This document shows positions 1 through 64,000 of a stretch of 64,000 bases of DNA, one piece after another; position 1 is the first letter of the stretch; the number at the start of each line of letters is the position of its first letter. Origin of the DNA: Methylomonas sp. EFPC3. GTDB taxonomy: Bacteria; Pseudomonadota; Gammaproteobacteria; Methylococcales; Methylomonadaceae. The stretch lies in the NCBI RefSeq assembly GCF_029643245.1, contig NZ_CP116398.1, positions 2,232,001 through 2,296,000 of the forward strand, in the 5' to 3' direction. A program made the translations under genes and the position numbers. The notes below the pieces were generated by a model. It had not been told where the DNA came from and ran no database searches. It was given only the letters and a program-made list of their open reading frames with translations.

Positions 1-353
1 TGGATTACGAAGCCTTCGCCGCCATCGGCGCGGTTTTGGGCCACGGCGGTTTGGTCGTTCACGACGACACGACCAATCTGGCAGACATGGCCCGTTACGC
101 GATGGAATTCTGCGTCGAGGAATCCTGCGGCAAATGCACGCCGTGCCGGATCGGCTCGACCCGCGGCGTCGAAGTCATCGACCGCATCGTCGCCAACGTC
201 GACAAGGCCAAAAACACCGAATTGCTGCGCGACCTGTGCGACACGATGTTGTGCGGCTCGCTGTGCGCGATGGGCGGCATGACACCGTATCCGGTGTTGA
301 GCGCATTGAACCATTTCCCCGAAGACTTTGGCTTACACCCCGCCAAAGCCTGA
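1..353 (+). CDS. fdsB: NAD-dependent formate dehydrogenase beta subunit, 3' part
   Basis: C-terminal 117 residues of a NuoF-like subunit; the 5' end lies outside the window. The NuoF family binds FMN, NAD and a [4Fe-4S] cluster, and in formate dehydrogenase this subunit passes electrons from the alpha subunit to NAD+ in the cytoplasm. The cluster motif is visible: ESCGKCTPCRIGSTRG followed by LCDTMLCGSLCAMGG, giving the CxxCxxC plus distal Cys pattern. It ends 21 bp before fdsA on the same strand. The NuoF subunit of complex I is the alternative, but the molybdenum-containing neighbour and fdhD/fdsD settle it as formate dehydrogenase. Confidence 0.93.
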   Translation, partial: DYEAFAAIGAVLGHGGLVVHDDTTNLADMARYAMEFCVEESCGKCTPCRIGSTRGVEVIDRIVANVDKAKNTELLRDLCDTMLCGSLCAMGGMTPYPVLSALNHFPEDFGLHPAKA

Positions 354-374
354 TCTATCCTCCCGGAGGTAGCT

Positions 375-3227
375 ATGTCATTAAACAACGAAATCGACTA
401 CGGCACGCCGGCCAGCGCGTCGGCTGAACAAGTCTCCCTGGAAATCGACGGCCACAAAGTGACCGTCAATGCCGGCACTTCGGTAATGCGTGCGGCCGCC
501 GAGGCCGGCATCAGCATTCCGAAATTGTGCGCCACCGACCGTTTGGACCCGTTCGGCTCTTGCCGAATGTGTCTGGTACAAATCGAAGGCGCGCGCGGCT
601 ACCCCGCCTCCTGCACCACACCGGTCGCCGCCGGCATGAAGGTGACCACGCAAAATGAAAAGCTGGCGAAGCTGCGTAAAGGCATTGCCGAGCTGTATAT
701 CTCCGACCATCCGCTGGATTGCTTGACCTGCTCCGCCAACGGCAATTGCGAACTGCAAGATACCGTCGGTGCGGTTGGTCTGCGCGAAGTGCGTTACGGT
801 TTCGACGGCGAAAACCATCTACAAGCCGAAAAAGACGAAAGCAACCCCTATTTCTCGTTCGACCCTTCGAAATGCATCGTCTGTTCGCGTTGCGTCAGAG
901 CCTGCGAAGAAGTGCAAGGTACCTTTGCGTTGACGATCGATGGCCGCGGCTTCGAGTCGAAAGTCTCTCCGGGCCAAAACCAGCCGTTTATGGAGTCGGA
1001 GTGCGTGTCTTGTGGCGCCTGCGTCCAAGCTTGCCCGACGGCAACGCTGATGGAAAAAGCCGTGATCGACCACGGCCAGCCCGAACATAGCGCGATTACC
1101 ACCTGCGCCTATTGCGGCGTCGGCTGCTCGTTCAAAGCCGAGATGAAAGGCGAACAACTGGTGCGCATGGTTCCGGACAAAAACGGCCAAGCCAACCACG
1201 GTCACTCCTGCGTGAAAGGCCGCTTCGCCTTCGGTTACGCCACCCATAAAGACCGCATCACCAAACCAATGGTGCGCGATAAAATCACCGACCCATGGCG
1301 CGAAGTGAGCTGGGAAGAAGCGATCGAAACTGCAGCCAGCCGGTTGAAAGGGATTCAAGCCAAATACGGCAAAGACGCGGTCGGTGGCATTACCTCTTCC
1401 CGCTGCACCAACGAAGAGACCTATCTGGTACAAAAACTGATCCGCGCCGGTTTCGGCAACAACAACGTCGACACCTGCGCCCGCGTTTGCCACTCGCCGA
1501 CCGGTTACGGCTTGAAAACCACCTTCGGCGAATCGTCCGGCACCCAAACCTTTGACTCGGTGTTGCAATCCGACGTAATCCTGGTCATCGGCGCCAACCC
1601 GACCGACGGCCATCCGGTATTCGGTTCGTTGATGAAACGCCGCCTGCGCCAAGGCGCCAAATTGATCGTGGTCGACCCGCGCGAAATCGACTTGGTGCGC
1701 AATAGCCCGCACATCAAAGCTGATTACCACCTGAAACTGCGTCCCGGCACCAACGTCGCCGTGGTCACCGCGCTGGCTCATGTCATCGTCACTGAAGGCT
1801 TGGTCGACGAAGCGTTCGTCAACGAACGTTGCGACGTCGAATCCTTCGGCAAATGGCGCACCTTCGTCGCCAAACCGGAAAATTCTCCGGAAGCCATGGC
1901 CGAATTGACCGGCGTACCCGCTGAATTGCTGCGCGGCGCGGCGCGTTTATATGCCACCGGCGGCAACGGCGCGATCTACTACGGCTTGGGCGTGACCGAA
2001 CACAGCCAAGGCTCGACCACCGTGATCGGCATTGCCAACCTGGCGATGGCCACCGGCAACATCGGTCGCGAAGGCGTCGGCGTCAACCCACTACGCGGCC
2101 AAAACAACGTGCAAGGTTCTTGCGACATGGGCTCCTTCCCGCACGAATTCGTCGGCTACCGCCACGTTTCCGATGGCGCCACCCGCGCCCAGTTCGAAGC
2201 GGAATGGGGCGTCAACCTGGCTTCCGAACCCGGCCTGCGGATTCCGAACATGTTCGCCGCCGCGATCGAAGGCAGCTTCAAAGGCCTGTACGTACAAGGC
2301 GAGGACATCGCCCAATCCGACCCGGACATCAACCACGTTCACCACGCCCTGCGCGAACTGGAATGCCTGATCGTGCAAGACATTTTCCTCAACGAAACCG
2401 CCAAGTTCGCCCACGTGTTCCTGCCGGGGTCATCGTTCCTGGAGAAAAACGGTACCTTCACCAACGCCGAACGCCGAATTTCGCCGGTACGCAAGGTGAT
2501 GAAACCGCTAGGAGGCAAAGAAGATTGGGAAGTCACCCAAGACCTGTCTAACGCGCTAGGCTATCCGATGACTTATGCACATCCGTCCGAAATCATGGAC
2601 GAAATCGCTCGACTGACGCCTCAGTTCGCTGGCGTCAGCTACGCCAAAATCGAGGAGATGGGCAGCATTCAATGGCCATGCAACGAGGAAAACCCGGACG
2701 GCACCCCGATTATGCACGCCGATCAGTTCGTACGCGGCAAGGGCCGTTTCCTGTTGACCGAGTATGTTGCGACCAGTGAACGCACCAACAGCAAATATCC
2801 GCTGATTCTGACTACCGGTCGCATTTTGTCGCAATACAACGTCGGCGCCCAAACCCGTCGTACCGAAAACGTGGCATGGCATCAGGAGGATCGTCTGGAA
2901 ATCCATCCGCACGATGCCGAAGTTCTGGGTATCGCGGACGGCGACTGGTGCGGCGTAAAAAGCCGGTCGGGCGAGACCGTGCTACGGGCACTGGTTACCG
3001 ACCGGATGCAGCCGGGCGTGGTCTACACCACTTTCCACTTCCCGCATTCCGGCGCGAACGTGATCACCACCGACAACTCGGACTGGGCCACCAACTGTCC
3101 GGAATACAAGGTTACGGCGGTACACGTCGCGAAAGTGGCGCAACCGTCCGAATGGCAGAAGGAATACCAGGCCTTCTCCGACGACCAGCAGTCCTTGCTG
3201 GATAACCGTATCGTCACCGCCGGCTAA
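375..3227 (+). CDS. fdsA: NAD-dependent formate dehydrogenase alpha subunit (molybdopterin)
   Basis: Catalytic 950-residue subunit that oxidises formate to CO2. An N-terminal [2Fe-2S] ferredoxin domain has Cys52, 63, 66 and 80. A His-Cys cluster region follows (DHPLDCLTC, about 111-125), then two ferredoxin-type [4Fe-4S] motifs (about 167-220), then the molybdopterin domain with a [4Fe-4S] motif CAYCGVGC (244-251, plus Cys279). The Mo-ligand region reads TCARVCHSPTGYG, with Cys372-His373 as expected for FdsA enzymes. Length and domain order match the soluble Rhodobacter/Cupriavidus type. A Shine-Dalgarno sequence GGAGG precedes the ATG. In a methanotroph this supplies NADH from the end of the C1 pathway. 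Confidence 0.97.
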   Translation: MSLNNEIDYGTPASASAEQVSLEIDGHKVTVNAGTSVMRAAAEAGISIPKLCATDRLDPFGSCRMCLVQIEGARGYPASCTTPVAAGMKVTTQNEKLAKLRKGIAELYISDHPLDCLTCSANGNCELQDTVGAVGLREVRYGFDGENHLQAEKDESNPYFSFDPSKCIVCSRCVRACEEVQGTFALTIDGRGFESKVSPGQNQPFMESECVSCGACVQACPTATLMEKAVIDHGQPEHSAITTCAYCGVGCSFKAEMKGEQLVRMVPDKNGQANHGHSCVKGRFAFGYATHKDRITKPMVRDKITDPWREVSWEEAIETAASRLKGIQAKYGKDAVGGITSSRCTNEETYLVQKLIRAGFGNNNVDTCARVCHSPTGYGLKTTFGESSGTQTFDSVLQSDVILVIGANPTDGHPVFGSLMKRRLRQGAKLIVVDPREIDLVRNSPHIKADYHLKLRPGTNVAVVTALAHVIVTEGLVDEAFVNERCDVESFGKWRTFVAKPENSPEAMAELTGVPAELLRGAARLYATGGNGAIYYGLGVTEHSQGSTTVIGIANLAMATGNIGREGVGVNPLRGQNNVQGSCDMGSFPHEFVGYRHVSDGATRAQFEAEWGVNLASEPGLRIPNMFAAAIEGSFKGLYVQGEDIAQSDPDINHVHHALRELECLIVQDIFLNETAKFAHVFLPGSSFLEKNGTFTNAERRISPVRKVMKPLGGKEDWEVTQDLSNALGYPMTYAHPSEIMDEIARLTPQFAGVSYAKIEEMGSIQWPCNEENPDGTPIMHADQFVRGKGRFLLTEYVATSERTNSKYPLILTTGRILSQYNVGAQTRRTENVAWHQEDRLEIHPHDAEVLGIADGDWCGVKSRSGETVLRALVTDRMQPGVVYTTFHFPHSGANVITTDNSDWATNCPEYKVTAVHVAKVAQPSEWQKEYQAFSDDQQSLLDNRIVTAG

Positions 3228-3245
3228 ATCCAAGCAAAACCTAGC

Positions 3246-4085
3246 ATGGATCCAGTACCCGCGGAACTAGGCTGGACCAGCTATCGGACCGGAACGTTCG
3301 ATAGCTGGCGCGGCCCGGAGCATAGCCGCAAACAGGACTACGTCGCCGAAGAGGTGCCGGTAGTCCTGGTCTACAACACGATACCTCACGTGGTCATGCT
3401 GACCACACCGCTCAATCTCGAGGATTTCGGCCTTGGCTTCAGCTTGACCGAAGACATCGTCCGTCATCCGTCCGAGATCCAGTCAATCAAGGTCGTACAG
3501 CGCTCCAAGGGCATCGAAGTCCGCATGCAAATTCCCGAGGAACGTTTCGATAAACTGCACGGCAAAGGCAAAAACCTGACCGGCCGCACCGGCTGCGGTT
3601 TGTGCGGAGCTACGACGTTGGAACAAGCCATCCGTCCGCCGCGCACGGTTGGCAAAGGCTTGGTTCTGGACGCACCGCTACTGCGCGACGCTTTTGAAAC
3701 GATGCGTCAGCAACAAGCGTTGAATTTATTGACCGGCGCCGTACACGCCGCCGCCTGGCTAGATTCCGAAAAAGGCATAACCGCGGTGCGCGAAGACGTC
3801 GGCCGCCACAATGCGCTGGACAAGCTGATCGGTGCGTTGGCGAAAGGCGGCTGCGATTTTTCCGCCGGCTGGCTGTTGGTCACCAGCCGCGCCAGTTACG
3901 AAATGGTACAAAAAGCCGCCAGCGTCGGCATCACCTTGCTGGCCGCCATCTCGGCGCCGACCGCCCTCGCGATCCGTTTGGCGGACGAGTGCGGCTTAAC
4001 CCTGGTCGGCTTTACCCGCAACGATAACCACACGATTTATACTCATCCTTTTCGCCTACAACATTTACAAACATCCGTCGCATAG
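3246..4085 (+). CDS. fdhD: Formate dehydrogenase accessory sulfurtransferase FdhD
   Basis: FdhD moves sulfur from IscS to the molybdenum cofactor before it enters formate dehydrogenase. The 279-residue protein has the family CxxC motif in GRTGCGLCGATTLEQ (Cys117 and Cys120) and the conserved REDVGRHNALDKLIG segment. It starts 18 bp after fdsA and is followed within 4 bp by fdsD, so it is cotranscribed with the enzyme it matures. No unusual residues seen. Confidence 0.95.
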   Translation: MDPVPAELGWTSYRTGTFDSWRGPEHSRKQDYVAEEVPVVLVYNTIPHVVMLTTPLNLEDFGLGFSLTEDIVRHPSEIQSIKVVQRSKGIEVRMQIPEERFDKLHGKGKNLTGRTGCGLCGATTLEQAIRPPRTVGKGLVLDAPLLRDAFETMRQQQALNLLTGAVHAAAWLDSEKGITAVREDVGRHNALDKLIGALAKGGCDFSAGWLLVTSRASYEMVQKAASVGITLLAAISAPTALAIRLADECGLTLVGFTRNDNHTIYTHPFRLQHLQTSVA

Positions 4086-4089
4086 CATC

Positions 4090-4311
4090 ATGGACAATCA
4101 CAGCAATTTGATCAAAATGGCTAACAACATTGGCGCCTTTTTTAAATCCGAACCGGAGCACGATGTGGCCGTAGCCGGCGTCGAACAGCACATCCGCAAT
4201 TTCTGGGAGCCCAGAATGCGCAAGCAAATCGTCGAATACATCCAGCACGGCGGCAACGAATTGCTCGACATCGTCGCCGAAGCCGTCAAACGCATCGCCC
4301 AAAAGCCCTAA
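4090..4311 (+). CDS. fdsD: Formate dehydrogenase delta subunit
   Basis: Small 73-residue protein that ends the fds operon. It matches the FdsD family, with N-terminal IKMANNIGAFF and a following RNFWEPRMRKQIVEYI segment. FdsD is required for activity of FdsABG formate dehydrogenases and is thought to help cofactor insertion or assembly together with FdhD. The start codon lies 4 bp after the fdhD stop. Identification rests on the family pattern and the operon position. Confidence 0.9.
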   Translation: MDNHSNLIKMANNIGAFFKSEPEHDVAVAGVEQHIRNFWEPRMRKQIVEYIQHGGNELLDIVAEAVKRIAQKP

Positions 4312-4383
4312 CCGTTTTTTACCGATCAACAAAGGATAGTTCTCGGCTAGCCCCCCTATCCTCCAACCCTCCAAAGACTTCAG

Positions 4384-4419
4384 AACCTGCCGGAAACGCT
4401 AGGCTTATTCCGGCTTATA
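4384..4419. repeat. 36-bp repeat, copy 1 (REP-like, CCGGAA...TTCCGG)
   Basis: This 36-bp sequence is almost identical to 4941-4976 in the same orientation. Its core is imperfectly palindromic (CCGGAAACGCT...GCTTATTCCGG). It lies after the fds operon and before a small membrane gene on the other strand. Palindromic intergenic repeats of this form are typically dispersed REP-like elements. Confidence 0.7.
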
Positions 4420-4475
4420 TCATTTGTTGAACTGTCGCATGCAAAATGCCCACCGGGCTAAACTGCACGGAATGT

Positions 4476-4772
4476 TCAACCGATAATCGCCGACTTTGCA
4501 ACAACGAGAAAAGGTACCAGCGCGAAGATCAACATCATCGACGTGTTAAACCAAGTAGAGAGATAATTTCTGCGGTGACCGCCAATCTTAAGAAAAAAGA
4601 TCAGCAGAAAAACCGGCATATAGCGAGACATTAGGCCGATGAAGCCAAACTCGGAAGCCATAAAGGGTGAAAGTTCTGCTGACACCCAGATTGCAACGTA
4701 AATAGCGCTGGCTATAACAAAAATAAGTCCTTCGCGTGATCCAAACAACGCCTTTGACAAATAATCTCGCAT
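4476..4772 (-). CDS. Small membrane protein of unknown function
   Basis: A 98-residue protein that I do not recognise. It has about three hydrophobic segments: GLIFVIASAIYVAIWVSA, MSRYMPVFLLIFFL, and a C-terminal MMLIFALVPFLVVA stretch. The ATG at 4772 is preceded by a strong Shine-Dalgarno sequence GGAGGAA eight bases away, which argues that this is a real gene even though it stands alone. It is bracketed by two direct copies of a 36-bp REP-like repeat. No catalytic or binding motif is visible. Confidence 0.6.
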   Translation of the reverse strand: MRDYLSKALFGSREGLIFVIASAIYVAIWVSAELSPFMASEFGFIGLMSRYMPVFLLIFFLKIGGHRRNYLSTWFNTSMMLIFALVPFLVVAKSAIIG

Positions 4773-4940
4773 CAATGAAGTTCCTCCGCAGTTTCAGAAT
4801 TTGTTGCTGCAAAGTGTAGTTCAGCTCAACAAGCAGGTCGGCTTAACCTGATTGATAGCCTTGTTCCAATGGAAATATCGTAAGTCTGTTCGCCCTAGCC
4901 CTCCATAACTAACCCGTTGAAGCCGCGAGATCCTCCACCA

Positions 4941-4976
4941 AACCTGCCGGAAACGCTACGCTTATTCCGGCCTACA
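4941..4976. repeat. 36-bp repeat, copy 2 (REP-like)
   Basis: Second direct copy of the repeat at 4384-4419, with about four substitutions. The two copies flank the small membrane gene at 4476-4772. Confidence 0.7.
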
Positions 4977-4979
4977 TCT

Positions 4980-5350
4980 GTATGGACTCCCACGGATGAC
5001 CGTGAGAACCAGGAACACCGGGAAGTCGGGACGGTTTTCCGCCCCTGATGACGCGCCGAGCACCGGAGGATTTGGCGAGAAATTGCCCGTAGGGGAGCGG
5101 CAGGGATGCCGCTAGTTTTCGGAGGGCTAGGACAGCCCTTCCGAAAACCCTCGCCAAATCCGCAGGAGCGCAGGACCAACGCGGCATGGGGTGGCCTTTT
5201 CTTTGGATACTTTCTTTTGGCCACGCAAAAGAAAGTATCGCGGTTGTCGGTCCGCGAACCGACATTCAAAGCAACCGTCGCGTTAGCGACACAAGACACG
5301 AAGGCCTATATTTACCGCGTGGGCACAAAATGCCGTGCCCACCCACTGGC
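4980..5350. repeat. Structured intergenic element with nested inverted repeats
   Basis: A 370-bp non-coding stretch with nested palindromes. The outer arms GGATTTGGCGAG (5068-5079) and CTCGCCAAATCC (5150-5161) enclose a hairpin with GTTTTCGGAGGGCT (5115-5128) facing AGCCCTTCCGAAAAC (5134-5148, one bulge). Further on, CTTTCTTTTGGCCACGCAAAAGAAAG (about 5208-5233) is another inverted repeat, and GTGGGCAC...GTGCCCAC (5320-5342) a third. Open frames here (for example GLFFGYFLLATQKK on the plus strand) resemble doubtful ORFs often predicted in such elements, so I do not call a gene. Confidence 0.6.
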
Positions 5351-5369
5351 TAACCTTATTCGTTAAGTG

Positions 5370-6082
5370 TCAGCTTCTACGCTTGAACTTTGCCGTGAGA
5401 TAGATGATGGAGGAAGCTGCAAACTCCAAGAAGAACTCAGCCTCAGCCCGGCCAAGCGACGACGCCTCAGTTCCCCCATGGCGGACGAACGCGCGGTTGC
5501 TTGCCATCCCGTAGACCTGACTGACAAGGCGTTGAATGTCCTCGTCGATCTCGGCGCGTTTGATCAACTTCCCGAGAGTGCCTTTTGGCTCATCGAGAAG
5601 GATCATCAAACATGACTCTACGGAGTTCACGGACTCCTTGATGGAGTTTTCGAAGTCCGGCTGACTGGCGACGATGAAGTTCTTCGCCTTCAGCCACTGT
5701 GTTCGGACCGGCGACAATTCATCGGCCAACACATCGTTCGCCTTCGTCCAGTTTCGAGAAGTCGGTTTGTGCGCTTGAATGCGCTTCAGATCCAAAAGAA
5801 CGTCTGCATAGAGGCTCTCAACGTAGGCTCTCCTGCTCGTGTAGGTTTTCATCTCCTGCAATTTGCAGAACGACCAGAACACCTCCAACGACTTGTGCGG
5901 GTTCGGATGGGTGTACTTGGCATTCTCAAGAGCGATGTGAATCGTCGTGTACAGTTAGCTGGTTGCTCCGTCGTTCGGCCATCGGTGACGAACGCAATCA
6001 TCAGATCCTGGAGCTCGTGGATCTGCGCGCCGAGTTCGAGGGCTTGCTGCGTGTTCACGAGAGGGCTTCTGACGCCTAACAA
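5370..6082 (-). pseudogene. HEPN/AbiJ-like protein gene with a frameshift
   Basis: Two minus-strand frames together read as one protein of about 236 residues. The N-terminal part (from a TTG at 6082) runs to ...TTEQPAN and the C-terminal part continues YTTIHIALENAKYTHPNPHK; the frame changes at about 5952-5953 (one base missing or two extra). The C-terminal half resembles the AbiJ N-terminal/HEPN-type domain: an ESVNSVESC helix, TLGKLIKR, and NRAFVRHGGTEA, which holds an R-x4-H motif like that of HEPN ribonucleases. Such proteins serve in abortive infection or toxin systems. No good Shine-Dalgarno sequence precedes the TTG. It may be a decayed defence gene; a sequencing error is possible. Confidence 0.55.
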
Positions 6083-6298
6083 GTAATTATGTGGTTAACC
6101 ATATATCGATCCATAATCGCACATTTCAAGAGTACGCCATTGATCGACATACAATTTCCCTTCCGGATATTACCAGTTATCCACTAAGCTTCCGATTGGG
6201 CTCGTACTGCCACCAATCTCCACACCGAACTATAACCATCACCATGCCATCAAATCGCCCACCATTCAAACCAGACCAGCGGCCGGTTTTAAAAAAAC

Positions 6299-7627
6299 CT
6301 AATCCGCCAAACTCACCGGCTGCACCTCAGCCGGCAATTGCGTACCCAGATATTTGTTCAACTGGCCTTTGCTCGCCAGAATCCGGTATTGCGAGAACAA
6401 CTCGTCGTACTTGGCGTTGATCAGCGAACTTTTGGCGATATACATTTCGTTGAAGGTATCGAGCAAGTCCAACAAGGTGCGCTGGCCGATGTTGAATTGC
6501 TGCTGGTAGGCGGTAATGGTTTTTTCAGCAGACTCGGCATGCTGTTTGAAAAAATCCATCTGGCTTTTCACGGTCTCGTACGCCACCCACGACAAGCGCA
6601 TGCTTTCCACCACTTGCCGATGGGTGTTATCGCGGATGTCCTTGGCCTGATTGATTAATTGCGCGGTTTGTTCGCGGCGGGCGATGTCCTTGCCGCCGTT
6701 GAAGATGTTGTAGCGCATGCGCAGCATTGCCGTCATGTCGGAGTTGGTGCCGCGAATACCGTCCAGATTGTAGTTATGGCTGACGCCGGTCTCGATATCG
6801 AAGCGCGGGAAATACGGCGCCTTCGCGGTTTCGTGTTGAGCGAAGGCCGATTCGATATCGGAGTTGGCCGATTTCAGAATCGGATGTTCGGCCAGGGCTT
6901 CGTCTATGGCTTGCTCCATCGTCGCCGGCAGCGCCGCGGTCGGCGCGGCCACCGGTTCGACCGCGTCCGGCAGGATGCCGATCACCCGTTGAAAGCCGGT
7001 TTCGGCGTCTCTCAAATTACCGGTTTCGGACCAAACGTTCTTTTCAGCCAATGCCACCCGGCCCATGGATTGGTCGACGTCGGCGCGTTTACCGACGCCG
7101 CGCTCGCTGCGCAATTTGATCTGCTCGTTGGTGCGCAAATGCAATTGCAGGTTGTCCTTGGCCAGATTCAGTAGTTCCTGGCGGCGCAATACTTTCAAAT
7201 AAGCTTCGACGCCTTCCAGCGCGGTGATTTCGGATTGGCCGAATACGGTATAAGCACGCGAATCGGTGCGCTTTTCCTGACGTTCGACTTCGTTCGGCGT
7301 CGCCAAGCCGTCGAACAGCATTTGCCTGACTTGAATCGCGCCTTCTTCGCGATGGTAAAACACGGAGCCGTCGCCGCGGCCGCGGGTGGTCGGATTGTTG
7401 GACTCCTCCCAGCCGATGCCGGCTGTCACATCGACGGTGGGAAAGTAGCCAGCCCTGGCCTGATCGATTTCCTCTTCGACCGCACGCCGTTCCGACTTGG
7501 CAGCCTGGATTTTCGGGTTATCGTCCAGAACTTTTTGTATCGATTGCTGCAAGCTCAATGCGTGACTCGCAGTTACACAGCCCATCTGCATGGCTACGCC
7601 GATGCCAATTCCCAAAGCAAATTTCAT
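6299..7627 (-). CDS. TolC-family outer membrane channel of type I secretion
   Basis: A 442-residue TolC/AggA/LapE-type protein that forms the outer membrane exit duct of a type I secretion system. A signal peptide of about 23 residues (ending ASHA) is followed by the repeated coiled-coil/beta-barrel architecture of the family: LQQSIQKVLDDNP near the start and QFNIGQRTLLDLLDTFNEMYIAKSSL (about residues 380-405) in the second repeat. The start codon overlaps the stop of the upstream LuxR-type gene (ATGA), so translation is probably coupled. It is last in the four-gene operon. Length is normal. Confidence 0.92.
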   Translation of the reverse strand: MKFALGIGIGVAMQMGCVTASHALSLQQSIQKVLDDNPKIQAAKSERRAVEEEIDQARAGYFPTVDVTAGIGWEESNNPTTRGRGDGSVFYHREEGAIQVRQMLFDGLATPNEVERQEKRTDSRAYTVFGQSEITALEGVEAYLKVLRRQELLNLAKDNLQLHLRTNEQIKLRSERGVGKRADVDQSMGRVALAEKNVWSETGNLRDAETGFQRVIGILPDAVEPVAAPTAALPATMEQAIDEALAEHPILKSANSDIESAFAQHETAKAPYFPRFDIETGVSHNYNLDGIRGTNSDMTAMLRMRYNIFNGGKDIARREQTAQLINQAKDIRDNTHRQVVESMRLSWVAYETVKSQMDFFKQHAESAEKTITAYQQQFNIGQRTLLDLLDTFNEMYIAKSSLINAKYDELFSQYRILASKGQLNKYLGTQLPAEVQPVSLAD

Positions 7628-8274
7628 GACGTTCCTCTCTGATATTGATCGATCTCTTTCAACAATATGGCCAAGCGCAATCTATCGTCGACTTCCAGTT
7701 TCCTAAAAATCGAAGATAAATGGGCTTTCACCGTCCGTTCCGATATATTCAACGCCAACGCGATGCGTTTATTGCTTTCGCCCTGGCGTATCATATTTGC
7801 CACTTCCAACTCGCGGGCCGACAACGCGGCCAGCATCTGCAGTTTTCGATCGCAATCCACCGTACTGGCGGGTGCCGACTGCATTCGCCGCGCCCCGGTC
7901 AGAGCGCCGATCACTTTCGGTACCAGCGCCCGGCGGATCCAGATGTCGCCAGCCAGGATGCTGGCAACCGCCCGCGCCAACAGAGCAGGCGCCTCCGCCT
8001 GCTCGCAATAACCGGCTGCACCGTTGATCAAAATGTTGATTTGCTTCTCTTCCGGCCAGTCGGAACCAATCACCAAGAAGCGGGTCCGTTTATTGGCAAA
8101 AACCGTCAGCAGGCTGGCGTCCTCGTCCAGCTTTTTGGCATCGAAGATGACGGCGTCGGCTTGAAAATCGCTGCGAATGCTGTGGAGCATACTGACACTG
8201 TACTCAGCCAGTAACGCATGCGTCCATTGCGCGGTCAACTGAGGGTTATTGGAATAAATCAGTATGTTAGCCAC
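7624..8274 (-). CDS. LuxR-family regulator with degenerate receiver domain
   Basis: A 216-residue protein with an N-terminal receiver-like domain (about 1-120) and a C-terminal LuxR/NarL helix-turn-helix (LSARELEVANMIRQGESNKRIA through ISERTVKAHLSSIFRKL, about 150-205). The receiver lacks the usual acidic pair after beta-1 (ILIYSNNP) and the conserved Lys near AAGYCEQAE; an Asp is kept in VIFDAKK. Phosphorylation by a classical histidine kinase is therefore doubtful. It lies between the adaptor and channel genes of the secretion operon, so it probably regulates surface adhesin export or a related surface trait. Confidence 0.88.
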   Translation of the reverse strand: MANILIYSNNPQLTAQWTHALLAEYSVSMLHSIRSDFQADAVIFDAKKLDEDASLLTVFANKRTRFLVIGSDWPEEKQINILINGAAGYCEQAEAPALLARAVASILAGDIWIRRALVPKVIGALTGARRMQSAPASTVDCDRKLQMLAALSARELEVANMIRQGESNKRIALALNISERTVKAHLSSIFRKLEVDDRLRLAILLKEIDQYQRGTS

Positions 8275-8301
8275 AGTGAGTAGTATGAATATCGTCTAAA
8301 G

Positions 8302-9666
8302 TTATCGTTCTCTGAAGGCCCGATCTCTGGCTTTCAATATCGGTTTCAACAGGTAGTCCAGTACGGTTTTCTTGCCGGTCAAAATATCGACTTCCGCCGT
8401 CATCCCGGCAATGATATCAAGACGTTGGCCGTTTTTTTCCAGATAATTCCTTGCCGTCCGCAAGCGGATCAAGTAATAGTTTTCCTCGTCCTTGCGCTCA
8501 CCCGGAATACTGTCGGCGCTGATATGCTCCAACGTCGCATCCAGACCGCCGTATATCGAAAAATCGTACGCGCTTAGTTTTACCACAGCTGGTTGTCCGG
8601 GGTGAAGAAAAGCAATATCGGCCGGGCGGATTTTGGCTTCGATCAGGAGTTGGTCTTCTACCGGCACAATTTCCAGCAAATCCATGCCGGGCTGGATCAC
8701 GCCACCGACCGTCGCCACTTTGATGCGCTTGACGGTGCCCTTCACCGGCGACAACACCCGGGTGCGGCTGACGCGGTCTTCCAGCGCCACTGCCGATTCC
8801 GACGTGCGGTCCAGTTCGGCCTTGACTTCGTTCAACTCCTTCAAGGCTTCGGTGCGGTAGCGGATTTTGATTTCCGCCAGTTTATTGCGCGCTTCGTCCA
8901 ACGACGAACGCAAGCGCGGTATCGCCAGATTGGCCGAATTCAAATCCCCCTTCAAATCGTTGGCGGCGCGCTGCAGCCTGAGCAATTCCACTTGCGACAT
9001 GGCGCCGTCGGCCACCAAGGGTTCCGACATTTTTACCTCGTCCTGCAATAAGTGGTAGCTGCGAGCCAATTGCTCGCTCTTCGATTGCAGCTCGACAATT
9101 TCCTGCTCTTTTTGCCGGACTTGCTCGGCAAGGATATCGCTGTTGGATTTGAGTTCGTTCTGCCGCGACAGCAGCAATTGCTTGGCGTTTTCGACAATCT
9201 GCGGCGCATGCTTTGCCACATCGGCCGGAATCTGCAGCGGCGTGCCGTTGATTTCGGCATTCAGCCGCGCGGTGGCGGCCAGCAGCTCGTAATATTTCAG
9301 CTTGGTTTCCTTGAACGACGAGGCGAATCTGACTTCGTCCAATTGCAGCAGCACCTGGTCTTTTTCCACCAGTTGTCCTTCCTGCACCAGAATGTCGGAA
9401 ACGATGCCGCCCTCCAGATTCTGCACCACCTGAACCTGGCTGGAGGGAATGGTTTTTCCCTGGCCGCGGGTCACTTCGTCGATAGGAGCAAACCCGGCCC
9501 AGACTAAGGCGATCACCACAAAAGCCAGCGTCAGCCACAGAATCAGGTGGCCTTGCAGCGGCACTTCGTACAGATTGGCCGCGTTGACGTCGTTCAGAAA
9601 ATTCTGATCTTCGGCGCGGTAACGCTTGGCAGCCCGCCATGCGGCGATCTTCTGCAATAACGTCAT
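8302..9666 (-). CDS. HlyD-family periplasmic adaptor of type I secretion
   Basis: A 454-residue membrane fusion protein that links the inner membrane ABC transporter to the TolC-type channel. One transmembrane segment near residues 41-62 (LILWLTLAFVVIALVWAGFAP) follows a short cytoplasmic tail. A lipoyl half-motif (QVVQNLEGGIVSDILVQEGQ), a long coiled coil (about 130-290) and the second lipoyl/beta-barrel region (VLSPVKGTVKRIKVATVGG) come next. It overlaps the ABC gene by 4 bp. It is closest to LapC-type adaptors, which export large RTX adhesins. Confidence 0.93.
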   Translation of the reverse strand: MTLLQKIAAWRAAKRYRAEDQNFLNDVNAANLYEVPLQGHLILWLTLAFVVIALVWAGFAPIDEVTRGQGKTIPSSQVQVVQNLEGGIVSDILVQEGQLVEKDQVLLQLDEVRFASSFKETKLKYYELLAATARLNAEINGTPLQIPADVAKHAPQIVENAKQLLLSRQNELKSNSDILAEQVRQKEQEIVELQSKSEQLARSYHLLQDEVKMSEPLVADGAMSQVELLRLQRAANDLKGDLNSANLAIPRLRSSLDEARNKLAEIKIRYRTEALKELNEVKAELDRTSESAVALEDRVSRTRVLSPVKGTVKRIKVATVGGVIQPGMDLLEIVPVEDQLLIEAKIRPADIAFLHPGQPAVVKLSAYDFSIYGGLDATLEHISADSIPGERKDEENYYLIRLRTARNYLEKNGQRLDIIAGMTAEVDILTGKKTVLDYLLKPILKARDRAFRER

Positions 9667-11813
9667 GCCGCAACCTTGATCTGGCCCTGGCGCAAGGCTT
9701 CCAGCACATGATCTTTCGGACCGTCAGCCACGATATGGCCGCCATCCATTACGATCAGCCGGTCGACCAAGCTCAACAGCGACATGCGATGCGTGACCAA
9801 AATCAGCGTCTGGCCTTGGAGCTCGGCGGCAAAACGCTGTTTGAAACCTTCCTCGCTACTGTTGTCCATCGCATTGGTCGGTTCGTCCAATACGAAAATC
9901 GGCGGCGACAATACCAGCGCTCTGGCCAATGCGATGCTCTGGCGCTGACCGCCGGATAAATTGGCACCACCTTCGCCGACCTGCAAATCGAAACCGGCCG
10001 GATGTTTGTTCACGAACGCGTCGACGCCGGCAATCCGCGCCGCTCGCAACACTTGTTGGTCGTCGGCGAAACCGGAACCGAGCGTGATATTGTCTTTGAC
10101 ACTGCCGTAGAGTAACGAAATATCCTGCGGCACATAACCGATCTGGCGGCGCAAGTCGGCCGGATCGAGTTGGCGGATATCGGTGCCGTCGATCAATACC
10201 GCCCCCTGCCGGACCTGGTAAAGACCTAGGATCAGGCGCTCCAGCGTACTCTTGCCGGAGCCGATGCGGCCGATGACGCCGACCCGTTCGCCGGCTTTAA
10301 TTTTGAACGAGACGCCTTCCAGTGCGTTGACCGGCTGCTGCGGGTAATTGAACACCACGTTTTTGAATTCGATATCGCCGGCAAAGCGCGGCCGATGCAA
10401 ATAGTCGCGCCCGGCTTCACGTTCGACCGGCAAGGCCATCATCCGGGTCAAGGAATCCAGCGCCGCACGCGCCTGATGATAGCGGGTCAATAGTGCCGCG
10501 ACCTGGCCGACCGGCGCCAAAGCGCGCGAGGTCAACATCGTGCACGCTACCAGCCCGCCGGTGGTCAAATCGCCGTCGGCAATCAGGTAAACGCCGGCCA
10601 CAACCATCATCACCGAGGCCAATTGCTGAAAGAATGCGGTTAAGTTGACCGCCAATCCGGAGTAGAACCGCGACTTCAAACCCAAGCGTGCGATCTCGCC
10701 GATGCCTTTTTCCCAACGCGCCTGCAACTGACCTTCGGCGCCGGCGGCTTTGATCGTCTCCAGATTGGTAAGCGCTTCGACCAGCGTGGCGTTTTTCTCG
10801 GCGCCGGCTTTAAACAGGGCTTGAATCGTAGCCTTCAACGGTGCTTGCAAGGTGACGCCGATCAACACCGCCAGCGGCAATATGCCGAACGGAATCCAAG
10901 CCAAATGGCCGCCGATGCTGGAGATAATCAACAAAAACAGTACCAGAAACGGCAGATCGATCAGGGTTGCGAGGGTCGCCGAGGTTAAAAATTCGCGAAA
11001 CGACTCGAATTCGCTCAGATTATTGGCAAAACCGCCGACCGAGGCCGGCTTGGCCTCCATCCGTAACCCCATCAGTTTCTCGAAAATAGTCGCGGACAGG
11101 ATGATATCGGCCCGCTTGCCGGCCGAATCGATAAAGTAGCTGCGGAGCAATTTCATCGCCAATTCGAAGCCGAATACAATCAAAATACCGATCGCCAGCA
11201 CCCACAGAGTCTCCAAGGCGCGGTTCGGTACCACCCGATCGTAAACGTTCATAAAAAACAGCGGCGTCGCTAACGCGAACAGATTCACCAATAACGACGC
11301 CGCCACCACTTCAGCGTAAATCGGCCAGGACTTGGCGATAACATCCCAAAACCAATGCGTGGCCTTTGGCAGCGCGGATTCCTCGGTTCTGGCATCGAAG
11401 CGGTGGTTAAGTTGCACGAAGAACGCCATACCGCTGTACAAGGCCTCCAGTTCGCCGGCATCGACGATTTTTTCGCCGCTTTCGGTTTCCGGCACGACGA
11501 CGCTACAGCGATCGCCTTCCCTGCCAACCAGAACGCAGGTGTTGCCGTCCTTCAGCAACAGTACGACCGGCAATACCAGATTGGAAATCCGCGCCAAAGG
11601 TCTACGCAGCAGGCTGCTGCGCAAGCCGGCGCGCTCGGCGGCACGTTGGAACAAATCCGGAGTGAGTTTATGATTCTGCAACGGCAACCCCGCCACCAGC
11701 GCAGTCTCGGTTTGCGGAATATGCAGAATTTTGCAGACCGAGAGCAGTGCCAGCAATAGCGGATCGTCAAACTTGGGATTGGCAGGTCCTACACTCTGCA
11801 GGCTATCGGGCAT
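9663..11813 (-). CDS. Type I secretion ABC transporter/permease (LapB-like)
   Basis: A 716-residue inner membrane exporter. Order: an N-terminal C39-peptidase-like domain (about 1-135), a six-helix transmembrane domain (about 160-440), and an ABC ATPase with Walker A GRIGSGKST (about 515), signature LSGGQRQS (about 620) and Walker B IFVLDEPTNAMD. Little of the C39 catalytic environment is conserved, as in LapB/HlyB-type transporters that recognise a C-terminal signal instead of cleaving a leader. First gene of the operon. No RTX adhesin or LapD/LapG gene is in the window, so the cargo is unknown. Confidence 0.94.
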   Translation of the reverse strand: MPDSLQSVGPANPKFDDPLLLALLSVCKILHIPQTETALVAGLPLQNHKLTPDLFQRAAERAGLRSSLLRRPLARISNLVLPVVLLLKDGNTCVLVGREGDRCSVVVPETESGEKIVDAGELEALYSGMAFFVQLNHRFDARTEESALPKATHWFWDVIAKSWPIYAEVVAASLLVNLFALATPLFFMNVYDRVVPNRALETLWVLAIGILIVFGFELAMKLLRSYFIDSAGKRADIILSATIFEKLMGLRMEAKPASVGGFANNLSEFESFREFLTSATLATLIDLPFLVLFLLIISSIGGHLAWIPFGILPLAVLIGVTLQAPLKATIQALFKAGAEKNATLVEALTNLETIKAAGAEGQLQARWEKGIGEIARLGLKSRFYSGLAVNLTAFFQQLASVMMVVAGVYLIADGDLTTGGLVACTMLTSRALAPVGQVAALLTRYHQARAALDSLTRMMALPVEREAGRDYLHRPRFAGDIEFKNVVFNYPQQPVNALEGVSFKIKAGERVGVIGRIGSGKSTLERLILGLYQVRQGAVLIDGTDIRQLDPADLRRQIGYVPQDISLLYGSVKDNITLGSGFADDQQVLRAARIAGVDAFVNKHPAGFDLQVGEGGANLSGGQRQSIALARALVLSPPIFVLDEPTNAMDNSSEEGFKQRFAAELQGQTLILVTHRMSLLSLVDRLIVMDGGHIVADGPKDHVLEALRQGQIKVAA

Positions 11814-11881
11814 CGGGTTATTGGGTCGGTAGTGATTATTTTTATAGTGGAACCGGTCCGGCTTCGGCTCCAGATTATAAA

Positions 11882-11895
11882 TTGATTAAGATCAC
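11882..11895. promoter_or_regulatory. FNR/CRP-like dyad upstream of the secretion operon
   Basis: TTGATTAAGATCAC lies about 70 bp upstream of the ABC transporter start. It matches nine of ten defined positions of the FNR consensus TTGAT-N4-ATCAA. On the minus strand the overlapping TGTGATCTTAATCAAT also carries a perfect CRP half-site TGTGA. Position and AT-rich surroundings fit a promoter region, but this is a pattern match only. Confidence 0.4.
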
Positions 11896-11938
11896 ATTCC
11901 TACCAACACTTGTACCCAAGTCCAATTTACTTTGAAAT

Positions 11939-12994
11939 TTAAAGATCTCCAGCGTTGTCGCAGCCGACCAACTCCCTCACTAACGCCGTAGCATAACTGC
12001 CGGCCGGCAGCGAAAAAACTAACCGCAGGCCCTGGCTTTCCCAGTTCCAGCGCAGTTCGCCCGGTATCGCCCGCAATGCCCGACGGTCGGCGGCATCCGC
12101 ATGATCTCGCAAGCCCTCGACCAATAGCGGATTATTGTTTAAAACCGATTGTTCTATTTCGCCGGCATCGGCCACGGCAAACAGGCCGGATTTGCCGTAC
12201 AGAACGGCGGTCGGATGAATCTCGCCGGCCACCACCCGCGCTGACAGGCCGGCATCTGCCGCTTCGTCGGCAAACACGCTATTGCTTGCCGCCAGCTTGA
12301 ACACATCACCGGCTAAAGCGCGGTTCCAGCAGCCTTGGCGGACGCGCTCGGCCAGGATCAGATTGAACAAATAGGAACGGGCAGCGGACAGATAAATCGA
12401 TGCTTGCTCGCGTTTAATTTTGGCGCCGCCGAACAGCGCCAGAGCTTTCTCGAGGTTGCGCCCTTGGTGGCCGAAGCGTTGCGGGCCGAAGTAATTGGGG
12501 AAGCCATGCGCTTGGATCTGTCGCAGTTGGGATTCGGTTTGCGTGCGGTCGCCCTGCCAGTTGCGGAGCAGAATTTCGAAACGGTTACCGACCAACACGC
12601 CGCGCTTCAGTTTGCGCGGATGGCGAACCGCTTGCAGGACTGTTAGCGTTTCCGATTCGACCGCCGACCAATCGGGATCGTCTTTGCCCGGCAGCCAGAC
12701 GCTGAACCATTGCCGGGTGCGGCCATGGCGATCTTTCAGGCCGGCATAGCCGATGTCGCGTTGCCTGACCCCAGCATGGCGGGCTAACAGGCGGGCGATG
12801 TATTCGGTGTTTTCGCCAATTTTTTCGATGAATAAAAAGACATGTTCGCCGTTGCCTTCCGGCTCGAAGCCAAGGATTTCTTCGACGATGAAGTCGTCAG
12901 GGATGGTTTTGATGTCGGCACTGCCGGATGGGCCGCCGTGGGCGTATGGCCCGCAAATTAAATCAAAACCGCTTGATTCCAAATTTAACGGCAA
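11939..12994 (-). CDS. truD: tRNA pseudouridine(13) synthase
   Basis: TruD isomerises U13 of tRNA-Glu and related tRNAs. The 351-residue protein has the catalytic motif in GYAGLKDRHGRTRQW, with Asp88 as nucleophile, and the family segment GFPNYFGPQRFGHQGRNLEKAL. Gene order ispD-ispF-truD is the usual gammaproteobacterial one, except that a small secreted protein gene sits between ispF and truD here. The expected next gene, surE, is absent; the secretion operon follows instead. Confidence 0.95.
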   Translation of the reverse strand: MPLNLESSGFDLICGPYAHGGPSGSADIKTIPDDFIVEEILGFEPEGNGEHVFLFIEKIGENTEYIARLLARHAGVRQRDIGYAGLKDRHGRTRQWFSVWLPGKDDPDWSAVESETLTVLQAVRHPRKLKRGVLVGNRFEILLRNWQGDRTQTESQLRQIQAHGFPNYFGPQRFGHQGRNLEKALALFGGAKIKREQASIYLSAARSYLFNLILAERVRQGCWNRALAGDVFKLAASNSVFADEAADAGLSARVVAGEIHPTAVLYGKSGLFAVADAGEIEQSVLNNNPLLVEGLRDHADAADRRALRAIPGELRWNWESQGLRLVFSLPAGSYATALVRELVGCDNAGDL

Positions 12995-12999
12995 GCGGC

Positions 13000-13479
13000 T
13001 CAGAAAAAACGTTCCTTATAGTCAAAAAGAGGCTGGACGGGATGACCGATAATTTGGTCAGCAAGAGAATGATTGTTATCCGACGGTGCCAACAATACGC
13101 GCAGTGACGCCGCATCGATAATACCAAAGTTGTCCAAATCATGGCATCCGGAACCGCCGCAATAATTTTGGAAAACGATGTACGAACGTTGATCTTTTCC
13201 TTTTAGACAAGCGGCAAAAAAGTACTCGGCTGCTTTTGGACCGTCGACCGTGTTGTCAAAAACCAAACGAATTGATTCTTTCCCGGAGCTGGCGGAGAGG
13301 ACTATTTTAGATAAGGCTAACTTGGCATCAGGAAATCTCTCTGCGCTTACTTCGACAGAGGCCCCACCACATAACGTTTTGGCGAATTTTTCGTCTGCCA
13401 ACGCTGAATATGAGAGGCAGATTGCCGTCAATCCAACAAAAGCCAATTTCAAATTAGGGAGACAAATCCGGTTCCGCAT
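13000..13479 (-). CDS. Predicted secreted protein of unknown function
   Basis: About 159 residues, not recognised. The N-terminus is a clear signal peptide (LAFVGLTAICLSYSALA), so the mature protein is probably periplasmic. It has several cysteines: LCGGAS near the new N-terminus, FAACLKG, and the compact NYCGGSGCHDLDN, suggesting disulfides. ATG at 13479 follows a weak GGCGGAA; a TTG just before it is an alternative. It ends 6 bp before truD and starts inside the last codons of ispF, so it is embedded in the operon. It looks like an insertion into a conserved order. Confidence 0.7.
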   Translation of the reverse strand: MRNRICLPNLKLAFVGLTAICLSYSALADEKFAKTLCGGASVEVSAERFPDAKLALSKIVLSASSGKESIRLVFDNTVDGPKAAEYFFAACLKGKDQRSYIVFQNYCGGSGCHDLDNFGIIDAASLRVLLAPSDNNHSLADQIIGHPVQPLFDYKERFF

Positions 13480-13494
13480 CAAATTCCGCCAAGC

Positions 13495-13968
13495 TTATTT
13501 CTCAATCAACACCACCGCCTGTACCGCGATGCCTTCCTTGCGGCCCTCGAAGCCGAGTTTCTCGGTGGTGGTGGCTTTGACGTTTATGAAATCGATGTCG
13601 GTTTCCAGGTCGGCGGCGATATTGGCGCGCATGGCCGGCACGTGCGGCAGCATTTTCGGCGCCTGGGCGATGATGGTGACGTCGGCGTTTACCAGCTTAT
13701 AGCCTTTTTCCTTAACGATGCCGTAAACGTGGCGCAACAACACCCTGCTGTCGGCGCCCTTGAATTCGGGATCGGTATCCGGAAAATGCTTGCCGATGTC
13801 GCCCAGCGCCGCCGCGCCGAGGATCGCATCCGCCAGCGCGTGCAAGACCACGTCGCCGTCGGAATGGGCCTCCAGGCCTTTTTCATAAGGAATGGTGACG
13901 CCGCCGAGAATAATGTGGTCGCCGTCGTTGAAGCGGTGAACATCGTAGCCCATGCCGACTCGGATCAT
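13495..13968 (-). CDS. ispF: 2-C-methyl-D-erythritol 2,4-cyclodiphosphate synthase
   Basis: Fifth enzyme of the MEP isoprenoid pathway, releasing CMP to form the cyclodiphosphate. The 157-residue protein has the metal ligands in MGYDVHRF (Asp9, His11) and [19 protein letters not shown]. It overlaps ispD by 4 bp (ATGA), so the two are translationally coupled. Normal trimer-forming length. Confidence 0.97.
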
Positions 13969-14660
13969 GCTTGTTGCTCCATATAGAATTGCGCCAGGGC
14001 CAGATCTTCCGGGCGGGTGATTTTGATGTTGTCGGGGCGGCCTTCGACGATTTTAGGCTTGTAGCCCAGGATTTCCAGCGCGCTGGCTTCGTCGGTCACG
14101 GCCGGATTGCCTTCGGTCTGTTGCAGCGCGTCGCGCAGCATGGCGTATTTGAACATTTGCGGCGTCAGCGCCCGCCAGACGTGCTTGCGGTCGATGGTCG
14201 CAGTGATGGTATCGCCGTCGACGTGTTTCAGGGTGTCGTGCGAACTCAAGGCCAGGATGCCGCCGACGGCGTCATCTTTCAGGCTGTCGATTTGCAGATG
14301 AATATCGGAGGCGGTCAAACACGGCCTCGCGGCATCGTGGACCAACACCCAATCGTCTTCCTCAGCTAGGCCTTGCAACGCTTTCAAAGCCGACAACACC
14401 GAATCGGCGCGTTCCTTGCCGCCGGGAGCGGTAATCACGTCGGGATGTTTGGAGATTTCCAGTTCCGGCCAATACGGGTCTTCAACGGAAATCGCCACCG
14501 CGACTTTTTGAAACGCGCCGGATGCCAGCAAGCGACTCAAAGTGTGTTCGATGACGGTCTTGCCGGCCAGCGGCAGATATTGTTTGGGGCGATCGGCTTG
14601 CATGCGTTTGCCGACTCCGGCTGCAGGCACTACAGCCCAGCATTGGGGAATTTGGTTCAT
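13965..14660 (-). CDS. ispD: 2-C-methyl-D-erythritol 4-phosphate cytidylyltransferase
   Basis: IspD joins MEP with CTP to give CDP-ME in the MEP pathway. The 231-residue protein shows the nucleotide-binding start [20 protein letters not shown] and the [11 protein letters not shown] segment typical of the family. It sits 4 bp after ftsB, as in many gammaproteobacteria. No anomaly. Confidence 0.97.
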
Positions 14661-14663
14661 GCG

Positions 14664-14933
14664 CTATTCCAGCACTTGAAAGAAAGTTTCGTTTTCCTTG
14701 ATCATGCCCAGTTCGTAGCGGGCGCGTTCTTCGATGGTTTCCAGACCCTTGCGCAAGTCTTTAACCTCGGCATACAAAGTATCGTTACGCTCTTTTTTCT
14801 CTTGAGCTTCCTTGGTCAATTCCTCCAACCGCGCGCGATATTCGCGAATTTGCGACAGACTGGCATCGCCGAACCACAACCGGTATTGGAAGTGCAGCGT
14901 CAGGACAATGATGACAAGGATCAGAGTTTTGAT
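14664..14933 (-). CDS. ftsB: Cell division protein FtsB, non-canonical start
   Basis: FtsB is a bitopic divisome protein that works with FtsL and FtsQ. The frame gives a membrane helix (TLILVIIVLTLHFQYRLWFGD), a coiled coil (about residues 28-65) and the family end ERARYELGMIKENETFF. There is no ATG, GTG or TTG before the helix; the only canonical start, a TTG at 14879, would delete the whole membrane segment. By homology the start should be near the ATC at 14931-14933 (weak GAG eight bases upstream) or a CTG at 14922-14924. A palindromic repeat element begins only about 18 bp upstream and may have replaced the original start. Confidence 0.8.
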   Translation of the reverse strand: MKTLILVIIVLTLHFQYRLWFGDASLSQIREYRARLEELTKEAQEKKERNDTLYAEVKDLRKGLETIEERARYELGMIKENETFFQVLE

Positions 14934-14950
14934 GGCGTTATCTCGAAAAT

Positions 14951-15060
14951 GTAGGTTGGGTTAACCCTGAGCGGTAGCGAAGGGTGTAACCCAACTTAAA
15001 AGCCGACGTGTTGGGTTACGGCTAGCGCGTTATATGCCCTTTGGGTAAACCCAACCTACG
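14951..15060. repeat. REP-like palindromic intergenic element
   Basis: GTAGGTTGGGTT (14951-14962) faces AACCCAACCTAC (15048-15059), with internal copies of GGGTTA/TAACCC. It fills the whole gap between ftsB and eno. Elements beginning GTAGGTTGGGTT are common dispersed palindromes in gammaproteobacterial genomes. Confidence 0.75.
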
Positions 15061-15063
15061 CTT

Positions 15064-16374
<1,311 letters not shown>

Positions 16375-16390
16375 TTAGTTATTAATTTTT

Positions 16391-17227
16391 TCAGCCTAAG
16401 GTGGTTTCGATGAAGGCCTGAGCTTTAACGGCGCGGTCTATGGTCATCAAGGTTTCCAGCAATTCTTGCATCCGGTGCAGCGGCCAGGAGTTGGGGCCGT
16501 CGCTCAGGGCTTCTTCCGGCTTCGGATGGGTCTCCATGAACAGGCCGGCAACGCCGACCGCCACTGCCGCCCGCGCCAACACCGGCACATGCTCGCGCTG
16601 GCCGCCGGAACAACTGCCCTGCCCGCCCGGTAACTGTACCGAGTGGGTGGCGTCGAACACCACCGGACATTGGGTGTCGCGCATCACTGCCAACGAACGC
16701 ATATCGGACACCAGATTGTTGTAACCGAACGAGACACCGCGCTCGCAGACCATGATCTTGTCGTTACCGGTAGCCTTGGCCTTGGCAACCACATTGCCCA
16801 TGTCCCAGGGCGCCATGAACTGGCCTTTCTTGATATTGACCGGTATGCCTTGGGCCGCGACACTTTGGATGAAATTGGTTTGCCGGCACAGGAAAGCCGG
16901 GGTTTGCATCACGTCGACGACGGCGGCAACTTCGGCCAGCGGCGTATCTTCGTGCACATCGGTCAGCACCGGCACATTCAGTTGTTGCTTGACCTTTTCC
17001 AGAATCTGCAAGCCGGTTTCCAGGCCCAGGCCGCGGAAACTGCTCATCGACGAGCGATTGGCTTTGTCGAACGAGGATTTGTAAATAAACGGGATGCCGA
17101 GCTCGTCGGTGATTTCCTTGAGTTTACCGGCGGTATCCAGCGTCATTTGTTCGCTTTCGATGACGCAAGTGCCGGCGATCAGAAATAACGGTTTGTCGAG
17201 TCCGACTTCGAAATTGCAAAGTTGCAT
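16391..17227 (-). CDS. kdsA: 3-deoxy-8-phosphooctulonate synthase
   Basis: KdsA condenses PEP with arabinose 5-phosphate to make KDO-8-phosphate for lipopolysaccharide. The 278-residue protein starts [14 protein letters not shown]. The Cys at residue 21 sits where metal-dependent KDO8P synthases have their metal ligand and where the metal-independent E. coli type has Asn, so this enzyme is probably the metal-dependent class. It follows pyrG by 12 bp. Confidence 0.96.
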
Positions 17228-17239
17228 ACTTGACCTTGA

Positions 17240-18898
<1,659 letters not shown>

Positions 18899-19038
18899 TT
18901 AGCGAATAGCAGGATCAAAACAAACGACGATTTTAGCAGCTTTGGCCGCAGCTTGCCGCTAAATTAGCCCGATCAATCCAAACAGCACCCAAGCGGAACC
19001 CGAAGGCCGACTTTGCTTAACAGGCCGGCAACTCCCGA

Positions 19039-19233
19039 TCATTCCAACTTTGCGCCCGACCGCAAATTCGGCCAGGAGCTGAATGCGAACACCCAAATCA
19101 TGATGATGTTCACCACCGGCACCAGCAACACTAGCGCCCAACGCCCGTCGAACCCGGCTTTTTGCAAAATGCGATTGCCCAGCCAAAGACAGAAGAGAAT
19201 GTAGGCCGGCAAAAGGATAAAAAACAATTCCAT
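19039..19233 (-). CDS. Small two-helix membrane protein (tandem paralogue A)
   Basis: About 64 residues with two hydrophobic segments (LFFILLPAYILFCLWLGN and ALVLLVPVVNIIMIWVFAF). ATG at 19233 follows AGGAG with eight bases between; an in-frame GTG two codons earlier is a poorer choice. It resembles its upstream neighbour: both have a KAG..., a central W-A-hydrophobic stretch and a SWPN/GWPN ending, so they look like an old duplication. Function unknown. Confidence 0.65.
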   Translation of the reverse strand: MELFFILLPAYILFCLWLGNRILQKAGFDGRWALVLLVPVVNIIMIWVFAFSSWPNLRSGAKLE

Positions 19234-19235
19234 GG

Positions 19236-19424
19236 TCACCGCTCCTGTTTCAGGTTAGGCCATCCTTGGAACGCCAACTGCAAGAATACCAACAACAAGC
19301 CGAACACCGGCAAAAATACCAACACAGCCCAAGCCGGATGCAAACCGGCCTTTTTATAAACGACGATGGTCGGGATCGCCACCATCATCCCGACAATCGC
19401 ACTCTGCAGAACATCCGGAAACAT
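19236..19424 (-). CDS. Small two-helix membrane protein (tandem paralogue B)
   Basis: About 62 residues. The ATG at 19424 has AAGGGG five bases upstream; longer in-frame starts would run into tilS. Segments VGMMVAIPTIVVY and WAVLVFLPVFGLLLVFLQLAF are membrane helices, and KAGLHPAWAVLVFLPV aligns with KAGFDGRWALVLLVPV of the downstream gene. Both end in WPN. Both lie in the tilS-pyrG gap, which is normally empty. Function unknown. Confidence 0.6.
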   Translation of the reverse strand: MFPDVLQSAIVGMMVAIPTIVVYKKAGLHPAWAVLVFLPVFGLLLVFLQLAFQGWPNLKQER

Positions 19425-19437
19425 CTCCACCCCTTGG

Positions 19438-20796
19438 TCAAAAAACGGAATCATCAAGCCAGCGACTGGCCTTCCAATCCACTCGATAACAAGCAGCCTC
19501 ACCGCTGGCCCAAGCCCATTCCGCGACCCATAAGCCCGCTACCGCCGCCAGACGCCCGTCCATATAGAGCAACGGCCGCTGATCACGTTCCCAGGGCGGA
19601 ATAGCCGCCTCCTGGTACAACTTCTTCAGGCAATGATGCCCAGCACGTCCGGATAACTTGAGCTTTTCGCCGCCAACTCGAGCCTTTACCGACACTTCGG
19701 CTCCGTCCCAATGAGCCTTGGCGATTCCGGAACAGGCTTCCGCCCTGACCAAACCATAGCCGTTTCCCAAATCTAACCGGGTATCCGGTTTCGGCCACAA
19801 CAAATTACCTGCGAATTTATCCAACGCGACCGCCGGGATGCAAAACAATTTTTGCCGATAACCGAGGACATGATACCCCTGAATTTGGAGCTGCGGCGCC
19901 GATGTTTTACCCTGACGGTTGGTGGCTTGTGCCGTCAGCGCATCGATCACTGCGGCACTCGGCGGCTTCAACCCGAATGAGGTCAGCCACTTCCGCAACA
20001 CAAAGCGGCGCTGCGAGTCGCTGAGCCGGCTTAAACCGGCAAGACAGATACTTTTGCTTTCAGGGTCGAGCATTTCCGCCAAAACCGGTCCTACCCAATC
20101 CTCTAACATCCGTGAGGCTTCGCCGCAATGCGCGGCCGAACGCGCCACTGTTTTATCCAGCGCCGGCCAGCGCTGCTTCAACAACGGCAGGATTTGATTG
20201 CGCAGAAAGTTGCGATCGAAATCGCTGCTTTGGTTACTCGGATCATCCACCCATTGCAGATGATTGGCGCGCGCATAGTCGCAAATATCTTTTTTAGACT
20301 TATCCAAAAAAGGCCGCAGCATACGCCCGCGGCCAAATGCTGCATCGACAGGCATGCCAGCCAAGCCGGCCACCCCCGCCCCCCTGAACAATTGCAGCAA
20401 CAACGTCTCCGCTTGGTCCTCGCGATGTTGCGCCAGCAACAACACGTCGCCCTCCTCCAACAATGGACGCAAAGCCCGGTACCTTGCTTCGCGCGCCGCA
20501 GCCTCGGGGCCTTCACCGTTTCGGGCAACGGCATCGACCTTGACAATTTGAAACGCCACCCGCAATTCCAGGCACTGGCGGCGGCAATGCTCGCCCCACG
20601 CATCGGCGCTGGCTTGCAAACCGTGGTTGACGTATACGGCGACAATGCGCTCTTGTAGTCCGGCTCCGACTGCGGCCAAATGGAGCAACACATGCGAATC
20701 CACACCGCCGCTATAGGCCACGTAAACCGTTCGACAATCCGGCGGCAATAGCGCAGTGATCAGACGCGGGTCGAGACTAGAGATTTTCGGGTTCAT
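19438..20796 (-). CDS. tilS: tRNA(Ile)-lysidine synthase
   Basis: TilS puts lysidine at C34 of the tRNA-Ile that reads AUA, an essential change. The 452-residue protein has the PP-loop ATPase motif SGGVDS at residues 29-34, the family sequence DDPSNQSSDFDRNFLRNQILP, and a C-terminal substrate-binding domain. The ATG comes directly after the T-run of a hairpin terminator that follows accA, and I see no Shine-Dalgarno sequence, so expression may depend on readthrough or a leaderless-like start. Confidence 0.94.
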   Translation of the reverse strand: MNPKISSLDPRLITALLPPDCRTVYVAYSGGVDSHVLLHLAAVGAGLQERIVAVYVNHGLQASADAWGEHCRRQCLELRVAFQIVKVDAVARNGEGPEAAAREARYRALRPLLEEGDVLLLAQHREDQAETLLLQLFRGAGVAGLAGMPVDAAFGRGRMLRPFLDKSKKDICDYARANHLQWVDDPSNQSSDFDRNFLRNQILPLLKQRWPALDKTVARSAAHCGEASRMLEDWVGPVLAEMLDPESKSICLAGLSRLSDSQRRFVLRKWLTSFGLKPPSAAVIDALTAQATNRQGKTSAPQLQIQGYHVLGYRQKLFCIPAVALDKFAGNLLWPKPDTRLDLGNGYGLVRAEACSGIAKAHWDGAEVSVKARVGGEKLKLSGRAGHHCLKKLYQEAAIPPWERDQRPLLYMDGRLAAVAGLWVAEWAWASGEAACYRVDWKASRWLDDSVF

Positions 20797-20829
20797 AAAA
20801 AAAGGCCGAACGCAGCCGGCCTTTTGTCT
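20797..20829 (-). terminator. Rho-independent terminator between accA and tilS
   Basis: On the minus strand, AAAAGGCCGGCTGCGTTCGGCCTTTTTTT forms a GGCCG/CGGCC stem with flanking A/T pairing and a run of seven T. It lies 22 bp after the accA stop and ends right at the tilS ATG. Confidence 0.85.
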
Positions 20830-20850
20830 AAACGGACGAACGTGGCCGGA

Positions 20851-21828
20851 CTATTTAACCGGCTCTTCAATGTAGGAGCCAAAGCGCATGATCCGCTGGT
20901 AGCGTTTTTCCAGCATTTGATCCATGTTGGCAGCCGCCTCCTGGTTCAATTCCGCCAAGTGCCTCAATAACGCCTCCTGCAAATTTTCGGCAATCTTCTG
21001 AAAATTACGGTGACCGCCGCCGACCGGCTCACGCACCACCTCGTCCAAAAAGCCTTGCTCGCGCACCCGGTCGGAGGTAATGCCCATGGCTTCCGCCGCC
21101 AACTGGGCTTTGTCGGCGCTTTTCCATAAAATCGAGGCGCAACCTTCCGGCGAAATGACCGCGTAGGTGCTGTATTCCAGCATCAACAAGCGGTCGCCAA
21201 CGCCAATCGCCAGCGCGCCGCCGGAGCCGCCTTCGCCGATGACCGTGCAGATAATTGGCGTGCGCAATTTGGACATTTCGAACAGATTGCGGGCAATCGC
21301 CTCGCTTTGGCCGCGCTCCTCAGCGCCAATGCCGGGATAGGCGCCCGGAGTGTCGATCAGACAGATAATCGGCAGCTTGAAACGCTCGGCCATCTTCATG
21401 ACCCGCAAGGCTTTACGATAGCCTTCCGGACGCGGCATGCCGAAGTTGCGATGGATTTTTTCCTTGGTGTCGCGACCTTTTTGATGGCCGATCACCACCA
21501 CCGGCTGACCTTCCAGCCGCGCCAAGCCGCAGACGATGGCCTGATCGTCAGCAAACGCCCGGTCACCGTGCAGTTCGTGGAAGTCGGTGAACATCAGATT
21601 GACGTAGTCTAATGTGTAGGGACGGCCAGGATGGCGGGACAATTGCGAAATCTGCCAGTCGGACAGGTTGCTGAAAATGCTCTCGGTCAGCATTTCGCAT
21701 TTTTGCTCGAGCTGTTTCAGCGTCTCGGAAATGTCGAAATTATTGTCCAGCTCCACCTTGCGCAGCTCTTCGATTTTGGCTTGCAATTCGGCGATGGGCT
21801 GTTCGAAATCTAAGAATTTTAAATCCAT
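20851..21828 (-). CDS. accA: Acetyl-CoA carboxylase carboxyltransferase alpha subunit
   Basis: Transfers the carboxyl group from biotin to acetyl-CoA, the first committed step of fatty acid synthesis, in a complex with AccD. The 325-residue protein starts with the family's coiled N-terminus ([19 protein letters not shown]) and contains [23 protein letters not shown] and [21 protein letters not shown], which form the oxyanion holes. Order accA-tilS is conserved. Confidence 0.98.
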
Positions 21829-21909
21829 GTCAATCCGGCCAGAGAATCAATAAAATGGCCGGCGATTTTAAAGAAAAATGCTGCCATTGCCTATCAGTTT
21901 TACCGGATC

Positions 21910-23217
21910 ATGAACCAGACCGCCTTCGACATCAATCCGCACGCGCCCTTGGCCGCCCGCATGCGTCCGACCAATCTGGACCAATACATCGGCCAGCAGC
22001 ATTTGCTGACGAAGGGCAAGTCGCTCCGCGCCGCGATTGACCAGGGCGTGCCGCATTCGCTGGTGTTTTGGGGGCCGCCGGGCGTTGGCAAGACCACGCT
22101 GGCGAAAATTATCGCCGCCAGCGCCCATTGCCATTTCATCGAACTGTCGGCGGTGATGGCAGGGGTCAAGGAAATCCGCGCCGCGGTGGCGGAGGCCGAG
22201 GAGGTCAAGCTCAGCCGGAATCTGAACACCGTGGTGTTTATCGACGAGATCCACCGCTTCTCGAAAAGCCAGCAAGATTCCTTGCTGGCGCCGATCGAGA
22301 GCGGTGCGATCATCCTGTTCGGCGCCACCACCGAAAATCCGTCGTTCGAACTGAACAACGCGCTACTGTCGCGGCTGCGGGTTTACGTGATGCGCAGCAT
22401 CGAAGCCGAGGATTTGGTGGAGCTTCTGCACCAAGCGTTGACCGATCCAACCCGCGGTTTGGGTAAGCGCAAACTGGCAATCAGCGACGACGTGCTGACA
22501 ATGATCGCCAAGGCGGCCGACGGCGACGCCCGCCGCTGCCTTAACATTCTGCAAATTGCCGCCGACCTGGCGGAAACCGTGGACGGCCGGGAAGTCGTCG
22601 ACCGCGAGGTGATCGGCGAAGTTTTGCAAGGCCATGCGGCTCGTTTCGACAAGGGCGGGGATATTTTCTACGACCAGATTTCCGCGCTGCACAAATCGGT
22701 GCGCGGCACCGACCCGGACGCGGCATTGTACTGGTTCTGCCGGATGATAGACGGCGGTTGCGACCCGTTGTACATCGCCCGCCGGGTGGTGCGGATGGCT
22801 TCGGAAGATATCGGCAACGCCGACCCGCGCGGGCTGGAACTGGCGCTGAATGCCGCTCACGCCTACGAGCGCCTGGGCAGTCCGGAAGGCGAGTTGTCGC
22901 TGGCACAAGCCATCGTCTATCTGGCCTGTGCGCCGAAAAGCAATGCAGTGTACGTCGCTTATAAGGCGGCAATGGCCGATGCTCGAACCAGCGGCTCGTT
23001 GGAGGTGCCGATCCATCTGCGCAATGCGCCAACCAAACTCATGAAAGAACTGGGACACGGCGCCGAGTATCGTTACGCTCACGACGAGAAAAACGCCTAT
23101 GCCGCCGGCGAAAACTATTTACCGGAACCTTTAAAAGGCAAACGTTATTATTTTCCGGTAGAACGCGGCCTGGAAGTAAAGATAAAAGATAAACTGGAGT
23201 TTTTGCGGAAGCAATAA
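21910..23217 (+). CDS. rarA: Replication-associated recombination protein A (AAA+ ATPase)
   Basis: RarA/MgsA is a clamp-loader-like AAA+ ATPase acting at stalled replication forks. The 435-residue protein has Walker A in FWGPPGVGKTTLAKI (about 54-66), Walker B VVFIDEIHRFSKSQQD, sensor 1 FGATTENPSFELN and the C-terminal MgsA tetramerisation region. Divergent from accA with an 81-bp gap. Normal length. Confidence 0.96.
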   Translation: MNQTAFDINPHAPLAARMRPTNLDQYIGQQHLLTKGKSLRAAIDQGVPHSLVFWGPPGVGKTTLAKIIAASAHCHFIELSAVMAGVKEIRAAVAEAEEVKLSRNLNTVVFIDEIHRFSKSQQDSLLAPIESGAIILFGATTENPSFELNNALLSRLRVYVMRSIEAEDLVELLHQALTDPTRGLGKRKLAISDDVLTMIAKAADGDARRCLNILQIAADLAETVDGREVVDREVIGEVLQGHAARFDKGGDIFYDQISALHKSVRGTDPDAALYWFCRMIDGGCDPLYIARRVVRMASEDIGNADPRGLELALNAAHAYERLGSPEGELSLAQAIVYLACAPKSNAVYVAYKAAMADARTSGSLEVPIHLRNAPTKLMKELGHGAEYRYAHDEKNAYAAGENYLPEPLKGKRYYFPVERGLEVKIKDKLEFLRKQ

Positions 23218-23286
23218 AAAACCGGCAGCGCGAACCGGTGATTGCAATACTATCTTCGCAATTGTCTGTACCAGGGTATTTGGCAT

Positions 23287-23321
23287 AAAAAAACTCCCGT
23301 ACCGGAGGGCCGATACGGGAG
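23287..23321 (-). terminator. Rho-independent terminator
   Basis: Minus-strand CTCCCGTA...TACGGGAG (eight paired bases, 12-base loop) followed by seven T. It serves the small membrane gene at 23381-23542. A second, weaker stem (ACCGG...CCGGT with six T on the minus strand, 23219-23239) lies just beyond it and next to the rarA stop. Confidence 0.75.
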
Positions 23322-23380
23322 CAAAAGCAAGCAAATATTTAGAATATCTACCTGCGAATCTCCGCCAAATGGAGAAACTT

Positions 23381-23542
23381 TTAAAACCTTTCAAGCTTGG
23401 CGCGACTTTCCAGTACCATGTTGCTGGAAAGCGCGGCGATACCGAACAGCATGGTTGAAATTATAAATTGCCCGAAAATAAAACTCAGTATGCCGGAGAA
23501 AGAAACCAAGCCAACAAACACGTCTTTTTTAAATTCATTCAT
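23381..23542 (-). CDS. Very small membrane protein of unknown function
   Basis: A 53-residue protein starting MNEFKKDVFVG at 23542, behind a modest AGGGTGG. A longer frame upstream (to 23626) has no better start. One or two hydrophobic segments (FVGLVSFSGILSFIFGQF; STMLFGIAALSS) and a charged C-terminus. A terminator 60 bp downstream on the same strand supports transcription. No recognised family. Confidence 0.5.
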   Translation of the reverse strand: MNEFKKDVFVGLVSFSGILSFIFGQFIISTMLFGIAALSSNMVLESRAKLERF

Positions 23543-23626
23543 TGCGACCACCCTACGATAAATTAATATGCAAACACGTCCGACCCAAAACGCTGTTAAA
23601 TCCATTCTCGCCACCTCAAGCGGCAA

Positions 23627-23959
23627 CGTGAGTTAAGTAAAATCCAAAACTTCAGTTACTGCCAGCACCGATCTTCCGTTATTTAATACATTTCGCATAT
23701 TTCAACCAAAAAACCATAGGCTTCCGCACAAAAAACCGGATTTCCGAGACATAGGCCGAATAATAAAAAACCGACTTCAAATTGAATTTAAATATGTGGC
23801 GCTCATCACGAAAGCCACATCGCGCGGCGGCACTTGGATATTGCAGCTGAGAGCGGATCGGTCAGTCTTGAGGCTGGCGCCCACGCGCAATAGGCGCAGC
23901 AAAACCAACGCCATCTGAAACTTTATTTGGGGGAAGAAGAGCGGGATTTGAAAGGTAAA
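23627..23959. other. Gap with no supported gene
   Basis: AT-rich stretch between the small membrane gene and the 6S RNA. The 5-formyltetrahydrofolate cyclo-ligase gene that follows 6S RNA in enterobacteria is not present. I see no supported gene; the minus-strand part nearest 6S RNA would hold its 3' end or terminator, but no clear hairpin plus T-run is visible. Confidence 0.5.
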
Positions 23960-24145
23960 GAGATCTCCCGCCTGCGCCGTCTGATACTTTCGTCCTTGAA
24001 CCGGAGGTTCAAGTGGAAACCGATTCCCGCCAATCAGGCTTCCTGAACGAACAGGCATGCACACCATGACGGGTAAAAAGCTTCCGGGGCAAATGCAGGT
24101 TCAGGAAACACCCAGTACTGCTCGAACGCTGCAGGAGATTGGACT
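23960..24145 (-). ncRNA. ssrS: 6S RNA
   Basis: On the minus strand, directly after zapA, the sequence has the marks of 6S RNA, which binds sigma-70 RNA polymerase in stationary phase. The segment CTTGAACCTCCGGTTCAAGG (about 23992-24012) matches the E. coli hairpin CTTGAACCAAGGGTTCAAGG, followed by a GGCGCAGGCGGGAGAT stretch like GCCTGCGGCGGCATCT. Terminal pairing is present: ATCTCC (24134-24139) with GGAGAT (23963-23968), and CTGC with GCAG inside it. GTTTCCTGAACCTGCATTTG on the 5' side corresponds to the central bubble. The zapA-ssrS order is conserved in gammaproteobacteria. Ends are approximate. Confidence 0.85.
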
Positions 24146-24160
24146 TGTAGTTTACCGGAT

Positions 24161-24457
24161 TTACGGGTTTTCCAAAACGTTTTCTATTTTGATGCGCAAA
24201 TCTGCCAAGCGATTCGCCATATCGCTGTCGCCGGTGGGCTTGTGGGCTTCCGCAGCCCAATCGTGAGCCAGATTCAACGCCGCCAGCACGGCAATACGGT
24301 CGGCCCCGCTGACTTTACCGGTGTCGCGGATCTTGCGCATTTGCTTGTCGAGCTCGCGAGCGGAACTAATCAACGAATCTCTCTCGTCCGGCGCACAGGC
24401 GATCTTGTATTCCTTGTCCAGAATATTCAACGAGACGGGGTGAACGGCTTTACTCAT
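24161..24457 (-). CDS. zapA: Cell division protein ZapA
   Basis: ZapA binds and bundles FtsZ at the Z-ring. The 98-residue protein has the family start VSLNILDKEYKIACAPDERDSL, then ARELDKQMRKIR...GADRIAVLAALNLAHD, ending in a coiled coil. Its start overlaps the upstream small coiled-coil gene (ATGA), and 6S RNA follows within 20 bp. Confidence 0.93.
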   Translation of the reverse strand: MSKAVHPVSLNILDKEYKIACAPDERDSLISSARELDKQMRKIRDTGKVSGADRIAVLAALNLAHDWAAEAHKPTGDSDMANRLADLRIKIENVLENP

Positions 24458-24681
24458 GAGTCATGTTCCATCGCTTTCAGGCGAGCGATCATCGCTTCGA
24501 CTCGGGCTTTGGCCAGCGTGGTTTTTTCCAGCAATTTGGCTTTCTCCTTAACCAAGGCATCCTGTTTGACTTTCAACGACTTGTTCTCATTTTTGACTTG
24601 ATTGAACTGAGCGATCAGCACATCCAGTTTATTTTCCAGCGCTTCGAGTTCGGTAGACGGATCTTTTTCGAGTTGAGACAT
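24454..24681 (-). CDS. Small coiled-coil protein (TIGR02449-like) upstream of zapA
   Basis: A 75-residue protein starting MSQLEKDPSTELE at 24681; an upstream in-frame extension has no support. Nearly the whole chain is heptad-like (ALENKLDVLIAQFNQVKNENKSL...), so it should form a coiled coil. It matches the conserved family found upstream of zapA in gammaproteobacteria, which resembles ZapB in size and shape. A role with ZapA at the division site is inferred. Confidence 0.8.
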   Translation of the reverse strand: MSQLEKDPSTELEALENKLDVLIAQFNQVKNENKSLKVKQDALVKEKAKLLEKTTLAKARVEAMIARLKAMEHDS

Positions 24682-24786
24682 AGTCAGAAGTATGGGCTGA
24701 TATGACGTTATAATCCTCACGTTCGGCTAGGAATGTTAGCATAAGCCAGGTATTTGAACAGCTCCTTGACAGGAAACACGTATCCA

Positions 24787-25314
24787 ATGACATACAGCGC
24801 GATCAGCGAAATTCTGCAACAACACGACGCGGACGTCGGCGCCGCAGAGGCACACGGCGTCGCTACCGGCATGCTCTGCGTCGAAATTAAAGCCGACGTG
24901 GAAAACTGGCTCCGGGAATTGTTTGCCGAGATTGAACAATTGATTGAGGGAGACAAGAACCTGCTGTGTGGCGTCTTCGAACAAACCCGCACTTTACTGG
25001 AAAATCAAAACGACGAGTTCGCGTTCGATTTGCTGCTGCCGGACGAGGACGAGGCATTGGCGGAACAGGTCGAAGCCCTGCGCTGTTGGTGCCAGGGATT
25101 TCTGTTCGGCGTAGGCTACGCCCAAACCGACGCCGACTGGCCGGGCGACACGGCCGAGGTGATGCGGGACATGATCGAACTGACTAAAATCGACAGCGAC
25201 CTTGGCGAAGAAGACGACGAAAACGCGCTGATCGAAATCCGCGAATACGTGCGCGCTGCCGTATTTACCGTACGCGACCAGTTCGCCGAACAACACCCGC
25301 TACAAACTCACTAA
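24787..25314 (+). CDS. ygfB: UPF0149 family protein YgfB
   Basis: A 175-residue helical acidic protein of the YgfB/YecA-like UPF0149 family, with AAEAHGVATGMLC near the start and RCWCQGFLFGVGYA in the centre. In Pseudomonas YgfB homologues affect antibiotic resistance regulation; the molecular function is not settled. I chose ATG at 24787 because the family begins near YSAISEILQQH; a TTG at 24754 is an alternative. It leads the ygfB-pepP-ubiH operon, divergent from zapA. Confidence 0.88.
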   Translation: MTYSAISEILQQHDADVGAAEAHGVATGMLCVEIKADVENWLRELFAEIEQLIEGDKNLLCGVFEQTRTLLENQNDEFAFDLLLPDEDEALAEQVEALRCWCQGFLFGVGYAQTDADWPGDTAEVMRDMIELTKIDSDLGEEDDENALIEIREYVRAAVFTVRDQFAEQHPLQTH

Positions 25315-25326
25315 GCCGCCGCCCCG

Positions 25327-26634
25327 ATGAAACAAAGCGAATTCAAAAAGCGCCGCGCCAGCCTGATGAAACAAATCGGCAAAGGCAATATCGCCATCAT
25401 TGCCAGCGCCCCGCACCGCACCCGCAACCGCGACGTGCATTACCCATTCCGCCAGGATAGCGACTTTTACTACCTGACCGGCTTCAACGAAGCCGAATCG
25501 ATGGCCGTGTTTATTCCCGGCCGCGAACAAGGCGAATACATCCTGTTCTGCCGCGAATTCGACGAGAAAAAGGCCTTGTGGGAAGGCGCCCATGCCGGCC
25601 TGGAAGGTGCCACCAAACATTACGAAGCCGACGATTCGTTTCCGATCGACGATCTGGACGACATCCTGCCCGGCATGCTGGAAAACAAGAGCAAGGTGTT
25701 CTACCCGATGGGCAAGGACAGCGATCTCGACCACAAACTGATGGAATGGATCAACAACATCCGCAAGCAATCCCGTTCCGGTATCACGGCACCGGGCGAA
25801 TTGGTGTCGCTGGAACACATCCTGCACGAGATGCGGCTGTTCAAAAGCGCCGAGGAATTGAAATTGATGCGCCGCGCCGCCGAAGTCTCGGCCAAGGCAC
25901 ATGTTCGGGCCATGCGGGCCTGCAAGCCGGGTTTATACGAATACCAGATCGAAGCAGAACTGATGCACGAATTTGTGCAAGATGGCTTGCGCGCAGTGGC
26001 CTACCCGTCCATCGTCGCCGGCGGCAGAAACGCCTGCGTGCTGCATTACACCGAAAATAACGACAAACTCAACAAAGGCGACCTGTTGCTGATCGACGCC
26101 GGCGTCGAATGCGACCATTACGCCGCCGACATCACCCGCACCTTCCCGGTGTCCGGCAAATTCAACGAGCCGCAACGCTTGTTGTACCAACTGGTGCTGG
26201 ACGCCCAAGCCGCGGCTTTGGCCGAGATCAAACCCGGCAATCCGTGGAACAAGGCCCACGACGCTTCGGTGGAAACCTTGACCAGGGGCTTGGTGGAACT
26301 GGGCCTGCTCAAAGGCAGGGTGAAAAAACTGATCAAAGACGAAAAGTACAAACAGTTCTACATGCACCGCATCGGCCACTGGCTGGGGATGGACGTGCAT
26401 GACGTCGGCGATTATAAAATCAAAGACGAATGGCGCCTGCTGGAACCCGGCATGGTGTTGACCGTCGAGCCGGGACTCTACGTCGCCGCCGACTGCGAGA
26501 CAGTGGATAAGCAATGGCGCGGCATCGGCATCCGGATCGAAGACGACGTGCTGGTCACCAAGGATGGCCATGAGATACTGACCGGCGGAGTACCGAAGTC
26601 GATAGACGCCATCGAAGCGCTAATGACGGGCTAG
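25327..26634 (+). CDS. pepP: Xaa-Pro aminopeptidase P
   Basis: Metallopeptidase removing an N-terminal residue before proline. The 435-residue protein has the N-terminal creatinase-like domain and a pita-bread catalytic domain with the dimetal ligands in LLIDAGVECDHYAADITR (Asp, Asp), HRIGHWLGMDVHDVG (His), LTVEPGLYV (Glu) and GIRIEDDVLV (Glu). It lies 12 bp after ygfB and 3 bp before ubiH. Confidence 0.96.
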   Translation: MKQSEFKKRRASLMKQIGKGNIAIIASAPHRTRNRDVHYPFRQDSDFYYLTGFNEAESMAVFIPGREQGEYILFCREFDEKKALWEGAHAGLEGATKHYEADDSFPIDDLDDILPGMLENKSKVFYPMGKDSDLDHKLMEWINNIRKQSRSGITAPGELVSLEHILHEMRLFKSAEELKLMRRAAEVSAKAHVRAMRACKPGLYEYQIEAELMHEFVQDGLRAVAYPSIVAGGRNACVLHYTENNDKLNKGDLLLIDAGVECDHYAADITRTFPVSGKFNEPQRLLYQLVLDAQAAALAEIKPGNPWNKAHDASVETLTRGLVELGLLKGRVKKLIKDEKYKQFYMHRIGHWLGMDVHDVGDYKIKDEWRLLEPGMVLTVEPGLYVAADCETVDKQWRGIGIRIEDDVLVTKDGHEILTGGVPKSIDAIEALMTG

Positions 26635-26637
26635 ACA

Positions 26638-27852
26638 ATGCAACACGACTTCGATCTGATCATCGTCGGCGCCGGTTTGGCCGGCAACTGCCTGGCTCTG
26701 GCCCTGAAGCGCAGCGGATTGAAGATCGCGTTGGTCGAAGCCGCCAGCCGCGAGCAGTTGCGAAATTCGCCGGCCGGCGACCGCGCCTTGGCCCTCGCGG
26801 CCGGCACCGTGGAATTATTGAACGCCTTGGGTGCCTGGCGCGGCGTAGCCGACAAAGCCACTCCGATCAAACACATTCACGTTTCCGACCGCGGCCATTT
26901 CGGTAAAACCCGGCTATCGGCCGAAACCGAGGGCGTCGATGCCCTGGGTTATGTGATAGTCGCCCGCGACATCGAACAGCACATGGCCGACTTGGCCGAG
27001 AAAACCGATACCGTTTGCCTGCACCAGACCCGGGTCGCCGGATTGATGTCGGGCCGCGATGCGGTCAACGTCAGCTTGAAGCAGCACGACGGCAGTTCGC
27101 TGAACGTCAGCGCACAATTACTGGTCGGCGCCGACGGTGGCAATTCCACGGTACGCAAACTGTTGGAAATTCCGCAGCAAGTCACCGAATACGGCCAGAC
27201 CGCGCTGGTCACCACCGTGCATTCGGCGCTGCCACACCGCAACACCGCCTTCGAACGTTTCACCGAATTCGGCCCGCTGGCCTTGTTGCCGGTAGCCGGC
27301 AAGCAATCGGCCGTCGTCTGGACCCGCAGCCACGAGCAAGCCGAAACTCTGCTCAATGCCAACGACCGCGAATTTCTCGCTGAACTGCAGGATTGCTTCG
27401 GCTATCGGCTGGGCGAACTGAAATTGGCCGCGCCGCGCCGGGCGTTTCCGCTCAGCCTGATTCGCGCCGAGAGCATGGTCTCCGGCCGTACCGTGATCAT
27501 CGGCAACGCCGTTCACCAACTGCACCCGGTGGCCGGACAAGGGTTTAACCTGGGCATCCGCGATGTGGCTTTGCTGGCGGAAATGCTGACCGAGCAACAC
27601 CAGCATAACGGCGATATCGGCGATGCCCGCATGCTGAAAAACTACAGCCGGCAGCGCCAGCAAGACCACGGCAGAACCATCGGCTTCACCGACAACTTGG
27701 TCAAGATCTTCTCCAACGGCAACCTGCCGCTGGCCGCAGTCCGCAACGCCGGCCTGACCTTATTGGACCACCTGCCCTTCGCCAAGCAAATGCTGGCCCG
27801 CCACGCGATGGGCTTGGCCGACCGGCTGCCGAAAATCGGCGACCGCGAGTAA
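26638..27852 (+). CDS. ubiH: 2-octaprenyl-6-methoxyphenol hydroxylase, ubiquinone biosynthesis
   Basis: FAD monooxygenase of ubiquinone synthesis. The 404-residue protein has the dinucleotide motif IIVGAGLAGNCLALALKRSG at residue 8, the GADGGNSTVRKLL motif and GNAVHQLHPVAGQGFNLGIRD. The pepP-ubiH order is the enterobacterial one, but the third member, ubiI, does not follow here. UbiH is preferred over UbiI/UbiF on N-terminal motif and context. Confidence 0.92.
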   Translation: MQHDFDLIIVGAGLAGNCLALALKRSGLKIALVEAASREQLRNSPAGDRALALAAGTVELLNALGAWRGVADKATPIKHIHVSDRGHFGKTRLSAETEGVDALGYVIVARDIEQHMADLAEKTDTVCLHQTRVAGLMSGRDAVNVSLKQHDGSSLNVSAQLLVGADGGNSTVRKLLEIPQQVTEYGQTALVTTVHSALPHRNTAFERFTEFGPLALLPVAGKQSAVVWTRSHEQAETLLNANDREFLAELQDCFGYRLGELKLAAPRRAFPLSLIRAESMVSGRTVIIGNAVHQLHPVAGQGFNLGIRDVALLAEMLTEQHQHNGDIGDARMLKNYSRQRQQDHGRTIGFTDNLVKIFSNGNLPLAAVRNAGLTLLDHLPFAKQMLARHAMGLADRLPKIGDRE

Positions 27853-27869
27853 GCCGCCAACCGGCGGCA

Positions 27870-28145
27870 TCAGCCGGTAACGCTCAACCAGATCGATGTC
27901 GCGAGACACACGCCAGTCAACAGCGCGGCAAAAACCCGTGCGCGCGGCCGCGGACTGGAGGCGGTCCAAACCAGCAAAGTCCAATACGCCGCGGCCGGCA
28001 ACAGGAAACTCAACAAAATCATCGCCAGCGCCCGTTCCGCGGCGCAGGCCTCGTTACAGATTCCGGTCCAATAGCGCCACAAACCAACGCCCAAGCCGAC
28101 TGCCAAACCGGCGCCGGCCAAGCGAGACAGAAAGCGCAAACTCAC
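27870..28145 (-). CDS. Small membrane protein, possible immunity partner
   Basis: A 91-residue protein with three hydrophobic segments (about 7-25, 43-62 and 73-90) and two Cys in a short loop (GICNEACAAE). A GTG start at 28145 is preceded by GGGAGG five bases away and overlaps the stop of the amidase-like gene (GTGA), so translation is coupled. Overlap with a putative peptidoglycan amidase toxin suggests an immunity role, but known Tai4 immunity proteins are soluble periplasmic proteins without three helices, so this is inference. Confidence 0.65.
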   Translation of the reverse strand: MSLRFLSRLAGAGLAVGLGVGLWRYWTGICNEACAAERALAMILLSFLLPAAAYWTLLVWTASSPRPRARVFAALLTGVCLATSIWLSVTG

Positions 28146-28795
28146 GGCACCTCCCAAAACAGAATCTTTTGCGACTTACTCAAATCGGAAAAACCCGGTC
28201 CGGACGCCACCCCCAAACCGAAGCGCAGCACGGTCACCACCGTCCCTTGAAACCCGGACGCCGTCAGCCGACTACCGTTCCACAGATCGATATGGTCGCC
28301 GGAAGGCGTTTTTTCGCCGGGGCGCAACCAATAATTCTGAAAATAGACGATACCGGTCTTACCCTTGATTTTGGTTTGCCAATCCTGGCCGGTGACATCG
28401 GCAACCCGGCTTTGCAGCACCTTAACCGAAGCCGTCTGCAGCCAGTCCGCCATTTCCTGCGCCCGAATCGCCAACCGGTTACCGCCAACGCTGACCGTAG
28501 CCCCGGTAAAGCCATCCAGCTTGGCACCGGCCGCATACAATGCCGCGCTGACTTTAATCGCGCATTGGTTTTCATACCCCACAGGCACGTTGCCGTTGCC
28601 GTCGCGGTAAGGCGCTTCGTCCGGATAGCCGGCCCACAACCGGGCAAAACTGATGGGCTTCGCCGCCATGCCGACCGCTCCCGAGAAGGCACCGACCGGC
28701 CCCGGCCGCGGCGATACCGCCCGACAACTGGTACCTTGGTCTATGGTTTCGTTTCCTCTGCTGTTACAGACGGGGCCAGGGCGTTGTCCGGGCAT
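28142..28795 (-). CDS. Tae4-like peptidoglycan amidase (type VI effector family)
   Basis: A 217-residue protein whose region from about residue 46 matches the T6SS amidase 4 family: SFARLWAGYP, NQCAIKVSAAL with candidate nucleophile Cys78, and GDHIDLWNGSR with candidate His168 and Asp170. Tae4 enzymes cut the peptide stem of peptidoglycan in rival cells. ATG at 28795 has a very good GGAGGAA six bases upstream; an inner ATG at 28669 (GGGAG, eight bases) would remove a Pro/Gly/Cys-rich N-terminal part I do not recognise. No T6SS structural gene is in the window. Confidence 0.78.
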   Translation of the reverse strand: MPGQRPGPVCNSRGNETIDQGTSCRAVSPRPGPVGAFSGAVGMAAKPISFARLWAGYPDEAPYRDGNGNVPVGYENQCAIKVSAALYAAGAKLDGFTGATVSVGGNRLAIRAQEMADWLQTASVKVLQSRVADVTGQDWQTKIKGKTGIVYFQNYWLRPGEKTPSGDHIDLWNGSRLTASGFQGTVVTVLRFGLGVASGPGFSDLSKSQKILFWEVP

Positions 28796-28961
28796 GACGG
28801 CTTCCTCCAAACGACGAGAAGTTTATCCTGAGAACGGCCGGCGAATCGCTTGGCCGGCCAGAGCCCGGATTACAGCACGTCTGCTGCGCCGCGTCATCCG
28901 CTAAAACCAGGCCGGCATTTGGCCACCGCCACGCCTGTCAAGCAAACCCCACAATTACCGG

Positions 28962-28967
28962 TATAAT
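28962..28967 (+). promoter_or_regulatory. Probable -10 element for the CorC-type gene
   Basis: A perfect TATAAT stands 30 bp before the ATG of the downstream gene. The -35 side (around TGTCAA, 28936-28941) is weak and at a long spacing, so only the -10 is called. Confidence 0.45.
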
Positions 28968-28997
28968 GAATCTTCCGTTGTAATCCTTTAGCTGTAT

Positions 28998-30308
28998 ATG
29001 AGTAATGTTTTTCTGGTCGCCTGCGCCTTGCTGCTGGTGTTGTTGAACGGCTTTTTCGTGGCCGTGGAATTCAGTCTGGTAAAGTTGCGGCAGACCCGAA
29101 TCAAAGCCATCGAACAAAACGAAGGCTGGCGCGGCCGGATTCTGGCCAAAGTTCACAAACAACTCGACGCCTATTTATCGGCCTGCCAGCTCGGCATCAC
29201 GCTGGCCTCTCTGGGCCTGGGCTGGATCGGCGAACCGGCCTTCGCCGATTTACTGATACCCTTGTTCGATCAGTTGCAAATCACCTCGCCCGAATTAATC
29301 CACAATATTTCTTTCGCCTTTGCCTTCTGCACCATCTCATTCCTGCACATCGTGGTCGGCGAACAAGCCCCCAAATCGCTGGCGATTCGCAATCCGGAGG
29401 GCATCGGTCTGTGGAGCGCGGGGCCCCTATATGCGCTGTATTGGTTGATGTATCCGGCCATCTGGCTGCTGAACGGTAGCGCCACCCTGGTCTTGCGCCT
29501 GAGCGGGCTGTGCGAGGGCCACCACCACGACAGCCATTACTCCACCGACGAACTGAAACTGATCCTGCGCTCCACCCGCTCGGCCGAGAACTTTACCGGC
29601 GAAGAATATAAGGTGTTAGCCAAAACCCTGGATTTCGGCAAACTGGAAGTCTCTGACTTGATGCGGCCGATCCACGAAATCACCGCACTGCAACGCGGCC
29701 AGTCGCCGCAGGAAATGCTGGAAATCGTTTCCAGCAGTTGCTACAGCCGCTTTCCGTACTTCGACAGCAACGGAATGGATGCGTTAGGCATCATCCACTT
29801 GAAGGATTTGTTTCTGGCCCAGCAAAAAGGCGATCCGCTGCACGACCTGGAAGCCTACCTGCGCCCGATTCTACATATTTCCGCGCACATGCCGGCATTG
29901 GAACTATTCCGCCGCTTTACCCAAGGCTCCCCCCACTTTGCGGTCATCGGCCAGAAAGGCCAAAAACCGTTGGGCTTCATCACCCTGGACAATCTGCTGT
30001 CGGCGATAGTCGGTGAGATCCGCGACGAATTCTGCCAATCGGAAAGCGACTGGACCCGGCAGGATGACGGCAGCCTATTAGGCAAGGGCAGCCTGCCGAT
30101 CTTCTCGTTGGAGCGCATTCTCGGCGTCGACATCGAAAACGAAGAATTGGACCTGGACGATGTCGATTCCGTCGGCGGCATGATTCTGGCGCAGTTGCGC
30201 GACATACCCGATGTCGGCGAACGCATCGCTTTCAACGATTTCGAAATCGTGGTCAAGGAAATGCAAGGCCCGCGCATCGAATGGGTGGAAGTGCATCCGA
30301 AACCGTAG
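28998..30308 (+). CDS. CNNM/HlyC-CorC family membrane protein
   Basis: A 436-residue protein with an N-terminal DUF21 membrane domain (about 1-190; four hydrophobic segments, ACQLGITLASLGLGWIGEP), a CBS pair (about 205-330; VSDLMRPIHEITAL) and a C-terminal CorC_HlyC domain (IFSLERILGVDIENEELDLDD). Family members are linked to magnesium or cobalt efflux and ion homeostasis; older names call them hemolysins. Stands alone with its own promoter. Confidence 0.9.
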   Translation: MSNVFLVACALLLVLLNGFFVAVEFSLVKLRQTRIKAIEQNEGWRGRILAKVHKQLDAYLSACQLGITLASLGLGWIGEPAFADLLIPLFDQLQITSPELIHNISFAFAFCTISFLHIVVGEQAPKSLAIRNPEGIGLWSAGPLYALYWLMYPAIWLLNGSATLVLRLSGLCEGHHHDSHYSTDELKLILRSTRSAENFTGEEYKVLAKTLDFGKLEVSDLMRPIHEITALQRGQSPQEMLEIVSSSCYSRFPYFDSNGMDALGIIHLKDLFLAQQKGDPLHDLEAYLRPILHISAHMPALELFRRFTQGSPHFAVIGQKGQKPLGFITLDNLLSAIVGEIRDEFCQSESDWTRQDDGSLLGKGSLPIFSLERILGVDIENEELDLDDVDSVGGMILAQLRDIPDVGERIAFNDFEIVVKEMQGPRIEWVEVHPKP

Positions 30309-30426
30309 TCCCCTGTCCAGCACCTAAATGCCGCCAAGTTAAAGCGCGCGTCCGGCACTACTCGCCGGAACCAAGCCAATTCGCCGTTGCTGTCCCTGGT
30401 CAACACCGGCAACTAGAGGTTGCAAT

Positions 30427-31512
30427 ATGGACTGGACACAAATTCTCGATATTCTGCACGCAATCACACCGGCCGAACGCCGCCAATGGGTACTGGCGAC
30501 GGCCGGCGTGGCGGCAACGGTAGCCATCCTGCTCTGGCTGGAAAGCCGGGTTTTTGGCCGCCGCGGCCGAACCGACAGTTGGCTGGCAGTGCGGATCGCG
30601 TCGCTGATTGCCGCACCGCTCACCTTTGCCGTTCTGGTATTGCCGGCCCAAGCGGTCAGCGGCATGGAAGGCCTTGCCGTATTCTATCTCTCGCTGTTCA
30701 CGGCGGCGCCGTTGCTCTGGTTCGGTTGCCATATCGTTTGCGGCAGCCTGGTGAGTCCCGGTTTTTCCCGAAACGAAAGCATTGCGCTGGGTTTCAGCGG
30801 CTTGGCGATTCTAGCCGTGCCGTTGACGGCCTATTTCGCGGCGCAAAACCCATTGCACGCCGCCGCCCGGCAGATCGGTTTGCGCCGGGAATTGCCGCCG
30901 GACAACCCACCGCTGCCGTATCGCGTAGAGCCGGTTACGCCTTATACGATGCCCGGTGCCGGCCTGATATACACCCAATCGCTACGGGCAGAACCCGGCA
31001 TCCGCTTGCAACGCGTCGAGCAACGTCTCGGCGGATACTGGCCCGCATACGATATCGAGCACCCCAATTACTGCACACAGGGCAACGACGTTCATCTGAT
31101 GTGGTCGGCGCAAGAGCCGCCGCCGTATTTGCGGCTATCGTGGCTGCAGTCCGACGCTAGGACGGCCACAACCGAATTCACGCCCGACATGGCGAGCGCG
31201 GATAAATCCACTCCTCAGTTCTTCAGCGCAAATTTTCGCGAGGCCGGCTTGGACCCGGTCGCACCGATTCCGCGCGTGCGCATGCACTTGATTCTGCTGC
31301 AGGAAGGCTTGCCGGACTATACCGAGATGCTTGGCAATCCGCCCGAAGCCGGCGAACAAAGGACAACAGATTGTGTGGCAGCCGGTTTCGAGCGTTGGCG
31401 CCACAGCGACGGCCGGCGGATTCGAGCCGCTGGCATAGCGTTCTACCTGCCGTCCGGCGGCTTACCATTACGAGGCTTATTGGTGCCTGGCGACTCGCAG
31501 CCGGCGCAGTAA
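30427..31512 (+). CDS. Membrane protein of unknown function
   Basis: A 361-residue protein with four hydrophobic segments in the first 145 residues (WVLATAGVAATVAILLWL, LIAAPLTFAVLVL, LAVFYLSLFTAAPLLWFGC and a fourth around ALGFSGLAILAVPLTAY), then about 215 mainly polar residues, probably outside the membrane. GAGG seven bases before the ATG supports the start. I do not recognise a family. It precedes a glycosyltransferase by 180 bp but nothing in the sequence ties their functions. Confidence 0.75.
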   Translation: MDWTQILDILHAITPAERRQWVLATAGVAATVAILLWLESRVFGRRGRTDSWLAVRIASLIAAPLTFAVLVLPAQAVSGMEGLAVFYLSLFTAAPLLWFGCHIVCGSLVSPGFSRNESIALGFSGLAILAVPLTAYFAAQNPLHAAARQIGLRRELPPDNPPLPYRVEPVTPYTMPGAGLIYTQSLRAEPGIRLQRVEQRLGGYWPAYDIEHPNYCTQGNDVHLMWSAQEPPPYLRLSWLQSDARTATTEFTPDMASADKSTPQFFSANFREAGLDPVAPIPRVRMHLILLQEGLPDYTEMLGNPPEAGEQRTTDCVAAGFERWRHSDGRRIRAAGIAFYLPSGGLPLRGLLVPGDSQPAQ

Positions 31513-31693
31513 CGCACTTCCGCAAATACGCATTTGCGCCAACCGCGCCGGCTATTCAGCCGGCCGCAAACTGGACTCGAGCACTGCTGCGGAATTGCTC
31601 GGCATTTTCGGCGAATCGGAGTACGATGCCAGACAGCCCCGGACTGCACGTCGGGCCTTTCCAGGCTGACCGCCGATACCGGAGTGGATCCCG

Positions 31694-33058
31694 ATGATGA
31701 AGTACTACGATCGCAGCCGGAGCATCTGCGAATGGGAACGGCTGGACGAATGGCGGGACAAAATCCGCAGCAGCCTGGCCGGCGGCGAAACCAGCCGGAT
31801 TTCGCCGTTTCATTTGTTATCCCTGACCGGATTCACTGCCGCCGAACAGCGCCAATGTGCCGATGTCTGGATGTCCGATCGCTTGGCCGCCAGCTCGGCG
31901 GAACGGGCAAATTTAGAGTTCATTTTCGACCGCTTGCCGCGCGCCAAAATTCGCCTGGGTTACCTATCCGCCGACTTTCAGGAACACGCCACCGCCTACC
32001 TGCTGGCCGAAACGCTGGAAGCCCACGATCGCGACCGTTTCGAACTTTACGCCTATTCCTACGGCGCCGCCGACGACGGCACCATGCGCCAGCGCCTGGA
32101 ACGCTGTTTCGACCGTTTCATCGATCTCGGGGAATTGTCCATCGCCGCCTGCGCCAAGGCGATTTACGCGGACCGGATCGACATTCTGATCGACTTAAAA
32201 GGTTATACCCGCGGCACCCGCACCGAAATTCTGACCTACCGTCCAGCGCCGATTCAGGTGAATTATTTGGGTTATCCGGGCACGATGGGCGGCGATTTCT
32301 GCGATTACATCATTACCGATAATTATGTAACGCCACCTGCCAGCGCCGGCGATTACAGCGAAGCGTTCGCTTGCATGCCCGGCAGCTATCAACCGCACGG
32401 CTGCGATGTGGCGATCGGCCAACCGAGCAGCCGAGCCGAACAGGGTCTACCCGCCGACGGCTTCGTGTTTTGTTGCTTTAACCAGGCTTACAAAATCATG
32501 CCCGAGACCTTCGATATTTGGTGCCGGCTGCTATACAACACTCCCGGCAGCGTGCTGTGGCTGCTGAAAAACTCGCAGGCTAAAGGCCGGCTCCGCAACG
32601 AAGCCTATCAGCGCGGCATATCGCCGGAGCGGCTGATTTTTGCCGACGAGGCGCCGCAGCCCGAGCATTTGGCGCGCTTGAGTCTGGCCGATCTGGTGTT
32701 GGATACGGCACCTTACAACGCCCATACCACGGCCAGCGACGCCTTGTGGGTCGGCGTACCGCTGGTGACGTTTACCGGCGACACTTTCGCGTCTCGGGTG
32801 GCGGGCAGCTTATTGCGGGCGGTGAATCTGGAAGAATTGATCGCCGAAGATGCGGATGCCTATTATGCGCTGGCACTGGCACTCAGCAGCGATCCGCAAC
32901 GCCTGGCCGAAATCAGACAGCAACTGCAGCAAAACCGTTTATCGGTCGCCTTATTCGACAATGCGGCGTACACACTGGACCTGGAAGCGTTGTATCAAGC
33001 CATGTGGGACAGGCATTTGGCAGGTCAATTGCCGGCGGCGATAGGTCGGACTGATTGA
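31694..33058 (+). CDS. OGT-like glycosyltransferase (GT41) without TPR region
   Basis: A 454-residue protein covering the catalytic part of O-GlcNAc transferase-like enzymes, which add a sugar from a UDP donor to Ser/Thr of proteins. Aligned with human OGT, SADFQEHATAYLL holds the His corresponding to His498, CFNQAYKIMPETFDIW the Lys of the uridine site, and DTAPYNAHTTASDALW the donor-phosphate region. Most bacterial homologues carry an N-terminal TPR array; here a stop lies just upstream (TGA, 31667) of an ATG with GGAG nine bases before it, so the protein starts after the TPR region. It may be a truncated but active form. Confidence 0.87.
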   Translation: MMKYYDRSRSICEWERLDEWRDKIRSSLAGGETSRISPFHLLSLTGFTAAEQRQCADVWMSDRLAASSAERANLEFIFDRLPRAKIRLGYLSADFQEHATAYLLAETLEAHDRDRFELYAYSYGAADDGTMRQRLERCFDRFIDLGELSIAACAKAIYADRIDILIDLKGYTRGTRTEILTYRPAPIQVNYLGYPGTMGGDFCDYIITDNYVTPPASAGDYSEAFACMPGSYQPHGCDVAIGQPSSRAEQGLPADGFVFCCFNQAYKIMPETFDIWCRLLYNTPGSVLWLLKNSQAKGRLRNEAYQRGISPERLIFADEAPQPEHLARLSLADLVLDTAPYNAHTTASDALWVGVPLVTFTGDTFASRVAGSLLRAVNLEELIAEDADAYYALALALSSDPQRLAEIRQQLQQNRLSVALFDNAAYTLDLEALYQAMWDRHLAGQLPAAIGRTD

Positions 33059-33483
33059 CCGCACACAATCGAGGCTGCAGTACCAGCCGACACGCGCCGC
33101 ATTCGCGGAGCGACGGTATTCCCCGCTACCCTTGCCAGAGCCGGATTTGAACCGGCTTTGACCTCCGGATATAGCAAATTCAGATATTTTCCCGACGTTT
33201 GCAGTAAAATTGCCGGCTGCCTTGCTGGGCTAAAAATTCGGAGAATCGAGTTAAGCGCGTCCGATTTAGACGACATAGCGAACCAGAGTCGTTATTCGCT
33301 TCCAGACCCGGCCAGGCAATTGGCTCAGTTGTGTTTCGTAAGTTATCCACCACTCCGCATCAACGCTACCAGCGCGTTCAGGGCATTCAACCCCGATTAC
33401 GTTTTGGCACCGACGCAGGGACAGTGTCGACGGCGAATCTGATCACTGGGATTTTCCGCCGCTAGTGTACCCACGAGGTTCTT
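33059..33483. other. Gap with no supported gene
   Basis: About 425 bp between the glycosyltransferase and the desaturase. A 94-codon plus-strand frame starting with TTG (33158) lacks a ribosome binding site and protein-like composition. It probably holds the desaturase promoter, but no clear -35/-10 pair could be fixed. Confidence 0.5.
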
Positions 33484-34614
33484 TTGAGTTTATCCAGCTA
33501 CCGCAACGTCGACCGCGACCAGCTTGCGCACGATATCAAACAACTTTACCGACAAGCCCAGGCCGATCTGGGGCCTGAAGATTACCGCCACATGCAGCGG
33601 ATGGAGCGCTGGGGCCAAGCCTGTTCGCTGCTCGGCTACGCTACGGCCTGGATCGCACCGAACCCGCTGTCGGCACTGTTGATCAGCCAGGGCAGTTTTG
33701 CCCGCTGGACCCAGGTGGCGCATCCGATCCAGCATCGCGGCTACGACAAAATCAAGCAGGCTAAGCCGCGCTACCAAAGCAAAGGCTTTGCCAAAGGTTG
33801 GCGCCGGTTTCTGGATTGGCCGGACTGGATGACGCCGGCCGGCTGGCACCACGAACACGACGTGCTGCACCATTACCGTTTGGGCGAGACTGCCGACCCC
33901 AATAACGCTCAGCACAATATGCAATGGTTACGCCAATCCGGCTTGCCGATGTGGTTGCGTTACGTCATTGTGGCGCTGTTCTCCGGCGTCTGGAAGCTGA
34001 GCTATTACACGCCGCGTACCCACAAGGAATTGCGCCTGGAACAGGCCCGCCATCAGCACCAACCGGCACCGCAAATGACCCGGCTCGGCGCCTGGAGCCT
34101 GTTCACCCCGCAAGGCCGCGGCCTGTGGCTACAAAGCATTTTGCCTTACGCGGCATATCGTTTCCTGTTGCTGCCGGCGCTGTTCCTGCCGCTCGGCACG
34201 GTGGCCGCCACCAGCGTATTGTTGAATTCCATCCTGGCGGAAATTTTCACCAACATGCATACCTTTCTGGTGATGATCCCCAACCACGCCGGCGACGACG
34301 TGATGGGCTTCGACGAAAAAGCACACAGCAAAGGCGAATTTTATCTGCGGCAAATCCTGGGTTCGGTCAACTACCCGACGGGTTCCAACGCCAACGACTT
34401 TTTATACGGCTGGCTGAACTACCAGATAGAGCACCACCTGTGGCCGGATTTGCCGTTGAGCCAATACCAAAAGCTGCAACCGCAAGTCAAAGCCCTGTGC
34501 GCCCGCCACGGCATCCCTTATTGCCAGGATTCGGTATTCAAACGCCTGTTAAAAGCGGTGGACATCATGGTCGGCAAGACTTCGATGCTGAAGCCGGCGC
34601 TGGCACAGGCTTGA
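33484..34614 (+). CDS. Fatty acid desaturase family protein
   Basis: A 376-residue di-iron membrane enzyme. The three histidine boxes are visible: HPIQHRG (about 80), HHEHDVLHH (about 122-130) and QIEHHLWPDLP (about 316-325). Hydrophobic pairs surround them. The start is TTG at 33484, with GAGG five to six bases upstream and no better ATG. Likely introduces a double bond into a membrane fatty acid; the position is not readable from sequence. Confidence 0.88.
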   Translation: MSLSSYRNVDRDQLAHDIKQLYRQAQADLGPEDYRHMQRMERWGQACSLLGYATAWIAPNPLSALLISQGSFARWTQVAHPIQHRGYDKIKQAKPRYQSKGFAKGWRRFLDWPDWMTPAGWHHEHDVLHHYRLGETADPNNAQHNMQWLRQSGLPMWLRYVIVALFSGVWKLSYYTPRTHKELRLEQARHQHQPAPQMTRLGAWSLFTPQGRGLWLQSILPYAAYRFLLLPALFLPLGTVAATSVLLNSILAEIFTNMHTFLVMIPNHAGDDVMGFDEKAHSKGEFYLRQILGSVNYPTGSNANDFLYGWLNYQIEHHLWPDLPLSQYQKLQPQVKALCARHGIPYCQDSVFKRLLKAVDIMVGKTSMLKPALAQA

Positions 34615-34924
34615 CCTAGGCCCTTACGTCAAAGCCATGGTGCCGCCATTATCGGGCTGACCTTGTCAGGCTGTTCTGGGCACATGGCTTTTATCCACGG
34701 CAGCGAACGCTTGACCGGACGCCGGCATACGCTGTTGAAATCGTAGCAATTGACGATCGATTGGCATGTTGGGCTTGACTAAGTAACGGCTGCAATCCGC
34801 CGGACTATAAATAACGTGCCAACGACATACAGCTAACCATAAGCGGAAGGGGCGGGTGAGTTTACGAACCACCGATCGCGAGCGATGCGGTGCACGTTGT
34901 TTACCGCACCCTACCGGGCTAAGT
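34615..34924. other. Gap with no supported gene
   Basis: About 310 bp between two converging genes (desaturase and a minus-strand membrane protein). No convincing gene, RNA or terminator seen. Confidence 0.45.
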
Positions 34925-35686
34925 TCAGTTCGCGGTTGGAGAAAGGGATGCATATGAAATGAACTTGATATCCTTCGCATCAACCAATTTGAAGATGCGG
35001 TCTTCCGGCTTTTCTCCCAGGCGCACAAGCAAGCCTCGCCCTTCATGCAGATGGATCAATCGCCAAGTGTCCTGAGTGCCTGGGTCGGCAAGCTCAACCT
35101 TTGGCAACGGAGAGGACTGCGGGTGCGCATCTCTTGCGGACTGTGCTTGGCCAAGTCGATCCGGTGCCCAAAACAAGCTAGGTAATACGAACCAATAGAC
35201 AAGCCAAAGCTGACCAGACGTATTGGCGCTTGGCTGCGGTTGCAGGCTGGCGTATAGCTCAGTAATGGTAATGCCGCCTGCAACAGCGCAAGCGATGGCT
35301 CCGGCCGAAGCCAGTCCAAACGCAGCGTGTGCTGGCACGTCTCCAAAGGAAGATTGTGCGGCTAGCAGACAAAGCGTTGCGAGAGCAATCAGGCCCGCAC
35401 AGGCCCAAGTCAGTGTTCTGATCTTTACCTTGCTATCGCTCAGAAACATGAAGGAGTAAAACGCGCCGCACGCAATGGCGAGTATTGTGCCGGCGCTCAT
35501 CTGTAGCAGTGCTTGGGGCGGTACTGAAGCCGAGGCCCAACTGGCACCGAGCGAAGAGTAGTAGGCTTGGGTTTGGCGCCAGCCTACGAAGTATCCAATG
35601 GCCGAGAGCGACACCAAGCCACCGACAATCTTTGGCAAGGCCTCCAATAGAGGAGTTGAGGTCGGCGGCGAAGGGGCAACGGGCAT
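34925..35686 (-). CDS. Membrane protein of unknown function
   Basis: A 253-residue protein with about five hydrophobic segments in the first 180 residues (VGGLVSLSAIGYFVGW, MSAGTILAIACGAFYSFMFL, LTWACAGLIALATLCLLA, LASAGAIACAVAGGITIT, LWLVYWFVLPSLFWA) and a polar C-terminal domain of about 75 residues. No family recognised. Isolated gene. Confidence 0.65.
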   Translation of the reverse strand: MPVAPSPPTSTPLLEALPKIVGGLVSLSAIGYFVGWRQTQAYYSSLGASWASASVPPQALLQMSAGTILAIACGAFYSFMFLSDSKVKIRTLTWACAGLIALATLCLLAAQSSFGDVPAHAAFGLASAGAIACAVAGGITITELYASLQPQPSANTSGQLWLVYWFVLPSLFWAPDRLGQAQSARDAHPQSSPLPKVELADPGTQDTWRLIHLHEGRGLLVRLGEKPEDRIFKLVDAKDIKFISYASLSPTAN

Positions 35687-36024
35687 GGTTCTGAGGCCTA
35701 ATTGAGAAATTAGATGGTTTCCAGATATCTACCGATAAATACTGCTCGAAACGATATCCCATTGATCGGCATATTGGTACCTTTTCTGTATGTCATCGGC
35801 GGTCAGCGGATGTGCTCGGTAACATCAAATCGCAGCCATTGAATCACTTCGAGCGCCGGGCCGCAACGAGATCGGTTTCTCTTCCGCCGCAGCTGCCAAA
35901 CTATCCATCATTTTTGCGTAACGCGTAAAAACCAGACAATCGCTAACTCAAACTCCCAGCGGGTTTTGCCTGCGCCAATTAATATTTCGGCTCAGGCAAA
36001 TTCAATCCCAAAAGCGAAGGGCGC
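35687..36024. other. Gap with no supported gene
   Basis: About 340 AT-richer bases upstream of the unknown membrane protein and downstream of the helicase (both minus strand). It presumably holds the promoter of the former; no specific site stands out. Confidence 0.45.
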
Positions 36025-37212
36025 TTATTTTCCGGTGGAACTCGGCCGAACGGGCTTCGCTTCCGCAGGAGCAGCGGGGGCAGCAGCGGCAATCGAGCCG
36101 AAGGCGATTTTATTACCGATCAGCTTTTCCACTTGCCGTAACGCACTGCGTTCGTCGGCGGCAACCAGGGACACGGCAAGCCCGCTCCGCCCGGCCCGGC
36201 CGGTACGGCCGATGCGGTGCACATAGTCGGCCGAGGAACGCGGCAATTCGAAATTGACCACGTGCGGCAGTTTGGCGATATCGATGCCGCGTGCGGCGAC
36301 ATCGGTCGCGACCAACACCCGGATGTCGCCGGTTTTGAAGTCGGCCAAGGCGCTGGTGCGGGCGCCCTGGCTTTTATTGCCGTGGATCGCCTTGGCGCTG
36401 ATTTGGGCCGCGTTCAATTTCTCGGTCAGCCGGTTGGCATTGTGTTTGGTGCTGGTAAAAACCAACACTTGCCGCCAGTCGTTGCTTTTAATCAAATGCG
36501 CCAGCACCCCGGCCTTAGCCGGTTTTTCCACGGCATAGGCAATTTGTTCGACGCTGTCGGCCGCGGCGTTTTCGGCGGCGATTTCGACTTGGGCCGGATT
36601 GCGCAGCAGCGTTTGCGCCAATCGGCGAATGTCGGCGGAAAAGGTGGCTGAAAACAGCAGGTTCTGCCGGGTTTTCGGCAGCAGGGCCAAAATCTTGTTG
36701 ATGTCGCGGATGAAGCCCATGTCCAGCATGCGGTCCGCTTCGTCCAGCACCAGCATTTCAACTTGATTCAGTTTCACGGCATTCTGGCCGACCAAATCGA
36801 GCAAGCGCCCCGGCGTCGCGGTCAGGATATCGACACCACCGCGCAAGCGCAGCATCTGCGGATTGATTTTGACACCGCCGAACACGACGTCGGATTTCAA
36901 GCGCGGCTGTTGATGAACGCCGTACTTGGCGACCGATTCGGCCACTTGCGCCGCTAATTCGCGGGTTGGCGTCAGTATCAGCGCCCTGACCGGCCGATTG
37001 CGGCTGGCGCCGGGATTGGTCGCCAAACGCTGCAGAATCGGCAAGGTAAAGCTGGCGGTTTTGCCGGTGCCGGTTTGGGCGGCGGCGAGCAAGTCGCGGC
37101 CCGAAAGCACCAGCGGAATTGCTTGTTGTTGAATCGGCGTCGCCGCGCTGTAACCGGCTTCGCGGACGGCGCGGATTAAAGGCTCGGCCAAGCCGAGATT
37201 GGAAAATGGCAT
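36025..37212 (-). CDS. DEAD-box ATP-dependent RNA helicase (RhlE-like)
   Basis: A 395-residue RNA helicase with the Q motif ([16 protein letters not shown]...PIQQQAIP), Walker [12 protein letters not shown] (about 45), DEAD box [14 protein letters not shown] (about 155), SAT motif FSATFS, and the [13 protein letters not shown] motif VI. The short Ala/Pro/Lys C-terminus fits the RhlE subgroup. It follows an RRM gene and a cold shock gene on the same strand, which suggests a role in unwinding RNA in the cold. Confidence 0.93.
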
Positions 37213-37245
37213 GAATAATTCTCGATGTGCGGGAGTGAAATCCCG

Positions 37246-37285
37246 TGAAAAAAAGGAATCCCTAACCGGAGCATCCGGTTAGGGA
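37246..37285 (-). terminator. Rho-independent terminator after the RRM gene
   Basis: Minus-strand CCCTAACCGGATGCTCCGGTTAGGG is a perfect ten-base stem with a five-base loop; seven T follow after a short gap (ATTCC). It lies between the RRM gene and the helicase, so the helicase probably has its own promoter or depends on readthrough. Confidence 0.7.
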
Positions 37286-37347
37286 AAAGGGTAAGACACC
37301 GAGGCATCGGTGTCTGCTTGAAGTCGTGTGTCAGGATAGGGTCGCGG

Positions 37348-37611
37348 TTAACGGCGTCTACCCTGTTTGCCGCCGCCACTTTCGAAGCCAACTCTGAGCA
37401 TATTGCCGCCGAATTGGACGCCGCTGAGTTTGGCAATCGCCGCTCTGGCTTCATGGCCTTCCATGCCGATGTAACCGAAGCCGCGGCATTTGCCGCTGAA
37501 CATATCGATGACGAGTTCGATGGAATGCACCTTGCCGAATTCGGAGAACAGGGCCGTGACAGTGGATTCGGTCGCGTCGCTAGGCAGATTGCCGACAAAT
37601 ATTCTTTTCAA
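37348..37611 (-). CDS. RNA-binding protein with one RRM domain
   Basis: An 87-residue protein that is nearly all RRM: RNP2 RIFVGNLPS at the start and RNP1 CRGFGYIGM near residue 43, ending in a Gly/Arg/Lys tail. Single-RRM proteins of this type are cold-induced in cyanobacteria and some proteobacteria. The start is TTG with AGGA six bases upstream. It sits between a cold shock gene and an RNA helicase gene on the same strand. Confidence 0.9.
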   Translation of the reverse strand: MKRIFVGNLPSDATESTVTALFSEFGKVHSIELVIDMFSGKCRGFGYIGMEGHEARAAIAKLSGVQFGGNMLRVGFESGGGKQGRRR

Positions 37612-37844
37612 AATGAGTCCTGAGTTGGGGGATCAGTATGCGGCTGCTGCTTTGGGCAGAGCGCGTAACGGAGGCGGGATTGGCGAACTTTCCAGACCAT
37701 TGGCGCGGCACTGGAAAATCAAAACGTTGAGGCAACAAAGCCAGCGATATCGCTTTAACTCGGTTGATTCGTTGTCCGTGCGGATTGGTTCGGTATTGAA
37801 TACAGGTTGCCGCGTAAGCTACCGGCAACCTGCAGAGCCATCGA

Positions 37845-38057
37845 TTAAATGACTTTTACGTTTTCAGCTTGCAGGCCTTTAGGGCCACGGCCGATGCTGA
37901 ATTCGACCTTTTGGTTTTCTTCCAGAGTTTTGTAACCGCCGGAATTGATGATGTTTTTGAAATGAACGAAAACGTCGGGGCCGGATTGTTGCTCGATAAA
38001 GCCGAAGCCTTTATCGGAATTGAACCATTTTACGGTGCCAGTCGTGATTGTAGACAT
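37845..38057 (-). CDS. Cold shock protein, CspA family
   Basis: A 70-residue nucleic acid chaperone with the RNP1 motif KGFGFIEQ and RNP2 DVFVHF, preceded by [12 protein letters not shown]. It keeps mRNA unfolded at low temperature. AAGGA lies about eight bases before the ATG. The leader holds a small hairpin (CTGCCT/AGGCAG, 38085-38099), and a long leader is usual for csp genes. Confidence 0.96.
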
Positions 38058-38353
38058 GAGTAAGTCCTTGATAAATGTGAAATACTGCCTAAAAGGCAGG
38101 TGTAGCCGGTAAAATTGGAACTTACTTTATGAAATCAGAGCGAGTTGCGGCTTCGGTGGAAGCGGCATCGAAATGGTAATCAGCAGGGTAAATCTTAATT
38201 TTGGAGCTGGCGGGAGTATGGATGCCTAACCGGCGCGAGTCAAGCAGTATTTTCCCGATCGGCCGAATACCCCGCCCCTTATCGCGCGCGGCCTCTCAGA
38301 TCGAAACCTTCGAACGATGGGCCTTGCCAACCAAGCCCGCGTCGAATTGGGCG

Positions 38354-40432
38354 CTAGTCAACGGCTGCGCAGACCCGATTGCGCCCGCTTTCCTTGGCTC
38401 GGTAAAGCGCCTGATCGGCCCGATTCAGCAACGCATCGACGCTGTCGTCTCCGCCGGTTAAGGCGGCCGCACCGATCGAAACGGTAAAACTCAGCGGCTT
38501 GCCGCCATCGTGCGGGACTTGCGCAGTGCCGAGCGCCTCTTTCAGCCGCTCAGCCGCCTCGACCGCGCTTCCCTTATCGGTTTGCGGCAACAGGATCGCG
38601 AACTCCTCGCCGCCCAGACGGCCGATAATGTCCGCTTCGCGCAAGGTCTCCCGGCAAACGTCCGCCAATTTTTTCAATACTGCGTCACCGGCGCGGTGGC
38701 CGTGAATGTCGTTGACTTGTTTGAAGAAATCCACGTCCATCATCAACATCGTCAACGGATTGCCGTAACGCAACGCGCTGGCGAGTTCCTGCTCGGCCTG
38801 TTCCAAGAAATACCCGCGGCTACTGATACCGGTCAAATAGTCGGTACGCGCCTGCCGGGTCAGCTCCGCCTCCAGCCGTTTGCGTTCGGTGATATCGGAA
38901 TGGGTGCCGCTCATCCTAACCGGTTTGCCGGCCACATCGCGCTGCATGACTTTGGCTTGGTCCAAAACCCAACGAATACTGCCGTCCTTGTGCAGCATAC
39001 GGTATTCCAGCTTGTGCGACGGCGACCGGCCTTCGATCACATCGCGAATCGACTGCCACGCCGCCGCCCGGTCGTCCGGATGCACGAAATCGCTCCATTG
39101 TTGCGTGGTATGGCGGATTTCCTCGTGAGTGTATCCCAACATTTCCGCCCAGCGGGGATTACGGATTACTTCGCCGGTGCTGATATTCCAATCCCAATAG
39201 CCCAATTCGGCGCCTTCCAACACAAATCTGAGCTGCTCCTCGCTGCTGCGCAAACTGTCCTCGTCGCCCTTCCGCTGAGTAACGTCACGAATAATGCTGA
39301 GTGCATGCCAGTTATTCTGCAATTTGATCGCCGACACCGACAGCTCTATCGGAAACTCGTCCCCGTTTTTTCTGAGGGACATGGTTTGCAGGGTTTTACC
39401 GATCATGATGCCCTGGCCGGTGCTTTCGAAGGTCCGGTAACCGGCATGCGCGAGCTCGCGCATCGGTAACGGCACGATCAACTCATGCAGGTTTCGGCCC
39501 AGCGCTTCGGTTTCGGTGTAACCGAAAATTCTTTCCGCCGCCAGATTCCAGTGCACCACCTCGGCGTTCCTGCCGATGATGACAATCGCATCCTGCGCCG
39601 CCGAACTAATCAAGCGGAACTTTTCCATGCTTTCCGCCAGTTCCGCGCTTTTGTTCTGCAACTCCGTGGTACGTTGCCGCACCAATTCTTCAAGGTGATC
39701 CCGATGGTGTTGCAATTCGTCGGTAAGCAATTGCAGTTTGCCGACCACACGTTTGATATGGCTGGCAAACGGTTGAAAAATCAACCCGGCTTCGAGCACG
39801 AGCAAGGCTAAAGTCAGCAGCCAAACCGCCGTTTCGGTGGCTTCGATGCGCCTGACATTGGCCTCGCCCTCTGCCTGATATTGCTTGACCATTCCGTCCA
39901 GCGCCGACACCAGCGTGGTTGGCGCGGTACGCGTGATCTGCAACAGCAACGGGTGGTTTGTCGTCAACGCGTCGTCGCTTAGTTCCAGCAACTGCCGAAC
40001 CGCGGCGACGTAACGGTTCACCTGAGCGTCGACGCCGTCGGCACCGGCAAAATACATGGCCTCTACCGTCGGCGAATGGTTGGCGGGCAACCCCATGGCG
40101 GGATCGCCAAGCGTCAGCGCCCGGTGCGAACGCTCCATCAAATCCACAGCGTCCTGCAAACTGGCCCGGATGGCCGGCCGGCCGGCCGGCAGCGTCATTA
40201 CCAACAAATTGGCAAACAATGCAGTACGCTGACTGAGCATACGCTGGCGGCCGCTGACATTAACGATCGCGGCCGTGCTTTGCTGCTCTGCAATCACCAA
40301 GCGCAAACTGAACCAGGCGGCGGTAGACGACGCAGCAACCAACAGCAACGCCACGGCGTAGCGCCTGATCAAGGCGCGGGCAATGGCACGATTTTGCGCG
40401 ATGTTAGCTTCCTTAAACGGCTCTCCGGTCAT
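38354..40432 (-). CDS. Diguanylate cyclase with PilJ/NarX-type sensor and two PAS domains
   Basis: A 692-residue membrane protein that makes c-di-GMP. Order: membrane helix (about 25-48), a periplasmic type IV pili/NarX-like sensor domain starting INVSGRQRMLSQRTALFAN, second helix (about 205-225), coiled coil, PAS 1 (about 270-390), PAS 2 with PAC (about 395-520) and GGDEF (about 525-690). The active-site loop is GRLGGEEFAILLP, so it should be catalytic. It is 170 bp downstream of another c-di-GMP gene on the same strand. Confidence 0.93.
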   Translation of the reverse strand: MTGEPFKEANIAQNRAIARALIRRYAVALLLVAASSTAAWFSLRLVIAEQQSTAAIVNVSGRQRMLSQRTALFANLLVMTLPAGRPAIRASLQDAVDLMERSHRALTLGDPAMGLPANHSPTVEAMYFAGADGVDAQVNRYVAAVRQLLELSDDALTTNHPLLLQITRTAPTTLVSALDGMVKQYQAEGEANVRRIEATETAVWLLTLALLVLEAGLIFQPFASHIKRVVGKLQLLTDELQHHRDHLEELVRQRTTELQNKSAELAESMEKFRLISSAAQDAIVIIGRNAEVVHWNLAAERIFGYTETEALGRNLHELIVPLPMRELAHAGYRTFESTGQGIMIGKTLQTMSLRKNGDEFPIELSVSAIKLQNNWHALSIIRDVTQRKGDEDSLRSSEEQLRFVLEGAELGYWDWNISTGEVIRNPRWAEMLGYTHEEIRHTTQQWSDFVHPDDRAAAWQSIRDVIEGRSPSHKLEYRMLHKDGSIRWVLDQAKVMQRDVAGKPVRMSGTHSDITERKRLEAELTRQARTDYLTGISSRGYFLEQAEQELASALRYGNPLTMLMMDVDFFKQVNDIHGHRAGDAVLKKLADVCRETLREADIIGRLGGEEFAILLPQTDKGSAVEAAERLKEALGTAQVPHDGGKPLSFTVSIGAAALTGGDDSVDALLNRADQALYRAKESGRNRVCAAVD

Positions 40433-40602
40433 CAGTACGGTCTCCGCTACTTAGATCTCCAGTTTAGCGAATTTAAGCATGTACCGGTTGGTTTAAAAGA
40501 CATTCCGGTAATGAAAAACGAGGCAAATACCGACCGTCATGCAGCACCAGACGCCGGCATTCTTCCGATCCTTACGAGCCGCGGCTGGTTGCCATCAAAC
40601 TT

Positions 40603-43600
40603 TTATGAAAAGTGGGAAGCCGGCAGCGGAAACGCCAATAATTCCTCGGCCGGCATCGGCTTGGCATACAGATAGCCTTGCACGAAGTCGCAACCGGCCG
40701 CCGCCAGAAGATCGCGCTGCCCCAGTGTCTCCACCCCTTCGGCAATGGTTTTTAAACCCAACTTGTGGGCCATCACGACAATCGCTTCCGCGATCGCACG
40801 ATCGTTGGAATCGCTTTCCAGGTCGCGCACAAACGAACGATCGATCTTCAGGTAGTCGATGGGGAATCTTTTTAAGTAAGCCATCGCCGAATAGCCGGTG
40901 CCGAAGTCGTCTAACGCCACCTGCATGCCGACCTGACCCAGATGTTTGATGATTTGCAGGATGTCGGGACGATCGTCCAGCAATAAGCCCTCGGTGATTT
41001 CGATGACGATGTGTGCCGGCGTGAGCCCGGTTTGCGCCAAATCAGCCAGCCAAGACACGTAAAAGTCACCCTTGATAAATTGGCGCGGCGACAAATTGAC
41101 GCTAATTTGCCGGATGAGCCGACTGTCGGCGTTCCAACACCGGGCGGTTTCCACGGCCTGACGAAAGACCCAATCGCCGATGTCGTGGATCAGCCCGTTT
41201 TCCTCGGCAATCGAGATGAATTGGTCGGGCGGCACCATGCCGCGTTGCGGATGCCGCCAGCGCAGAAGCGCTTCGGCCTTAACGATCAGGCCGCTGGCAA
41301 TGTCGACAATCGGTTGATAGTGAACTTGCAATTGGCTTTTGACCCAGGCCTCGCGTAAATCACTGGCAAGTTGCAAGCGGTTTTGCGCTTGTTGCTGCAT
41401 GGCGGGCGTGAAAAAGCTAAAACCGTTGCGCCCCTGTTGTTTCACGGCATACATGGCCTGGTCGGCGCAACCGACCAAGCTGTCGGCATTGACTGTATCG
41501 AAAGGATAAGCGGCAATCCCGATGCTGGCGGAAATATACACGGTGTGTATATCCAAGCTGAATGGCTTGCTAATGTCGCCGACGATGTTTTGCGCGATTC
41601 GACCGAGGTGCGACATGTCATCCACCCGCGGCAAGATGACAATGAATTCGTCCCCGCCCAGCCGAGCGACAGTATCGGTTTCGCGAACGGAAGCACGAAT
41701 CCGCTGGGCGGCTTCGACTAATAACAGATCGCCGATTTCGTGACCCAGCGTGTCGTTGACTTCCTTGAAACGATCCAAATCGATAAATAGCAGAGCCAGA
41801 CTCTCGCCGCCACGGGCGGCTTTGCCGATTTCTTCGTGCAAGCGGTCGCGAAACATGCGCCGGTTGGGCAATCCGGTCAAAGTGTCGTAGCTGGCCTGAT
41901 GTTGCATCTGTTCTTCGATGCGCTTGCGCTCGATAGCGATAGCGCTCAAATGACTGGCATAGCGCAGTCGTCCCAGGTTCAATTCATTCGGCTCGCCGGG
42001 TTGGCCGCGATACAGGGTGATGACGCCCAATTGCTGGCCGGAAGAGCCGATAATCGGATCCGACCAACTGGAGACCATTCCGGTTGCCGCGGCAAACGCG
42101 CGACACTTTTCGGAAGCGGTGGCCAAGCGCATATCCTCTATGATCAAAGGCTCGGCCCGATCGAATACCATGGCACAGCCGCAACCCGGCTCGCCCACTG
42201 CCACGCCTTGCCCATGCACGGGGCAAGGAATGGAAAACGACGGCGCCACCCCCTGAATCAAACGCTTGCCAGTTTGATCCAGCAATTGAATCCGACAACG
42301 ACAACCGGGACAGGCAGACTCGACATAGAGTGCGATTTGCGTGAGTATCTCGCACAGGTCACCGCTTTGAGCCATGCGCTCGAATACCCGTCGACGTTCA
42401 ATATCCAACAGTTGCTCTCGTCGATGTTTGGTCATGTCGAAACCCAACACCAGCAAACCGCGTATTTCCCCGTTTGCATTACACTCCGGCGAGATACGCA
42501 CCAGATGGCTGTACAAGACCTCCTGCTTATTGCGCCATTCCAACGTCACATCTTCACGTTTGCCGGACGACAACACCCGCCGCAACAAGGCGATGTAATC
42601 ATCGACCGTCACATTGGTCGCCCGCCAGAATGCGGTTACATGCGAACCCAGGATGTCTGCTTCCGGTAGATCGACAGCTTCCACGAAAGCCGGGTTGACG
42701 TAGGTGTGGTGCAAGCTCCAGTCCAGACGCAGCACGTAGGTCGGCAAGTTTTCGATCAGTGTGCGAAATTCTTGTTGGCGTTCGGCCAGTGCAGACTCCA
42801 TCTGCTTGCGTTCGCTGATGTTACGGACCATGGCCATGTTGTAGCCTTGGCCGTCGGCTTCGAAATAGTTGGCGACCACCTCGACCGGAAACATTCGCCC
42901 GTCCTTGGTCTGGTGGCAGGACTCAAAGGTCAAGGAGCCGTTCTCCCGCAGCTCGCGCCAATGTTCGGGCCAGATCGCATGCTGGTAGTTGGGGTCGATA
43001 TCCGGGACGCTCAAGCCCAACATTTCGTCTTTGCTATAACCCAGTGCTTGGCAGGCGTGCGCATTGACGTATCGGATGCGGGCATGGGCGTCGATCAGAC
43101 AAACCGATTCCTCGACCCGATCGATGGCATAGTGCAGGCGGGCCAGCTCTTGCTCGCGTCGTTTGCGCTCGGTGATGTCCAGTATGGTACCCACCAGGAA
43201 CTGTTGGCCACGCTCGTCGTTGCAGCGGGTTTTCTTGATGATGATGGTATGGGCGTTGCCTGCGCGGTCGGTAAACGTCACCTCGCTGACATTCTCCTCG
43301 CCGCTGGCGAACACCGCATCGTCATTAATCCGGAATACGGCGGCCTGCTGCGCGGAAAAAAAATCGCAATCGCGCTGCCCCAATAAGGTGTCCATCGGCT
43401 GGCCGATGAACTCGCAAAAAGCCTGGTTGAGCCTGACCCAGCGATGCTCACGGTCTTTGACGAACACCGGGTCGGCGATCGTTTCGATCACCCTGTCGAG
43501 AAATTGGTGGGACTCATTGAGCAGGCGTTCCGACTGCTCGCGTTCCAGCTCGGCTGCCGCACGGGTCGCCACCAGTTGCAACAAGGCGGTCACACCGGCG

Positions 43601-44781
43601 AGGTCGTGCATCGGCTTGCCGTCCATCACGGCAATCAAACCGACCGCCTGGCCCGACGAATCCAGCAGCGGTAGCCCGACATAGCTCTCGACATCCATTT
43701 CAACCAGCAATCCATCTTCCGGGAACAGGCGCCGTATCTGCTCCGTGTAACAACATAACGCGCCGCCCTCGATCACGTTGGCGCAAGGCGTCCCTTTTAA
43801 GTCGTATTGGGTATTGGGCAACATAGCCCCCTTAGCGTACATCGCTACGGTTTCGGCAATCCCCGAGCCTTTCAGCAACCGGTTGACGACTACATAATCC
43901 ATTGCCAGCGTCTCGCCCAAGTAACGGGCAAGTGCCGACAAAAACGATTCGCCGTCGGCCTGCCAACGCCGTTGCGCAATGAATTGCAGGGTGTTCTCGA
44001 TGTGCTTGCGTTCAGTGATATCGAGCGATGTGCCGATAAAGCGCACCGGCTTGCCGTCGGCATCGTAGTAAGGTTGACCGCGTTCGAGGATGTATTTGAC
44101 GCGACCATCCGGGAACAACAAACGATGTTCGACTTCATAGTGCGTCCGTTGCACAATCGATGCGTTATACACCTGCACCACTCGCGCTCTGTCGTCGGGA
44201 TGAACCGTGTCGACGAAGGATTCAAACGTTGCAGCGAACCGGGTCTTGTCGATTTCCCAGATGCGAAAGGTCTCGTCCGACCAGGTCAACACATCATTGA
44301 CGATATCGACATCCCAACTGCCAATATGACCGATGCGTTGGGCTTCTTCCAGCGCCACTCGACTGGACTGCAAGGCTTGTTCGATCTGCTTGCGCTCGGT
44401 GATATCCAGCATGATGCCATGCCACTCGATCTCACCCTCGGGGCCCAGATCCGGGGCTGGCGCGGACTTGGCTTCGAGCCAGCGGATTCCCTTGGCGGGG
44501 TGAATGATACGAAACTCGATATGAAACAGCCCCCGCTGTTTCACCGAGTTGGCCAACGCGGCCTCGATCATTTCCCTGTCATCCGGATGGGCCATAGCAT
44601 GCAACGGAGCCATGTCCTCGGCCACCTGCTCCGCTTGCAGACCGTATAAATCGCATATGCCGCTGCTCGCATAGGGAAAGCTGAAACGGCCATCCCGCGA
44701 CAAGCGAAAGGTAAACACAAAACCCGGCAGATGGGCCGCCATCCGCGAAAAACGCTGTTCCAATTCTAAGGCCAACGGCAT
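40603..44781 (-). CDS. Multi-PAS/GAF GGDEF-EAL c-di-GMP enzyme
   Basis: A 1392-residue soluble protein with, in order, PAS (about 10-135), PAS (135-260), GAF (265-420), three PAS (425-545, 545-670, 670-795), GAF (800-950), GGDEF (955-1120) and EAL (1130-1392). The GGDEF loop ARLGGDEFIVILP and the EAL residues KAEALLRWRHP, DDFGTGYSAMAYL and IAEGVET are all kept, so both synthesis and breakdown of c-di-GMP are possible. The second GAF is Cys-rich (PCPVHGQ...GEPGCGC). GAGG stands eight bases before the ATG. No membrane segment is seen. Confidence 0.94.
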   Translation of the reverse strand: MPLALELEQRFSRMAAHLPGFVFTFRLSRDGRFSFPYASSGICDLYGLQAEQVAEDMAPLHAMAHPDDREMIEAALANSVKQRGLFHIEFRIIHPAKGIRWLEAKSAPAPDLGPEGEIEWHGIMLDITERKQIEQALQSSRVALEEAQRIGHIGSWDVDIVNDVLTWSDETFRIWEIDKTRFAATFESFVDTVHPDDRARVVQVYNASIVQRTHYEVEHRLLFPDGRVKYILERGQPYYDADGKPVRFIGTSLDITERKHIENTLQFIAQRRWQADGESFLSALARYLGETLAMDYVVVNRLLKGSGIAETVAMYAKGAMLPNTQYDLKGTPCANVIEGGALCCYTEQIRRLFPEDGLLVEMDVESYVGLPLLDSSGQAVGLIAVMDGKPMHDLAGVTALLQLVATRAAAELEREQSERLLNESHQFLDRVIETIADPVFVKDREHRWVRLNQAFCEFIGQPMDTLLGQRDCDFFSAQQAAVFRINDDAVFASGEENVSEVTFTDRAGNAHTIIIKKTRCNDERGQQFLVGTILDITERKRREQELARLHYAIDRVEESVCLIDAHARIRYVNAHACQALGYSKDEMLGLSVPDIDPNYQHAIWPEHWRELRENGSLTFESCHQTKDGRMFPVEVVANYFEADGQGYNMAMVRNISERKQMESALAERQQEFRTLIENLPTYVLRLDWSLHHTYVNPAFVEAVDLPEADILGSHVTAFWRATNVTVDDYIALLRRVLSSGKREDVTLEWRNKQEVLYSHLVRISPECNANGEIRGLLVLGFDMTKHRREQLLDIERRRVFERMAQSGDLCEILTQIALYVESACPGCRCRIQLLDQTGKRLIQGVAPSFSIPCPVHGQGVAVGEPGCGCAMVFDRAEPLIIEDMRLATASEKCRAFAAATGMVSSWSDPIIGSSGQQLGVITLYRGQPGEPNELNLGRLRYASHLSAIAIERKRIEEQMQHQASYDTLTGLPNRRMFRDRLHEEIGKAARGGESLALLFIDLDRFKEVNDTLGHEIGDLLLVEAAQRIRASVRETDTVARLGGDEFIVILPRVDDMSHLGRIAQNIVGDISKPFSLDIHTVYISASIGIAAYPFDTVNADSLVGCADQAMYAVKQQGRNGFSFFTPAMQQQAQNRLQLASDLREAWVKSQLQVHYQPIVDIASGLIVKAEALLRWRHPQRGMVPPDQFISIAEENGLIHDIGDWVFRQAVETARCWNADSRLIRQISVNLSPRQFIKGDFYVSWLADLAQTGLTPAHIVIEITEGLLLDDRPDILQIIKHLGQVGMQVALDDFGTGYSAMAYLKRFPIDYLKIDRSFVRDLESDSNDRAIAEAIVVMAHKLGLKTIAEGVETLGQRDLLAAAGCDFVQGYLYAKPMPAEELLAFPLPASHFS

Positions 44782-45339
44782 CGATATTGCCTCTTCAACT
44801 CAGGTAACTCGGAACACCCGGCGCCCCGTCCGGCCCATCCGAATGTCGTCGAATCTGTTTGGGCTTAGAGCCCTGACCCGGTCCAGCAATCGCACCCCCA
44901 ATACCAACAAACTCTATTCAAAACCCACGCAACTTGGACGTGGCGTCAGAGGAAGCCAAGTCGGTCGGAAAATACAGACTCCATGGGACTGGTTCTCCGA
45001 CAACCACGTGTCAGTTCGTAAAAAAACGGCAGGCAATTCCGGCGTCCGTCTTGCGCTTTGGTTTGAGGCAAACCGCTTTGTGTGATTCAGCTGAAGGCGG
45101 TTATCACAACCGACGAAAAACATCCTAAACCATTGACTTAACGCAATGTCACTGACCTGAAGCTAACTCGGCGCCGAATACGGTCGAGAAAATTATAGAG
45201 TATGAAATCGCAGGATGAGGAATCGAAAGCCACTTGAATTAAGCTGGACTCCGGTCTGATCAGCAGGAGCGCAGTCATGCTGCCCTGCTGATCAAAATAA
45301 GGCCAATCACGGATTTGCCGCTAGATGGGGCAAAGCCCT
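44782..45339. other. Gap, with a perfect palindrome at its zwf end
   Basis: About 560 bp without a supported gene. Short frames on both strands lack ribosome sites. Near the zwf stop, TGATCAGCAGG (45257-45267) faces CCTGCTGATCA (45284-45294), a perfect 11-base stem with a 16-base loop, possibly an RNA stem after zwf, but without a T-run on the minus strand. Confidence 0.55.
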
Positions 45340-46830
45340 CTATGGATGGCACTCCGGCAATAGCGAACTGCGCCAGTATTGGCCTTCTTTCTCGAACAAA
45401 CGCCGGCTTTCTTCCGGCCCCCAGGAACCGGCCGGATAGGTAGGGATATAGTCGCGTTCGATTGCCCAGTTTTGCAGGATCGGATCGACGATACGCCAGG
45501 CATACTCTACTTCGTCGAAGCGCAGGAACAACGAGCGATCGCCTTTCATGACGTCCAGCAACAGGTCCTCGTAAGCGTCGACCCGGCGTTCGTCGGGTTG
45601 GCGGAAACTGGCGTCCAGGCTGGTGGTGCGGGTGCGCATCTCCAGCCCGGCTTCTTTGACGGTCATTTCCATCCGGATACATTCGTCGGGCTGAATCCCC
45701 ATCAATACCCAGTTCGGCGTCATGCATTGCACCTGGGTGTCGCGGAAAAATTGCAAGGGCGGATGGCGGAAACAAATCGAAATCGACGACTGGCCCTTGG
45801 CCATACGCTTGCCGGTGCGCAGATAAAACGGCACGCCGCGCCAGCGCCAGTTGTCGATCAGCAATTTCACAGCGGCGTAGGTCTCGGTCGTGCTTTCGGC
45901 CGGGATATTGGGTTCTTCCAGATAGGCCGGGACTTTTTGGCCGGCGATGTTGCCCTTGGCATATTGGCCGCGGAAGGCGTGGGCATGCACGGCCGACTTC
46001 GGAATCGGCCGGATCGATTTCAGGACTTTGACTTTCTCGTCGCGTAGCGATTCGGCGTCCATCGATACCGGCGGCTCCATCGCCACCAAGGTCAATAATT
46101 GCAGCAAATGGCTTTGCACCATATCGCGCAACGCGCCGGCGCTGTCGTAATAGTCGCCGCGACTGCCGATGCCCAGTTCTTCGGCATGGGTAATCTGCAC
46201 GTGATCGATGTAATTGCGGTTCCACAACGGCTCCAGCATCACGTTGGCGAAACGGAACACCAGCACGTTCTGCACCATGCCCTTGCCCAGATAGTGGTCG
46301 ATCCGGTAAATCTGGTCCTCGCTCAGATAGCGGTTCAGGCGTTTTTGCAGCGCTTGCGCGCTCTCCAGATCGTAACCGAACGGCTTTTCGATCACGACCC
46401 GGCGCCAACCGTACTCTTCGTTGAGCAGGCCGACGTTACTCAGCGATTCGATCACGTTGCCGAAATCGCTGGGGCCGATCGCCAAATAAAACGCGATATT
46501 GCGGGAAAATTGCGGGCGGCCGCCCAGGGTTTCCGCCAGCGCTTGGTAGCATTCGGTCTGGTCCAGGTCGCCGCGGTGGTAATCCAGGCGTTCGGCGAAA
46601 CGGGCGAATTCGGCTTCGTCCAGCGGCGTTTTCGACTGCTCCTGCAACAAGGTTTTCACTTCGGCCAGCCAGGTCGCCCGATCCCACGGCCGCCGGCCGA
46701 CGGCCAGGATGCGGGTGTCGTCCGGCAGTTTTTTTTCCAGTTGCAAATGATAAAACCCGGGCATCAATTTCAGCCGGGCGAGATTGCCGGTGGCGCCGAA
46801 AATCACGTAGGTACAGGGATCGGTATTCAT
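45340..46830 (-). CDS. zwf: Glucose-6-phosphate 1-dehydrogenase
   Basis: First step of the oxidative pentose phosphate and Entner-Doudoroff routes, giving NADPH. The 496-residue protein has the N-terminal dinucleotide fold ([18 protein letters not shown]), the active-site signature [21 protein letters not shown] (about 175-195) and the C-terminal Zwf domain. GGAG eight bases before the ATG supports the start. It stands alone; pgl, edd and gnd are not adjacent. Confidence 0.97.
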
Positions 46831-47109
46831 GGCTCTGACTCCTTGCCGAAATGGCGCTGCTTAAAACAGTCTCAGCCAGTTTGCATGATTTATCGAGAGC
46901 CGTCGATCTTGGCGTGACCACTAGCGCCAGAAAGTGCGGCCAGGCAGGTCGCATCGGTCCCGGCAAAGCTGCGGATTACCGGTTGCCAAGACTAGCAGCT
47001 TGATTTTTCGGGGTGGTTTGCCGGACCGATGCAATCGGCTCCCGCGCTGACGGGAGCCGTGGCTGGAAACGCTACTGCGGACAACGCGGTTGGCGCGAAG
47101 CAAAAGTCA

Positions 47110-48453
47110 TCAGGTGTTGGCCAGCATCGCCAACGCCGTCAGACTGGGCAGGAAGAAATAAGCCCCGCCGCGGGTGGTGACGAACTGCTGGAAGCCGCAG
47201 ACCCGGCGCCGTAACGGTTGGTCCTGAATGGTGAATTTGCGGTCGGTTTCCACCGCGCTGCCGATCAACGGATCGTCTTCGTCGTACAAGCCGGCAAATT
47301 TGACGTTGTTGATCCAGGTATGTTGTACGAATTCGAACTGGCGTTCGATATTGGCGTTCAGGCAGATGAACAGCAGGCCACGCTCGTCTTTGCTGGTGTC
47401 CTGGCTCGGATCTTCCAAAAAGCTGCCGTAACTGCGGCCGCGGCGCAAGATGCGGTGGCGGTTGGCCACTTTCAGCGATTCGGCCTCGTTTTCGCCCAAA
47501 CCCACCCCGCGCGGATTGGCGCGGCGAATGTGCGAGCCGAACGGGCAGCCGGTGCCGTCCTTGTCGTTAGCGAAGGTAAAGCTGTTGTCGATTTTATTGG
47601 AATCGGTCTTTTCCCCGGGCTCGACCACCGCACCGCTTTTCCAGCGGCCGACGAACTTGGCGGCCAGATATTCCGGATCGATGCCCTGCCGTGCCGCCTC
47701 GTCGTTGATAAACTGCCAGAATTCGCCGACGTTCTGTTTCAATTGGCGGAACACCAGGTAGGTACCGTTGGCGCCGAATTGTTCGCTGACCGGCATCTGG
47801 GTCTTCTTGCCGTCGTACTGGTTCGGGTAACCCAATAGAAACTCCCCGGTCGCGATTTCGCCGCTGCCGGACACGGTTGGAAAGCCGTCGACCAGCGGAT
47901 CGGAAATACCGTCGGCAAAGCCGAAATGCTCCCGCACGAAGCCGTGCTGGTTTTGCACCTTGGCGCCGGCATCCAGACGGTCGATTTTACTCAAGCCGGC
48001 CGCTTTTAAGCCTTTTTCGAAACTGCTGCAACTGGCGGCGTGAATCGCATCATCCTTGGAAAACAGAATCAGCAGAATATCGACTTCCTTATTGCCGTTG
48101 CCCCAACTCCATTGCGCCGGGTCGTTGGGGCCGCGGTCGCCGAGCAAGGCCGAACGGTGTTCGGAATTCATCCCTTCCCGGAACGACAGTTCGAAACTGT
48201 AGCGTTTGGCCTCGTCGGCCTCCAGTTTGCAGTAGCCGGGATAGCTGATCGCCAAGTTCAGACGGTTTTCGGTGGTGTCGTCCGGCTTTTCGGCGCCGTG
48301 GCTGATCTGGCCGCTGGCGACCAGATTTTTCAACCAGGCTTTGGTTTTGGCGGCATCTTCGATCCGGAGCAGATAATAGCTGGCATTGGCCATGTATTTG
48401 TTGTATCCGCTGAATACGATGCCTTGTACTTCGTCTAGTTTTATCGTTGTCAT
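47110..48453 (-). CDS. DyP-type heme peroxidase
   Basis: A 447-residue dye-decolorising peroxidase. It has the GxxDG motif in HFGFADGISDP (about 180; the distal Asp), the proximal heme His in GCPFGSHIRRANPRG (about 305) and a distal Arg in RHRILRRGRSYG. It lacks a signal peptide, so it acts in the cytoplasm unless carried by a partner. AAGGA eight bases before the ATG. It is last of three minus-strand genes, 11 bp after an unknown membrane protein and after a P450 fusion; the substrate is unknown. Confidence 0.92.
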   Translation of the reverse strand: MTTIKLDEVQGIVFSGYNKYMANASYYLLRIEDAAKTKAWLKNLVASGQISHGAEKPDDTTENRLNLAISYPGYCKLEADEAKRYSFELSFREGMNSEHRSALLGDRGPNDPAQWSWGNGNKEVDILLILFSKDDAIHAASCSSFEKGLKAAGLSKIDRLDAGAKVQNQHGFVREHFGFADGISDPLVDGFPTVSGSGEIATGEFLLGYPNQYDGKKTQMPVSEQFGANGTYLVFRQLKQNVGEFWQFINDEAARQGIDPEYLAAKFVGRWKSGAVVEPGEKTDSNKIDNSFTFANDKDGTGCPFGSHIRRANPRGVGLGENEAESLKVANRHRILRRGRSYGSFLEDPSQDTSKDERGLLFICLNANIERQFEFVQHTWINNVKFAGLYDEDDPLIGSAVETDRKFTIQDQPLRRRVCGFQQFVTTRGGAYFFLPSLTALAMLANT

Positions 48454-48464
48454 GGTTCAGTTCC

Positions 48465-49802
48465 TTATAAGCATTTCAGCCAGGCGGCCAGATCGGCGGT
48501 GGAGAACAAACCGCCATGGATGCGGCGGTTGTTATCAATGTTTTTCACCGACAAATCGGTATAGGCGCTGTACCAGACCAATTCCGGCAACTGGCTGTTA
48601 CGGGCGAAGTTTTTGAAACGCTGTTCGTCGCGGGAACCGCCGCGCAAGGCCAACCATTGCGTATCCGGAAAACCTCTGTCCTTGGCTTGCTGGGTGTTAC
48701 TCCAGACCGCGGTCAAACCGACGCTGGCATGGTCGATGAATTCGCCCAGGTAGTTTTCCCAGCTGCCGTCGTAATTGCTCATGAACAGCAGGCGTCGGCG
48801 GCCGCCGGCATTGCCGGGCAGAATCACCCAGCGGGCGAAGTGAATGGTAACGATGCCGCTCAAATTGCCTTTGGTCGCCACCAGTTTGGCGACCAAATTG
48901 ATGCCGGCCAACACCACCTTCAACGTGTAGAACCGGAAATTACCGGGCTTGATTTCGATCACGCTGGTCAAATGGTTTTGCAACTGGCGGTCTTCGACCC
49001 GCTGAATCGCCCGCATTTGCTCGGACACCACCCAAGGTTTGTCGTCCTGTTTGTCGCGCATTTCATGCCAGCGCAGCACGACGCCGAACGCGACTGCACC
49101 CAGCACCGCCGCGGTCGCCAAAAATTCGGTAAACGGCCCGAACCAACCGAAAAAGCCGCCGACCAGGACGATGCCGACCACCGCCAACAGCGCATTGAAG
49201 ACTTTATCGCCATAGAGCGTAAAGAACGGCTGAGCCTCGATCTTGGGAATACCGCCCGGATACACCGTATTCAAATGCTGCACCACCGCGGCGTGGATTT
49301 GCGCTTCGCTTTGGCCGACCAACTGGCTGCGGTTTTCGTCGATGAATTTTTGGATATGGCCGCGGATTTCGCGCTGCCGGTAAATCGTATTGCGGTTCTG
49401 GCCGGGATGGGCGACGTAAAACGCATTGGCGCCCTGGTCGTTGGCCAGCAAGTAAGCCGCCAACTGGCCGGCATCGCTGCCGGGATAACCGGCGCAACAG
49501 CTGTAGACCTTGTTGACGAACTGCGGATTCTTCGCGATCAGTTCGTTGACGAAAGCCTTGACCTCGCCGTCGATATTGGCCTCGAACGCCAGCAAGGCCG
49601 GTGCCGGCGAACTGCCCGGCGACGGATGGTCGCCGGGTATGACGAAAAAAGTGCAGTAATGCAGATGCTCGTAGGCGGCGAAGGATATCTCCTGGCCTTT
49701 CTTGTTTTTGATATCCAGCCCGATCGGCTCCAGATAGCTTTTCAGCTCCTCCAGCTTGTCCGGCAAAATTTCCGTGATAACGGTCATCGGATTCTGTTGC
49801 AT
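48465..49802 (-). CDS. Membrane protein between P450 fusion and DyP peroxidase
   Basis: A 445-residue protein I cannot name. N-terminal part (about 1-190) looks like a ferredoxin-like/dimeric alpha-beta barrel (MTVITEILPDKLEELKSYL; LHYCTFFVIPGDH), then two adjacent membrane helices (about 205-245, VFNALLAVVGIVLVGGFFGWF...), then a second alpha-beta part (about 280-445) with HFARWVILPG, LLFMSNYDGSWENYLGEFID and GLTAVWSNT. The last motifs recall domains found beside heme peroxidases. DyP enzymes are themselves ferredoxin-like, so this may be a non-heme relative or a membrane anchor. GAGG eight bases before the ATG. Confidence 0.75.
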   Translation of the reverse strand: MQQNPMTVITEILPDKLEELKSYLEPIGLDIKNKKGQEISFAAYEHLHYCTFFVIPGDHPSPGSSPAPALLAFEANIDGEVKAFVNELIAKNPQFVNKVYSCCAGYPGSDAGQLAAYLLANDQGANAFYVAHPGQNRNTIYRQREIRGHIQKFIDENRSQLVGQSEAQIHAAVVQHLNTVYPGGIPKIEAQPFFTLYGDKVFNALLAVVGIVLVGGFFGWFGPFTEFLATAAVLGAVAFGVVLRWHEMRDKQDDKPWVVSEQMRAIQRVEDRQLQNHLTSVIEIKPGNFRFYTLKVVLAGINLVAKLVATKGNLSGIVTIHFARWVILPGNAGGRRRLLFMSNYDGSWENYLGEFIDHASVGLTAVWSNTQQAKDRGFPDTQWLALRGGSRDEQRFKNFARNSQLPELVWYSAYTDLSVKNIDNNRRIHGGLFSTADLAAWLKCL

Positions 49803-49840
49803 AGCAAAGTCCTCTTGAAATTATTATGGTCTGGTCGAAA

Positions 49841-51874
49841 TTACCGATCGAACGCCAGCACGAACTGATCGGGGAACGGACCGTCGTACAACAGGCACCC
49901 GCATTTCCTGAGATTGTTCAGTCTCAGCAAACTGCCCACTATCAACGGAATCTGGATGCGGTTGACGTACTCGCCGAAACAGCGGTGCATGCCGTCGCCG
50001 AAATGCAGGTATTTGTCCAGCGGACGGTCGTCGCGGACGCTGAACGGTTCCGGCCAGGCGCTTTCGTCGAACATCGCCGAGGCGGTGAAGGCAAACACTT
50101 CGGTTCCTTGCGGAATCTTGACGCCGCCGATTACCGCACCGTGTTTACAGTGGCGGCGCATCGCCGCAGCCATGGTATTGAAGCGGAACACGTCGAAGCA
50201 CAGATGCAACAATTTGTCCTCGTCATCGACCGCTTGCTTGGCCCGGGCCAAGACGTCCGGCTGGGCCAGCAATTGTTCGACGATCAAAGTACTGGCCATC
50301 GACGTGGTGTCCAACGCGCCGACGATCAGGCCGGAAATATTGCGGCGGATACCGTCGTCATCCAGATCGTGCTGGCCGTCCATACCCATTTTGATCAGAC
50401 GGGACAAAAAGTCTTCGCAGACCTCGCCGTTTTGCAAACGCTGCCGGCGTTCGGCAATCAGATTCAGCAGATAAGGCCCCATTTCCCGGAAGGATTGTTC
50501 GGCGGTTTGCTGAATCGCGCGGTCGTTGCTCAAGTTCAGGAACAGGTCGTGAAACAGCGAGCGCATCCAGCGCATCATCGTCACTTCGTCCGGCCCCGGC
50601 ACGCCCAGGTAATCGCTGATGAAGCGCCGTGCCGCCGGCCGCGCCAGTTGCGACACCATATCGATCCGGCCCACCGGCAGCGCGGCTTGCACCAGCTCGT
50701 CGCAGTGTTTACGGACGATACGGCGGATCAACTCGGCTTCGTTGGGCTGGATCACCCGCCGCAATGCGCCCTGCTCGCGGCTGTATTGTTCGGACCGGTC
50801 CATGCCCAGGAAAAACGGCCCGTTCAGGCGTTGCATGTTCGGCGCGTTGATTTCGGCGATGGTGAATTCGGTATCGCGCGCCAGCGTCTCGCGCACGTCG
50901 GCATCGCGGGTGACGATGCCGTATTTGCCGAGCACCAATACCGGCTTGTGTTCACGCAACCAGGCGAACAATGGCCGCTGCACCTTGGCCCCGGTCAATT
51001 GGGCGATGCCGCGCGCCAAATAGTACGAAAACAGATTCTGCGGCGTGGTGGAGGTCGGGTGGTGATCCAGCTCGGCCTGGCGTGGCGGCCGGTGTTCGCG
51101 GTACATCTTCAAAGCCAGTTCGCCGCTGCGGGTAGCGCGCAACTGTCGGCAAAACGCCTGATATTCTTCAGGCAAACTGGCGAAGGCCGGAAACTCGCCG
51201 CCGTATTGGTCCGGAAAAATCACCGGCGCCGCCAGCGCCGCCAGGGCGTAATCGGCAATTCCCGGTTTTGCACCGGCAAGATAAGCCCGGCCGTCGCTCA
51301 ACAAGGCATCGAATTCGCCGAATAGCGTCTCGATTTTGGTCCGGTTGGGTTGAACGTGTTCGCTGCCGACCGGCAGATGTTTCTGCATCGCCGCGCGGAT
51401 ATACGGATAGGCTTTTTCCAGAATGGCTTGCTGCCAGCCCGCAATGCCCCGCCGCCAGGCCGGCAGCAAAATCTGCGGGTGCGGCAGCAACATCGAATAG
51501 GCGTAATCGCGAGTCGCCAGACCCAGGGCATCCAGTTTGCTCAGTACTTCAGCGGTGGCTTGCCGCTCCGCGTTACCGGCCGGGAACAGACGCTGATCGG
51601 CCGGCAAGCGGGCGTCGACGTATCCGACGATGTCGCGCCAGCTATCCAGCGTCGCCTCGCTGCTGACGAATACCGGCATGGCCTGACCGCCGCCACCGGC
51701 CAGTCGAAACGGCAGCAAATGCAATACCGGCGCGCTGCCTTGTTCGCGGTAAGGTACGCCGCCGGCTTCCAAGACCCAGCGTACCAACTCGCAAATATGG
51801 GATGTCGGAATCGTCAGCAGGCGATTCAATTTTTTGGAACGGGCTCCGCGCCGCGTGTTTCCGGGTCTGATCAT
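49841..51874 (-). CDS. Fusion of GST-like domain and cytochrome P450
   Basis: A 677-residue protein. Residues about 20-245 look like a glutathione S-transferase fold: a thioredoxin-like part with SHICELVRWVLEAGGVPY, then an all-helical part with YLAGAKPGIADYALAAL. Residues about 270-677 form a P450: I-helix LIVGALDTTSMAST (about 515-528), meander, and heme loop FGDGMHRCFGEY with Cys632. The K-helix reads DVFR (Asp561...Arg564) where nearly all P450s have ExxR. I chose ATG at 51874 (GAGG eight bases upstream); an ATG at 51910 has no ribosome site. It starts the three-gene cluster. Such a fusion is unusual; substrate unknown. Confidence 0.85.
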   Translation of the reverse strand: MIRPGNTRRGARSKKLNRLLTIPTSHICELVRWVLEAGGVPYREQGSAPVLHLLPFRLAGGGGQAMPVFVSSEATLDSWRDIVGYVDARLPADQRLFPAGNAERQATAEVLSKLDALGLATRDYAYSMLLPHPQILLPAWRRGIAGWQQAILEKAYPYIRAAMQKHLPVGSEHVQPNRTKIETLFGEFDALLSDGRAYLAGAKPGIADYALAALAAPVIFPDQYGGEFPAFASLPEEYQAFCRQLRATRSGELALKMYREHRPPRQAELDHHPTSTTPQNLFSYYLARGIAQLTGAKVQRPLFAWLREHKPVLVLGKYGIVTRDADVRETLARDTEFTIAEINAPNMQRLNGPFFLGMDRSEQYSREQGALRRVIQPNEAELIRRIVRKHCDELVQAALPVGRIDMVSQLARPAARRFISDYLGVPGPDEVTMMRWMRSLFHDLFLNLSNDRAIQQTAEQSFREMGPYLLNLIAERRQRLQNGEVCEDFLSRLIKMGMDGQHDLDDDGIRRNISGLIVGALDTTSMASTLIVEQLLAQPDVLARAKQAVDDEDKLLHLCFDVFRFNTMAAAMRRHCKHGAVIGGVKIPQGTEVFAFTASAMFDESAWPEPFSVRDDRPLDKYLHFGDGMHRCFGEYVNRIQIPLIVGSLLRLNNLRKCGCLLYDGPFPDQFVLAFDR

Positions 51875-51910
51875 GCTTCCTACCTCGTTGTTTATAGTTA
51901 TTGTGTGCAT

Positions 51911-52250
51911 TCCCTGCTTGGCAGCATATCTCCGCCACTGCCGACAATGGCTGATTCGGCGGCGTTACCGCCGCCAACCATCGCCCGCCGATTTAAGACC
52001 GAAATATGATAGATCAATCGTAACTAATTGAAATAAAAAGTGAAAGTGAAAAATTACCATAAGCAACAACCATGCCGTAAGGAGACTTAGTTCACAAAAA
52101 CCGCCGCCTTCCAGCAAGCGCAGGCCTAACGCGCAAACGCTTGCTCCACGTTCACCACATTGCAATCTTTCTGTAACCGGACCTTAACCGTCCTGTCATC
52201 CCGAGCTTCCTATAATCCGCGGCTTATCAAACCGCTTGGGAGCCTTTCGA
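51911..52250. other. Divergent promoter region (P450 cluster / phosphatase operon)
   Basis: About 340 bp between two divergent operons. The right side carries the Pho-box-like promoter of the phosphatase operon. The left, AT-rich part should hold the P450 promoter, but no site is clear enough to call. Confidence 0.5.
52171..52216 (+). promoter_or_regulatory. Pho-box-like operator and -10 of the phosphatase operon
   Basis: Three heptamers at 11-bp spacing, CTGTAAC (52171), CCTTAAC (52182) and CTGTCAT (52193), match the direct-repeat pattern bound by PhoB (consensus CTGTCAT). A perfect TATAAT (52211-52216) lies 11 bp after the last repeat, in the position where a PhoB-dependent promoter has its -10 with the Pho box in place of the -35. 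The two genes downstream are phosphate-scavenging enzymes, which fits. Confidence 0.7.
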
Positions 52251-53840
52251 ATGCGACATTTCCGTAAATTCCGCTTTACCCCGCTGGCTTTGGCCTTGAG
52301 TCTTGCCGGATTACTACCGGCCCACGCCGAAACCGCCGACGTGCCGCAAATGGCCCAAGGCATACAGATCGGCGATTTGGCGCCAGGCCGTGCCATCATT
52401 TGGAGCCGTGCCGACCGCCCGGCGCGAATGTTCGTCGAGTACGCCTACAATCCGCAATTTATCGACTCGGTGCTGATCCGCGGCCCGCATGCGACGGCCG
52501 AGTCCGATTTCACCGCGCGCCAGGATTTGACCGGGCTGGAGCCCGGTAAGGACGTTTACGTCAAGGTCTGGTTCCAAGACCTGTCCAATGCCCGCAATAA
52601 AAGCGAAGCGGTGAACGGCAAATTCCATACCCTGGGCAAACGCGACAATATCCGTTTCGTTTGGGGCGGCGACATCGCCGGCCAGGGCTGGGGTATCAAC
52701 GAAAGCTTCGGCGGCATGAAAATTTACGAAGCGATGCGCCAGGTGCGGCCACAATTCTTCATCGAAAGCGGCGACAGCGTCTATTCGGACGGGCCAATCC
52801 CGGAAAGCCGGGTAGCAGAGAACGGCCAGGTTTGGACCAATCTGGTCACGCCGGAAGTCAGCAAAGTGGCCGAGACCTTGAACGAATTCCGCGGCCGTTA
52901 CAAGTACAACCTGCTGGACGCGAATGTGCGCCGCTTTAATGCCGAAGTGCCGCAAATCTGGCAATGGGACGACCACGAGGTGGTCAACAACTGGTCCGAC
53001 GCCAAAGACTTGAGCAACGACGCCCGTTACACCGAGAAAAACATCCCAACCTTGATCGCCAGAGCCACCCAGGCTTTCCACGAGTACGCTCCACTGCGTC
53101 CGCACGGCGCCGAAGAGTCCGAGCGGGTTTACCGCAAACTGTCCTACGGTAAATTGCTGGACGTATTTGTGATCGATATGCGCAGCTACCGCGGCCCCAA
53201 CACCGCCAATCTGCAGACCAACGAAAGCCTGGACTCCGCATTTCTGGGCGAAGAGCAATTGGCCTGGCTGCAAGAGGAACTGGCAAACTCGGATGCGACC
53301 TGGAAAGTCATTTCCGCCGACATGCCGATTGGCTTGAACATCGGCGACGGCCAGTTACCGGACGGCACGCCGCGCTGGGAAGCGATCGCCAACGGCAACC
53401 ACGGCCCGGCCGCCGGCCGCGAGCTGGAAATCGCCCGTTTGTTGAAATTCATCAAGGACGCGCGGATCAAAAACATCGTCTGGCTGACCGCCGACGTGCA
53501 TTACGCCGCCGCGCATTTCTACGATCCGGCCAAAGCCGCCAGCAAAGACTTCCTGCCGTTTTGGGAATTCGTCTCCGGCCCTTTAAATGCCGGCTCGTTT
53601 GGCCCCAACGGCACCGACGGCACTTTCGGCCCGCAAGTGGTATTCAGCAAGGCACCGCCGGCCGGCCAAGCCAATTTGTCGCCTTATGCCGGGCTGCAAT
53701 TCTTCGGCCAAGTGGATATCGATCAACGTAGCCGCGCCATGACCGTACAACTCAAAGACCTGAACGGCGCCGTCGTGTTCAGCAAAACCTTGCCGGCGCA
53801 AACCGGCCGCGACCGCAAATACGCCTGGGACCGCGACTAA
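52251..53840 (+). CDS. PhoD-like alkaline phosphatase (phosphodiesterase)
   Basis: A 529-residue secreted metallophosphatase. The N-terminus (KFRFTPLALALSLAGLLPAHA) is a signal peptide without a clear Tat twin-arginine motif. An N-terminal beta domain (about 40-130) is followed by the catalytic domain with WGGDIAG, ESGDSVYSDG, WQWDDHEVVNNW and WLTADVHYAAAHF, which supply the metal ligands. GGGAG eight bases before ATG 52251 decides the start over an upstream TTG. It should release phosphate from esters or diesters outside the cytoplasm, under phosphate control (Pho-box-like repeats upstream). Confidence 0.92.
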   Translation: MRHFRKFRFTPLALALSLAGLLPAHAETADVPQMAQGIQIGDLAPGRAIIWSRADRPARMFVEYAYNPQFIDSVLIRGPHATAESDFTARQDLTGLEPGKDVYVKVWFQDLSNARNKSEAVNGKFHTLGKRDNIRFVWGGDIAGQGWGINESFGGMKIYEAMRQVRPQFFIESGDSVYSDGPIPESRVAENGQVWTNLVTPEVSKVAETLNEFRGRYKYNLLDANVRRFNAEVPQIWQWDDHEVVNNWSDAKDLSNDARYTEKNIPTLIARATQAFHEYAPLRPHGAEESERVYRKLSYGKLLDVFVIDMRSYRGPNTANLQTNESLDSAFLGEEQLAWLQEELANSDATWKVISADMPIGLNIGDGQLPDGTPRWEAIANGNHGPAAGRELEIARLLKFIKDARIKNIVWLTADVHYAAAHFYDPAKAASKDFLPFWEFVSGPLNAGSFGPNGTDGTFGPQVVFSKAPPAGQANLSPYAGLQFFGQVDIDQRSRAMTVQLKDLNGAVVFSKTLPAQTGRDRKYAWDRD

Positions 53841-53846
53841 CACTGA

Positions 53847-53870
53847 GGCCGGACGCTTCGTCGTCCGGCC
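53847..53870. terminator. Hairpin between phosphatase and phosphodiesterase genes
   Basis: GGCCGGAC (53847-53854) and GTCCGGCC (53863-53870) form a perfect eight-base stem; only a weak TTTT comes 8 bases later. It may be a partial terminator or an mRNA-stabilising stem within the operon. Confidence 0.5.
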
Positions 53871-53915
53871 GCTCCAGTTTTAACTCTGTTACCGAATTAC
53901 TTTAAGGAACCAACC

Positions 53916-55157
53916 ATGCCAAAATCTTACGCATTCCGTCTATTACCGTTGGCCTTAGCCGCCAGTTTTGCCATGCCAGCAATTGCCGATGCCGATTTCA
54001 AACACCCTCACCACCAGCCGCGCAACCAGGCGCCGCTAGTGATCGGCCATCGCGGCGCGTCCGGCTATTTGCCCGAACACACGCTGGAAGGCTACGCCAA
54101 AGCCATCGAGTTGGGCGCCGACTTCATCGAACCGGATTTGGTCTTGACCAAGGACGGCAAAATGATCGCCCGCCACGAACCGATGATAGGCGCCACCACT
54201 GACGTGGCCAGCCACCCCGAATTCGCCGACCGCAAAACCAAACGCATGTTGGACGGCGTCGAAGTGGAAGACTGGTTCGCCAGCGACTTTACCCTGGCCG
54301 AGATCAAAACTCTGCGCGCCGTGCAGCCCCGCGCCAACCGCCCGCAAGAATTCAACGGCCTGTATCAAATCCCGACCCTGGACGAAGTCATCACCCTGGC
54401 CAAACGCCAGTCGCGCCTGAGCGGCCGCACCATCGGCATTTATCCGGAAATCAAACATTCCACCTACCACGCCGATTTGCGCAACGCCGGCGGCCGTCGC
54501 CAATTCGGCCGCCATTACTTCGAAAATCGGCTGCTTGCCAAATTGCACGCCGAATACGGCAACAGCGAATGCGCACCGGTCTTCATCCAGTCGTTCGAAG
54601 TCGGCAATCTGCAATACCTGAGCAAGAAAACCGAAATCAATCTGGTGCAATTGATCGATGCCGACGACGTCAATGCCGACGGCTCGATCTCGTTGGTACC
54701 GCCGTACAAACAACCCTACGACTTTGTCAAAGCCGGCGACTCGCGCACCTTTGCCGACCTGTTGAGCGAGGACGGACTGGATTTTGTCAAATCCTACGCC
54801 GACGCAATCGGCCCGTGGAAACCCTATCTGGTGAAAACCGTGGCAGATAACGTCGACCGCAACAACGACGGCGTGGTCAACCTCAACGACCGCCGGGTCG
54901 ACGGCAGCACCGGCGTATTGGAAATGGCACACGACAAAGGCTTGAAAGTCCATACCTGGACTTTCCGCAACGACGCCAGCGGTTACGGCTTTGCCGATCC
55001 GCAAGCGGAAATGACCTATTACTACGACTTGGGCGTGGACGGCTTGTTTACCGACTTTCCGGACACCGGCGTCGCCGCGCGGGATGCGTCGACCAATACC
55101 GGCAGCAATATCGAATCTTGCGGCCACCGTGGCCGGCACAATCGCCAACACCGTTGA
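53916..55157 (+). CDS. Glycerophosphodiester phosphodiesterase (periplasmic GlpQ type)
   Basis: A 413-residue protein that splits glycerophosphodiesters to glycerol 3-phosphate and an alcohol. A signal peptide (LLPLALAASFAMPAIADA) is followed by the family motifs VIGHRGASGYLPEHTLEGY, FIEPDLVLTKDGKMIARHEP (Glu, Asp and His ligands) and a C-terminal DLGVDGLFTDFPDTG. It follows the phosphatase by 75 bp; both probably answer to phosphate starvation, recycling phospholipid head groups. GlpQ is the closest named family. Confidence 0.92.
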   Translation: MPKSYAFRLLPLALAASFAMPAIADADFKHPHHQPRNQAPLVIGHRGASGYLPEHTLEGYAKAIELGADFIEPDLVLTKDGKMIARHEPMIGATTDVASHPEFADRKTKRMLDGVEVEDWFASDFTLAEIKTLRAVQPRANRPQEFNGLYQIPTLDEVITLAKRQSRLSGRTIGIYPEIKHSTYHADLRNAGGRRQFGRHYFENRLLAKLHAEYGNSECAPVFIQSFEVGNLQYLSKKTEINLVQLIDADDVNADGSISLVPPYKQPYDFVKAGDSRTFADLLSEDGLDFVKSYADAIGPWKPYLVKTVADNVDRNNDGVVNLNDRRVDGSTGVLEMAHDKGLKVHTWTFRNDASGYGFADPQAEMTYYYDLGVDGLFTDFPDTGVAARDASTNTGSNIESCGHRGRHNRQHR

Positions 55158-55164
55158 TATCGTA

Positions 55165-55201
55165 AGCGCCTCCGGCCGCGATGGCCGGAGGCGCTATTTT
55201 T
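55165..55201 (+). terminator. Strong rho-independent terminator
   Basis: AGCGCCTCCGGCC (55165-55177) and GGCCGGAGGCGCT (55183-55195) form a perfect 13-base stem with a five-base loop, followed by ATTTTT. It ends the phosphatase-phosphodiesterase operon 8 bp after its last stop. Confidence 0.92.
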
Positions 55202-55366
55202 CAGCCACTCCCAATTCCCCCGCACCAACATCACCCGGTCCGGACAAAACCGGCCGCGGCCAGATTTTGCCAAATCCACTGACTTGGTTTGGTAGCATGT
55301 AGCACCAATCGCCATACTGCCTACGCCCTTTACAGCCGATATGCGAAATCCGAATCGTCAACAGCC

Positions 55367-56620
55367 ATGAAGCCGACCGCCGAAACCGCCGCAGCCGTCC
55401 GCGCCCATATCGATGGGCTTTACCGCTCCGAATCGCGACGGGTATTTGCCACGTTGATTCGGCTGCTCGGCGATTTCGACGTCGCCGAGGAAGCGCTGCA
55501 CGATGCGTTTCGTAGCGCATTGGAGCAATGGCCGGATGCCGGCATTCCCCACAATCCGCGCGCCTGGCTGGTTTCCGCCGGCCGCTTCAAAGGCATCGAT
55601 AAACTGCGCCGGCAAAGCCGCTACGACTTACACGCAGACATGGCCGATATTGCCGAAACCGAATCGGCGCCGCCCGATCCGGATGGCGACGGCCTGGAGG
55701 ACGACCGGCTGCGGCTGATTTTTACCTGCTGTCACCCGGCGCTGGCAGCCGAAGCCCAAGTCGCGCTGACGCTGCGCGAAGTCTGCGGCTTGGCCACCGA
55801 GGAAATCGCCCGCGCTTTTTTGTTGCCGACGCCGACCTTGGCACAACGCATCGTCCGCGCCAAGGCCAAAATCCGCGATGCCAAAATTCCGTACCGGACG
55901 CCGGAACCCGAGGAGCTGGCCGAGCGCTTGCCGCCGGTGCTGCAGGTGGTTTATCTGGTATTCAACGAAGGCTATTCGGCGTCGTCCGGCCCGGAACTTA
56001 ACCGTCCCGACTTGTCGGCGGAAGCGATTCGGCTGGGCCGGCTATTGCTCGAATTATTGCCGGAAGCCGAAGTACAAGGCTTGTTGGCATTGATGCTGTT
56101 GCACGAGTCGCGCCGGGCGGCTCGTAGCGGCACCGATGGCGAATTGGTTTTGCTGGAAGACCAGGACCGGCGGTTATGGAATCGCGAATTGATCGCCGAG
56201 GGCCTACAACGAGTGGAACAGGCCTTGCGCCAGCCGGGTTTCGGCGTCTACAGCCTACAAGCTGCTATCGCGGCGGTGCATGCCGGCGCAAGCGAAGCGG
56301 CCGCTACCGACTGGCGGCAAATCGCCGGCTTATACGAGGTGTTGCTGAAGCTGGCGCCGTCGCCTGTCGTCGCATTAAACCGCGCGGTTGCCGTTGCAAT
56401 GCGCGACGGCCCCGCTGCCGGCCTGGCTTTGATCGACGCCATCCTCGCCGCTGGCGATTTGGTCGACTACCATCTGGCCCATGCCGCCCGCGCCGATTTA
56501 TTGCGTCGGCTGGGTCAAGCCGACTCGGCACTCGGCGCATACCAAAAAGCGCTGGCATTGGCAAAGCAGGCGCCGGAACAGCGTTTTCTGCAGCGCAGGA
56601 TCGTCGAACTTGGCGGTTAA
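55367..56620 (+). CDS. ECF-type RNA polymerase sigma factor with DUF6596 domain
   Basis: A 417-residue sigma-70-family regulator with region 2 (LLGDFDVAEEALHDAFRSALEQW), region 4 (LTLREVCGLATEEIARAFLLPTPTLAQRIVRAK, about 140-175) and a long C-terminal DUF6596/TPR-like extension containing VYLVFNEGYSAS. This subgroup is usually next to a YCII-domain gene, which is absent here. ATG 55367 fits the family start; an upstream TTG/GTG extension is unlikely. Target genes are unknown. Confidence 0.9.
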   Translation: MKPTAETAAAVRAHIDGLYRSESRRVFATLIRLLGDFDVAEEALHDAFRSALEQWPDAGIPHNPRAWLVSAGRFKGIDKLRRQSRYDLHADMADIAETESAPPDPDGDGLEDDRLRLIFTCCHPALAAEAQVALTLREVCGLATEEIARAFLLPTPTLAQRIVRAKAKIRDAKIPYRTPEPEELAERLPPVLQVVYLVFNEGYSASSGPELNRPDLSAEAIRLGRLLLELLPEAEVQGLLALMLLHESRRAARSGTDGELVLLEDQDRRLWNRELIAEGLQRVEQALRQPGFGVYSLQAAIAAVHAGASEAAATDWRQIAGLYEVLLKLAPSPVVALNRAVAVAMRDGPAAGLALIDAILAAGDLVDYHLAHAARADLLRRLGQADSALGAYQKALALAKQAPEQRFLQRRIVELGG

Positions 56621-56739
56621 TCCCATCCTGCGCATCATGCTGTGGGATTCGATTGCCGGTTCAAAGTAGCGCCGGTGTGGTATGGTAGCGGCCGCAAATT
56701 CGCCGTCCCGAGCCTCATTCCAAGGAAAGCCAGCAATTC

Positions 56740-58977
<2,238 letters not shown>

Positions 58978-59083
58978 CCGATAAAACCATTTGTTTCAAA
59001 AAGTTACTACTTTTTTCGGCATGAGTTTTTGCAATATCGCCGAGAATCGGAAACAGGCAAAGCCGGCTTAATTTAAAAAGTGG

Positions 59084-59112
59084 TTGACGCGCTTCGAATA
59101 ACAGCCTATGAT
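59084..59112 (+). promoter_or_regulatory. Sigma-70 promoter of the tRNA operon
   Basis: TTGACG (59084-59089) and TATGAT (59107-59112) are separated by exactly 17 bp, followed by a GC-rich discriminator GGCG, typical of stringently controlled stable RNA promoters. The first tRNA begins 52 bp later. Confidence 0.85.
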
Positions 59113-59164
59113 GGCGATCTTTCTGAAGCGCCAAGGCTCTTCGGGGATAAAAAGAAGGTCAATT

Positions 59165-59241
59165 CGGGGTATAGCGCAGTCTGGTAGCGCGTCTGCTTTG
59201 GGAGCAGAATGTCGGGAGTTCGAATCTCTCTACCCCGACCA
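59165..59241 (+). tRNA. tRNA-Pro (anticodon TGG)
   Basis: 77 nt. The acceptor stem CGGGGTA pairs with TACCCCG, the anticodon loop CTTTGGGA carries TGG, the T-loop is GTTCGAATC, and CCA is encoded. First of three tRNAs. Confidence 0.97.
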
Positions 59242-59247
59242 AGATTT

Positions 59248-59324
59248 GCGCTTGTAGCTCAGCCGGATAGAGCATCGGCCTTCTAAGCCGAGGGTCGCAG
59301 GTTCGAGTCCTGCCAAGCGTGCCA
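59248..59324 (+). tRNA. tRNA-Arg (anticodon TCT)
   Basis: 77 nt. The acceptor stem GCGCTTG pairs with CAAGCGT (one G-U pair); the anticodon loop CCTTCTAAG carries TCT; the T-loop is GTTCGAGTC; CCA is encoded. Six bp after tRNA-Pro. Confidence 0.97.
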
Positions 59325-59343
59325 TCGCAAAAATCATCATAAT

Positions 59344-59420
59344 GGTGAGCGTAGCTCAGTTGGTAGAGCCCCGGATTGTGATTCCGGTTGTCGTGGGTTC
59401 GAGCCCCATCGTTCACCCCA
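59344..59420 (+). tRNA. tRNA-His (anticodon GTG)
   Basis: 77 nt including the extra 5' G typical of tRNA-His (GGTGAGCG...CGTTCACC). The anticodon loop GATTGTGATT carries GTG; CCA is encoded. Pro, Arg and His tRNAs also cluster in E. coli, in another order. DNA content changes to accessory type right after this gene, so its 3' end may be an integration site. Confidence 0.97.
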
Positions 59421-59499
59421 TCTTATCCTAAGATAATCAATACCTTAGCCTAAAGAGCATCCTAAGAGAAAACCTTAGGTTAGCACTCTGCCCTTACTC

Positions 59500-59596
59500 A
59501 AAAAGGACAAAATCAGGACAAGTAATTTCTTACTTGCCGTCCCCAGGGTACACCAAAAACCGCCCACCTGACCATATCTTTTTTGCTGTCCTTTTT
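59500..59596. repeat. Inverted repeat pair after the tRNA cluster
   Basis: AAAAAGGACA (59500-59509) followed by AAAA matches the reverse complement of TTTTGCTGTCCTTTTT (59581-59596). Between the arms, GGACAAGTAA and TTACTTGCCGTCC form another imperfect stem. This could be a small RNA with a terminator-like end or the edge of an integrated element. Confidence 0.45.
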
Positions 59597-59643
59597 AATG
59601 CGCTAAATCGTGCATTATCCGCCAGGACTCTTTAGGAAACCTT

Positions 59644-59973
59644 ATGCGTTCTATCTTACTTGCCGCCTGCGCCTTGATCGGTTTAGCCGTTTGGGTGAAC
59701 TCAAGTTACTCAGTCAGTGAACCTAAAAGTGAATATGAAATTATCCTTGAGCAAGATCGGGAGAACATCTTCACAAATTGCGTTGCTTTTAAAGAAGCTA
59801 AAGCCGTCCAGTTACCTAAGCCGAAAGTTACACCGAATGCAGGCTCTTCGTTTATCAATAACCAAACAGAAGGGCCGTTCATAGATGTACCTTTAGGTTC
59901 TGGGATGGCTGGCACTTGTCAGCTTGAGGCTGACCGCAGGAGGGCGGTGTTGGAGAAACTAATTAATAAATAA
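59644..59973 (+). CDS. Small membrane-anchored or secreted protein, unknown
   Basis: A 109-residue protein starting with a hydrophobic segment (ILLAACALIGLAVWV), with the rest polar and probably periplasmic. AGGA about six bases before the ATG supports translation. Two cysteines in the mature part (TNCVAFKEAK, GTCQLEADRR) could form a disulfide. No family recognised. It is the first gene of the accessory region. Confidence 0.65.
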   Translation: MRSILLAACALIGLAVWVNSSYSVSEPKSEYEIILEQDRENIFTNCVAFKEAKAVQLPKPKVTPNAGSSFINNQTEGPFIDVPLGSGMAGTCQLEADRRRAVLEKLINK

Positions 59974-60514
59974 GCAAAGGGCGAACGCCTCGCCGAACTA
60001 ATAGCCACTCCTTAATCCGTTTACGGTTGCGTTTTCGCAAATCTACAGAAACGCAGAGTTTCCAAAAGGGAGTTACTTCTGGAAGCCCAGGGGGGCATTT
60101 AAGATGTCGTGATTCCGACATCATCCCGATCAATACCGTACCGGGAAAAAGCCGGATTCCCGGCCTTTTGTTTTCACCACAAAAATGTCTTACCTGTTCT
60201 GACTGACGAAGAAGCGCCGTTCCCCCCTTGGGGGTGGCCGATGGGCCTCCGTTTGTAATCGAGTGGGCGCAATCCTCAGGGGAACAGGTGGGAGGCAATG
60301 GGGTAGCCAGGGGTTCAACCTGATTGACTCAGAGCCCATTTCTGGGCTTTGAGCTACCGCCATTTTTGGCGTTTGACATTACCCAGAAATGGGTAGTGGT
60401 ATCTCATATCTTGCAACTTAAAAGACATATTCTATCCGGCCTCTTGACTCGTCTAAAAAGTCGTCTCATAATTGATTCCATCAAATCTTTAAAACAAGTG
60501 AGACGGTGGTTTAT
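59974..60514. other. Structured non-coding region upstream of the recombinase
   Basis: About 540 bp without a supported gene but with several hairpins: GATGTCG/CGACATC (60103-60122), a terminator-like GCCGG-ATTC-CCGGC plus CTTTT (60151-60169), CCCATTTCTGGG (60335-60346) with its exact reverse complement CCCAGAAATGGG (60382-60393), CGCC-ATTTTT-GGCG between them, and CGTCTCA/TGAGACG (60462-60505). The last two lie just before the serine recombinase start and could be its recombination or regulatory site. Confidence 0.6.
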
Positions 60515-61096
60515 ATGTCAATCAAGATCGGTTACGCCCGAGTAAGCACCACAGGCCAAAGCCTGGAGACACAGTTAGCAGCACTCCAGGCGGCAGGTTG
60601 TACCAAGATTTATCAGGAGAAGTTATCCGGTAAGAGCACTAGCAACCGGGAGCAATATCAGGCGGCACTGGATTACATCCGAGAGGGCGATGTTCTGATT
60701 GTTACCAAGCTGGACAGGTTGGCCCGTTCGATTAGTGACCTATGGGAAACCGTGAGAGCTATCGAGCAAAAAGGCGCGGCTCTTAAAGTTCTCGATCAGC
60801 CGCTTATCGATACCACCACCAAAGAAGGTAAGTTAGTTATGACCATGTTCGGCTATGTCGCTGAGACTGAGCGTAGCCTAATCCTTGAGCGCACCCAAGA
60901 AGGTCGAGAGAAAGCCAAAGCGGCAGGCGTTAAGTTCGGCAGGAAGGAAACCATCACACCGGAGATTGCCGAAGCGGCTCTGGAAGACTTCAAGGCTGGC
61001 AATGAGTCTTCAGCCGTGATTGCCAAGCGGCATGGCCTCAGCCGCGCATCACTGTATCGACTTGCCAAAGAGGCAGGGATTAAACGGGAGAATTGA
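60515..61096 (+). CDS. Serine recombinase (resolvase/invertase family)
   Basis: A 193-residue small serine recombinase. The catalytic Ser11 is in IGYARVSTTGQSLETQ, and KLDRLARSISDLW and FGYVAETERSLILERTQEG are the other active-site segments; the C-terminal helix-turn-helix is SAVIAKRHGLSRASLYRLAKEAGI. It resembles Tn3-type resolvases and Pin-type invertases. ATG 60515 has GGTGG five bases before it. No transposase of the Tn3 family is nearby. It probably acts on the inverted or direct repeats around it. Confidence 0.93.
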   Translation: MSIKIGYARVSTTGQSLETQLAALQAAGCTKIYQEKLSGKSTSNREQYQAALDYIREGDVLIVTKLDRLARSISDLWETVRAIEQKGAALKVLDQPLIDTTTKEGKLVMTMFGYVAETERSLILERTQEGREKAKAAGVKFGRKETITPEIAEAALEDFKAGNESSAVIAKRHGLSRASLYRLAKEAGIKREN

Positions 61097-61371
61097 GAAT
61101 ATAGTTCTCTCGGTCGAATCCTGGAGCGAATCACTCTGGGCAATGGGATCGCCTAGGGTACTGAGCGATTGAGCCAGGGATATACGATTTCAGCTATAAA
61201 CAGAATCGGCACCTCCAGGGAGAGAGACCACGCCCAAGGATATACCGTCAGTTCCCGTTATGCGGATACGACAATAGCACCCACAGGATCACATAACGTG
61301 CCCTGACGTGCCGGTACCAAAGATTATTATCAACTTAGTAATAACTATTGATGATGATAGCTATAGATTCA

Positions 61372-61434
61372 CCGTTGGAGTTCATACGGGGACACTATAG
61401 GAGCAACTCAAGCCAACCGTATGTTCACCAACGG
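61372..61434. repeat. Inverted repeat, CCGTTGG...CATACGG / CCGTATG...CCAACGG
   Basis: Arms 61372-61389 and 61417-61434 pair at 7 + 7 bases around a four-base internal mismatch; the loop is 27 bases. Large enough for a stable RNA stem or a recombinase-binding dyad. Confidence 0.65.
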
Positions 61435-61518
61435 AATAACCTTGGGGGGGACGGGGGAGTCTTTAAGGATAAACATCGGCTGTCTGCTACTTGAGCGCCT
61501 TTTGGGGTTGCCAATAGT

Positions 61519-61609
61519 CCGCCTAAAAGTTCACTCATGGGGTTATTTATCGGGATGGGATAGGCTAGGTTTCATGCACCTTCATGCCTGTGAGTGAACC
61601 TTTAGGCGG
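61519..61609. repeat. 19-bp inverted repeat with 53-bp spacer
   Basis: The left arm (61519-61537, CCGCCTAAAAGTTCACTCA) and right arm (61591-61609) are reverse complements at 18 of 19 positions. Inside the spacer TTCATGC occurs twice 10 bp apart. No protein frame explains the symmetry. Confidence 0.75.
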
Positions 61610-61692
61610 GCTCCCTTCGGCTCGCTAAATCCAGGAAATCCTGGAGATAAAGCCCACCCCATCTGTTGCAGTTCCTCAGTTTCACCCCAAGA

Positions 61693-61756
61693 GGCAGCAC
61701 ATAGTTGCCCTTATTGATCCCCCTAGAGTTTTTTCGACAAGTGGCAGCACATAGTT
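61693..61756. repeat. Two 14-bp direct repeats (GGCAGCACATAGTT)
   Basis: GGCAGCACATAGTT at 61693-61706 and 61743-61756, exactly 50 bp apart; an AGTTTTTTCG motif also repeats nearby. Iteron-like or the subsites of a recombination site. Confidence 0.65.
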
Positions 61757-61888
61757 TTTTCGCCTATAGATGCCTCTTGAGCGCCTTTTCGTCCTCAATT
61801 TCTCCCATCAACCCAATACTGCACTGAAATGGTCTAATAACCCCGGACACTTCTAAAGGCAGAATTTATACTGTTAGCAGAGGTGGTC

Positions 61889-62203
61889 ATGAGTAACGAC
61901 AAAAAACACAATCGGCCAAAATACAGCCTGGAATTCAAACAAGATGCCGCCAAACTGGTTCTGGAAAAAGGCTACAGCCAACAGCAGGCAGCCGATCATT
62001 TGGGCATATCGCAAAGCGCCCTAGGACGCTGGGTACGAGCGGAACGCAAGCCTTCGGCGAACGAATCGGCGGTAAAAAAGTCTTGTCTGAATCTGGGGGA
62101 CCGTGACGAATTGATCCGCTTACGGAAGGAAAATGAACAGTTGCGAATGGAGCGCGAAATCTTAAAAAAGGCCGCAGTCTTCTTTGCGAAAGAAACCGAA
62201 TAA
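61889..62203 (+). CDS. IS3-family transposase OrfA
   Basis: A 104-residue DNA-binding protein with an N-terminal helix-turn-helix (YSLEFKQDAAKLVLEKGYSQQQAADHLGIS) and a C-terminal leucine-zipper region (LIRLRKENEQLRMEREILKK). AGAGG five bases before ATG 61889. The heptamer A-AAA-AAG (62164-62170) in the zero frame at ILKKA is a canonical -1 slippage site that would fuse it to OrfB. Confidence 0.93.
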   Translation: MSNDKKHNRPKYSLEFKQDAAKLVLEKGYSQQQAADHLGISQSALGRWVRAERKPSANESAVKKSCLNLGDRDELIRLRKENEQLRMEREILKKAAVFFAKETE

Positions 62204-63069
62204 AGTACGGGTTTATTCGAGAGCAACAGAAGACCTATCCAGTCACCGTACTGTGTCGGGTCATGGGCGTTGGCACTAGTGCTTACTACGAATGGTGCAC
62301 CGCCTCACAAGGCAGTGATAAAAAGCGGCAGGATCAACAGCTTACCGATAAAGTGTGTCAAATCTTTACCGACAACAAGCAGTGCTTTGGTTCGCGTCGC
62401 TTAGCGGATCGCTTGCAGAAACAGGGTTTTGCCGTCGGCCGCTTTAAAACGCGGCGGATCATGCGGGAGTTGAAGTTAAAAGTTCGCTACCCCAAACGAT
62501 TTAAAGTGACCACGGACAGCAACCACAGCGAGGCCATCTCCCCAAATCGGCTGGATCGCCAATTCAAGGTCGCTCAGCCAAATCAAGTGTGGAGCACGGA
62601 TATTACCTATGTCTGGACGTTACAGGGCTGGCTGTATGTCGCGGTCGTTATCGATCTATTCTCCCGCCAAGTGGTGGGCTGGGCCATTGACGACCACATG
62701 CGGACCTCGCTCTGTGTCAAGGCATTACAAATGGCCTTCTGGCGTCGCAAACCGCCACCTGGTCTGCTGCATCACTCGGATCGTGGTAGTCAGTATGCGA
62801 GTCGAGAATATCGCCAACATCTGGCCGTGATGCGCATGGAGCAAAGCATGAGCCGAAAAGGCAATTGCTGGGACAATTCGCCGACGGAACGCTTTTTCCG
62901 TAGCTTGAAGCATGAACAGCTCAACTACGAAAAATTCAAAACCCAAGAGGCGGCAAAACTGAGCGTGATCGACTATTTGGCTTTTTACAACGGCCGTCGA
63001 TCGCATTCAACATTGGGCTATCAATCCCCGATCGAATTCGAGCGGGAATTTTCGAGAGACGCTGCCTAA
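62170..63069 (+). CDS. IS3-family transposase OrfB (DDE), made by -1 frameshift
   Basis: The catalytic half, read in the -1 frame from the slippage site (KYGFIREQQKTYPVTVLCRVMG...). An rve-type integrase core shows the DDE residues: WSTDITYV (Asp), HHSDRGSQY (Asp) and NSPTERFFRSLK (Glu). An HTH_21-like region precedes it. An internal ATG at 62263 gives a separate 268-residue product. The frame is intact, so the element may be active. Confidence 0.93.
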   Translation, partial: GRSLLCERNRIKYGFIREQQKTYPVTVLCRVMGVGTSAYYEWCTASQGSDKKRQDQQLTDKVCQIFTDNKQCFGSRRLADRLQKQGFAVGRFKTRRIMRELKLKVRYPKRFKVTTDSNHSEAISPNRLDRQFKVAQPNQVWSTDITYVWTLQGWLYVAVVIDLFSRQVVGWAIDDHMRTSLCVKALQMAFWRRKPPPGLLHHSDRGSQYASREYRQHLAVMRMEQSMSRKGNCWDNSPTERFFRSLKHEQLNYEKFKTQEAAKLSVIDYLAFYNGRRSHSTLGYQSPIEFEREFSRDAA

Positions 63070-63113
63070 ACAAGTGTCCGGTTTTTGTTGACCATTACAG
63101 CACCCATGAAAAC

Positions 63114-63476
63114 GTGAAAGTAAATAGCACCAATGCGGTCTCTATTACCTTCAGGGTAGACCCGCTAACCAAAGCCAAGATGGACTGGATCAATGCCCAA
63201 TATCCAGAGTTCACCTGTTCTGGCTCCATGATGATCCGCCGAGCCCTATCGTACTATCAGAGCTACTTAGAGACTCTCCTCCCCGATCCCGAGCTGTTAC
63301 GCCTGGAGGGGTACCAACTGAAAGCCGCAGCAACCGGGGAGGGTATCCCCTGGAGAACTCAGCCCGATTTCACCAGGAAACCGGGCAAGCCTCTCAGTGA
63401 GTACCTGAAGGAGACAGGCCAACGGAGACTCAACAAGCTACTCACCACAGACCCCGACTGGAGGCTTAGGCAATGA
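63114..63476 (+). CDS. Small protein with ribbon-helix-helix-like N-terminus
   Basis: A 120-residue protein beginning with GTG 18 bp after the IS right end. Residues about 8-50 (VSITFRVDPLTKAKMDWI...SGSMMIRRALSYYQSYL) resemble a ribbon-helix-helix DNA-binding fold; the rest (PDPELLRLEGYQLKAAATGEG...) is basic and unknown. There is no good Shine-Dalgarno sequence and no ATG, so the IS may have removed the original start. It overlaps the next gene by 4 bp (ATGA). Confidence 0.6.
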   Translation: MKVNSTNAVSITFRVDPLTKAKMDWINAQYPEFTCSGSMMIRRALSYYQSYLETLLPDPELLRLEGYQLKAAATGEGIPWRTQPDFTRKPGKPLSEYLKETGQRRLNKLLTTDPDWRLRQ

Positions 63477-63664
63477 TTCGTACCCATCCAGGTACCAGAC
63501 CCAAGGTCTACCACAAAGACCTCACAAAGAACGACCTTAACCAACTGATTATCGAGATAAGGCACGGCGATGGAATTATCACCCCCAGGGCAATCGCCTC
63601 AAGGTGGGGTATTTCCCAGGCCTCAGCCGCTCGCTTAATCATGATCCACAATCACCCGGAGTAA
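63473..63664 (+). CDS. Very small protein with helix-turn-helix-like C-terminus
   Basis: A 63-residue basic protein overlapping the stop of the upstream gene, hence probably cotranslated. The C-terminal part PRAIASRWGISQASAARLIMIH looks like a helix-turn-helix. Function unknown; with its neighbour it may form a regulatory or plasmid-type pair. Confidence 0.6.
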   Translation: MIRTHPGTRPKVYHKDLTKNDLNQLIIEIRHGDGIITPRAIASRWGISQASAARLIMIHNHPE

Positions 63665-63670
63665 ACAATT

Positions 63671-64000
63671 ATGGCAACTTGACGAGCCCAGCCGTTCAAG
63701 TCACCGATACGGTTCACTCCGTCCAATTCGGTGGCGCTAATCCAGGGTTCTCCTCCCAAGGTTTGAGCCAGTTCGATACTTCGGACTTTGCACGGGATAC
63801 CGGCAGCCCCTTGAGTACCGCCCGCAATAACGGCTTTCCTGCCGGTGGCGACTTAAGGCTTGATTCTGTTATCAAGGCAGGCGGCACCGAATTGACCATC
63901 GAAAACGCCATGCACATGGGTTGGGTCCGCCAAGCCGCCAACGGTTTCGAGTGGATAGGCCCAGGCAGCCACCCAGAAGTTAAAAAAAATCCCGATAGCT
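63671..64000 (+). CDS. Partial gene of unknown function, possibly frameshifted start
   Basis: An open frame (starting no later than a TTG at 63679) runs to the window end. Its product is rich in Gly, Ser and Asp (VQFGGANPGFSSQGL...SDFARDTGSPLSTARNNGF) and I do not recognise it. An ATG at 63671 has GGAG nine bases upstream but meets a TGA three codons later in its own frame; a -1 shift there (ACT-TGA) would join the open frame. The true start, or a mutation, cannot be settled here. Confidence 0.45.

What the first reader, a model, noticed from the sequence alone, without database searches (positions are those of the whole stretch)
47110..51874. Three-gene oxidative cluster: GST-like/P450 fusion, unknown membrane protein, DyP peroxidase
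Seen: three tightly spaced minus-strand genes (38 and 11 bp gaps), each with a good ribosome site. Known: P450s and DyP peroxidases are separate heme enzymes; a GST-like domain fused to a P450 is not a standard arrangement. Inference: a peroxide-driven or glutathione-linked oxidation route, perhaps for a lipid or peroxidised substrate, with the membrane protein as organiser. I know no named pathway with this trio.
Basis: partly seen in the sequence, partly recalled or inferred. Interest (0 to 1): 0.72.

Follow-up and report, generated by a model that had tools for sequence, protein, structure and literature searches.

The report
Conserved bacterial DyP–P450 oxidation module
Three neighbouring genes of a methane-eating bacterium belong to a widespread bacterial enzyme module in which an unknown partner protein sits beside a peroxidase and often beside a second heme enzyme, which suggests a shared job on peroxides such as oxidised lipids and offers a handle on what these peroxidases are for.

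Summary
The trio is real. In Methylomonas, a GST-like/P450 fusion, a membrane protein with no Pfam match ("mid") and a DyP peroxidase form one tight minus-strand cluster. It is not a local oddity. Of 89 mid loci examined, 87 carry a DyP beside mid; the other two end at the contig edge. In a separate draw of 398 genomes (own genome included), 27 carry mid and all 27 have a DyP within about 1.3 kb. Seventeen loci carry P450, mid and DyP as one polypeptide, always in that order; P450s accompany 41 of 89 loci. In 11 others a protein whose nearest solved relative is coral catalase-related allene oxide synthase takes the P450's place; no locus has both. Mid is a tandem of two ferredoxin-like repeats around a membrane hairpin. 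The GST-like fold is supported by profile search, but glutathione use is doubtful. All 17 fused P450s lack the acid–alcohol pair for O2 activation; the window's P450 keeps it. My best mechanism (about 0.5) is a membrane-held, hydroperoxide-handling module, analogous to fungal dioxygenase–P450 and coral lipoxygenase–AOS fusions. Substrate, chemistry and mid's role are inferred. Nine paper searches found no description of the module.

The parts
49841..51874 (-). GST-like/P450 fusion protein, 677 aa (in-frame ATG also at 51910)
51089..51874 (-). GST-like N-terminal domain (residues 1-262)
   Evidence: GST_C_2 2.8e-5, just below cut-off; family profile, best PDB match a putative GST, E=2e-7; beta-alpha-beta then all-helical prediction
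50306..50311 (-). P450 I-helix acid-alcohol pair D522-T523, kept here; absent in the fused relatives
49979..49981 (-). P450 heme-thiolate Cys632 (FGDGMHRCFG)
   Evidence: Cys in 41 of 41 P450s aligned
48465..49802 (-). mid: tandem ferredoxin-like membrane protein, 445 aa, no Pfam/NCBIfam family over cut-off
49308..49802 (-). mid N-terminal ferredoxin-like repeat (residues 1-165)
   Evidence: hhalign N half vs C half, prob 99.9, E=7.4e-32; model pLDDT 93.7
49059..49226 (-). mid two-helix hydrophobic hairpin (residues 193-248)
   Evidence: helices 193-217 and 223-248; hydropathy
48468..48980 (-). mid C-terminal ferredoxin-like repeat (residues 275-445), the most conserved part (IHFARW...SNYDGSWE)
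47110..48453 (-). DyP-type peroxidase, 447 aa; class V (former C/D) by its nearest relatives (class label recalled)
47902..47922 (-). DyP distal motif GFADGIS with D181
   Evidence: D in 88 of 88
47530..47532 (-). DyP proximal heme ligand H308 (role by motif, recalled)
   Evidence: H in 87 of 88, one gap

Best explanation
The three genes are one version of a conserved bacterial oxidation module. Shown by sequence: the core is a DyP peroxidase plus mid, a tandem ferredoxin-like protein usually with a membrane hairpin. An accessory heme enzyme is often added, either a P450 or a catalase-related protein, and with some P450s a GST-like protein. Inferred: mid holds the enzymes together at the membrane, perhaps with its conserved repeat faces binding the partners or an amphipathic substrate. 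DyP makes or handles an organic, probably lipid-derived, hydroperoxide using its heme. The P450 or catalase-related enzyme then converts that hydroperoxide (isomerisation, dehydration to an allene oxide, or peroxygenase chemistry) without needing a redox partner. The GST-like domain binds or passes on the reactive product. This would be a bacterial analogue, of separate origin, of fungal dioxygenase-P450 fusions and coral AOS-lipoxygenase fusions.
For: Functional unit: DyP beside mid in 87 of 89 loci, the 2 misses cut by contig ends; DyP within about 1.3 kb in 27 of 27 mid genomes among 398, while DyPs of this kind (E<=1e-20) occur in 29 of the 398 (Fisher p about 7e-40, own genome included). 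Fusions P450-mid-DyP: 11 of the 41 P450 loci of the first set and 6 more in the second, all in that order. Distance matrices correlate: mid-DyP r=0.88 over 74 loci, mid-P450 0.88 over 32, DyP-P450 0.90 over 32, 0 of 2000 permutations as high. Hydroperoxide reading: in 11 of 89 loci a protein whose family profile best matches coral allene oxide synthase 1u5u (E=8.9e-11) stands in for the P450, in L071 in the same open frame as mid; 0 of 89 have both; 2 more, with no P450 in the stretch held, in the second draw. The I-helix acid-alcohol pair is absent in 17 of 17 fused P450s and 26 of 50 readable P450s. No redox-partner family is among the 25 commonest flank families shown. Membrane hairpin predicted in 81 of 87 long mids. 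At least 10 phylum-level labels by record title.
Against: The window's own P450 keeps D522-T523, so it could be an ordinary O2-dependent monooxygenase; the best 50 fold matches are bacterial P450s such as CalO2, CYP125, CYP134 and P450BioI. No lipoxygenase, desaturase or phospholipase is among the 25 commonest flanking families shown, and a lipoxygenase search of the host genome found none, though that search rang in no control either. 37 of 89 loci show neither P450 nor catalase-related gene (some are cut by contig ends), so the second heme enzyme is not essential. 9 of 14 catalase-related proteins have Asn or Gln at the aligned distal His position. 11 of 12 single-repeat mids tested and 6 of 87 long mids lack a predicted membrane helix in the tested region. 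Shared species history also raises the distance correlations. Two of 29 genomes with this kind of DyP show no mid. No substrate evidence exists.
Confidence: 0.5

Rival explanations
1. Ordinary O2-dependent P450 monooxygenase fed by a housekeeping redox partner, with DyP removing peroxide leaked by uncoupled turnover and mid only anchoring the pair.
For: The window's P450 keeps D522-T523 and Cys632 and its fold matches bacterial monooxygenases; 24 of 50 readable P450s in the module keep the acid-alcohol pair.
Against: 17 of 17 fused P450s lack the pair. The P450 is replaced by a catalase-related protein in other loci. The DyP-mid core exists in 48 of 89 loci without a detected P450, so DyP cannot exist only to protect it.
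Confidence: 0.2
2. A detoxification or aromatic-oxidation module (phenolic, dye-like or xenobiotic substrates) in which GST conjugates, P450 hydroxylates and DyP oxidises.
For: DyPs oxidise dyes and some degrade lignin models (review PMC8197335, passages seen). A GST-like domain is present.
Against: Only 15 of 89 loci have the GST-like part, with a degenerate glutathione motif. No aromatic-catabolic family is among the 25 commonest flank families shown. The catalase-related swap is not explained.
Confidence: 0.12
3. A stress, signalling or defence effector: the module is switched on by cyclic-nucleotide or kinase signalling and makes an oxidised signal or damages membranes.
For: One gene family (cyclase plus TPR in L004) lies directly upstream in all 11 fused loci of the first set, and a Crp-like family lies downstream in 8 of these 11; members of the Crp-like cluster also lie 3.6-6.6 kb upstream of mid in L015, L018 and L021. 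Kinase-AAA and cyclase-AAA proteins sit next to L036 and L076.
Against: These neighbours are lineage-bound; none of them flanks the trio in the window. One weak PADLOC hit (mid, LeoBC, E=0.0056) is all that the three core proteins give.
Confidence: 0.13
4. Chance adjacency of three unrelated oxidative genes.
For: 37 of 89 mid loci have neither a P450 nor a catalase-related gene in view.
Against: Single-polypeptide fusions in 17 loci; DyP beside mid in 87 of 89 loci and near it in 27 of 27 genomes.
Confidence: 0.01

Closest known systems
Fungal dioxygenase-P450 fusions (PpoA, linoleate diol, allene oxide and epoxy alcohol synthases)
   Same: A heme oxidase/peroxidase physically joined to a P450; there the P450 partners work without redox partners on a hydroperoxide (PMC13049297, passages and section 35 seen).
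   Different: There the partner belongs to the peroxidase-cyclooxygenase superfamily; here it is a DyP plus the unrelated protein mid, with the P450 at the N-terminus. Activity here is untested.
Coral allene oxide synthase-lipoxygenase (catalase-related AOS, PDB 1u5u/3dy5)
   Same: The stand-in enzyme of 11 loci has this as its nearest solved relative (E=8.9e-11); joining of such an enzyme to a partner also recurs (L071).
   Different: No lipoxygenase seen here; distal His is kept in only 5 of 14.
DyP peroxidases with solved structures, nearest PDB 8re3/8re2, then 7anv and Anabaena Alr1585 (5c2i)
   Same: The window's DyP is one by sequence and catalytic residues.
   Different: The main text of a 2021 DyP review holds no occurrence of P450, and I found no report of a constant partner protein like mid.
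CYP152 peroxygenases and CYP74 (recalled)
   Same: Peroxide-driven P450s without the usual acid-alcohol pair, as in the fused members here.
   Different: The fused P450s read GFxPT[TN] rather than the CYP152 Arg-Pro motif (recalled); the window's P450 keeps the pair; its sequence and fold neighbours are other bacterial P450s.
EfeUOB deferrochelatase/iron uptake DyPs
   Same: DyP in an operon with transport partners.
   Different: TIGR01412 matches far below cut-off (37.3 vs 428 bits); mid gives no Pfam match to a transporter.

Membership tests
DyP-type peroxidase (TIGR01413) | Score above curated cut-off | tested here: met
   111.3 vs 100.5 bits
DyP-type peroxidase (TIGR01413) | Distal Asp in GxxDG, proximal His, distal Arg (roles recalled) | tested here: met
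   D181 88/88, H308 87/88, R337 86/88
DyP-type peroxidase (TIGR01413) | H2O2-dependent oxidation of dyes | not testable with these tools
   needs purified protein
Cytochrome P450 | Pfam p450 and heme-thiolate Cys motif | tested here: met
   E=1.8e-22; Cys632; Foldseek best 3buj, E=6e-17
Cytochrome P450 | K-helix ExxR | tested here: inconclusive
   DxxR in the window and 9 others, ExxR in 31 of 41
Peroxygenase/hydroperoxide-type P450 | I-helix acid-alcohol pair absent | tested here: not met
   D522-T523 kept in the window; absent in 26 of 50 readable module P450s, among them 17 of 17 fused
Glutathione S-transferase | GST fold and family profile | tested here: met
   Family profile hits GSTs in PDB, best E=2e-7; window protein alone just below the Pfam cut-off
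Glutathione S-transferase | Glutathione-binding residues after the cis-Pro (recalled) | tested here: inconclusive
   P67 invariant in 9 of 9 sequences, but the Glu/Asp-Ser motif is degenerate in most others
Fungal dioxygenase-P450 (LDS/AOS) fusion | Peroxidase-cyclooxygenase-type heme domain | tested here: not met
   The peroxidase is a DyP
Catalase-related AOS (stand-in gene of relatives) | Nearest solved homologue and proximal Tyr | tested here: met
   1u5u E=8.9e-11; an aligned Tyr in the C-terminal Arg-rich motif in 14 of 14 (that this is the heme ligand is inferred)
Catalase-related AOS (stand-in gene of relatives) | Distal His | tested here: inconclusive
   His in 5 of 14, Asn or Gln in 9

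The most novel reading that the evidence does not exclude
A previously undescribed bacterial counterpart of oxylipin synthases: a membrane-held complex in which a DyP acts as the dioxygenase or peroxidase and hands a lipid hydroperoxide to an interchangeable second heme enzyme (P450 or catalase-related), organised by a new tandem ferredoxin-like protein family that is the near-constant partner of this DyP group.
Probability: 0.35. Interest if true: 0.88.

Novelty: new variant of a known kind. Interest (0 to 1): 0.7.

Why it matters
[quoted passage not shown] Here one DyP group has a near-constant partner (27 of 29 genomes) and natural single-chain fusions, which makes function directly testable. 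If the hydroperoxide reading holds, bacteria independently evolved the peroxidase-plus-P450 logic of fungal and animal oxylipin synthesis, with the second heme enzyme exchanged between P450 and catalase-related types.

Tried and rejected
Chance adjacency: rejected. Mid as a diverged DyP: no support in profile comparison (prob 0.2, E=0.32). Mid in phage records: none; in viral contigs: 7 stretches matched the pattern, none encoded a relative. Mid's fold by Foldseek: only weak matches (best E=8e-3, an ABM/SchA-like protein; 3gn6, a ferredoxin-like repeat, is rank 16), so the ferredoxin-like label rests on the repeat comparison, the secondary structure and these weak matches. Viral fold library: no match at E<=0.001. 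Defence system: one weak hit for the core proteins, E=0.0056. Lipoxygenase in the host genome: none found, but no control rang, so this is not evidence of absence. Pfam Dyp_perox_N did not ring in the host genome although the DyP is there. Rfam: nothing at gathering scores between 44000 and 55200. Sigma-70 promoter scan: none found, mean 2.1 in shuffles, uninformative. Nine paper searches (listings and abstract starts seen) showed no description of the trio or of P450-DyP fusions; the library lacks most subscription journals. Passages were read in two papers only: PMC13049297 (passages and section 35) and PMC8197335 (passages). Flank survey: from the nearest neighbour on each side, 15 near-duplicate, own or similar loci, catalase-related genes and ORFs under 150 codons were left out before selection; 113 of the 123 selected were scanned (10 dropped by me: 4 GST-like ones already known and 6 opposite-strand ORFs, to stay under the size limit); only the 25 commonest of 116 families were shown. 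Flank genes were called by simple ORF rules, so some are probably not genes. Only the best 80 of 299 relatives were returned, ranked by similarity to the window's mid, so the 89-locus set leans towards close relatives and holds near-duplicates; searches are the less biased check, though they cover one phylum only, include the window's own genome, and the DyP profile was built from mid-linked DyPs. I-helix classes depend on alignment; one odd sequence (L120) may be misaligned and L106 was too short to read.
Full report
WHAT IS THERE. The window lies in a single-contig genome of 4.44 Mb. Its mid protein is 100% identical to one of Methylomonas koyamae SM2 and 73-98% identical (best segment) to those of six other Methylomonas records, so the host is very probably a Methylomonas. 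Transcription order is GST-P450, mid, DyP. Neighbours are zwf (glucose-6-phosphate dehydrogenase) downstream and divergent PhoD-like phosphatase and GDPD genes upstream.

THE PROTEINS. The DyP passes the NCBIfam DyP model. Its nearest solved relatives are 8re3/8re2 (E=1e-64, 2e-63), then 7anv and Anabaena Alr1585. Catalytic residues (roles recalled) are conserved across the family: D181 in 88 of 88, H308 in 87 of 88, R337 in 86 of 88 sequences. The P450 part has the heme-thiolate cysteine (41 of 41) and a P450 fold. Its K-helix reads DxxR where 31 of 41 have ExxR. The N-terminal 262 residues match GST models weakly alone and more clearly as a family profile (best PDB hit a putative GST, E=2e-7). 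The predicted model (mean pLDDT 88.2) shows a beta-alpha-beta start followed by helices, as GSTs have. Foldseek did not show this domain because the 50 listed hits are all P450s.

MID. No Pfam or NCBIfam family reaches its cut-off and no PDB sequence matches beyond E=0.037. Its AlphaFold model is confident (pLDDT 93.7, pTM 0.91). The N- and C-terminal parts are homologous to each other (hhalign probability 99.9, E=7.4e-32), and both carry an H-F-A-R-like strand and a DG motif. Between them lie two hydrophobic helices, residues 193-248. A hydrophobic stretch in this linker is predicted in 81 of 87 mids with a span of 300 residues or more; 3 shorter hits were set aside. In distant relatives the two repeats are separate short genes near a DyP; 11 of 12 such short ORFs tested have no predicted membrane helix. 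Mid is thus a fused, usually membrane-anchored pair of ferredoxin-like units. It is not detectably related to DyP by sequence. Fold matches in the PDB are weak.

CO-OCCURRENCE. A profile of mid found 299 relatives in the genome collection and returned the best 80. With 8 earlier loci (L004-L011) and the window's own locus (L012) this makes 89, several of them near-duplicates. DyP lies beside mid in 87; the two misses (L035, L050) end at the contig edge just after mid. P450 is present in 41 (in L051 on the opposite strand) and a GST-like part in 15, all of them P450 loci. By record titles the hosts span Pseudomonadota, Actinomycetota, Planctomycetota, Bacteroidota, Acidobacteriota, Myxococcota, Armatimonadota, Chloroflexota, Gemmatimonadota and Cyanobacteriota (many are MAGs). 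In a separate even draw of 398 genomes of the phylum, 27 have mid, 29 have a DyP of this kind at E<=1e-20, and all 27 have that DyP within about 1.3 kb of mid, mostly adjacent. One of the 27 is the window's own genome; two DyP genomes (G428, G509) show no mid. Within that draw 11 of 27 (own included) show a P450 and 2 a catalase-related gene in the stretches held (mostly 1.5 kb flanks, so lower bounds), none both.

ARCHITECTURES. P450, mid and DyP are three genes in Methylomonas and actinobacteria, mid-DyP-P450 in Bacteroidota and some others, and one polypeptide (P450-mid-DyP) in 11 loci of the first set and 6 of the second. Mid-DyP is fused without P450 in Rhizobium L007 and L067, and beside a separate P450 in L051 and L080. 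Such repeated fusion and fission of the same parts is strong evidence for a shared function. Pairwise distances of the three proteins correlate at 0.88-0.90 (10 loci dropped as near-duplicates or the window's own, and sequences of 280 residues or fewer dropped; shared species history contributes to this).

THE SWAP. In 11 loci without P450 (12 genes, L079 has two) an unannotated protein flanks mid-DyP. Pfam gives no match for the three tested; NCBIfam gives one weak catalase hit among three tested (L075, E=0.0065). Its family profile hits coral allene oxide synthase 1u5u (E=8.9e-11) and then catalases. An aligned tyrosine, inferred to be the heme ligand, is kept in 14 of 14; distal His in 5 of 14. 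In L071 it lies in the same open frame as mid. No locus of 89 has both it and a P450. P450s of allene-oxide-synthase type and catalase-related AOS act on the same class of substrate, fatty-acid hydroperoxides (PMC13049297, passages and section 35, for P450s; PMC5617202, title and abstract start, for catalase-related enzymes).

THE P450 CHEMISTRY. The I-helix acid-alcohol pair that serves O2 activation is missing in 17 of 17 fused P450s and in 26 of 50 readable module P450s (51 aligned, L106 too short to read, L120 perhaps misaligned). All Methylomonas members aligned, the window's included, keep it. So the system as a whole tolerates P450s unlikely to activate O2 in the usual way, while the window's own enzyme could still do so. 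This is the main uncertainty of the mechanism.

GST. The GST-like part is fused to the P450 in Methylomonas, in L018 and L023 and in one acidobacterium (L058, which also has a separate copy), and is a separate neighbouring gene in three actinobacteria (L027, L059, L063) and one Phenylobacterium (L080). Its occurrence in a glutathione-poor group (recalled) and the degenerate site argue against simple glutathione chemistry.

MECHANISM. My best reading is a membrane-held hydroperoxide-handling module: DyP as the first heme enzyme, P450 or catalase-related as an interchangeable second, mid as organiser. Shown: composition, conservation, fusion, swap, conserved active-site residues. Inferred: substrate, direction of flow, roles of mid and the GST-like part.

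NOVELTY. The logic resembles fungal dioxygenase-P450 and coral AOS-lipoxygenase fusions, but the peroxidase superfamily differs and mid has no named family in the libraries searched. Nine paper searches showed nothing on it; the main text of a DyP review contains no mention of P450. I file it as a new variant of a known kind, because the function is not shown.

Noticed in passing
L004:3974-5752, L005, L006, L010, L077, L078, L081, L082, L084, L087, L092: One gene family (cyclase domain plus TPR in L004) lies directly upstream of the single-chain P450-mid-DyP fusion in all 11 fused loci of the first set; a Crp-like family lies directly downstream in 8 of these 11.
   Followed up: partly
L015, L018, L021: Members of the same Crp-like cluster lie 3.6-6.6 kb upstream of mid in three gammaproteobacterial loci, in L018 directly upstream of the GST-P450 gene.
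   Followed up: no
L036:1428-5192 and L076:4221-8294: Large signalling ATPases (Ser/Thr kinase-AAA_16; cyclase-AAA_16) sit directly next to the module in two unrelated phyla.
   Followed up: no
L108, L111, L113, L116, L117: Split form of mid: two separate single-repeat genes beside DyP, possibly the ancestral state; L117 also has a P450 upstream.
   Followed up: partly
L079: Two different catalase-related genes flank one mid-DyP pair in a Methylococcaceae MAG.
   Followed up: no
L039:5861-7980: GST-like and P450 parts lie in two overlapping frames, so this locus may be a frameshifted or split version of the GST-P450 fusion.
   Followed up: no
L028:10447-11946: A second DyP on the opposite strand a few kilobases from the module in a Modestobacter MAG.
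   Followed up: no
window 45340-46830: zwf-type glucose-6-phosphate dehydrogenase begins about 280 bases downstream of the trio on the same strand.
   Followed up: no
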